Origin: a virus
Virus record (IMG/VR): IMGVR_UViG_3300025896_000134
Location: 1 to 30,200 of that record
DNA length: 30,200 nt
Reading direction: 5' to 3' (one strand)
This document shows positions 1-30,200 of this stretch, piece after piece. The translations under genes were made by a program, and so were the position numbers. Within the stretch, counting starts at the first letter, position 1; each line of letters begins with the position of its first letter. The notes under the pieces were generated by a model. It searched no databases, was not told the DNA's origin, and worked only from the letters and a program-made list of their open reading frames with translations.

Positions 1-46
1 GTGGACAGCAGTGCGCTGACAGAAAAACAACCCGGTGCGGGGGGGG

Positions 47-304
47 TCACCATGCCCGAGATGTGGGCAGTGGCCGAGCGCCGGTTGGCATGCGTGCGCC
101 ACGCGAGCTGTTACATGAGCGGTGCGCCGGTGCGACGTTGTCTGGAGACTCGCCGAGGTGGGGGGCCACCGACAGCGGAATGATGTGGTCGACAGTGTCA
201 GCACCAGGCTGACCGCACAGCCAGCAGATGTCTGACTGCTCAAGCACTCGCAGCCGTAGCCGTTTCCATGATCGAGTCGATCGGCCGATGTAGGCGTTGG
301 TCAT
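47..304 (-). CDS. HNH endonuclease
   Basis: An 85-residue HNH nuclease. Visible motifs are the first zinc Cys pair CWLC, the catalytic DHIIP motif (VDHIIPLS), and the downstream NVAPAHRSCNSSRG with its Asn, His and Cys. The start at 304 is preferred over the longer frame because GAGG lies five bases upstream of that ATG. In HK97-like phages a short HNH protein beside the terminase genes is needed with TerL for cos cleavage. Here it is the last gene of the leftward operon at the window's left edge, while the terminase genes are at the right edge. If the genome is circular the two are about 0.9 kb apart, which fits a packaging role. The family call is firm; the packaging role is inferred. Confidence 0.9.
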   Translation of the reverse strand: MTNAYIGRSTRSWKRLRLRVLEQSDICWLCGQPGADTVDHIIPLSVAPHLGESPDNVAPAHRSCNSSRGARMPTGARPLPTSRAW

Positions 305-329
305 GTCGACCTCGCAGTGTGTACGACAA

Positions 330-358
330 AGGCGCCGCCGCATGTGCGGTCGACGCCT
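330..358 (-). promoter_or_regulatory. hairpin upstream of the HNH gene
   Basis: Nested inverted repeat in the 141-bp gap between the HNH gene and the gene before it: outer arms AGGCG/CGCCT and an inner stem CCGC-ATGT-GCGG. There is no clear T-tract, so it could be an attenuator or an RNA-processing element. Nothing else is evident in the gap except a tandem GCAACCAT repeat at 430-445. Confidence 0.3.
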
Positions 359-445
359 ATCTGACGCACAGGGTACATGATCTAGCGGGTGCGGCGCAAA
401 CTATGCCGGGCCAGTAGCGAGATTTTTTTGCAACCATGCAACCAT

Positions 446-982
446 TCACGCCACGTCGTCGACGCGTTCGCTGAGTAGGTTGCGTCGGCGCTCAAGCATC
501 CACTCGCCGCGATCAAGTGATGAGCGTCGCTGGTCGTGATAGCAGGCGACACACAACCCAGCGCGCAGGCGATCGTTGTGCGCTCCTGAGCAGTAAGTGG
601 CACAGACCACACAGTCACCACCGCTGGCCACTCGGCGTGGTGCGATGCCACCTTCGTGTGGTGATGTCGATGAGTCACCCCATCGGGCCACGATGTCGTG
701 AATCACTGATGCGCTGTTGAGCATCTGCCTCGTCTGTTTGCACAGCAGCTCGAGGTCGTGAGCTGCTGGGTCGGCGACGTTGAGGTAGCGATCGAGTCCT
801 GGTGGATTGCCAGCAGAGTCGAGGCGTGGTGCTCCCCCACCACCACTGCCGCCGGTTGGGTAGCCAGGCTGCGCGTCTCGCAGGTTGGCGACGCAGGTGG
901 CGAGGTCGGCTTGCATGGCTTTGAGTCTGGCAATGATCTCGAGGTGTTGGCGTTTGAGGTCGGCATGGCTGAGTCGTGTCAT
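446..982 (-). CDS. zinc-binding protein of unknown function
   Basis: A 178-residue protein. The N-terminal 40 residues are helical and charged. A Gly-rich linker (GGSGGGG) follows, then a middle helical part, and near residues 120-150 a Cys-rich module with CVVC, a further Cys and His, and CVAC, which looks like a zinc-binding fold. The C-terminus is very basic. AGGAG lies six bases upstream of the ATG. The gene follows the replication protein with a 9-bp gap and is probably cotranscribed with it. The basic, zinc-binding character suggests nucleic-acid binding, but I recognise no named family. Confidence 0.75.
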   Translation of the reverse strand: MTRLSHADLKRQHLEIIARLKAMQADLATCVANLRDAQPGYPTGGSGGGGAPRLDSAGNPPGLDRYLNVADPAAHDLELLCKQTRQMLNSASVIHDIVARWGDSSTSPHEGGIAPRRVASGGDCVVCATYCSGAHNDRLRAGLCVACYHDQRRSSLDRGEWMLERRRNLLSERVDDVA

Positions 983-991
983 TGGTGGCTC

Positions 992-3178
992 CTAGATCAG
1001 ATCGGGCAGGTGGGGATTGGGGTCATCATCGGTGTCTTGTTCTTGTTCCTCTTGGTGGTCCTGGTGCACTGCGCCGACTACGTCGGACGCACCGCGCCAC
1101 TTGGACTCGCTGCTAGGTGCGCCACCCTGTGCCGCTACCGCGCCAGTCTGCGATCCCGTGTCTCCCTTAGGTGCGCCAACCGCGCCACTCGGAACTGCTA
1201 CCGCGCCACCCTTTTGCTGGCGCGGTACCGCGCCACCCTCGATTTCACCGCGCCGGCGCGGTTGAGTCTCAACAATGTCGTCGAGGATGGACCGCTCATC
1301 GGCTGAGTTTTTGAGCATCTTGAGAGCCGCACTGACCAGCCGTCGAGACAGCGTTCCTGCCATTACGGCAGCCGCATGGTTCTGTGAATCATCGGCAGTG
1401 ATGCCGGCAGCTTTGAGCAGCGCCATGTTCTGAGCAGTGCCGTCGGGGAAGATGGCAGCGTCCCTGTCGATCTGATAGTCGTAGCCAACGTCGGTGCTGA
1501 CTCGCTGGATCTTCACCTCTTGGGGCACCCATGCGATGCGTGAGTGTGTGCGCTCGATCTTGACGCCGTCGCCGTCTTTGGTTTGTGTTCGGGTGAGCCG
1601 CCAGACCAGATCCACGTCGTCGTTCTTGGCTGATGATCCTCGCTGGCCTTTGCTGGTGTCTTTGCCTGAGTGATCGGTGCGCAGATAGGTGACTCCCTTG
1701 GCCTTCAGGGCAAGCCCTGTGTGGCGATAGAAGGCGCGCACGGTGTCTGCTGAGTCTTCGTCACCTTCCACGGCTCGGCCGAATGTGTCGATGATTGCGA
1801 GCTGCGCTCCTGTCTTGTCGACGAGGCCCAAGATGGCGTTGGCACCCTCTCGAGTGTCCAGTGGTGGCAACGAAGGTAGCAACGCATAGTGGAGCCGTGA
1901 GAGGTCGTCGTCGGGGCCATAGCCAAGTTCGCCGAGTCGCTCGAGTAGATCGGCTTCGGTCATCTCATAGTCGAGGTAGAGAACGTCGACTTGCTCGGCT
2001 CGGCGCTGGCCAAGCACACGCCGACCAGTGGCCACTGCTGCTGCCACTGCCAGCACGATGGTCGACTTGCCAGCCTTGGCCGGCGCATAGAGGGCGATTG
2101 CTCTGCCCTTCGGGATGACTGGATAGGCCAGCCATTCTTCGTCGGCGTGGTCTTGGTGCCAGAACTTCTGCCAGTCGACCAGGTGCGCGAGCTCTACTCG
2201 GTCGGTCGGTGTCAAGGTCACTTCTGACATACCGTCGTGCGTTATGTCTGCGACGCTGATGGCGTCGAGCAGGGCGTTGACTGGTGCCATGTCGAGCTCA
2301 TAGAGACGTGATGCAGCTGCACTCCGATCGCCCTGGTGATGGCGACAGGCGTAGTAGCCGAAGCGTGAGTAGCTGCCCTCGGGTAACCAGGCGATCGAGC
2401 TTGAGAACACTGTCATCTGACCGCCGCCGCCGTGGCCGACTGTGGCACTGATGCCGTCGCGCTCATCCTTACCGGGCCGAACCCATCGCTGCTCGCCGTC
2501 AGCCATTGTCTGTGCCAGCGTCCAGCCATCGCTGCTGAGCAGCTGCGCCCAAGTGGTCTGATGGTTGTATCTCGCAGCGACTGAGTCTGACTCGCCGCTC
2601 GAGGTTGAGACTGGCGTTGGTGTCGGCTCAGCGCGCGCCGTCAGCAGTTCGATCAGCCACTTGGGTGCTGCTGCGATCTCGCCGATCTCGCCGCCTTCCC
2701 ACTCATAGGGTCGCCCGTTCGGGTGAATCGTTGGCGGTGCCACGCACTGGCCACCTTCGCCACGAATGTCGAGACCAGGGCCGAGAGCCGTCGCTGCGTT
2801 GTTTCTGATGGTGACGCCAGCCGGCATGAGGAAGTAGCGATGCTGGCCACCCGAGCCAGTCAGCACCGTGGCCGTGTCGGGCAGTGGGCCGTGTTGCTGC
2901 TCGAGGTCGGCGAGGGTTTCGTCGCCTGCCTTGTCGCCGCTCACGTCGATGTCAAGGGCGAAGATTGTGCCGCCAGTGGCGATGCCGACGCCGTGATCTG
3001 AATAGAGACCAGTGAACCAGTTCTCAATCGTTGGCTCGTCGGTGGTGGCATGGTTCTGCCAGCCAGCCATCGGTGGCCGCTTCTCCCCTGGCTTGATCGG
3101 CAGGACCGGCAGACCGTGCTCGGCATAGTTAAGTGCGTGGGCCAGCACGTTGTGGTCGTATGACTCCAGGGCGGTCAC
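992..3178 (-). CDS. prim-pol / AAA ATPase replication protein
   Basis: A 728-residue fusion of a primase-polymerase domain and a RecA-like ATPase, the likely replication initiator and helicase-primase. The prim-pol domain (about 1-185) shows the catalytic ALDID (Asp76, Asp78), SGGQHRYF (109-116) and LDIRGEGG (136-143). The ATPase has Walker A APAKAGKST (about 365-373), Walker B LAIID (about 460-464) and the RepA-like TDHSGKDTSKGQRGSSAK element (about 501-518). The start is GTG at 3178, overlapping the upstream stop as GTGA; the longer upstream extension is an out-of-place reading of the previous gene. The C-terminal segment (about 640-715) is low-complexity GAV/GAP-rich and is encoded by the DNA repeat cluster described separately. 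The domain architecture is well known in actinophages and integrative elements. Confidence 0.93.
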   Translation of the reverse strand: MTALESYDHNVLAHALNYAEHGLPVLPIKPGEKRPPMAGWQNHATTDEPTIENWFTGLYSDHGVGIATGGTIFALDIDVSGDKAGDETLADLEQQHGPLPDTATVLTGSGGQHRYFLMPAGVTIRNNAATALGPGLDIRGEGGQCVAPPTIHPNGRPYEWEGGEIGEIAAAPKWLIELLTARAEPTPTPVSTSSGESDSVAARYNHQTTWAQLLSSDGWTLAQTMADGEQRWVRPGKDERDGISATVGHGGGGQMTVFSSSIAWLPEGSYSRFGYYACRHHQGDRSAAASRLYELDMAPVNALLDAISVADITHDGMSEVTLTPTDRVELAHLVDWQKFWHQDHADEEWLAYPVIPKGRAIALYAPAKAGKSTIVLAVAAAVATGRRVLGQRRAEQVDVLYLDYEMTEADLLERLGELGYGPDDDLSRLHYALLPSLPPLDTREGANAILGLVDKTGAQLAIIDTFGRAVEGDEDSADTVRAFYRHTGLALKAKGVTYLRTDHSGKDTSKGQRGSSAKNDDVDLVWRLTRTQTKDGDGVKIERTHSRIAWVPQEVKIQRVSTDVGYDYQIDRDAAIFPDGTAQNMALLKAAGITADDSQNHAAAVMAGTLSRRLVSAALKMLKNSADERSILDDIVETQPRRRGEIEGGAVPRQQKGGAVAVPSGAVGAPKGDTGSQTGAVAAQGGAPSSESKWRGASDVVGAVHQDHQEEQEQDTDDDPNPHLPDLI
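1091..1262. repeat. cluster of ACCGCGCC repeats, candidate replication origin
   Basis: Eight copies of an 8-mer within 172 bp. ACCGCGCC occurs at 1091, 1137, 1179, 1200, 1227 and 1247, and inverted copies GGCGCGGT at 1219 and 1255. The 1218-1235 block is an 18-bp perfect palindrome and 1247-1262 a 16-bp perfect palindrome. Two copies of TAGGTGCGCCA (1114-1124 and 1168-1178) are interspersed. The repeats sit in the 3' part of the replication-protein gene and are read in more than one codon frame, which argues for DNA-level function. In lambda, iterons for protein O lie inside the O gene. No AT-rich unwinding element is obvious next to the cluster. Confidence 0.5.
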
Positions 3179-3471
3179 GCCACTTCTCTCACGAGTTCGT
3201 CGAGTTGCTTGATGACCTTTTTGAACGCTTTGCGAACCTTGAGTTGGTCTCGCTGCATGTCGATGAGGATCTCCCAATCGTTCTTGGAAGTCATGCGGTC
3301 GACCATGACCTCGAGCGCGCGATTGCGTTCCTCTAAGACGATGACCTGCGCCTGCAGCTCGTAGATGGCCTCAAGTGCTCTGCCGGCGTCAAGCACCATG
3401 TCTTCGGCGTGTGGCCAGAAGCGCTGCAGCTTCAGCCCGTCGATTGCCTGTTCGATCTCTTCGTTTGTCAT
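3175..3471 (-). CDS. coiled-coil protein of unknown function
   Basis: A 98-residue charged helical protein. A likely coiled coil runs from about residue 30 to 60 (AIYELQAQVIVLEERNRALEV), and the C-terminus is Lys/Glu-rich. There is no Cys motif, signal or membrane segment. The start overlaps the upstream stop as ATGA, and its own stop overlaps the GTG of the replication gene, so translation is probably coupled across all three genes. It might be an accessory factor of the replication protein, but that rests on position only. Confidence 0.8.
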   Translation of the reverse strand: MTNEEIEQAIDGLKLQRFWPHAEDMVLDAGRALEAIYELQAQVIVLEERNRALEVMVDRMTSKNDWEILIDMQRDQLKVRKAFKKVIKQLDELVREVA

Positions 3472-4067
3472 GCTGCCTCCCGTGCTAGTTGTCGATAGTG
3501 ATTTCGGCGCTCTGTTGCAATGCGTCGGTCTTCGATGATTCGGAACATCTCGCGCTCGTGGAGCTGCTCAATGGCGCGCGCGTTTCTGGCTGTGACTTTG
3601 TTCGGCTGCAGCTGCAGCGCTGGTCGCTGTGCCTTTGAGCCAATGGCCTTGGCGATCGCTTGCTTTGTCCAGCCGTGCTTGAGTAGGTCGTCGATGCGTC
3701 GCCAGGTCTGCTTGGCGTCAATGAAGGCACCGTCAGATGCTCGAGAGCGACCCACTGCGAGGATCTTCGCCGCGGTCTCTGGTCGACACTTGGTTCGGTT
3801 TCCTTGGCGCAGCTTGTCGATCGCTGACAGCGAAATGCCGGTGAGCTCACTGACTCGTCGTTTGCCGACTCCGACCTTGCTCAGCCACAGCAGATGCTCA
3901 CGCGCTTCGGTGGCGTCAACGAATGCAGGCGTCGGTTCGTCGAAGCCGTAGCGCACTCGTCGTGCTTGGCGATCGCGCTGGCGTGCATAGGTGCGGTTCA
4001 CGTTGGTGCACGGTTCGCACCGACACTTCTCGACGACATACTTCGCCCGTGTGCCGTGCTCTCTCAT
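3468..4067 (-). CDS. HTH DNA-binding protein with N-terminal Cys motif
   Basis: A 199-residue protein that opens with HGTRAKYVVEKCRCEPC, a CxCxxC motif typical of a family of actinobacterial and actinophage proteins near WhiB-type genes. A likely helix-turn-helix lies around residues 65-90 (GVGKRRVSELTGISLSAIDKLRQG), and a second HTH-like segment near 125-145 (LKHGWTKQAIAKAIGS). The two HTH-like modules suggest a transcription regulator or DNA-binding accessory protein. It overlaps the neighbouring genes by four bases on both sides, so it is embedded in the early operon. Target unknown. Confidence 0.8.
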   Translation of the reverse strand: MREHGTRAKYVVEKCRCEPCTNVNRTYARQRDRQARRVRYGFDEPTPAFVDATEAREHLLWLSKVGVGKRRVSELTGISLSAIDKLRQGNRTKCRPETAAKILAVGRSRASDGAFIDAKQTWRRIDDLLKHGWTKQAIAKAIGSKAQRPALQLQPNKVTARNARAIEQLHEREMFRIIEDRRIATERRNHYRQLAREAA

Positions 4068-4258
4068 CGTGGGCGGTGCTTTGAACGCAGCGGGTAGGTG
4101 CGGTGCGGTAGTTGCCCTGGTGCGTACTCGAGCACGCTGGTGATGCCGTTCTTGTAAGTGAAGCGCAGCGTGCCGATGAGGTGGCCATCGTTGGCTTGAA
4201 TGGTCAACGCTTCGGGCGGATCTGGCAGTGACTCTTTGCTGATCTTGATTGATGGCAT
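4064..4258 (-). CDS. small protein of unknown function
   Basis: A 64-residue protein starting at the ATG that overlaps the preceding stop as TAATG, and ending in a four-base overlap with the HTH gene. The sequence (MPSIKISKESLPDPPEAL...) looks mostly beta-stranded with a basic C-terminal tail. I do not recognise a family. The tight coupling on both sides is the main evidence that it is real. Confidence 0.65.
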   Translation of the reverse strand: MPSIKISKESLPDPPEALTIQANDGHLIGTLRFTYKNGITSVLEYAPGQLPHRTYPLRSKHRPR

Positions 4259-4419
4259 TAGATGTCCCCGTGGTGGTCGATGGTGCTGGTGTGTGTCTCT
4301 TTGCGATGGGAGTCGGCGCTGTAGTCGGCAGCGCATTTCTGTGAGCAGAAGAGACGCGACAGTCCCCAGCCCTTACCGAGTCGGACGTAGTTACCGCACT
4401 GCGGGCAGTAGTCAGGCAT
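4258..4419 (-). CDS. small zinc-finger protein
   Basis: A 53-residue protein with CPQC near the N-terminus and CSQKC about 16 residues later, a treble-clef or zinc-ribbon pattern, followed by a His-rich tail. The start overlaps the stop of the Rpf-like gene as TGATG, which supports this ATG over the longer frame. It is one of several very small zinc proteins in this operon. Function unknown; DNA, RNA or protein binding are all possible. Confidence 0.75.
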   Translation of the reverse strand: MPDYCPQCGNYVRLGKGWGLSRLFCSQKCAADYSADSHRKETHTSTIDHHGDI

Positions 4420-4934
4420 CACAGCCACCCGAACTTTCGTGAGCAGCCAGGCCAAGCGCGCCAGCCTGAGTTCGCCAGGACTCGTTCGGCAATGTCGATC
4501 TGCTGTTCACGACTAGCGAGGTAGGCGTCGGGGGCGTACTCGAGGCCGCCGTTGCTGCGCCATGTGCCGATGTGGAACATGAGGCCGCCACTGAAGCCTC
4601 CGCTGACTGGTGGATAGTCCCAGCGGCTGCTGCTTTCGCATTGTGCGAGTTGATCCCAGCGACTGGCGTCGCTCGCCGGTGGCGGCGTCGGTGTGTGACG
4701 GTATTGCGGTACAGCAGTCGTCGTGGTGGTGAGGGTGGTGAGCAGCTCGGCGATCGCTGCGTGGGCGTCGATCGTGTTGTCATAGCCAAGAGACACAACT
4801 ATCTCTGGTGCTGGTTGTGTTTCTTGTGCTGCTGCGGGGATCGAGCAGCGCCCGAGTGCTGCGCCGGCGGCGAGCAGGGCGATCACTGCGATGCATCCTG
4901 CTGCAATTCTTCGTAAGTCAATGCCGTCATCCAT
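4419..4934 (-). CDS. Rpf-like transglycosylase, membrane-anchored or secreted
   Basis: A 171-residue protein with an N-terminal hydrophobic segment (about residues 9-28, IAAGCIAVIALLAAGAALG) acting as a signal peptide or anchor, a Thr/Pro-rich linker, and a C-terminal resuscitation-promoting-factor (transglycosylase-like) domain from about residue 93. Diagnostic features are WDQLAQCES with the predicted catalytic Glu, GGLMFHIGTW, APDAYLASREQQIDIAERVL and the closing AWPGCS. Rpf domains cleave peptidoglycan glycan strands in actinobacteria. The start at 4934 has GAGGA about eight bases upstream. It lies in the early operon, far from the CHAP endolysin and holin, so it may act on the wall during infection or lysogeny instead of at lysis, though a late role cannot be excluded. 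Confidence 0.88.
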   Translation of the reverse strand: MDDGIDLRRIAAGCIAVIALLAAGAALGRCSIPAAAQETQPAPEIVVSLGYDNTIDAHAAIAELLTTLTTTTTAVPQYRHTPTPPPASDASRWDQLAQCESSSRWDYPPVSGGFSGGLMFHIGTWRSNGGLEYAPDAYLASREQQIDIAERVLANSGWRAWPGCSRKFGWL

Positions 4935-5062
4935 GTCTGTGTTCCTCGGTTCTTTCGGGTGCACTCAGCGCAAAGCACTGCGAGCACGGCTAGGGGTGTC
5001 GAGTAATCGGTGCCACATTTCGGGCACCGCCAGTTGGTCAGTGAGTAAGGGCGTGATGCCAT
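4883..5062 (-). CDS. small zinc-ribbon protein overlapping its neighbours
   Basis: A 59-residue protein with two Cys pairs, CPKC and CAEC, about 15 residues apart: a typical zinc ribbon. The start ATG at 5062 lies inside the 3' end of the preceding gene (25-bp overlap), and the 3' end overlaps the Rpf-like gene by 52 bp in another frame. No good Shine-Dalgarno is visible, so translation is probably coupled. The Cys spacing and lack of another explanation for this stretch support it. It ends in YEELQQDASQ. Function unknown. Confidence 0.65.
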   Translation of the reverse strand: MASRPYSLTNWRCPKCGTDYSTPLAVLAVLCAECTRKNRGTQTWMTALTYEELQQDASQ

Positions 5063-5274
5063 GCGTTGGTGAGTTCGTTGATTGCGTCTCGCCGTTTCGG
5101 TTCCTCAGCGGCGATGTGGGCGAGGTAGTCAGCCATGCGCTGGCCAGTGCGTCCGATGCGTGCCAAGTCGCCGACCATCTCGATCAACTTGCGCTCGTTG
5201 CGGTCCTTGTCGGCAGCGAGCATGCGGTCCATGTCGGCGAGCATGCGCGTGTAGGGGTCTTCGCCGTGTCGCAT
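5038..5274 (-). CDS. small helical protein of unknown function
   Basis: A 78-residue, strongly charged, all-helical protein (MRHGEDPYTRMLADMDRMLA...). The start overlaps the stop of the gene before it as TGATG, supporting this ATG over the longer upstream frame, which reads as shadow sequence. No motif recognised. Confidence 0.7.
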   Translation of the reverse strand: MRHGEDPYTRMLADMDRMLAADKDRNERKLIEMVGDLARIGRTGQRMADYLAHIAAEEPKRRDAINELTNAWHHALTH

Positions 5275-5450
5275 CAGATCGTTCTGCCTGTGCGTAGCCC
5301 GGTGACTGATGCGATGCGCCTGAGCGCTTCGCCGGCTTCGGCGGTGTTCCACAGTGCCGGGGTGAGTGTGATGCGATCTGCGCCCTGTGCGACCTCGACG
5401 TAGTAGTTGCCGAAACTGTCTTTGATGATGTTGAGGTGCGCTTCTTGCAT
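5274..5450 (-). CDS. small protein of unknown function
   Basis: A 58-residue protein beginning MQEAHLNIIKDSFGNYYVEVA and ending LRTGRTI. It looks like a beta-hairpin followed by a helix. It is followed by a TGATG overlap with the next gene. Upstream is the three-hairpin non-coding block, so it is the first gene after that element. Only a weak GAAAG precedes the ATG. Unknown function. Confidence 0.65.
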   Translation of the reverse strand: MQEAHLNIIKDSFGNYYVEVAQGADRITLTPALWNTAEAGEALRRIASVTGLRTGRTI

Positions 5451-5469
5451 CACGGTCTTTCGAGAAGTT

Positions 5470-5516
5470 GCAGGGCATCGAGTCGCCGAGGAGGGTTTGT
5501 TGACTCGATGCCCTGC
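5470..5516 (-). promoter_or_regulatory. 15-bp perfect stem-loop (third of three)
   Basis: Perfect inverted repeat with arms 5470-5484 and 5502-5516 and a 17-nt loop. Read on the minus strand the loop contains CCCTCCTC, complementary to a Shine-Dalgarno sequence. There is no T-tract, so it is not a standard intrinsic terminator. It lies 20 bases upstream of the 58-residue gene. Confidence 0.7.
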
Positions 5517-5538
5517 TGCTGGTTGGCAGGGAGAAAGT

Positions 5539-5571
5539 GGGCGACGGACCCATTCACCTGATCCGTCGCCC
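5539..5571 (-). promoter_or_regulatory. 10-bp perfect stem-loop (second of three)
   Basis: Perfect inverted repeat GGGCGACGGA/TCCGTCGCCC, arms 5539-5548 and 5562-5571, with a 13-nt loop. It is the middle hairpin of a structured 170-nt gap between the OB-fold-like gene and the 58-residue gene. Confidence 0.65.
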
Positions 5572-5583
5572 GATACGGCGCAC

Positions 5584-5610
5584 GCAGTCCTTCGTAGGGG
5601 AAGGGACTGC
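5584..5610 (-). promoter_or_regulatory. bulged stem-loop (first of three)
   Basis: GCAGTCC...GGACTGC arms that extend to about ten pairs with a single-base bulge, ending 12 bases after the stop of the OB-fold-like gene in the direction of transcription. With the next two hairpins it makes a compact structured RNA segment. Confidence 0.5.
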
Positions 5611-5622
5611 TGAGTGCCCGAG

Positions 5623-6048
5623 CTAGGGAATGAGGTCGTCGGTGACGACGTTGGCGACGGCTGGCTTGTATTGCGCCGACCAGGTCTTCGCTGGGCTCAT
5701 GCCCTTCGTCTTTGACGGTTCCTCGCCGGTCCACTTGATGGCCAAGATTCCGCCGGTGAGCGTGTCGCCAGCGGTAACGCCAGCGACTCGGAGAGCCTCT
5801 TTGACTGCGCTGAGCTGAAAGCCCTTAGCGAAGAATCGAGTCTCGTCGCCAGTGTCGGGATCGGTGCCGGCGAAGACGAACTGCCACACGGGGTCGCCGT
5901 TGGGCCATGTCTTGAGTTCGCCGGTGACGAAGTCGGTGACCTGTCGTTTCTCAACGTCGGTGATGACGATGCGGCGCACGTCGCCGATGGCGTCCCACTT
6001 TGCTGATGCTCCACCGGAGCGAGTGAGTTCACTGATGATGTCAGTCAT
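5623..6048 (-). CDS. OB-fold-like protein, putative ssDNA-binding protein
   Basis: A 141-residue protein resembling a widespread actinophage family that follows RecB-like nuclease genes: an N-terminal TDIISEL segment, a beta-rich core (TDFVTGELKTWPNGDPVWQFVF), then FFAKGFQLSAVKEALRVAGV and GGILAIKWTGEEPSKTKGMSPAKTW. The pattern of strands suggests an OB fold, and the neighbouring nuclease suggests a role in recombination or replication as an ssDNA-binding protein. That function is inferred; the family is usually labelled hypothetical. It starts 33 bases after the nuclease stop. Confidence 0.7.
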   Translation of the reverse strand: MTDIISELTRSGGASAKWDAIGDVRRIVITDVEKRQVTDFVTGELKTWPNGDPVWQFVFAGTDPDTGDETRFFAKGFQLSAVKEALRVAGVTAGDTLTGGILAIKWTGEEPSKTKGMSPAKTWSAQYKPAVANVVTDDLIP

Positions 6049-6081
6049 TTTGCTGTCCTGCTTTCTGTGTTGGTGTGTTTG

Positions 6082-7677
6082 CTACGCAGCAATCGCTGCG
6101 TCGATGTCGCCTGTGATGCGCACGCCTTCGCTCTCCCACATGGGGATGAGTGAGCCGGCGTTGAGTGCGCGGGCGAGGTGTCCGAGGCGTGTTGCCTCGT
6201 CAATCGTGAGCGTGCCGATGGCATCGCCGAGGTCGTGTCCTGGTTGCACCTCTTCGCCGATGGCGAGTGAGATCAACGCTCGAGCAAGGTCGTCGTCGGT
6301 GTGATCGGCGAACGCAATGAGCGAGCCAGTGATGACGAAGCGACGCTGGGTTTTCTTGCCGCCGGGGCCGGTCATGTTGACGGAACGATTCGCAGCGCGC
6401 GCTGCATCCATCATCGCTCCGAGCCAGATGCGCCCTTCGACGGTGAGCTTGCGTGCGTGTCGATTGACGATTTGAGTCTCCAGCGTGCCGACTTCGGCAC
6501 CTTCGTCGGGTGCACCACGTCGCTGTGGTGCAGCCTCGCGACGCTCAACAAGCACTTCGCCTGGCTTCGGATCGGGAAACGCTGCGCCGACCTGTGTCTC
6601 AATCATTGACACTGCCTGCTCGATTGGATCGGCGAGGTGGTTGGCGATTGGCTTGCCACTGCCGAGCGTGGGCACGCCTTCGGGCCATGAGTTGCGAATG
6701 AGATCTGAGTGGCCAGCGTCGATGAGTGGCTTGAGGCGGCTGATCATCCATGCCCGCCATGCGTCGTCGACGTTGCCGTCAGCAGCGCTAAGGATCTTCT
6801 CGGCTGCTGCGATCTGATTGGTGCGTGTCACCACGTCGAGCTCGACGGTGATCGGCGAAAGCACCTTTGCTTTGCGCATCTGTCGCACAGCGATGGCGAG
6901 CTCGAGGGCTTCAGCACCCGTAGCGAGGTCTAGCCAGTGGAGATCGCAGACGCCGCTGCCTGGCTGCACATGAATGATGACGCCGTAGAGCTTTGACACT
7001 TCAGGCATTGGCTCTCGAGTGTCTTCGCTGCCATCGGCTGCTGCGCCCTGGTTGTAGAGAGCGTCCGCTTGGGCATAGATAGAGAGTTGGATTGAGAAGG
7101 CCAAGGCTCCGAGTAGCGATGAGCCGGTCTTGTAATCAGCGACGAAGCGCTGACCGGTTTCGTCTTCGACAAGCAGATCGAACGTGCCGGCGATCTGGTG
7201 ACGATCATGCACGATCATGCGTTCTGAGTAGCCGTCCACAACGCGCAAGCGGGCGGACGCCAACGCATTGTGGACGGCTTGAATGTCGCCGCCATAGGGG
7301 TCTGGCGCGACAAAGGTTGGATCAATGAACGATCGCTCGAGCATTCCGTGCACAGCAGTGCCGAGGTCACGACGTACCGTCGCTCCCCCTTGCTCGGCTG
7401 CTCGTTCGCAGATCCCGTCGAGGGCTTTCTTGTCGGTGTCGGGAGTTGTCGACACCAGAGCGACAAGGTCGGGACGTTGTGCAAGACCGATCGCAACCAT
7501 GCGCTTGCCCCAGCCGAGCAGACCGCCAGAGTCTTCGATGCCTTTGGCGATCGTCGTCGCCCGGGTGTACCCGATCGCCTTCGCACCGCCTTCGGGCAGC
7601 ACTAGGTAGCGCCCCCAGCGGTCACGCCGAACAGGTTGCTGCACTAGATCGTCGATGATGCTCGTGAGTTGTTTCAT
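6082..7677 (-). CDS. RecB/Cas4-like PD-(D/E)XK exonuclease
   Basis: A 531-residue protein whose first half carries a RecB-family nuclease domain. Motifs in order are LGTAVHGMLE with His110, GTFDLLVED with Asp167, VADYKTG (Asp181, Lys183), and QLSIYAQ (Gln197, Tyr201). The C-terminal half has no recognised motif and may bind a partner such as the adjacent OB-fold-like protein. The start at 7677 is chosen because AAGGGG lies nine bases upstream; an ATG at 7686 sits directly on that motif. Such nucleases resect DNA ends for phage recombination. It follows WhiB in the same operon. Confidence 0.88.
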   Translation of the reverse strand: MKQLTSIIDDLVQQPVRRDRWGRYLVLPEGGAKAIGYTRATTIAKGIEDSGGLLGWGKRMVAIGLAQRPDLVALVSTTPDTDKKALDGICERAAEQGGATVRRDLGTAVHGMLERSFIDPTFVAPDPYGGDIQAVHNALASARLRVVDGYSERMIVHDRHQIAGTFDLLVEDETGQRFVADYKTGSSLLGALAFSIQLSIYAQADALYNQGAAADGSEDTREPMPEVSKLYGVIIHVQPGSGVCDLHWLDLATGAEALELAIAVRQMRKAKVLSPITVELDVVTRTNQIAAAEKILSAADGNVDDAWRAWMISRLKPLIDAGHSDLIRNSWPEGVPTLGSGKPIANHLADPIEQAVSMIETQVGAAFPDPKPGEVLVERREAAPQRRGAPDEGAEVGTLETQIVNRHARKLTVEGRIWLGAMMDAARAANRSVNMTGPGGKKTQRRFVITGSLIAFADHTDDDLARALISLAIGEEVQPGHDLGDAIGTLTIDEATRLGHLARALNAGSLIPMWESEGVRITGDIDAAIAA

Positions 7678-7690
7678 GTAGCTCATCCCC

Positions 7691-7912
7691 TTATGGCTTG
7701 GCGATTAGTTGACGTTCAGGTCTGGACATTCCGCCCCAGATACCCCACTGCTCGTCGTTGTTGATTGCGAAGGCGAGACACTGCTCAGCGACTTCGCAGC
7801 GATCACAGATCCGCAAGGCACGGTTCTTGCCAAGTTCGTTGGTGCGGAATGGAAAGAACATCTCGGCCGGTAAGCCACGACAGGCGGCGAGGTTCTGCCA
7901 GGGTGTTTTCAT
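7691..7912 (-). CDS. WhiB-family transcriptional regulator
   Basis: A 73-residue WhiB-like protein with the four iron-sulfur Cys residues (11, 36, 39, 45, the last three as CxxC...C) and the GIWGG turn at 57-61 followed by a basic tail. WhiB proteins bind a [4Fe-4S] cluster and the primary sigma factor and are restricted to actinobacteria and their phages. The start at 7912 overlaps the preceding stop as ATGA. Phage WhiB proteins can redirect host transcription or interfere with host WhiB2, so an early-gene role is plausible. Confidence 0.95.
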   Translation of the reverse strand: MKTPWQNLAACRGLPAEMFFPFRTNELGKNRALRICDRCEVAEQCLAFAINNDEQWGIWGGMSRPERQLIAKP

Positions 7913-8103
7913 GTCGGGCCACAAGAACGCTGAAAGGCAACCTCTGCATCAAGTTCGGCGACGAGTCGCTCAAAGCGGGCAATCACTCGACGACAGACCT
8001 CAAGAGTTCCAATGGCGTCGCTCAACACTTCGCGGTCGATGTCGACAGAGAGAAACTCCTCGAGCAAGCGCGCTTTCATGCGGTCGATCTCGTGTTCGTT
8101 CAT
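7909..8103 (-). CDS. small helical protein of unknown function
   Basis: A 64-residue charged helical protein (MNEHEIDRMKARLLEEFL...). The start overlaps the resolvase stop as ATGA, and the stop overlaps the WhiB start in the same way. Probable coiled coil; no family recognised. Confidence 0.75.
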   Translation of the reverse strand: MNEHEIDRMKARLLEEFLSVDIDREVLSDAIGTLEVCRRVIARFERLVAELDAEVAFQRSCGPT

Positions 8104-8450
8104 TTGTCTCCGATCATTGACATGAGCGTCATAAAGGCTTTGCCCGACATGACGACATAGGCGTTGGCGGGGTTTGCTTTACCTCGTCGTTTGAGCCACA
8201 CGATCCCGAAGCGTCGACCAGCGTTGGTTGCTTGCTCTTCTGCTCGATCGACCCAGCCACCCAACTGGCCTGCGTAGGACGAATAGTTTTTGGCGTCAAT
8301 GCTTGGCCATTCGATGATCGGAATGAACAAGTCGCCGCGATCGTTTGTTGCGCCGGCGGGGATGCGTGTCGCTTCGATGCGATGCACTGCCAGGAAGTCG
8401 ACAAGCGCGCGTTCCCAGCCTGAGCCCTTGGTCTTTTGAGGGTTGCTCAC
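8100..8450 (-). CDS. Holliday-junction resolvase-like nuclease
   Basis: A 116-residue PD-(D/E)XK-type protein like those annotated as Holliday-junction resolvases in actinophages. Visible elements are KGSGWERALVDFL with a conserved Glu, RGDLFI with the catalytic Asp, SIDAKN (the D/E-x-K pair, here with Asp), then WVDRAEEQATNAGRRFGIVWLKRRGKANPANAYVVM. The start is GTG at 8450, overlapping the preceding stop as GTGA; an upstream ATG in frame would run into the 30-residue gene. It likely resolves recombination or replication intermediates together with the RecB-like nuclease. Confidence 0.85.
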   Translation of the reverse strand: MSNPQKTKGSGWERALVDFLAVHRIEATRIPAGATNDRGDLFIPIIEWPSIDAKNYSSYAGQLGGWVDRAEEQATNAGRRFGIVWLKRRGKANPANAYVVMSGKAFMTLMSMIGDK

Positions 8451-8539
8451 AGCACGCCGCCACTGATGGCCCATGCCCACACGACCATGATCGCGACGAA
8501 CGCGCAGATCGCAGCGAAGGCGAGCCAGTCGAACTTCAT
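8447..8539 (-). CDS. 30-residue single-pass membrane peptide
   Basis: A 30-residue ORF, MKFDWLAFAAICAFVAIMVV and on to GGVL, almost entirely one hydrophobic helix. It has a four-base ATGA overlap with the gene before and a GTGA overlap with the resolvase after, which makes a chance ORF unlikely. Function unknown; phage microproteins of this kind can act on host membrane complexes or in superinfection exclusion. Confidence 0.65.
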   Translation of the reverse strand: MKFDWLAFAAICAFVAIMVVWAWAISGGVL

Positions 8540-8739
8540 CGCTTTACCGGCCAAGCGAAGATGGCAAGAGCTGCGAGTGCGGTGAGGATTGTCCAGCCGA
8601 TGATCGGTGCCAGCGCGTCAGAGCGTGCAAGCATTTCGACAGGCTTAGGAAGTAACGCCACTGCAAGGATGGCCAGCGTCACCTGCAACGTCGGCTTGAC
8701 GTTCACTCGAGTGCGACGGTGGTAGACGGTGTGCTTCAC
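8536..8739 (-). CDS. two-helix membrane protein
   Basis: A 67-residue protein with a basic N-terminus and two hydrophobic segments (about 19-33 and 46-63). Overlaps both neighbours by four bases (ATGA). Unknown function; its early position suggests superinfection exclusion or host membrane modification more than lysis. Confidence 0.75.
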   Translation of the reverse strand: MKHTVYHRRTRVNVKPTLQVTLAILAVALLPKPVEMLARSDALAPIIGWTILTALAALAIFAWPVKR

Positions 8740-8885
8740 GCTGCACCGTCCGGTGTCGATGTTGACCAGGCGAACGCTGGATGCGCGAGCTGTGCGCAGC
8801 GGTGGCGTTGGATCTCATTGAGACGTTGCTCAGCAGTGCCGAAGGCTGCGACGAGTCCACACGATGGGCAGCGGACGATAGTCAT
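8736..8885 (-). CDS. small zinc-finger protein
   Basis: A 49-residue protein with CPSCG near the N-terminus and HRCAQLAH about 19 residues later, a likely zinc-binding finger. The ATG overlaps the excisionase stop as ATGA. Unknown function; possibly a DNA-binding partner of the excisionase or early regulator. Confidence 0.7.
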   Translation of the reverse strand: MTIVRCPSCGLVAAFGTAEQRLNEIQRHRCAQLAHPAFAWSTSTPDGAA

Positions 8886-9097
8886 GCCGCACGCTCTGGC
8901 GTGGTGGTGTGGCGGCCGATCCACTTATCAATCGCAACGATGTCGAAGCGAAGCCGACGATCGATGCGCGTGACGGGGATGCGGTTCTGCTTGACCAGCT
9001 CGTAGACAGTGTCCTTGCTGAGACCGGTGTATTCGACCAGCCAAGGAAGGTCACGAAGTCGTCCGAGTTGGCCCGATTCGGTGGTGAGTGGCTCCAT
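8882..9097 (-). CDS. xis: excisionase / HTH-17 DNA-binding protein
   Basis: A 71-residue winged-HTH protein of the excisionase/AlpA type: LRDLPWLVEYTGLSKDTVYELVKQ is the classic helix-turn-helix, followed by NRIPVTRIDRRLRFDIVAIDKWI. It is the first gene of the leftward early operon, divergent from the repressor. It may direct integrase to excise, act as a Cro-like early regulator, or both. The ATG lies about eight bases from the promoter -10 box, so the mRNA is probably leaderless. Confidence 0.85.
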   Translation of the reverse strand: MEPLTTESGQLGRLRDLPWLVEYTGLSKDTVYELVKQNRIPVTRIDRRLRFDIVAIDKWIGRHTTTPERAA

Positions 9098-9105
9098 GCC
9101 GCTGC

Positions 9106-9135
9106 ACCGTACTGCTCACCTATTTAGGATGTCAA
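9106..9135 (-). promoter_or_regulatory. early leftward promoter, probably leaderless
   Basis: Minus strand: perfect -35 TTGACA (9130-9135), 18-bp spacer, -10 TACGGT (9106-9111) matching the actinobacterial TAnnnT. Only eight bases separate the -10 from the xis ATG at 9097, placing the expected start of transcription at or next to the ATG. Confidence 0.75.
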
Positions 9136-9160
9136 GCATTTAGATTCTGAAATAATTTAG
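9122..9160. promoter_or_regulatory. three ATTTAG operator-like repeats
   Basis: ATTTAG (CTAAAT on the minus strand) occurs at 9122-9127, 9138-9143 and 9155-9160, spaced 16 and 17 bp. The first lies in the early promoter spacer and the second directly abuts the -35 region. Probable binding sites for the repressor or the excisionase. Confidence 0.55.
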
Positions 9161-9169
9161 GGCGGCAGG

Positions 9170-9198
9170 TTGTCTTTCTATTTGCAACTGATTATGGT
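9170..9198 (+). promoter_or_regulatory. candidate repressor promoter
   Basis: Plus strand: TTGTCT (9170-9175), 17-bp spacer, TATGGT (9193-9198). Each box matches four of six consensus bases. It would give a leader of about 58 nt ahead of the repressor ATG. Confidence 0.5.
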
Positions 9199-9262
9199 GC
9201 TAACTAGGGCAAGCCAGTAGGGGCCAAGCCGGTCACGCTTGCTCTATATTCAGGGCAGCACT

Positions 9263-9637
9263 ATGGCACGACAGACGAACACCACCGACGAGCAACGCAA
9301 AGCATTCTCGGTCGCGCTCAAGGCAGCGATGGCAGCTGCGGGCGTCGAGTCTGCAGCGCAACTTCACAGGCGCGCGCTTGTGGCTGGCATTGATAAGACC
9401 TCTAGCGCTGTCGGTCACTGGACGACCGGCTACTCAGAGCCTGCTCGACCCGAGGTTCTGATCCTTGAGCAGATTTGCGGAGTTGAGCCAGGGCATCTCT
9501 CACGCCACCTGGGCTGGGTCCCCGTCGGCATCAGTGAAGACACCACGATTGAGCAGCTGATCTTGGCCGATCGGGATCTCACCGACGCCAACAAAGCCAC
9601 GCTGCTCGGACTCATTGAGATGCTGCGGCGCTCGTAG
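9263..9637 (+). CDS. HTH immunity repressor
   Basis: A 124-residue protein, the only clear plus-strand gene. The N-terminal half (about 12-75) looks like an XRE-type helix-turn-helix: FSVALKAAMAAAGVESAAQLHRRA, then SSAVGHWTTGYSEPARPEVLILEQICGVEPGHLSRHLGW. The C-terminal region is short and acidic, with no S24 peptidase motif, so it would not be cleaved in the LexA manner. Position divergent from the excisionase and adjacent to the integrase is the classic lysogeny-switch layout. The start at 9263 is preferred over an upstream TTG at 9239. Confidence 0.8.
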   Translation: MARQTNTTDEQRKAFSVALKAAMAAAGVESAAQLHRRALVAGIDKTSSAVGHWTTGYSEPARPEVLILEQICGVEPGHLSRHLGWVPVGISEDTTIEQLILADRDLTDANKATLLGLIEMLRRS

Positions 9638-9772
9638 TAAGCCGCCGACAATTCGCAGCTGCTCAACTACTGCGCTGCACAGTGCTGGATCATCGCCAGC
9701 GACGTGAGCAGCACACACGAAAGCCGTGAACCATTGGCTTTTTGTGTAGTCGTCACTCATGACGGCGACCAT
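9500..9772 (-). CDS. possible small protein convergent with the repressor
   Basis: A 90-residue frame (MVAVMSDDYTKSQWFTAFVC...) whose first half looks protein-like, with GAGG eight bases before the ATG at 9772. Its 3' part is antisense to the last 138 bp of the repressor gene and is less convincing. It could be a real gene between repressor and integrase, or non-coding sequence. An in-frame alternative start at 9829 crosses a run of nine Gs (9799-9807). Confidence 0.4.
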   Translation of the reverse strand: MVAVMSDDYTKSQWFTAFVCAAHVAGDDPALCSAVVEQLRIVGGLLRAPQHLNESEQRGFVGVGEIPIGQDQLLNRGVFTDADGDPAQVA

Positions 9773-9905
9773 ACCGTCAGCCTCTGACAGACCATTGCGG
9801 GGGGGGGTGGTGATTTGTCTATTCATCTCGACCCGCCTGAGATCTCTTGTCCTGACATCGCTGCTGCGACTCCGGCAACCTAACCGTGACAAATGTCACG
9901 CGCAA

Positions 9906-11003
9906 CTAGTTCTCAGGGTTACGCAAGTTGTCAAGGTCGCCAGCCAGTTCGGCATCCATGCCAGCCATGAGGTGGCCGTAGCGATCCATCGTGATGGCGA
10001 TCGACGCGTGACCAAGCCGCTGCTGGATTGCCTTCGGATGAGCGCCAGCATTGATAGCGAGCGCCACCGAGGTGTGGCGTAGGTCGTGAAAGCGAGGCAT
10101 GTTGACGAACGCCGGCTTGTGGTTTCTGATGACCTGCTCCCCCATGCCAGCGGCGTAGCAGGCTGGGTACCAGATGTTGCGCCGGAAACTCTGAGCGATC
10201 GGGTTGCCGAACGTGGAGGTGAAGACAAGCGAGGATGGTCTCGGGCCGGTGAACTCGGCGAGGTGAGCCTCAAGTTCGGCTGCGACCGAAGCCGGCAGCA
10301 CGATCGTGCGCCTGCCAGCCGCCGTCTTCGGGTCTTCTCGGTGCCATTCCTTGTCCAGTTTCATCAGCTGACCGGCGACGGTTATGCGCGCGCCTTTCAC
10401 ATCCATTCGCCGAAGCCCAATTAACTCAGACCAGCGCAGACCGCCATAGGCGGCCACTAAGACGAGGCACTTGTATCGCTCAGGAATGGCAGCGGCAATG
10501 CCTTCAATCTGCTCAACGGTAAAGGTCTCCATGTCTCGTCGAGGTACTCGAGGCGCTTTGACTTTGTCGACAATGTTCGTCGCTGCGATGCCCTGGTCGA
10601 CTGCCCAATTGAGCATCGTCGCCAGGGTGCGATGGTGACGACGAACGCTTGAGGGTGCGAGGCGTTTCAGTTCCTGAGCGAGCCATCGCTGAACAGCCGC
10701 CGGCGTCAGAGCTGAAACTTTGATGTCGCCAAAGGTCGGCAAGATGTATCGGTTGAGATCTCGTTTGTAAGTCCAGTGAGTGCCAGGCGAGAGATGGATC
10801 GATGCGTCGATCCACAGTTCAGCCAATTCAGACACTCTGACCGAGCCGTCGTAGGCGGTCCTGAGTCCACGCTTGATGTCTGTCGTTATTGAGGCGAGGT
10901 GGGCAGTTGCCTCTTTCTTGGTGTCGAAAGACTTGGCTCGCTGAGCCCCGTTCTCGTCTCGCCAGCGTGCTCTCCACTTGTCTCGATGGTTATCAATCGC
11001 CAT
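9906..11003 (-). CDS. int: tyrosine integrase
   Basis: A 365-residue tyrosine recombinase. The N-terminus (about 7-45, KWRARWRDENGAQRAKSFDT) resembles the three-strand arm-binding domain; the SAM-like core-binding domain spans about 53-140; the catalytic domain shows Arg190 (GGLRWSELIGLR), Lys226, HDLRH (306-310), LGH (His332) and the nucleophile Tyr342 (MDRYGHL). The start at 11003 has AAGGG six bases upstream; the longer frame runs into the att region. It sits directly beside attP and presumably integrates the phage into a tRNA-Leu gene by binding the GGTACACAT arms and the core. Confidence 0.96.
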   Translation of the reverse strand: MAIDNHRDKWRARWRDENGAQRAKSFDTKKEATAHLASITTDIKRGLRTAYDGSVRVSELAELWIDASIHLSPGTHWTYKRDLNRYILPTFGDIKVSALTPAAVQRWLAQELKRLAPSSVRRHHRTLATMLNWAVDQGIAATNIVDKVKAPRVPRRDMETFTVEQIEGIAAAIPERYKCLVLVAAYGGLRWSELIGLRRMDVKGARITVAGQLMKLDKEWHREDPKTAAGRRTIVLPASVAAELEAHLAEFTGPRPSSLVFTSTFGNPIAQSFRRNIWYPACYAAGMGEQVIRNHKPAFVNMPRFHDLRHTSVALAINAGAHPKAIQQRLGHASIAITMDRYGHLMAGMDAELAGDLDNLRNPEN

Positions 11004-11027
11004 GTCGCACCCTTTTAGATCCCTAGC

Positions 11028-11067
11028 GGTACACATTACGGTACACATTCTCGGCCTAATGTGTACC
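11028..11067. repeat. integrase arm-type sites, int side of attP
   Basis: GGTACACAT at 11028-11036 and 11040-11048 (12-bp period) and inverted at 11059-11067. The second and third copies form 10-bp perfect inverted arms (11040-11049, 11058-11067). They lie in the int upstream region, so integrase binding could also repress int. Confidence 0.75.
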
Positions 11068-11098
11068 GATTCGGGCCTGTTCGGGCCTTCGCCGAGAA

Positions 11099-11127
11099 TT
11101 GTGGACACGATGCGAAACTGTCCACAA
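11099..11127. repeat. 9-bp inverted repeat near attP
   Basis: TTGTGGACA (11099-11107) and TGTCCACAA (11119-11127) separated by 11 bp, between the arm sites and the terminator. A possible accessory protein site or small hairpin. Confidence 0.4.
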
Positions 11128-11134
11128 AACCAAT

Positions 11135-11162
11135 AAAAACCCCACATTTCTGCGGGGTTTTG
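11135..11162 (-). terminator. intrinsic terminator after the tRNA 3' half
   Basis: On the minus strand AAAACCCC...GGGGTTTTT followed by ATTGG. It follows the tRNA 3' end by a few bases, as expected if copied with the host tRNA locus, and would stop late transcription before int. The arms are symmetric enough to act in both directions. Confidence 0.8.
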
Positions 11163-11166
11163 CTTG

Positions 11167-11218
11167 TGCCCGGAGTGGGATTTGAACCCACAAGAAGTTG
11201 CCTTCCGGGGGGTTTAAG
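11167..11218 (-). other. attP: attP core: 3' half of tRNA-Leu(UAA)
   Basis: Minus strand: anticodon loop CTTAAAC (anticodon TAA), CCCCC stem strand, a long variable arm GAAG-GCAA-CTTC, T-arm GTGGG-TTCAAAT-CCCAC, acceptor strand TCCGGGC and discriminator A, without CCA. The matching 5' half (GCCCGGA acceptor, D-arm, GGGGG stem strand) is absent upstream. A tRNA 3' half next to an integrase is the usual attP core; insertion would restore a complete host tRNA. Confidence 0.85.
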
Positions 11219-11261
11219 CGTCCCATGCAGTTGCAAGGGGTGTATGGCATCGCGGGCCACT

Positions 11262-11282
11262 GGTACACATAGCGGTACACAT
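11262..11282. repeat. integrase arm-type sites, distal side of attP
   Basis: GGTACACAT at 11262-11270 and 11274-11282, with the same 12-bp period as the int-side pair. With the core between them this gives the P-core-P' layout of tyrosine-integrase att sites. Confidence 0.75.
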
Positions 11283-11353
11283 CGCGCGATTGCCCCCTGT
11301 GTGGCTCTGTGTGCCCCTGTCAGATTAGTTGCTGGTGCTTACCCCATAACGCA

Positions 11354-11397
11354 GAAGATCCCCCGCCATGGCCTATTGGCACTAGCGGGGGATCTTC
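11354..11397 (-). terminator. strong hairpin downstream of the late operon
   Basis: Perfect 13-bp arms GAAGATCCCCCGC (11354-11366) and GCGGGGGATCTTC (11385-11397) with an 18-nt loop, about 100 bases after the holin stop. It has no T-tract, so it is a candidate factor-dependent terminator or 3'-end stabiliser. The rest of 11283-11497 shows no gene. Confidence 0.6.
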
Positions 11398-11497
11398 GCA
11401 GACCGGCTCAGTTTGTGTGATGCGGGCTCAGGCCATGAAGGTCTGATCGCTTCAATCGCAGGAGCAGGGGCCTGCGTGATCGAGCCGGGGAACTTGG

Positions 11498-11758
11498 TCA
11501 GGCAATCTCTGAGCCAGGAGGAATGGTTGCGTTACTCGGGGCAGCGATGATCGAGGGCGTGCCCTTGTCGGCGATGCCGGCAGAAGCGATCGAGCTGAGC
11601 AGCGACAGCACGCCAGCGGTGGCGGCAGTGCCAGCGATGGCTTGCCAATCGGCGGTGAACCAATCGAAGGTGGTGGCAGCCAGTACGGCGATGAGCGCCT
11701 GGGCGACTGTCTTGACTGCGCGTTCGGCTGCTGACTTCCAGAATGAAGTGGTGAACAT
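11498..11758 (-). CDS. holin, r1t family
   Basis: An 86-residue protein closely matching the r1t-type holin pattern: MFTTSFWKSAAERAVKTVAQALIAVLAA, then DWFTADWQAIAGTAATAGVLSLLSSIAS and a short tail. Two hydrophobic segments (about 17-31 and 40-60). AGGAG lies eight bases before the ATG. It is the last gene of the late transcript, about 2.3 kb from the endolysin with accessory genes in between, which is unusual because the two are often adjacent. It is expected to open the membrane for the CHAP endolysin. Confidence 0.9.
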   Translation of the reverse strand: MFTTSFWKSAAERAVKTVAQALIAVLAATTFDWFTADWQAIAGTAATAGVLSLLSSIASAGIADKGTPSIIAAPSNATIPPGSEIA

Positions 11759-11760
11759 GG

Positions 11761-12303
11761 TTATGGCTCCTGTGTTGAGGTTGAGAGAACGGTGAAGGGT
11801 TCGCAGACTGAGGTGGAATGAAGAGCTGCTGAGTAGAGCGCCATCTGGACTCGAGCCTTGGGGTCTCCTGAGGTCGATGCCAGTGAGCCGAGGGCGAAGT
11901 GATCGCCACAACCAATCGCCTCATAGCCGAGCGCTGAGCGGCCGACGTGGTAGTCCTCGTCGATGCAGTAGAGCGAGCCGCGATAGCCGACGAGGAACAC
12001 TCCCCCGGCATCTTCGCTGTCTGAGGTCTTGGCGAAGCCGCCCTGGTGGAAGGTCTTGCGGCAGGCATCGATGAACACGGTGCACAGGTGCGTCATGTCG
12101 TCGTCGACGATCTGCTTCGGCACCTTCAGTCGGTACTGGAGCAGCTGGCCCATGCGGAACGAGTCGCAGAAGCCGATCAGATACTCGCCGTTGGTGAATA
12201 CCTTGGGCTCGGTGTACCTGGTGAGTCGTGTGTCTTCGACAGCAGCGGCGTCGCCGCCGATTGTGACGATGCCGTCATGCTCAAGGCCGACGATGCAGGT
12301 CAT
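11761..12303 (-). CDS. proteasome-like Ntn hydrolase
   Basis: A 180-residue protein starting MTCIVGLEHDGIVTIGGDAAAV, the pattern of proteasome beta / HslV-like N-terminal nucleophile hydrolases. After Met removal the N-terminal residue is Thr, the expected nucleophile, and GGDAAA corresponds to the conserved GxD segment. Later LVGYRGSLYCIDEDYHVGRSALGYEAIGCGDHFALGSL fits the alpha-beta-beta-alpha sandwich (YEAIGCGDHFALG). Phage homologues exist but their role is not established. It starts in an ATGA overlap with the upstream membrane-protein gene and ends just before the holin. Activity could be peptide or amide hydrolysis; inference from fold only. Confidence 0.8.
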   Translation of the reverse strand: MTCIVGLEHDGIVTIGGDAAAVEDTRLTRYTEPKVFTNGEYLIGFCDSFRMGQLLQYRLKVPKQIVDDDMTHLCTVFIDACRKTFHQGGFAKTSDSEDAGGVFLVGYRGSLYCIDEDYHVGRSALGYEAIGCGDHFALGSLASTSGDPKARVQMALYSAALHSTSVCEPFTVLSTSTQEP

Positions 12304-12542
12304 GGCTCACGCTTCCAGAGGTAGGCGTTGCGAAGGTGCACGACGAGCCACACGCAAGCGAGCACGGTAAAGGCTGGTCGAGACTCGGGGCCGAGGATTG
12401 AGTAGGCGAGAAAGGGCAGACCGGTGAGCGATGCGGTCAGAGTCCAGCCCCACCAGATACGTCGCTCGATGACGAGCGCGTAGACGGCGAGGCCAGCCAG
12501 ATCGCAGGCGAGAATCAGCCAGGTCCATGTCTGCTCACTCAT
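12300..12542 (-). CDS. small three-helix membrane protein
   Basis: An 80-residue protein with three hydrophobic segments (about 6-24, 29-49 and 57-73) and a charged C-terminal KREP. The start overlaps the 3' end of the DUF6378-like gene by eight bases. The size and position in the lysis region allow a second holin or antiholin role, but no family is recognised. Confidence 0.7.
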   Translation of the reverse strand: MSEQTWTWLILACDLAGLAVYALVIERRIWWGWTLTASLTGLPFLAYSILGPESRPAFTVLACVWLVVHLRNAYLWKREP

Positions 12543-12894
12543 CCTCGAGCTCGTCAAAGAACTCAGCGAGCGAGTCGTCCATAGCCTCGTCGGTGGCGTC
12601 AGCCCATACGGCATAGAGGCAGTCTGCGTAGCCGGCGAGGTCGACGATTGAGTCACGCACCATGTCGGCGGTGAAGCCTTGCTCGAGGGCGTTGCCGATG
12701 CGTGAGAGCTTGACGCTCAGCATGAAGGCCACAGCCTCAGGCACGGTGAGCGTGACGCCAGTAATGGCTTCAAAGATCTCAGCGGTGCGGGAGTAGTCCA
12801 CGCTTGGGTGGTCATACAGTGCGCCACGCTGACCATGCACAAGGGCGTTTGCTTCAGCGGTGACAGAGTCCCACATCGGGTTCGGCGTTTCCAC
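12535..12894 (-). CDS. DUF6378-like protein
   Basis: A 119-residue protein with the pattern of DUF6378: a VHGQRGALYDHPSVDYSRTAEIF opening, then LTVPEAVAFMLSVKLSRIGNAL and DSIVDLAGYADCLYAVWAD, and an acidic C-terminus. The start codon is GTG with AGGAGG five bases upstream, the best ribosome site in the region. The helical fold recalls MazG-like proteins, so a nucleotide-related role is possible, but unproven. Confidence 0.8.
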   Translation of the reverse strand: METPNPMWDSVTAEANALVHGQRGALYDHPSVDYSRTAEIFEAITGVTLTVPEAVAFMLSVKLSRIGNALEQGFTADMVRDSIVDLAGYADCLYAVWADATDEAMDDSLAEFFDELEDE

Positions 12895-12912
12895 GGTTGC
12901 CTCCTGCGGGCG

Positions 12913-13725
12913 TTAGTGAATTGTCTGTGTGAACTTGGCGAGACTGACGCCTTCGTAGCGGCGACACAGATAGTCGAGGCTCACGAACATGGGGTCATAG
13001 CTGCCGTCTTCGACCTGGTGCTTGACGATCACGCCACGCCAGTGAGCGTTGCCCTGCGGGCCTTTGTAGTCCTCGTCGTGTAGGTAGCAAGCGCCGGCGA
13101 TGAGGCCATGCTGACTGCCGCCAGCGACGAAGCGAATGGCGTAGTCAAGAGTTTGTTGGTGGCCCATCGTGAAGGTGTGGCCGATCTGCTTGAGTCGACC
13201 TGCCGCTGCGCCGCCCAATGGGCGGCCACTCATCGGCTGGACATAGACATGGCAGTAGCCGACACCATCGATGAAGACAGGGCGTAGGTATTCGTGAACT
13301 GTCCAGCCGTGCGACTCATAGTTGAGATCGTCGGTGGAGATGAGGCCGTGCAGTTTCGGGTCGTCATTGTTTGCCCGATTGATTCGGTCCTCATGGTTGC
13401 CGAGCGTGAGGTGCAGCTCGGGCTTGTAGAGCTTGTCTTTCATTCTGCGCTGGTGATCGTTGTAGCGCTCGAGGGGTGCGCATAGAAGGTCGAAGGCTTC
13501 GTTGGCCGCTTCGATGTCGTCGGTGTATCGGCGACCCTCAAAGGATCGCTTGCCGATGTCGTAACTGCTCAGGCTTGGCATGTCGGCGTGATCGCCAAGA
13601 TGCACCACCACGTCGGGCTTGCGCTCGATGATGTAGGCACCGATCCACTCGAGGTGAACTGTCGGCACTCCTGGCTTCGCCTGAGTGTCGGGGATCACCA
13701 AGTGTGTGCGCGTTGAATCAGACAT
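12913..13725 (-). CDS. calcineurin-like metallophosphoesterase
   Basis: A 270-residue protein with the metallophosphoesterase signature: LVIPDTQ (Asp13), VVVHLGDHAD (GDxxD, 44-48), LTLGNHEDR (GNHE, about 109-112) and a late MGHQQT / GACYLHD stretch. Typical phage MPE length. Substrate unknown; these enzymes act on nucleic acids, cyclic nucleotides or phosphoproteins. The start at 13725 is the first ATG clear of upstream coding. It has a 28-bp gap from the gene before it. Confidence 0.88.
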   Translation of the reverse strand: MSDSTRTHLVIPDTQAKPGVPTVHLEWIGAYIIERKPDVVVHLGDHADMPSLSSYDIGKRSFEGRRYTDDIEAANEAFDLLCAPLERYNDHQRRMKDKLYKPELHLTLGNHEDRINRANNDDPKLHGLISTDDLNYESHGWTVHEYLRPVFIDGVGYCHVYVQPMSGRPLGGAAAGRLKQIGHTFTMGHQQTLDYAIRFVAGGSQHGLIAGACYLHDEDYKGPQGNAHWRGVIVKHQVEDGSYDPMFVSLDYLCRRYEGVSLAKFTQTIH

Positions 13726-13753
13726 GCAGTCACCCGTCTGTCGAGGGATAGAA

Positions 13754-14050
13754 CTACCAGCGACGCTTGCGTTGATGATGCACAACCTCGTGGCGTTGCA
13801 GGTTGTCGGCAACGTCTTCGACCTTGTGGTCGATTTCTCTGACGGTGCTCATCACTTCGTCGAAGCGTTCGCTGCTCGAGCGAAGATTGTGATCGTGCTG
13901 GTCGCGGTTCTCGGTGCGCAGTTTCAACACCACAACGATCAACGTGGTGATGGAACCAAGCACAAGAGAGATGCCGGTGAGGATGGCAATCCATTCGGCA
14001 GCGCCGAAGCCGGGACTGTCGCTAATGGCCGTCGAGGCTTGGGCGAGCAT
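13754..14050 (-). CDS. membrane/coiled-coil protein, putative holin-like
   Basis: A 98-residue protein with one strong membrane segment (about 20-44, WIAILTGISLVLGSITTLIVVVL) and then a charged coiled coil (DEVMSTVREIDHKVEDVADNLQ) and basic tail. The layout resembles DUF2746-type phage membrane proteins found after endolysin genes. It starts four bases after the endolysin stop. With an r1t-like holin elsewhere, it may be an antiholin, second holin or spanin-like component. Confidence 0.7.
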   Translation of the reverse strand: MLAQASTAISDSPGFGAAEWIAILTGISLVLGSITTLIVVVLKLRTENRDQHDHNLRSSSERFDEVMSTVREIDHKVEDVADNLQRHEVVHHQRKRRW

Positions 14051-14054
14051 GGCG

Positions 14055-14762
14055 TTATGCGGCGTTAGGGATCATGGCGAGGTCGGCTGGGTTCATAACC
14101 CAGACCGGCTGGCCGGCGATGATGTCAACTTTCGCTCCCGCTGGTGGCTTGAGGATCTTGCCGCCGAACGAGTTGAGAATGTAGACAGCCGAACGCAGGC
14201 GGTCTTCGCTGGTGAGGTGCCAGCGGAAGCCGAGACCAGGAGCGACAAGGAACACCTCGGGGTGGCCTTCGGCTCGAGCAAGGAAGCGGTCGGTCATGTC
14301 GTCATCTCCGATGATGTGGTTCGGGATAGGTGGTGGAGTTGGTGTTGAGTATTCGGGGAAGGCAACTTCAGCAATGCCGCCACCATTGAAGGGATGCCAC
14401 AGTCGCTGGACTCGTGAGCCGTTGACGTTGCCGTTCAGAGCGGTGACGCCGTTGGCGTCGACGCTCTCCACCATTGCGATGTGGTCGTAGCCACCTGGTG
14501 TGGAGTTCCACTCAAAGGCGATGAGCGAGCCGGGAGTTGCTGAGCGCGCGTCGTAAGAGGTGCGGCCTTGGGCTCGGTAGTAATCGAAGTGCGCCGACAC
14601 CCATGCGAAGTGAGTCGGGATGCCAGCGGCGGTGAGGCAGTAGCTCTGGAAGATGTCGCACCAGGCAGTGCCATAGGGCGCTGGGTACCAGTCCCAGAAA
14701 CGATTGCCACCTTCGCCGAGGAAGCTGCGCTCAATGTTGAGAACTTCGTCGACGGTGGTCAT
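14055..14762 (-). CDS. endolysin with CHAP domain
   Basis: A 235-residue lysin. The CHAP (NlpC/P60-like) domain occupies about 1-125, with the catalytic Cys35 in GTAWCDIFQSYC, His94 in GGYDHIAMVES, and a polar residue in LNGNVNG. A Pro-rich linker (STPTPPPIPNH, about residues 138-148) leads to a C-terminal domain of about 80 residues (FLVAPGLGFRWHL...) that probably binds the cell wall; the same kind of domain is seen in other actinophage lysins but I cannot name it. It overlaps the last tail gene's stop as TGATG, so lysis genes continue the tail transcript. Confidence 0.88.
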   Translation of the reverse strand: MTTVDEVLNIERSFLGEGGNRFWDWYPAPYGTAWCDIFQSYCLTAAGIPTHFAWVSAHFDYYRAQGRTSYDARSATPGSLIAFEWNSTPGGYDHIAMVESVDANGVTALNGNVNGSRVQRLWHPFNGGGIAEVAFPEYSTPTPPPIPNHIIGDDDMTDRFLARAEGHPEVFLVAPGLGFRWHLTSEDRLRSAVYILNSFGGKILKPPAGAKVDIIAGQPVWVMNPADLAMIPNAA

Positions 14763-15433
14763 CAGGACGGTGCGCCGGCGGGGCCGATGTCTTCGATGAG
14801 CATGGTGGCAGGGTTCACAGCAGAAGCCTGCATGGTGAGTGTTCCGCCAGGACCAGATTGGCGATAGGCCTGCATGATTACGGACATGGAACCACCAGTG
14901 GTTCTTGTGAATGGCTTGACAAGGTCCAGACTTCTCAGCGACGCCGAGGTTGCAGTCAGGTCGCCAGATAACGCGTAGCCCACATTTGATCCATCAATGA
15001 GTGCGAGGAGTGCGGCCGTATCTCCAGCTTGTGTTGAGTAGAAGTTGGTGTGAATGCTGAGTCGATACATGCGATTGGCGGCTGTGTTGAAAGTCATCGT
15101 CATGTTTGTCAGAGACACGCCAGTGGCACCGATGGACCCTTGAGTCGATGTGACGTCGACGTAGCCAAGATTCGATGTGCCACCAGCGGTGGTGGTGATG
15201 ATTCCCCACGGCATGTTCCACGGCTTACGCCACTGGCCGGCTGAGTTGTAGAACTCAATGCCCTCAGTTTTGTCGTAAGTGGTGAGCGATGACACCATGC
15301 CGGCGACGGGAGAAGTGATCGCTGCGGTTCGGGCGGCAGAAGTCACAAACGGCGAAACGACTTGATCGCGCACACTGGCGTTTGCCCATGAGCTTGTGAT
15401 GTTGGTGCCGCTAACGAGTGTTGTGTATGCCAT
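14762..15433 (-). CDS. tail-tip / receptor-binding protein, paralogue B
   Basis: A 223-residue beta-rich protein. It opens MAYTTLVSGTNITSSWANAS followed by VRDQVV and ends LIEDIGPAGAPS, features shared with the preceding gene's product. The N-terminal segment likely attaches to the tail, with a variable C-terminal domain for binding. It lies directly upstream of the endolysin. The role in host recognition is inferred from position and from similar actinophage tail proteins. Confidence 0.75.
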   Translation of the reverse strand: MAYTTLVSGTNITSSWANASVRDQVVSPFVTSAARTAAITSPVAGMVSSLTTYDKTEGIEFYNSAGQWRKPWNMPWGIITTTAGGTSNLGYVDVTSTQGSIGATGVSLTNMTMTFNTAANRMYRLSIHTNFYSTQAGDTAALLALIDGSNVGYALSGDLTATSASLRSLDLVKPFTRTTGGSMSVIMQAYRQSGPGGTLTMQASAVNPATMLIEDIGPAGAPS

Positions 15434-15445
15434 GAGTCAGAGTCC

Positions 15446-16084
15446 TTACGCCGGTGCGCCGGATGGGCCGATGTCTTCAACAATGAGTTGGAATGGGTTA
15501 GTCGAAGCAGCGTTTGTTTGAACAGTGCTTGCGTCATTTCTGCCAATTTCCAGCAGATAGGTGCGCGCTCCGGCAGTGGTTGTTTCGTAAAATGAAAGTC
15601 CTGTTGCCATCCCGACGCCAGCAGTAGGAGACACTGATGTGCAACTAGACACAGTCGTTGAGCCGTTGACTAGGAAGGTTTCGATGCGGGTGTTGGCGAG
15701 AGTGGAAGACATCTTCGGAGTGAGAACGGTGACACGCAGCAGTCGGTTGGCGACATAAGTAACAGAGCCGGTAGTCATACCTGTTGCAGCAATGCGTGTT
15801 GTGATGCTGAGCTGCGAGGTCGTTGTTTGAACATACGACATCACTCCCCACGGTGCGTTCCAGCCTGGTCCTTTTCGCCAGCCACCAGTGGCACCGTGAT
15901 AAACGTACAAACCCTCATTGGCGTCATTGCTAGCGATGAAACAGACCATGCCTTCGACCGGGACGGTGATGTTGGCGTCGCGAGTCGTAGTGCTGGCGAA
16001 AGTGGTGATGACCTGGTCGCGCACGTTGGCGTTCGCCCATGAGGCGGTGGCGTAGGTACCGGCGACGACTGTTGTGTAAGGCAT
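15446..16084 (-). CDS. tail-tip / receptor-binding protein, paralogue A
   Basis: A 212-residue protein related to the next one: MPYTTVVAGTYATASWANAN with VRDQV at the start, VEGMVCFIASNDANEGLYVYHG, WNAPWGV, and the ending LIVEDIGPSGAPA. The conserved ends with a divergent middle suggest gene duplication and separate binding specificities, or two subunits of one tip structure. Starts in a TGATG overlap with the preceding small gene. Confidence 0.75.
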   Translation of the reverse strand: MPYTTVVAGTYATASWANANVRDQVITTFASTTTRDANITVPVEGMVCFIASNDANEGLYVYHGATGGWRKGPGWNAPWGVMSYVQTTTSQLSITTRIAATGMTTGSVTYVANRLLRVTVLTPKMSSTLANTRIETFLVNGSTTVSSCTSVSPTAGVGMATGLSFYETTTAGARTYLLEIGRNDASTVQTNAASTNPFQLIVEDIGPSGAPA

Positions 16085-16356
16085 CAGATCTCCTCTGCGG
16101 GGATTGGGTCGTCGGCAAGTTGGATGACGCCGAGGTAGTCACACTCGATGCCCATGATCCTGAACGCTTTGTAGATGGAACTGGCAACCATTTCGCCGGT
16201 GACTGAGGCATCGTTGATTGATGGCTCCCAGCCTGCGTTGAGATACTGCGAAGCGTCGATTGGATTAGTGCCGAACTGAGCGCACCAACGAAACCCAGCA
16301 GGGATCGTTGGATGCTTCTCTGTGTCGATTGGGTGAACGATGACGGCAACTACCAT
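16084..16356 (-). CDS. small tail-region protein
   Basis: A 90-residue protein (MVVAVIVHPIDTEKHPTIPA...) with a predicted mixed alpha/beta fold. The start at 16356 has AGGAG seven bases upstream and overlaps the minor tail gene's stop by seven bases. No family recognised; the position between minor tail and tail-tip genes suggests a tail component or chaperone. Confidence 0.7.
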   Translation of the reverse strand: MVVAVIVHPIDTEKHPTIPAGFRWCAQFGTNPIDASQYLNAGWEPSINDASVTGEMVASSIYKAFRIMGIECDYLGVIQLADDPIPAEEI

Positions 16357-17702
16357 GACCAGACTCCTGTGTCCCATAGAAACTCATCCCATGGCACAGT
16401 CATCTCGTGCAGCACCGTCGCCGATGTGAACTCATAACCTGTTGACCAGTTGTCTGGGGTGATGTTGTGATTGATTCCTTGCAGCAGGCAGTAGCGCTCA
16501 AGGGTGGTTGGCAGTGCGGTGCCAAGGCGCTTATCCATGACGACCTTGCAACCTGCGCGCAAAGAGTTACCCAACAGAAGATCCCACTGAGTCAACGGTG
16601 TTGAGATCGTGACATCGGTTTCTGCTCGAGGCAGGACCGTCACCGATTCGACACGCATCTCGGTGCCCTTGTGAAAGGCAAGATCTCTTTCTGCCAACGT
16701 CATCACGTCGGCACCAGAGGTGCAGAGCAGATCGGAGCGAGACACTTGGCGATCGCCATAAAGAGATCGTGAGACTTCGTCGGCGACAGTTTGCGTTGCT
16801 CCACCGACAGCGGCGTAGGAATAGATGTTCTTCGTAAGCGAGCCGTCGTATGAGTAGGCGATGTCTGAGTAGCCGAACTGAGCAGCATCGCTGGTTGAGT
16901 CTTTCGCAGTCGTGAAGACGATGGCGTCAAACGTATTTGCGGCGCGATTTCGTAGGGCATTGATGCCGTCGAAGTAGCAGGCACCGTCAGGGCCGAACCA
17001 GATAGCGCCGCCCTGAGAGTCAGCGACAAGTTGCAGCTCATCCATAGCGTTACCCTCAAGCGTTGTCGCCTGGAGAGCGTTCGTGCCTGTTGAGAGGTAC
17101 TGCTCGCCAGTGAAACCAACAGAAGACAAGATGCGCTGAATGCGCGACGAAGCGTTCTCGCCTGAGCCGGTGGCTGTTGTAGCGACTCGGGTGTAGTCGC
17201 CCATGCGGCCTTCGACGCCCACCAGTGAAACCTCGACAGTGGCGTTGCCGCCCATGTCGGGGTATTGCTCGTTCCATTCCTGGACATAGCCAGTGAAGAG
17301 CGTGAAGGTCTGAGAGCTTGTGGCAGCTCGGATTCGTGCAGGGCGCAACGGGCCGATGCCTGAGTAAGCACCGACGCGATAAGGCGAGGAAGTGTTCAGC
17401 GGCGAGAAGCGGCCGTCAGTGTTGCTCAGCGAGATCGTCGCGCTCGAAGTGTTGTATTTGTTTGTGTCTCGGCTGAAAGCATGACCGGTAGAAACACCAA
17501 GCACCCATTCGGTGACATCGGTGTAGACCGGCGTATTCGATGACCAGATTGCAGCGCTGGCATCCCACGTCGCCGAATCCCACAGCGTGCGCAGTGTCGG
17601 AGCGTTAGAGGTGCCGACCTCACCAATGGCTTCGGAGAAGTCGATTTCGACATAGAGCGTGACTTGTGAGCCTGAGGCGTTTGCCCATCCTGTGACGCCC
17701 AT
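16350..17702 (-). CDS. minor tail protein
   Basis: A 450-residue beta-rich protein immediately after the tape measure, where actinophages encode the distal-tail/hub-like minor tail proteins. Features: an N-terminal beta module with TDVTEWVLGVSTGHAFSRDTNKYNTSSATISLSNTDGRFSP, FTGYVQEWNEQYP, and a later DGACYFDGINALRNR. These fit tail-hub proteins that carry the receptor-binding tip. The start overlaps the tape measure stop as TGATG. Specific hub function is inferred from order. Confidence 0.82.
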   Translation of the reverse strand: MGVTGWANASGSQVTLYVEIDFSEAIGEVGTSNAPTLRTLWDSATWDASAAIWSSNTPVYTDVTEWVLGVSTGHAFSRDTNKYNTSSATISLSNTDGRFSPLNTSSPYRVGAYSGIGPLRPARIRAATSSQTFTLFTGYVQEWNEQYPDMGGNATVEVSLVGVEGRMGDYTRVATTATGSGENASSRIQRILSSVGFTGEQYLSTGTNALQATTLEGNAMDELQLVADSQGGAIWFGPDGACYFDGINALRNRAANTFDAIVFTTAKDSTSDAAQFGYSDIAYSYDGSLTKNIYSYAAVGGATQTVADEVSRSLYGDRQVSRSDLLCTSGADVMTLAERDLAFHKGTEMRVESVTVLPRAETDVTISTPLTQWDLLLGNSLRAGCKVVMDKRLGTALPTTLERYCLLQGINHNITPDNWSTGYEFTSATVLHEMTVPWDEFLWDTGVWSW

Positions 17703-19885
17703 CAGTTTCTCCAGGAGGTGCCGTTGGTCTTTTCGTAGCGCTTGATTGCGTTGACGACATCGGAGCCGTTAGAGCCAGGGGGCATGTTGATCGTGACGTT
17801 GATTGCGCCACCACCGCCGAGACCGTTGCCGCTGAACAATGCTTTCTGCTGTTGCGGATTCAGGATCATTTCATTGTCATGCAGGACAGCGAGACCAGAG
17901 CCGCCGCCGATGCCGGTGTTAAAGATGCCTCCCTCGGCGAAGGTTGGGAGTTGTGGCGCTGAGATCTTGTTGCCGCCGATGATTGGCACCCAGCCAGGGA
18001 CAGACCAAGACAACTTGCCGACGGTGTTGTTCCATGCGTCCGAGATGAAGTTGAAGGCAGTCTTGAAAGGGCCGCTGATTGCGTCGGCAATGTTCGTAAA
18101 GACGCCGCTGATGATGTCCTTGGCGGTCTGGAAGAATCCCCAGACAGTGGCGATGCCGTTCTTGACGCTTTCAAACACTGTCGAAATTACGCCCCATGCC
18201 GTGCTGATCTTTGACGAGACGTTGTCCCATACCTCTCGAACTATCTCCCACAGTTTCTGATACCAGGGGATGAGATAGTTGACGATGTAGCCGTAGATCG
18301 CATCCCAGATCGGCTTGATGATGTTGTTCCAGACTTTGCTGATCTTCTCGCTGATCCACGTCCACACGTTCTGAAAAACATCCCAGAGAAAGTTGACGTA
18401 AGGGATCAAGATGTTGGTGATGTAAAAAGAGATCGCATCCCAGATCGGCTTGATGATGCCCCAAACAAAGCTAGTGACGGCTTGAATCTTTGACCAGACG
18501 TTTTCCCAGTTGGCCTGCAGCCACTTGATCGTCGCGATGAGCAGGACGATCGGCACAATGATGACGCTGCCGAGGATTGCGATGATCGCTGCGTAGGCTT
18601 TGTGATCCATAACCCACTGCCAGACCTGGTCCCAGTTGTTCCAGAGATACAGGGCCGCAGCCACCATCGCTGCAATGGCGACGCCGATGGCGATGAATGG
18701 TGCAGCTGCAGCAACAGTCGCAGCGATAGCGGCGAGCATCGAGACTGTGTAGGCGGTGAGGACGATGATCATGATGCCGCCGAGCACGCCGGCGACGATG
18801 ACCATCATGTCTTTGTGTTCTTTCATGAACTTCGTGAGCTCGTCGACCTTCGGGCCGAGCTCGTCCATGACCTGCCCGATCTTGTTAAAGACTCGAGTAG
18901 CGATTGGTTCGATGGCCAAGAACACACGGTTCTTGAGGAGTGTGAGTTTCTCGGCAAAGTCTTGAGTGTCTGCACTTGCGCCGAGGATGGTTTCTCCGCC
19001 GCCTGCGATGGCTGCGGTCATGTCCTCGAAAGAGAGTTTGCCTTCACGAATGAGTGCGGCGAGTTTCGGGCCAGCCTTTGCGCCGAACACGTCGAGTGCA
19101 ATGCCTGCGCCAGCAACGTCGCTAGGTGCGCCCTTGATTGCGTTGAAGGTTTCGCTGAATACTGCCGAAGCGTCTTTGCCGTTCTTTGCTGCAACGGCGA
19201 GGGACTTGCTGAGTGCGGGCATCACGTCGCCAGCGTCGACGCCAGCCTTGGCAAGTGTCGCCAGGAAGCCTGCGGACTGGTCGAAGGAGAGACCAACTTC
19301 ACGCAGAACAACGCCGGCTCCACTCATGGTGCCGGCGAGTTCCGCGACTGACACGCCAGAGGCTTGCGAGGCACGGAACAGGAGATCAAGTTTGCCCGAT
19401 TGGTCAGCAGCACCGACGCCGAAGTTGTTGAACACGTCGGTCACTGCTGTGAGGTTGCCGCCTAGATCGGTGCTAGTCATGCGTGACAGCTCGAGCACCT
19501 GGCTAGAGAGTGTCTGCAAGGGTGCGCCGGTGAGGCCGAGTTTCTGTGAGAACACGGTGATGGCTTTGCCAGCATCGCCGAACGATGCAGGCACTGTGCC
19601 GGCGACCGCTTTCATGTCGGCCTGCAGTGCCTCAAGCGCTGGACCGGTTGCGCCGGTGCCGATGCGAATGTTGTCGAAGGCTTCGTCGAATGACGACCCG
19701 ATCTCGAACAGTCCGGCAGCGACTGCGCCAGCACCGATGAGGATGCCAGCGCCGGCGACCTTTGCTGCGCCTGAGAGTTTTGTTGAGATGCTCGAGGTCG
19801 ACTTCGCCAGCTTGTCTAGTTCTGACTGCGCCCGGTTGAGGCCCTTCGCATCGAACTGAGAGATGACATTCAGATTGACAGCCAT
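17702..19885 (-). CDS. tape measure protein (TP901 type)
   Basis: A 727-residue protein. Residues about 60-330 resemble the TP901 tape-measure core (FDEAFDNIRIGTGATGPALEALQADM, VTDVFNNFGVGAADQ, VGLSFDQSAGFLATLAKAGVDAG); a hydrophobic region (about 350-455) contains several membrane-like segments; a Trp-rich part follows with two near-identical 45-residue units around IIKPIWDAI, and a Gly-rich C-terminus. By the usual 1.5 angstrom per residue rule the tail would be about 110 nm. GAGGA precedes the ATG. A 29-bp perfect DNA repeat underlies the 45-residue units. Confidence 0.95.
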   Translation of the reverse strand: MAVNLNVISQFDAKGLNRAQSELDKLAKSTSSISTKLSGAAKVAGAGILIGAGAVAAGLFEIGSSFDEAFDNIRIGTGATGPALEALQADMKAVAGTVPASFGDAGKAITVFSQKLGLTGAPLQTLSSQVLELSRMTSTDLGGNLTAVTDVFNNFGVGAADQSGKLDLLFRASQASGVSVAELAGTMSGAGVVLREVGLSFDQSAGFLATLAKAGVDAGDVMPALSKSLAVAAKNGKDASAVFSETFNAIKGAPSDVAGAGIALDVFGAKAGPKLAALIREGKLSFEDMTAAIAGGGETILGASADTQDFAEKLTLLKNRVFLAIEPIATRVFNKIGQVMDELGPKVDELTKFMKEHKDMMVIVAGVLGGIMIIVLTAYTVSMLAAIAATVAAAAPFIAIGVAIAAMVAAALYLWNNWDQVWQWVMDHKAYAAIIAILGSVIIVPIVLLIATIKWLQANWENVWSKIQAVTSFVWGIIKPIWDAISFYITNILIPYVNFLWDVFQNVWTWISEKISKVWNNIIKPIWDAIYGYIVNYLIPWYQKLWEIVREVWDNVSSKISTAWGVISTVFESVKNGIATVWGFFQTAKDIISGVFTNIADAISGPFKTAFNFISDAWNNTVGKLSWSVPGWVPIIGGNKISAPQLPTFAEGGIFNTGIGGGSGLAVLHDNEMILNPQQQKALFSGNGLGGGGAINVTINMPPGSNGSDVVNAIKRYEKTNGTSWRN
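18295..18458 (-). repeat. 29-bp direct repeat inside the tape measure gene
   Basis: The same 29 bases occur at 18295-18323 and 18430-18458, exactly 135 bp (45 codons) apart and in frame, encoding IIKPIWDAI in each unit. This points to recent tandem duplication, or to selection for repeated Trp-containing helices. Confidence 0.8.
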
Positions 19886-19903
19886 AGCGTCCTCAGTCCT
19901 GCG

Positions 19904-20473
19904 TTAGTCGAGCTTGCGTTGCAGCTCGTTCTCAAACTTGTTGATCGTCTCGAGCACTGATCGAGTGATCGCTTGCTCGCCGCCCTTCGCATCCCATGCA
20001 CGCCAGATGAGGCGAGATGGTCGACCACCACGAAGCGTGATGGCGTTGATGAAACTGATGCCAGCAGTGCCGCTGCCCTTAGACTTTTTGCCGGCGAGTT
20101 CATACACTGCGCCGGCGGCTGACTTGTTCTGAATGCGCCAGGCGGCCGAGGTTGCAGAGCCTTTGCTTCGACTTCCGCCTTGGCGGACGACGATGCCTTT
20201 GAGAACCTCAGACTGATCCCAGCCGAGTCGACTACTCCACACGCCCTTGCCGCCGCTCTTCCAGTTGCGCATGGCAACAGAGGGGACGTAGGACTTGGCA
20301 AGCGCTGAGACTGGAGTGATGAAACTCTTTATCTCTTTGTCCATTGCTTTGCGAAGATCAGCGTCGGCGAGTTTCAGTTTCTTTTTAAAATCGTTGTAGC
20401 CATTCAAGACAACAGTGGTTTCAAGTCCACCGCTCTCGATTTCGGTGGCCATGCCCTTGACCTTCTTGGCCAT
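19904..20473 (-). CDS. HK97 gp10-like / minor tail protein
   Basis: A 189-residue, very basic protein (MAKKVKGMATEIESGG...) with an N-terminal helix, a central RQGGSRSKGSATSAAWRIQNKSAAGAVYEL stretch and a helical end. HK97-gp10-like proteins have this size and charge, but normally sit before the tail terminator; here the gene lies between the chaperones and the tape measure. The ATG follows the frameshifted chaperone stop by two bases. Function uncertain. Confidence 0.6.
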   Translation of the reverse strand: MAKKVKGMATEIESGGLETTVVLNGYNDFKKKLKLADADLRKAMDKEIKSFITPVSALAKSYVPSVAMRNWKSGGKGVWSSRLGWDQSEVLKGIVVRQGGSRSKGSATSAAWRIQNKSAAGAVYELAGKKSKGSGTAGISFINAITLRGGRPSRLIWRAWDAKGGEQAITRSVLETINKFENELQRKLD

Positions 20474-20475
20474 GA

Positions 20476-20873
20476 CTACCCCTTCCGAGATTGTTCTTTC
20501 AGTACCGCAACGATCGCCCAGAACACGTCCGGTGGAGTGTCGAGCAGATCGTTGGGTGCGATGCTGGTGGCAACAGAGACCTGCGCCACCAGCATCGTCA
20601 TGCTTTCTCTAAAGGGACGCGCGGCTCGTCGCCGGCTTCGATCGAGTCGATGTCGTCAAGCCATTCGTCGAATGGTTTCACGACAAGACCGGAAACGTGC
20701 GAGCCCTTCCAGGCTGCCCAGCAGAGCGCTTCATAGGAGGCGTCCTGGCCGAACAGTTGGGTCATCGGCTTGGCGAACTGACGCTCGGCAGCGACGATGA
20801 CCTTGGGGGTGACGGGGATCTCATACGGCTCGCCCTGTGTAGGGACGACCCGAAGACGCATGAGAGCAGCCAT
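20476..20873 (-). CDS. tail assembly chaperone GT, -1 frameshift product
   Basis: A 132-residue fusion made if ribosomes slip at CCCTTTA (20610-20616). The first 88 codons are those of the G protein; after the slip the frame reads ...RESMTMLVAQVSVATSIAPNDLL... and ends at the TAG at 20476-20478, three bases before the gp10-like gene. The T-like tail SIAPNDLLDTPPDVFWAIV is typical of tail chaperone T domains, which contact the tape measure while G recruits the tube protein. No independent start with a good ribosome site is apparent for the T frame, so frameshifting is the simplest way to express it. Confidence 0.88.
20559..20616 (-). promoter_or_regulatory. programmed -1 frameshift signal
   Basis: Slippery heptamer C CCT TTA (20610-20616) correctly phased in the G frame, a 12-nt spacer containing the zero-frame stop TGA (20598-20600), then a perfect 13-bp stem (arms 20585-20597 and 20559-20571) with a 13-nt loop. 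Heptamer, spacer and stem match the standard -1 frameshift architecture. Confidence 0.88.
20598..20873 (-). CDS. tail assembly chaperone G
   Basis: A 91-residue protein in the usual place between tail tube and tape measure. It reads MAALMRLRVVPTQGEPYEIP, then an AERQFAKPMTQLFGQDASYEALCWAAWKG helical part characteristic of phage tail chaperones (a conserved aromatic/acidic pattern around WAAWKG), and an acidic end. It is the unshifted product. The start may be 20873 or the in-frame ATG at 20861; neither has a strong Shine-Dalgarno, and 20873 directly follows the tail tube stop. Confidence 0.88.
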   Translation of the reverse strand: MAALMRLRVVPTQGEPYEIPVTPKVIVAAERQFAKPMTQLFGQDASYEALCWAAWKGSHVSGLVVKPFDEWLDDIDSIEAGDEPRVPLEKA

Positions 20874-20875
20874 GA

Positions 20876-21280
20876 CTAAGCCGTCGCCTTCGCGATGGTT
20901 CCGTCGATTGGCCAGGTGATGGAGGCAGAGGCGAGTTCGCCGACCTGCGCATCGAGTGGCATCCATTCGGTGACAAGCGCCGAGAAGGTGTACGACGGGT
21001 TCGCTGTGCCGGCGGCGGTGCCGTTCGGCTTGACGACGACAGTGGCGGTGCTGCCGATTAATGGGTAGAGCGTGGTTTCGACCGAGCTAGCGGCGAAGTC
21101 TTGATTGAAGTCGATCGCTACTGACGAGTCAGCGAGACCGGCGACGCGACGCACGGCAGTGTTGCCGAATGTCGTGGTCTCAATTTCTGCTCGAGTCGTT
21201 GAGAGTGTGACCTTGGTGATGTGACTTGAGAGGTCTACGCCGCCGACGGAAACATTTGCATTGGTGATGACGATGGCCAT
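20876..21280 (-). CDS. major tail protein (tail tube)
   Basis: A 134-residue beta-rich protein: MAIVITNANVSVGGVDLSSHITKVTLSTTRAEIETTTFGN, then SSVAIDFNQDF, FSALVTEWMPLDAQVGELASASITWPIDG. The pattern SSHITKVTL...AEIETTTFG and the C-terminal D-A-Q...L-A-S-A-S-I-T-W-P is characteristic of actinophage tail tube proteins. Its place between the connector genes and tail chaperones confirms this. Confidence 0.92.
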   Translation of the reverse strand: MAIVITNANVSVGGVDLSSHITKVTLSTTRAEIETTTFGNTAVRRVAGLADSSVAIDFNQDFAASSVETTLYPLIGSTATVVVKPNGTAAGTANPSYTFSALVTEWMPLDAQVGELASASITWPIDGTIAKATA

Positions 21281-21286
21281 GACGGC

Positions 21287-21466
21287 TTAGTCCTCCTGGG
21301 TAGGTGTTGCTTTGTCGACCGGATTGGTCTTGGACTTGGTGCTTGCGAGATGACCGGCACCGATGAGGTGCTCGATGTCGCAACCTTCGAGGTCGTCATC
21401 GCTGACGATCTCGCCGGGTTCGTGGCCCACCACATTGAGTGGGCCGACGATCTTGTAGGTGTTCAC
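21287..21466 (-). CDS. small head-tail region protein
   Basis: A 59-residue protein with a GTG start: a short beta-hairpin (TYKIVGPLNVVGHEPGEIV), then DDDLEGCDIEHLIGAGHLAS and a polar tail. The ribosome site AGGAG overlaps the previous stop (TAGGAG, five bases before GTG). Small proteins with this hairpin plus LIxAGHL helix are common beside connector and tail-terminator genes. It fills an otherwise empty 190-bp gap. Confidence 0.78.
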   Translation of the reverse strand: MNTYKIVGPLNVVGHEPGEIVSDDDLEGCDIEHLIGAGHLASTKSKTNPVDKATPTQED

Positions 21467-21474
21467 GGGGACTC

Positions 21475-21882
21475 CTATGCGTGGACGGTGACGTTGAACT
21501 CACAAGTGAGATAAGCGGCATCACCGATTGAGAGAGGGCGTACGGCGACCATGTCGCCGACCTTGAGGGTGGAGCAGTTACCGCCGAGCGTCTTGTCGGC
21601 TTCGATCGCTGCTCGTATTGATTGACCGCCGGCGTAACTCATCCAGCCATCGAGCGTGATCTGTGCAGGTCGATCGCCCATGCGACCGGCAACGCAGCTG
21701 ATGGTGAACTGCCATTCAGACAGTCCGCCAGCCATTGCGCGGTGATAGGTCACCGACTGCATCTGGATGACTGCCATCGGCGGGTTCACTTGCTCGGGCA
21801 GATGATCGGCGACTCGCAGACCAGAGACGGTTGCAAGCCTGACGCCGAGTGCAGTCTGAATCGAAGAGGCGGTGCCAGCCAT
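21475..21882 (-). CDS. tail terminator / minor structural protein
   Basis: A 135-residue protein starting MAGTASSIQTALGVRLATV, with a TAATG overlap with the connector stop. Its alpha/beta layout (helix, LRVADHLPEQVNPPMAVIQ, SEWQFTISCVAGRMGDRPAQITLDGWM, IRAAIEADKTLGG, a C-terminal strand) fits tail terminator or head-closure proteins, which follow the connector gene in this order. The longer upstream frame is shadow of the connector gene. Exact role is inferred from gene order. Confidence 0.78.
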   Translation of the reverse strand: MAGTASSIQTALGVRLATVSGLRVADHLPEQVNPPMAVIQMQSVTYHRAMAGGLSEWQFTISCVAGRMGDRPAQITLDGWMSYAGGQSIRAAIEADKTLGGNCSTLKVGDMVAVRPLSIGDAAYLTCEFNVTVHA

Positions 21883-22478
21883 TAGGCGACGACCGGATTG
21901 CGATACGGGCGCAACATGCGCTCCACGTCGGGGTCGATGGCACGCACGGTGATGGCACCGAGATCGCCGAAGCCAGCAACGCCGAGTAGTGAGTCGCCAC
22001 GCTTGACAAGTCGACCAGCCAGGAGGATGCAGGCTGAGGTGACTGGCGAAGGTACTGATGGCCATCCCCACTTGGCGGTGACCTGCAGGTAGGCAGGGGC
22101 GGCAGTGGTCAGGAAGTAGATACCGATCGGGCGAATCATCGTGACCGGTGAGCCCTTGGCGAGACCGTTGACTGGCTCGAGCTGATACTGAGAAGCGGTG
22201 AGCGTTGTGGCGTAGGTGCCGTCGCCAGCCGAGTCGGTCTTGATGACCAAGCCGGTGGTGGTTGAGATGTCGTCAACCATGACGAGATCTTCGACCGGTG
22301 GAACATAGAGCCGAGCGGTTGCGTTGGCGTCGGCATAGAAGCGACGATCGCAGTGTTGGTCGATGACTCGCGAGGCTTCGGTGATGCGTGCCTCAAGCAT
22401 GGTGTCGTCGACGTTGTCATTGATGCGCATCACGCTCTTGAGCTCAGCAAGCGTGCAGTAGCCGTTGGTGATGGCCAT
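21882..22478 (-). CDS. head-tail connector (gp6-like)
   Basis: A 198-residue adaptor. The N-terminal helical part (TLAELKSVMRINDNVDDTMLEARITEASRVIDQHCDRRF) is the classic gp6/YqbG-like connector signature, followed by a beta-rich insert (RLYVPPVEDLVMVDDISTTTGLVI) and a helical end. Connectors sit below the portal. Its start follows the methyltransferase stop with a one-base overlap, so translation is coupled to the modification genes. Confidence 0.9.
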   Translation of the reverse strand: MAITNGYCTLAELKSVMRINDNVDDTMLEARITEASRVIDQHCDRRFYADANATARLYVPPVEDLVMVDDISTTTGLVIKTDSAGDGTYATTLTASQYQLEPVNGLAKGSPVTMIRPIGIYFLTTAAPAYLQVTAKWGWPSVPSPVTSACILLAGRLVKRGDSLLGVAGFGDLGAITVRAIDPDVERMLRPYRNPVVA

Positions 22479-23005
22479 TAGATTCTCCAGACGCGGACAT
22501 AGCCGCGGACGATTTCGTTAGCGCCATGCTCGGCAAGGAACCACGCAACCTCTGAGCCTTTGCCCTGGTCGTCTTGGTTGTCGTCGACTGCGACGATTGA
22601 GCCAGGGGCCAGCAGGTTGAGAGCTGCCATGAGTTCGCTGAGGTGATGAGCTGCTGCAGGCTGCGGGTTCTCGAAGTCGACATCGAAAGAGTCAAGGTAG
22701 AGAAAGTCGCAATGGCCGGTCAGTGTTGGGATCACATCGAGGGAGTCGCCGACGATTGCGGTCGTTGCTTGCAGTCCGAGTTCAGCGACAAGTTCGGCAC
22801 CGAGTGGATTGATGTCGATGGTGGTGACGGTGCCGCCGAGGTCGGTGGCGAGTTGGTCCCAGACGATCGTTGACTGGCCGTCGCCTTCCCAGTTGCCTAG
22901 GTCTCTGACGGTGCCGGTCTCAACGATGCGACAGCCTTCGCCCAGCAGCTCGGCGATGGTGGCGAATGCTTCGTGCCGTTTGCCGAGCCGGTCCCAGGCG
23001 ATCAC
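22478..23005 (-). CDS. SAM-dependent methyltransferase
   Basis: A 175-residue class I methyltransferase: motif I region RIVETGTVRD, the second acidic strand VTTIDINP, then AIVGDSLDVI, CDFLYLDSFDVDF and APGSIVAVDDN. This fits the Methyltransf_24 / FkbM-like group, which includes enzymes acting on sugars or small molecules. ATGA overlap with the glycosyltransferase. Because it is coupled to that gene inside the head module, a sugar or capsid-attached glycan is a likely substrate. No DNA methyltransferase motif (DPPY, ENV) is seen. Confidence 0.85.
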   Translation of the reverse strand: MIAWDRLGKRHEAFATIAELLGEGCRIVETGTVRDLGNWEGDGQSTIVWDQLATDLGGTVTTIDINPLGAELVAELGLQATTAIVGDSLDVIPTLTGHCDFLYLDSFDVDFENPQPAAAHHLSELMAALNLLAPGSIVAVDDNQDDQGKGSEVAWFLAEHGANEIVRGYVRVWRI

Positions 23006-24282
23006 TTCGCCATCAGTTCGTCGATCTCGGCGAGCACTGGCAGCCAGTATTTGTCGAAGACGATCTTGTTGTCGTAGGTCTCAGCGTGTGCTCGAGCAGC
23101 AGCCTTTCGGTCTGCGTCTCGGGCGGTGTCGTAGGCGTGCTCAAGTTCCTCGAGCACTGAATGCACCAGCGGTGTGGCGAACCATGAGGTCTGCAGTGCG
23201 TCCCAGTAGGGCTGCACGGAGACGAGGTAGCCGTGATCTTCGACAAGCTCAGGCTGAGCGGTGAAGTTGGACACGATCGAGGGCACGCCACAGGCGGCGG
23301 CTTCGATAACTGGAACGCCGAACCCTTCGCCACGAGAGGCAGCAAGGTTGACATCCATAGCGCCCATCAGACCTGCCAGCACGAATGGTGGCAGACCTGC
23401 GTAGTAGGCCCACTGATCTGTCCAGACGATGCGGTTCTCAGGGATACCGCAAGCGCCTGCGAGTTGCACGAGATCCACGCCGCCTTGTGCGCCACGTTTC
23501 TCGGTGTGCATGTAGGCATAAACGTCGTCATGCTTTGCCATGAACTGGCCGAGCGCCAGCAGGTTCTCGCCCCATGCTTTGCGCATGGGTGCGATGCCCT
23601 TATTGGCAGCGACGATCCCGACCACGAATGCGTCGTCGGGGATCTTGAGAAGTTGACGACCTGTCGCACCGTCAACGGTTGCGCCTGGTCGGAAGACTTT
23701 GGTGTCGACGCCGTGTGGAATGTAGCGATGGTCGACGCCGGCAGCCTCGAGCATTCGTGCGCCGTAGTTCGCCATAGCGATCGGCAGCACATTGTCTCGG
23801 CGGCACCATTCGAGAACGTCCGGCGGTGCGGGCGTGTGATCGATTGGCACCCATGAGGCAATGACCTTGATGTCGTCGAGCTTGGCGCCTTTGAACACCC
23901 AAGTGTCGAAGAGTGTGATCAGAGCGGTGGGTCGACCGGTTTGCTCTTGGCTGTATTTGAGATGCGCGTCGAGCACGTCTGCTGAGTAGGGGTGGAAGCC
24001 GGTCGGGAGGACTTCAATGCCTTCCCATTCGGTGATGAAGCCCTGGGTGCCGTAGTTGTTGGAGAGGGTGATGGGTCGGCCGGTGGCTTTGATTTGGCGC
24101 GCGACTTGCGCGGTTTGGACGCCGTAGCCGGTGCCTGCTCCTGCGAAGTTTGAGTGCCAGCAGATTCCTGCACGGGTGTCGCCACCGACGCTTCGACCAG
24201 GTACTGCGCCAGGTACGGAGGTAACTCGACCTCTGTGTTGCGGATTACCACCCACATGTGAATTGCTCCGTCTCTTGCCCAT
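23002..24282 (-). CDS. GT4-like glycosyltransferase
   Basis: A 426-residue GT-B fold glycosyltransferase. Its recognisable part starts at ICWHSNFAGAGTGYGVQTAQVARQI and includes VLPTGFHPYSADVLDAH, YIPHGVDTKVFRPG (donor-domain entry), and the E-x7-E signature in SRGEGFGVPVIEAAACGVPSIVSN. The ATG at 24282 has GAGGAG four bases upstream; an in-frame GTG at 24255 is an alternative that gives a shorter N-terminus. The first about 40 residues look unlike protein and overlap another open frame. Phages with capsid-adjacent glycosyltransferases are known to glycosylate virion proteins, so the capsid or tail tube is the likely target. Confidence 0.88.
   Translation of the reverse strand: MGKRRSNSHVGGNPQHRGRVTSVPGAVPGRSVGGDTRAGICWHSNFAGAGTGYGVQTAQVARQIKATGRPITLSNNYGTQGFITEWEGIEVLPTGFHPYSADVLDAHLKYSQEQTGRPTALITLFDTWVFKGAKLDDIKVIASWVPIDHTPAPPDVLEWCRRDNVLPIAMANYGARMLEAAGVDHRYIPHGVDTKVFRPGATVDGATGRQLLKIPDDAFVVGIVAANKGIAPMRKAWGENLLALGQFMAKHDDVYAYMHTEKRGAQGGVDLVQLAGACGIPENRIVWTDQWAYYAGLPPFVLAGLMGAMDVNLAASRGEGFGVPVIEAAACGVPSIVSNFTAQPELVEDHGYLVSVQPYWDALQTSWFATPLVHSVLEELEHAYDTARDADRKAAARAHAETYDNKIVFDKYWLPVLAEIDELMAK
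23919..24257 (-). CDS. possible small gene overlapping the glycosyltransferase start
   Basis: A 112-residue frame. It begins MWVVIRNTEVELPPYLAQYL, then reads VATPVQES and a Lys/Ser/Pro/Ala-rich tail (KPRKSRAKSKPPADP). GGAG lies eight bases before the ATG. The first about 45 codons look more protein-like than the glycosyltransferase frame over the same bases; the rest is antipattern to conserved glycosyltransferase sequence. Either a true overlapping gene, or the 5' part of a gene joined to the transferase by frameshift. Confidence 0.45.
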   Translation of the reverse strand: MWVVIRNTEVELPPYLAQYLVEASVATPVQESAGTQTSQEQAPATASKPRKSRAKSKPPADPSPSPTTTAPRASSPNGKALKSSRPASTPTQQTCSTRISNTAKSKPVDPPL

Positions 24283-24311
24283 GATGCTCCTCGCCCGAAT
24301 GCCGTGTGTGC

Positions 24312-24366
24312 TGTCTGGTTGGCCGGTGGTGGCTCGCACGGGCAACGAACCACCACCAACCAGACA
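24312..24366 (-). promoter_or_regulatory. long stem-loop after the major capsid gene
   Basis: Left arm 24312-24332 pairs with right arm 24350-24366: TGTCTGGTTGG against CCAACCAGACA, then a four-base bulge and a further six pairs (TGGTGG/CCACCA), loop 17 nt. It is about 25 bases past the capsid stop. No T-tract, so probably a partial terminator or RNase barrier that raises capsid expression relative to the modification genes. Confidence 0.65.
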
Positions 24367-24392
24367 AAGCCCGTAAAAGGTGAGGCGTCCGA

Positions 24393-25601
24393 TCAGGACG
24401 CGCCACCCTTGTAAAACTTCACTGCGTTGGAATCGACGACCGCGCCGTCTCCACGCCATGTGACGCGGAAGGTGATGAGGTCATTGACGAAGCCGACGCT
24501 GTCATCGCGTGCGAAGTCGATGCCACGGACCTGGCGGACGTAGTACGCCGATGCCATGTCGCCGAAGATGACCGACTTTGCGCCAGTTGCCGTAGCGACG
24601 ACGTCTGGGTTTTCCAGAACGGCGTAGCCGAGCAGCTGATCAGGGGCATTGTCTTGGAACGACGGCTGCCAGATGTAGCTTCCGTTGCCGTCCTTGATCT
24701 TGCGAACTGCAGCGACGGTGCTTGCGTTCATTTGGAACGAAGCGCCACGACGGCGGTAAGGAGATCCAACCGAGTAGACGAGGTCTACAAGGTTCTCGTA
24801 GGTCGGAACGCCAGCGACGCCAGTGCCACCGGTGACGGCTGAGCCGGCTCCGTTGACGATGCCGTTGGGCTGTGTGGTTCCGGTGCCGACGGTGAGGCCA
24901 GCGTTGACCGCTGTGCCCATGCCGACTGCAGCCTGGCGGGCGACGAAGTCGAGCAAGTTGATGCCTGAATCTTCGACAACCTCACGGCTGAGCTGGAACG
25001 TGGCGGCGTACTTGAATGCACCAAGGGTGACGAACGCTGCGAAGGTCGGGTCAGATTCCGTGATCGCTGTGCCTTCACCGATGATTGCTGGGGCGGTGTA
25101 GGTGGCGGTGCGTGGGATCTGAAGGGACTCGCCACTGTTCGTGGTGAGCATCGTGATGACGTTGCCGTCAAGCATCGGGCCTTGAATGACGAGCTGCTCA
25201 ACGAGCTGGTCGTAGAACGAGGTCGGCACTGGTGCGCCGGTGCTGGACTTGGTGACATCACGCTTGTCGAACGAGAACGAACGACGCTCGCCAAGGGCGA
25301 TTTCACGAATGATGTCGCTGTCGTTCTTCTCGGCAGGGGCAGCGGTGCGAACACCGAAGTCAGCCGGGACGCCGAGAGCGGCGCGTGATTCGTCGATTGC
25401 ACGCTCGCGTGCTTCGATGTCGATGATGTTCTTGCGACGGGCATCGAGTGCATCGATGTCGTCGTTCATGCGGGTGAACTGTTCGGCTTCTTCACCGGAC
25501 AGGTCGCGGTTCTCGGACGCTGCGTGATCGAGAAGAGACTTAGCTTCTTCCCAGGTACGCGCGCGCTGTTCCGAGAGGCGAGTGACGAGTTCGTCAGTCA
25601 T
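24393..25601 (-). CDS. major capsid protein (HK97 fold)
   Basis: A 402-residue HK97-type capsid protein. An N-terminal coiled coil (about 1-75, LSGEEAEQFTRMNDDIDALDARRKNI) is the delta/scaffold domain, normally removed by the protease encoded two positions earlier. The shell part begins around residue 100 and includes VPTSFYDQLVEQLV, SGESLQIPRTATYTAPAIIGEGTAI, and the P-loop region QNGIVNGAG-like TTQPNGIVNGAG. AGGAGG-like GGAGG five bases before the ATG predicts strong translation. Confidence 0.95.
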   Translation of the reverse strand: MTDELVTRLSEQRARTWEEAKSLLDHAASENRDLSGEEAEQFTRMNDDIDALDARRKNIIDIEARERAIDESRAALGVPADFGVRTAAPAEKNDSDIIREIALGERRSFSFDKRDVTKSSTGAPVPTSFYDQLVEQLVIQGPMLDGNVITMLTTNSGESLQIPRTATYTAPAIIGEGTAITESDPTFAAFVTLGAFKYAATFQLSREVVEDSGINLLDFVARQAAVGMGTAVNAGLTVGTGTTQPNGIVNGAGSAVTGGTGVAGVPTYENLVDLVYSVGSPYRRRGASFQMNASTVAAVRKIKDGNGSYIWQPSFQDNAPDQLLGYAVLENPDVVATATGAKSVIFGDMASAYYVRQVRGIDFARDDSVGFVNDLITFRVTWRGDGAVVDSNAVKFYKGGAS

Positions 25602-25710
25602 GGTTGCCTCCGTGGCGGTTGGGTTGGGTTAGTAAGTGCAGGTGGTGGTCGATCGGTGGTTGCGCATGGGGGGCGCTCCGGGCGATGGCTCCGAGCTGCA
25701 GATTCGATGC

Positions 25711-26433
25711 TCAGCGCTTGGCGTTGAGCTCGAGCATGCGACGAGCAAGATCGACTGGCAGACCGTCTTCGGTTGCGTCGACTGGCTCGGCGATTTCTTC
25801 GGTGCTGCGAACTTGCGCACCTTCTGTGGCGGGGTAGGCGGGGAAGCCGGTCACCACTGAGACTTCGTGCAAGATGATCTCCCGCAGTTCACGCGAGCTG
25901 CCATCCTCAGACCATGAGTCGCCGCCACGGGGCACCGAGAAGCCGAAGCTCATCGAGTGCACGTCGCCGCGCTGCATGAGGATTGAGAGGTCGCGACCGT
26001 AGGTGGTGTCGGGCAGTTCGGCTTCGACGTACAGACCACGATCATCTTCGCTGAGCGACAACGTCGCTGAGCGTGTGCTTGCCAACACCTGGTCGGTGTT
26101 GTGATTCAAGAACATGCGCTTCTCGCTGTCTGATTTCAGCGAGCGACGAAACGCACCAGGGGCGATGGTCTCGATGAAGGGCAGCGGCTCAGATGGGGAG
26201 TTGAACACTGCGGCGTAACCAGCGAAACGCATCGGCATCTCGGTGTCGGCTTCTACAGCTCGAAGCTGCAGGCCGTCGACCTCAACGGTGCGGAACTCGA
26301 CATCGCGACCGCCGATGCGGCGGTTCTCGATCTCGACGGCGGTGTAGCGAACAGGGGTTTGTTCGGGCATGGTTTCATCCAGTTGCTCAGAGACAGGCCC
26401 CTGCGCCGTGTCTTGGTTCAGCTCTTCGGTCAT
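25711..26433 (-). CDS. HK97-type prohead protease
   Basis: A 240-residue maturation protease of the U35/S78 type: MRFAGYAAVFNSPSEPLPFIETIAPGAF, KRMFLNHN with the catalytic His, DTTYGRDLSILMQRGDVHSMSFGF with the catalytic Ser, and REIILHEVSVVTGFPAYPAT. The start at 26433 (MTEELNQ) is favoured: GGAG sits six bases upstream, whereas the first ATGs at 26448 and 26445 contain that site. An N-terminal acidic extension may be self-cleaved. About 110 bp separate it from the capsid gene. Confidence 0.93.
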   Translation of the reverse strand: MTEELNQDTAQGPVSEQLDETMPEQTPVRYTAVEIENRRIGGRDVEFRTVEVDGLQLRAVEADTEMPMRFAGYAAVFNSPSEPLPFIETIAPGAFRRSLKSDSEKRMFLNHNTDQVLASTRSATLSLSEDDRGLYVEAELPDTTYGRDLSILMQRGDVHSMSFGFSVPRGGDSWSEDGSSRELREIILHEVSVVTGFPAYPATEGAQVRSTEEIAEPVDATEDGLPVDLARRMLELNAKR

Positions 26434-26444
26434 TGCGATCTCCA

Positions 26445-27614
26445 TCATCGGATCGGTGGCTCAGCGTCTGTGCCGACTGGCGGTTGCGCTTCGCTTGTGC
26501 CTGCGACGATTGCGCCTGGCAGGACCATGACGAACTCGTCGCCGCCTGGGTAGGGCTCTTGGCCTTCACGCTCACGCGCTTCGTTCGGCGTCAAGATGCC
26601 CGACATGATTGCGCTCTGATAGGCACGGATTCGTTCGGTCGTGTTGGCACGAAGGAACGCTGAGGTGTCGAACTTGATCTCGCGAGGTGCAACCATCAGA
26701 CCGCTCAGCGCGCGCTCAATGCGCACAAGCCACGGCAGCAACGTGTAGGTGACAAAGTGCATGCCGGCGGATTCGTTGTTCTGGTATGTCTGTGAGTCGC
26801 CGCGTGCGCCGATCATGTAGTTCGGCACACGGAAGATGCGCGCGATGTCGTTGATCGTCTGCTCACGAGATTCGGCGAGTTCCATGTCCTGGGCCGAAGC
26901 GGTGATTGGCTTCCACTTCATGCCGTTAGTGAGAACGGCTGGGCGACGCTTACGGCGGTGTGAGGTTTCCCACGTTGCCTGCAGAACCTTCGCCTGGTCG
27001 GTGGTCATGTCGCCGTCAACCTCGAGCACCGACGAAGGCGTTGCGCCTTCGGAGTACCACTGATTCACAAAGCGTGCCTGAGCAAGTGCGAGGCCGATGG
27101 TGTTGCGCTGCATCTCGATCGGTGACAGACCGACTGCAGATTGCGGCGGCGTCCACCAGCGCAAGTGCAGCATGTTGTTCAGATCAATGACGATGCCGTT
27201 CGTCGTGTAGTAACGCTGGCGGTTGACGATGTTCACCTGCACGTTTGTGGGGTGCAGCGGTGTCAGCATGATCGGGGCGTTTGTGTTCACGTCTCGGTCG
27301 ACGTAGATGTAGGCGTTGCCGTGCAGGGCAAGCGAGGTCACGATCATGTGAATGAGTTCGTACTGCGTGTGCTCGGTCGAGCTGTCGATCCACTTAGGGA
27401 TCTGCACTGGCTCGGTGCGATCGCCAACGTGGCGGATGCCACGCATAGGCAGCGATGCGACAGAGTCGGCGATCAGCGACACACACGCCATGAGGGCAGT
27501 GACCTCGAGGGCGGTGGACTCGGTGATTGATTCGCCTGACCAGTTGGTCGTCGGCAGCCACACAGAGGTGCGCACGGGGTCAGGGTTCAGCGCGCGTTTT
27601 GCAAAGAGACTCAT
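26445..27614 (-). CDS. portal protein (HK97 type)
   Basis: A 389-residue HK97-family portal: ESTALEVTALMACVSLIADSVASLPM at the N-terminus, ALHGNAYIYVDRD, LRWWTPPQSAVGLSPIEMQRNTIGLALAQ, FVNQWYSEGATPSSVLEVDG, and FRVPNYMIGARGDSQTYQNNESAGMHFVTYTLLPWLVRIERALS. It forms the dodecameric DNA gate. ATGA overlap with the tiny membrane gene before it. Confidence 0.95.
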   Translation of the reverse strand: MSLFAKRALNPDPVRTSVWLPTTNWSGESITESTALEVTALMACVSLIADSVASLPMRGIRHVGDRTEPVQIPKWIDSSTEHTQYELIHMIVTSLALHGNAYIYVDRDVNTNAPIMLTPLHPTNVQVNIVNRQRYYTTNGIVIDLNNMLHLRWWTPPQSAVGLSPIEMQRNTIGLALAQARFVNQWYSEGATPSSVLEVDGDMTTDQAKVLQATWETSHRRKRRPAVLTNGMKWKPITASAQDMELAESREQTINDIARIFRVPNYMIGARGDSQTYQNNESAGMHFVTYTLLPWLVRIERALSGLMVAPREIKFDTSAFLRANTTERIRAYQSAIMSGILTPNEAREREGQEPYPGGDEFVMVLPGAIVAGTSEAQPPVGTDAEPPIR

Positions 27615-27754
27615 CGGTTAGCCACCAGGAATGAAGCGCAGATCGCCAGCACGCCGGCGGCGATCAATGCGGCAGGGATTGAAAGCATCGCGACACCAGC
27701 CACGATGAGTGCAGCGCCGATGAGCTCGACGATGGTGGTGAGTAGTTCACTCAT
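27611..27754 (-). CDS. 47-residue membrane protein between TerL and portal
   Basis: MSELLTTIVELIGAALIVAG... ending FLVANR: about 40 hydrophobic residues forming one or two membrane helices. It overlaps TerL by eight bases and the portal start by four (ATGA). Small membrane ORFs are occasionally seen at this point in actinophages; function unknown. Confidence 0.75.
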   Translation of the reverse strand: MSELLTTIVELIGAALIVAGVAMLSIPAALIAAGVLAICASFLVANR

Positions 27755-29216
27755 CAGTCAGGCTCCAAGGGTCGACGATCTGCGGGGTTCCCTGCGGACG
27801 CAGCTCGGGCGCAACGTGCGCCTGCAGTGCAAGAGTTGCGGCGACTAGTGGTGATACGTCGACGCTGTTATCGCGTCGATGCCATGCCCACGCATCGCCG
27901 AGGTTTCGTTTCTTTGATCCAGCGACCGCAGCGTTCAGCGGCACCTGGTCAATGTGGCGCAAGCGCCCTTGAGTTGCGAGGTCGTAGAACTTGCCACAGC
28001 CGGCAACCATCTGCCGTGTGCCAACTTCGACGATCTGCAAGCCAAGGTTGCGAAGATCAGACACCAGCGAGTTCGCACCCGATACCGGGTCGATCACGAT
28101 GGTTCGATAGGTGCGCACACGATCTTCGGCGGCGAACCAGTCCAGCACCCATGAGGTGCCTGGTCGGTTGCCGATCACTTCGACATGGGCTGCGCCATCT
28201 GAGCGAGTGCCAGCGGCGCACAGTGATGCCATCGAGCGTGATGGTGTGACATCGAGAGCGATGGTCGGCTGGTCAGCGATTGCGCTCGATGTGTCGGCGC
28301 AGGCTTTCCAGTCTTCTTCGCTGATGACCTGCCACGGTGCAGCAGCTGCTCGATCTTGGCGTTGGTTCAGATACGCGCGCCGGAACTCAGGTTCACGCAT
28401 CGATTCAAAGTCAGACCGAATGGCTTCGATCGGCACGGTGATCCCAAGCGCCGGCATGCAAGCACGCCAGGTGTCAGGGCTACCGATCTCGGCGTCATCT
28501 GGTGCTGACCATTCAAAGAAAGCGACCGACGAAGTCTGACCAGATAGGGCACGGATTCGGCCGTCGTCAATCTTCTCGTTTAGGTAGAGCGAGTCTTCGG
28601 TGCCAGCGGTGGACACGATCCACAGTTGTGGCTGTGGACGAGTCACCATTGCCGGCTTCATTGCTTGCTCAAGGCGGTCGTCGGTGTAACTGAACGCTTC
28701 GTCGAGCACGCCGAGATCGGCTTGTGCGCCGTGGCCAGAACTTTCGGTGGTGGCCAGCAGCGACCACAGTGAGCCGTTCTCCCAGCGAATTGCTTCGCTG
28801 CCGTTGGTGCGTCGAACTTCGATGAGTTTGCCGAGCGCTGAGCGCTGCAAAGCGGGGACGTGTTCGTCTTCCCATTTGAGCCGAGCGTCTTTGCCAGTTT
28901 GTGCGGTGTAGAACACGCGCTGCCTGTTGCCCATTGCGAGGCAGCGGTGAGTCATCGCCGCCAGCATCAGCGTCGTCTTGCCCGACTGGCGAGGAACGGT
29001 GAGCCGAACTTCTCGATAGGCAAGTCGGCCAGTGTCTTCGTCGAGTTCGTAGGCGATGTCGGCAACGTGTCGCTGCCAAGGCATCAGAGGTGTGCCGAGA
29101 AGCTCAGCGATCTGCGCGACTTTCCCACCGAGCGTTGGGCGGTCGGTTCGTGGTGTCGACCATCGGGGCGGACAGTTCAGCAAGGAACTTGGTGAGATCG
29201 TCATCGGTGTCGCCAT
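27747..29216 (-). CDS. terL: terminase large subunit
   Basis: A 489-residue packaging ATPase-nuclease. N-terminal PLMPWQRHVADIAYELD adenine motif, Walker A PRQSGKTT (75-82), LGVLDEAFSYTDD (Walker B, about 168-180), and a C-terminal RNase-H-like nuclease with IALDVTPSRS and TIVIDPVSG acidic residues. The start at 29216 is chosen for GGAAGG eight bases upstream; the 5' end overlaps TerS by 113 bp in another frame. The alternative ATG at 29204 differs by four residues. Confidence 0.96.
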   Translation of the reverse strand: MATPMTISPSSLLNCPPRWSTPRTDRPTLGGKVAQIAELLGTPLMPWQRHVADIAYELDEDTGRLAYREVRLTVPRQSGKTTLMLAAMTHRCLAMGNRQRVFYTAQTGKDARLKWEDEHVPALQRSALGKLIEVRRTNGSEAIRWENGSLWSLLATTESSGHGAQADLGVLDEAFSYTDDRLEQAMKPAMVTRPQPQLWIVSTAGTEDSLYLNEKIDDGRIRALSGQTSSVAFFEWSAPDDAEIGSPDTWRACMPALGITVPIEAIRSDFESMREPEFRRAYLNQRQDRAAAAPWQVISEEDWKACADTSSAIADQPTIALDVTPSRSMASLCAAGTRSDGAAHVEVIGNRPGTSWVLDWFAAEDRVRTYRTIVIDPVSGANSLVSDLRNLGLQIVEVGTRQMVAGCGKFYDLATQGRLRHIDQVPLNAAVAGSKKRNLGDAWAWHRRDNSVDVSPLVAATLALQAHVAPELRPQGTPQIVDPWSLTDE

Positions 29217-29409
29217 TGCCGCGACCTTCCAGTTCTGACAGCGTTGCCCGTAGTTCACGCGAGATGGCAGCTGTCGCCATCCCTGCATCGCCGTCAAGCG
29301 CTTTTGCGAGAGTCACTGCAAGGCGACCTCGAGCGTCATTGACGACACTGATCTCGAGGTGGCGCAACGTGGTGCGCACAGCCTTCTCATTTGGGCCTTG
29401 TGTGGCCAT
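29104..29409 (-). CDS. terS: terminase small subunit
   Basis: A 101-residue protein (MATQGPNEKAVRTTLRHLE..., VNDARGRLAVTLAKALDGDAG) of the short actinophage TerS type: helical, DNA-recognition-like, with an acidic stretch GDTDDDLTKFLAELSAP. GGAG lies four bases before the ATG. It directly precedes and overlaps TerL. Its DNA target is probably the cos or pac region just upstream at the window's right or left edge. Confidence 0.85.
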   Translation of the reverse strand: MATQGPNEKAVRTTLRHLEISVVNDARGRLAVTLAKALDGDAGMATAAISRELRATLSELEGRGNGDTDDDLTKFLAELSAPMVDTTNRPPNARWESRADR

Positions 29410-29419
29410 GTTGCTCCGA

Positions 29420-29980
29420 TCAGATCGGCAGCGAAGCGATCCACTCATTGAGATCGGCGAACGCTGTCGCACATTTGCGCCAGCGTTGAGAGGTGACGGT
29501 GATGTAGCGGCCGCTGCCGTAGACCTCGACGCCGCCGGCCTTGCGACCTTTGTCGATGTCGGCAAGTCCCCACACATGCAAGCCATCGCCGCTCGGCGAA
29601 ACTTCCATGTAGGTGTCGGGCATGCCGGCGATGATGTCTTGCGCCCAGGGCAGAAGTCGACCACGACCGTCAAGGCAGTGATCGATGTCAACACACGCGA
29701 TGCGGTCGGCGTTAGTGAGAACAAAGCCGACGCCAGCGCCAACCGTTGAGGATGTTGCAGTGTGAAAGTCGCACCAGGTCGAAGGGTTTGTCGAGCTGGC
29801 GTTGTCACCATTTATGGTGAGCGGCACCTTCGTCGGCGAGTAGCGCACCCATCGATCGATGAGGCGCAGCTGCTCGGCTGGGAGCGCTCGATGCGCAGCG
29901 ACTCGGCAGCGGCTTGAGCAGTAGCGAGTGTCGCCACGACGGATGACAGGCAACGAGCTCAAGCAGTGGGCGCAGGTCAT
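29420..29980 (-). CDS. stand-alone prim-pol-like protein with zinc finger
   Basis: A 186-residue protein. The N-terminus is a zinc finger (CAHC at 3-6, CSSRC at 21-25), then a small primase-polymerase-like domain: RIACVDIDHCLDGRG with Asp98 and Asp100, EVSPSGDGLHVWGL (about 126-139) and GVEVYGSGRYITVT. These match the prim-pol catalytic pattern (DxD, SGxGxH, later basic loop). No ATPase domain. The start at 29980 is the first ATG before the Cys motif, next to a likely -10 box; upstream codons look non-coding. It is placed just before TerS. Confidence 0.8.
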   Translation of the reverse strand: MTCAHCLSSLPVIRRGDTRYCSSRCRVAAHRALPAEQLRLIDRWVRYSPTKVPLTINGDNASSTNPSTWCDFHTATSSTVGAGVGFVLTNADRIACVDIDHCLDGRGRLLPWAQDIIAGMPDTYMEVSPSGDGLHVWGLADIDKGRKAGGVEVYGSGRYITVTSQRWRKCATAFADLNEWIASLPI

Positions 29981-29986
29981 GGGCGA

Positions 29987-29992
29987 AGTGTA
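29987..29992 (-). promoter_or_regulatory. candidate late promoter -10, leaderless
   Basis: TACACT on the minus strand, six bases before the ATG at 29980 and preceded by a tandem CCGTTAC. It fits the actinobacterial TAnnnT -10, and the expected start of transcription would be the ATG itself. No good -35 is visible. Confidence 0.45.
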
Positions 29993-30042
29993 GCCCGTAA
30001 CGGGTAACGGCTGCACGCTATTGACTTGGCACTTTGCGAGCG

Positions 30043-30061
30043 TTCTGCGATTCTCGCAGAA
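30043..30061. repeat. 8-bp inverted repeat upstream of packaging genes
   Basis: TTCTGCGA-TTC-TCGCAGAA perfect hairpin. The 29981-30200 stretch holds no gene; it may contain the terminase recognition region or late regulatory sites, and this hairpin is the clearest structure in it. Confidence 0.5.
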
Positions 30062-30200
30062 ACTCCGCACAGGTTGGCGCAGGACGATCGACCAGTTCTT
30101 GAGACAATTCGCAGCTCAAACTGTTAGCACTGAGGCGCTCCTGAGCGCTTCTAGGCTGCTCTCAAAGTCCCCCGCATTGCTCGTGGGAGGGATGGGCTGG

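Follow-up and report, generated by a model that had tools for sequence, protein, structure and literature searches.

A candidate replication origin of iterons and a hairpin within the 3' end of a phage Prim-Pol/AAA_25 replicase gene

The segment at positions 1064–1262 of the window (the whole 30.2-kb stretch of viral DNA that was analysed) is probably the replication origin of the phage. Judged from sequence, this origin would be self-encoded, composed of iterons and a hairpin, and recognised by the C-terminus of the replicase in whose gene it lies. Self-encoded iteron origins are already known as a kind, and the origins of Prim-Pol phages are, to our knowledge, mostly unmapped. A preliminary description of the window had proposed a candidate origin at this place, and the proposal is supported: the repeated word is kept in homologues, and distant relatives keep the position of the array with other words.

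Results

The replicase gene and its word array

The window, an IMG/VR contig, carries packaging and tail genes of the HK97 type, an integrase gene and, near its left end, a large replicase gene on the minus strand (Table 1). The replicase ORF opens at 3277, similarity to homologues begins at residue 34 of this long frame, and the gene presumably starts at the GTG at 3178. The first Foldseek match of the ATPase domain was the RSF1010 RepA helicase (1nlf, E 7e-10); the matches to 1nlf, 1g8y and 1olo had TM scores (target) of 0.66–0.68, indicating a RepA-like hexameric-helicase fold. The C-terminal helical domain gave neither a confident PDB match with Foldseek nor a Pfam match above threshold, so that the label 'DNA-binding' is one that we infer. 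Residues 629–728, the array-coded part and what follows, are predicted by AlphaFold to be unstructured. An identity-based homology search of phages and plasmids found no full-length relative. A second, stand-alone Prim-Pol-like protein is encoded at 29420–30070 (minus strand), adjoining the terminase.

Eight exact copies of ACCGCGCC/GGCGCGGT lie within 1091–1262, near the 3' end of the replicase gene, and one further copy occurs in the whole 30.2 kb (at 24439). The count expected by chance over the whole window is 2.0, with a maximum of 6 in 100 shuffles. The preliminary description had correctly placed eight copies in 172 bp inside a replication-protein gene, and the perfect palindromes of 18 and 16 bp and the spacings of 42, 21 and 20 bp that it listed were found as well. 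That most copies encode GAV was overstated: four of the eight read GAV, two read WRG or RRG, and two reverse copies read PR(Q/R). The companion statement, that several frames carry the same word, holds, with three readings in use. At 1170–1177 the window reads GGCGCACC where several homologues carry one more iteron, which indicates turnover of iteron copies within the clade. Iteron-type origins are recognised by a cluster of short repeats in or next to the initiator gene, and such a cluster is present here.

Table 1. Features of the replicase gene and the candidate origin in the window
Feature	Position	Strand	Remarks
Replicase gene	992..3178	-	Prim-Pol + AAA_25 ATPase + C-terminal three-helix domain + array-coded disordered tail
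Prim-Pol domain (N-terminal)	about 2657-3136	-	Pfam PF09250, E 2e-44
AAA_25 ATPase domain	about 1655-2149	-	Pfam PF13481, E 7e-27
C-terminal small helical domain, proposed iteron-binding	about 1301-1441	-	Three helices predicted; covariation with word
Array-coded disordered tail of replicase	992-1294	-	AlphaFold residues 629-728, pLDDT < 50
Terminal hairpin CGCGGTGCGnCCGACGTAGTCGGCGCAGTGCA (n = variable bulge base)	1064..1095	-	Proposed priming/unwinding hairpin, downstream array edge
Iteron ACCGCGCC	1091..1098	+	Last copy in gene orientation; adjoins hairpin; read WRG
Iteron ACCGCGCC	1137..1144	+	Exact copy
Iteron ACCGCGCC	1179..1186	+	Exact copy; extra copy beside it in several relatives
Iteron ACCGCGCC	1200..1207	+	Exact copy
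18-bp palindrome TGGCGCGGTACCGCGCCA	1218-1235		
Iteron, inverted	1219..1226	-	Left half of 18-bp palindrome
Iteron ACCGCGCC	1227..1234	+	Right half of 18-bp palindrome
16-bp palindrome ACCGCGCCGGCGCGGT	1247-1262		
Iteron	1247..1254	+	Left half of 16-bp palindrome; read PRRRG
Iteron, inverted	1255..1262	-	Right half of 16-bp palindrome

At the 5' end of the integrase gene (11029–11282), the window holds five copies of ATGTGTAC/GTACACAT (0.3 expected), which flank a stretch resembling a tRNA 3' end at about 11169–11230. From its sequence this region is probably attP with integrase arm-type sites.

Constraint at the DNA level

The word array is a DNA-level feature. When the protein was kept fixed and synonymous codons were drawn from the rest of the gene, at most six words were obtained in 200,000 draws, compared with the eight observed. 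Because this resampling never gives eight words, the array is not explained by the protein sequence, in line with the earlier argument that one word carried in several frames is hard to derive from protein repeats. When the codons of the array itself were permuted among positions with the same residue, eight words arose in only 6 of 200,000 cases. Codon conservation was compared in close homologues that retain the array (L004–L007, L011 and L068; 84–90% identical). Their synonymous-codon identity was 0.933 over the array versus 0.766 elsewhere (0.835 for the best other 75-residue window), and their amino-acid identity was lower over the array (0.867 versus 0.940 in the remaining gene). Within the array, synonymous-codon identity was 0.987 for codons that touch words and 0.906 for those that do not. 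The word codons are almost fixed while the encoded residues drift, which is the outcome that the origin reading had predicted for an alignment of homologues.

Two explanations without a binding-site array have to be weighed against these data. The tail could be a low-complexity GAV stretch expanded by slippage, that is, a protein-level repeat with no role for the DNA. Half of the copies do read GAV, and, among the matches listed, 99 of the 119 other viral loci in which GGCGCGGT clusters keep to a single strand and frame; however, three readings are in use here, the array-coded tail is predicted to be disordered, relatives have arrays outside coding sequence, and both the synonymous conservation and the resampling null contradict a protein repeat, which we regard as most improbable. 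Alternatively, the synonymous conservation could stem from a gene that overlaps on the opposite strand or from folding of the transcript, given that all nine close homologues checked have one antisense frame without stop codons over the array and that hairpins can form in the array region. Such a cause is very unlikely, as the constraint peaks in the word-touching codons, other clades have other words with the array sometimes outside the gene, and no T-run that would mark a transcript terminator was seen 3' of the hairpins inspected.

Arrays of other words in relatives

Alignment-based searches of viral and genomic contigs yielded 94 loci, with 76 genes that fell into 36 clusters. An array was counted when one 8-mer had at least five copies in a 700-bp region about the stop codon; for control, 926 windows of equal size were taken from other parts of the same loci. 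Arrays were present in 22 of the 36 clusters versus 9 of the 926 control windows; the other 14 clusters had no array of at least five copies in these 700 bp. Relatives at 33–60% identity carry arrays of other words in the same position, some of them past the stop codon. The arrangement recurs in many phages and also in some elements integrated into chromosomes. By lineage, the words are GGCGCGGT, GGGACGCG, CTGACGCA, CGTCGCGG, GGGAACC(A/G), GGGGACC, GGGAAACG and GCGTGCCG, with GGGGACAC in Mycobacterium and GGACAGGT in Tessaracoccus. In 22 loci, no more than about 100 nt separate the end of the C-terminal helical domain from the start of the array, irrespective of the position of the stop codon: the ORF is open through the array in the window, L146, L157 and L162, the array straddles the stop codon in L224 and L225, and it lies beyond it in L215, L228 and L012. 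Most arrays contain copies in both orientations, often with an inverted pair first. No comparable array was found in the stretches examined of Prim-Pol phages without the matching helicase half (Shagrat and Eileen) or of plasmid pSITFR-6c. The view that prim-pol/ATPase phages of actinobacteria rarely have a defined origin is reversed by this survey, since most relatives examined show a candidate by sequence.

The terminal hairpin

A stable hairpin with an A/T apex closes most arrays. Perfect hairpins with an A/T-rich centre were present in 20 of the 36 clusters versus 20 of 555 control windows; CGCGTCCCCCCCTATAGGGGGACGCG, GTGCGTCCTATTAAAAGGACGCAC and GGGGGTCTTATAAAGACCCCC are examples. The hairpin of the window, with the core GTGCGnCCGACGTAGTCGGCGCA, matches those of the relatives in position. 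Its calculated stability is −19.4 kcal/mol, which was equalled in none of 25 control windows, and the synonymous-codon identity over the hairpin is 0.96. The stem is invariant in eight homologues and the bulge and outer bases vary; as the stem never varies, there is no compensatory change to prove the pairing. In relatives, the apices of most hairpins carry CTA or TTA on either strand (CTATAG, CTTTAG, CTAAAG, CTTATAAAG), which may be a start signal for the primase.

Covariation of the word with the C-terminal domain

The relation between word and protein was analysed in 22 loci, with the array-coded residues left out. The more the C-terminal domains of two loci diverged, the more their words differed (r 0.47, and 0.48 given ATPase divergence); none of 10,000 permutations was as high, the permutations treating loci as exchangeable and not fully removing phylogeny. 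Word distance showed no correlation with ATPase divergence given the C-terminal domain (−0.17). A single pair illustrates the point: L144 and L151 differ at ~10% of ATPase positions, yet have different C-terminal domains and different words (TGACGCA and CGTCGCGG, respectively). These comparisons support a match between the repeat word and the replicase's own C-terminal domain, which is a candidate iteron-binding domain. The pairs of word and domain form a natural series from which changes in the DNA specificity of an initiator could be read.

One array with different N-terminal domains

The array accompanies AAA_25 whatever the N-terminus, and therefore the candidate origin seems tied to the helicase half of the protein. 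The N-terminal part is a Prim-Pol domain in the window, L221 and phage 16-3, a DnaB_N domain in gp21 of mu1/6 and in L216 (whose array has four copies), and of the DnaG type with zinc finger and TOPRIM in L219 (zinc finger only in L215); L224, L225, L228 and L012 have no recognised N-terminal domain.

Two of these loci belong to cultured phages. In Rhizobium phage 16-3 (L232), p101 combines Prim-Pol and AAA_25, and the non-coding gap after it holds 13 exact copies of GCGTGACA and the hairpin CCCCCACACTCCTTTAGGAGTGGGGG (6104–6470), a candidate origin of a classical temperate phage. In Streptomyces phage mu1/6 (L229), eight copies of ACCTGCCC and a hairpin lie inside the 3' end of gp21 (DnaB_N and AAA_25; 4920–5100), and this region is likewise a candidate origin. 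For mu1/6, BFK20, actinophages and phage 16-3, no earlier description was found in the incomplete body of open-access papers searched, in which few subscription journals are represented, and prior art elsewhere is possible. An AICE-like plasmid of Streptomyces longwoodensis (L234) has nine copies of CCGCTACC across the stop codon of a DUF3631 gene (6360–6525) and, as a separate array, five copies of GGGTGTCA between traB and the next gene (3280–3351).

Viral contigs were also scanned for clustered GGCGCGGT independently of this protein, which gave at least 119 usable loci. Among the matches listed, 99 of 119 loci used one strand and frame and 15 used three or more; three of these 15 belong to the window's family, and six others were checked. 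Four of the six (L018, L020, L060 and L114) have the array at the 3' end of a replicase gene, with similar hairpins. The multi-frame GGCGCGGT array of L035 (3649–3854, period 13) adjoins a tyrosine-recombinase-like ORF and not a replicase gene.

Whether these loci represent one portable and previously unrecognised origin module, shared, at a minimum, by phages and mobile elements of Actinomycetota and Pseudomonadota, we consider evenly balanced. Such a module would consist of the AAA_25 C-terminus, its cognate 8-bp words and an A/T-apex hairpin, with interchangeable domains for priming (Prim-Pol, DnaB_N, DnaG-type or none); one protein would do the work of RSF1010's three, and word specificity would evolve with the short C-terminal domain.

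Discussion

Proposed mechanism and alternative functions

In the proposed mechanism, the C-terminal helical domain would bind the 8-bp words, the inverted pair first and further copies next. Binding would load or assemble the RepA-like AAA_25 hexameric helicase, which would open the adjoining DNA and expose the terminal hairpin, and the Prim-Pol domain would lay the first primer at or near this hairpin. The replicase would thus be expected to bind the array, fire the origin and prime at the hairpin. The word-binding half of this scheme rests on the covariation described above, and the half that concerns unwinding and priming is one that we infer. A search for an A+T-rich unwinding element within the arrays and next to them was negative (mean A+T 0.36 within the arrays and 0.35–0.42 around them). 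GC skew, suggested earlier as a check, was uninformative, with no turning point at the array. These negative results, like the 14 clusters without an array and the unmatched C-terminal domain, count against the origin reading.

The main rival to an origin is a purely regulatory site, at which the replicase or a separate repressor would control replication or transcription (handcuffing, autorepression) or serve partition, with replication starting elsewhere. Arrays of binding sites of this kind also serve control or partition in plasmids. However, the array occupies the 3' part of the gene, a long way from the promoter, and is accompanied by a hairpin, its word and the C-terminal domain of the replicase vary together, and no further array of this size was found in the window except the integrase-type sites; a control site is on balance unlikely. 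Repeat arrays also mark sites of recombination or packaging (attachment sites, pac/cos). A separate candidate array, with a tRNA-like stretch, belongs to the integrase, the terminase is located at the opposite end of the record, and similar arrays are present 3' of replicase genes in a plasmid-like integrative element, which together leave next to no weight for this function.

If the segment is an origin, an array plus hairpin right after the helicase C-terminal domain becomes a rule that predicts origins in dozens of genomes; since these include the cultured phages mu1/6 and 16-3, the rule can be tested directly. The window would also be a clear example of overprinting, in which the sequence coding for a disordered protein tail doubles as a regulatory DNA element used by that very protein.

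Comparison with known origins

In phage lambda, the binding sites of the initiator O lie within its own gene, O is neither helicase nor primase, and the iterons adjoin an A+T-rich region in mid-gene. The lambda O arrangement invoked in the preliminary description is apt in that the sites lie inside the initiator's own gene; otherwise it is a loose analogue, since the protein of the window fuses helicase and primase, and its array falls within the part coding for a disordered C-terminal tail and is followed by a hairpin. The origins of PICIs, RSF1010 and pRN1 are closer analogues.

The Prim-Pol/RepAM replication genes of AICEs resemble the present system in pairing Prim-Pol with a helicase-like gene, and L234 has its array across the DUF3631 stop codon; the difference is that the genes are separate and the helicase belongs to another family. 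An AICE survey makes no mention of 'iteron' (PMC3218068).

PICI/SaPI origins lie immediately 3' of rep and have element-specific iterons (PMC6092414). They share with the window the location at the 3' side of the initiator gene and the element-specific words, but their initiator is another one, two iteron sets flank an A+T-rich region there, and the window has a terminal hairpin. As no A+T-rich element was found, the array is set apart from PICI and classic iteron origins. The Prim-Pol-type replicase orf904 of the Sulfolobus plasmid pRN1 needs a stem-loop 3' of its gene, and the authors of the pRN1 work remarked that some phages have similar stem-loops (PMC4234260). Common to pRN1 and the window are a Prim-Pol (PF09250) replicase, an origin at the 3' end of its gene and a stem-loop; pRN1 differs by an SF3 helicase, a stem-loop of about 100 nt and no iterons, whereas the window has an AAA_25/RecA fold, iterons and a short hairpin. 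With the pRN1 stem-loop and the PICI origins 3' of replicase genes, the location of the array is unsurprising.

In RSF1010 (IncQ), RepC binds the iterons, RepA unwinds and RepB' primes at the exposed ssi hairpins (PMC4234260). The window resembles its oriV in having a helicase domain of RepA fold, a primase domain of the AEP type, iterons and a hairpin that may be the counterpart of the ssi sites. The differences are that the three proteins RepA, RepB' and RepC correspond to one fused polypeptide, that the words are of 8 bp, that the origin lies inside or right after the replicase gene with one hairpin instead of two, and that the window has no A+T-rich stretch and a C-terminal domain without a match to RepC (Foldseek, Pfam). 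The words with the C-terminal domain, the RepA-like ATPase, the Prim-Pol domain and the hairpin fit the RSF1010 order of events and suggest a one-protein version of it. By analogy, the best reading is that the system of the window works like an RSF1010 oriV whose functions are fused into one protein.
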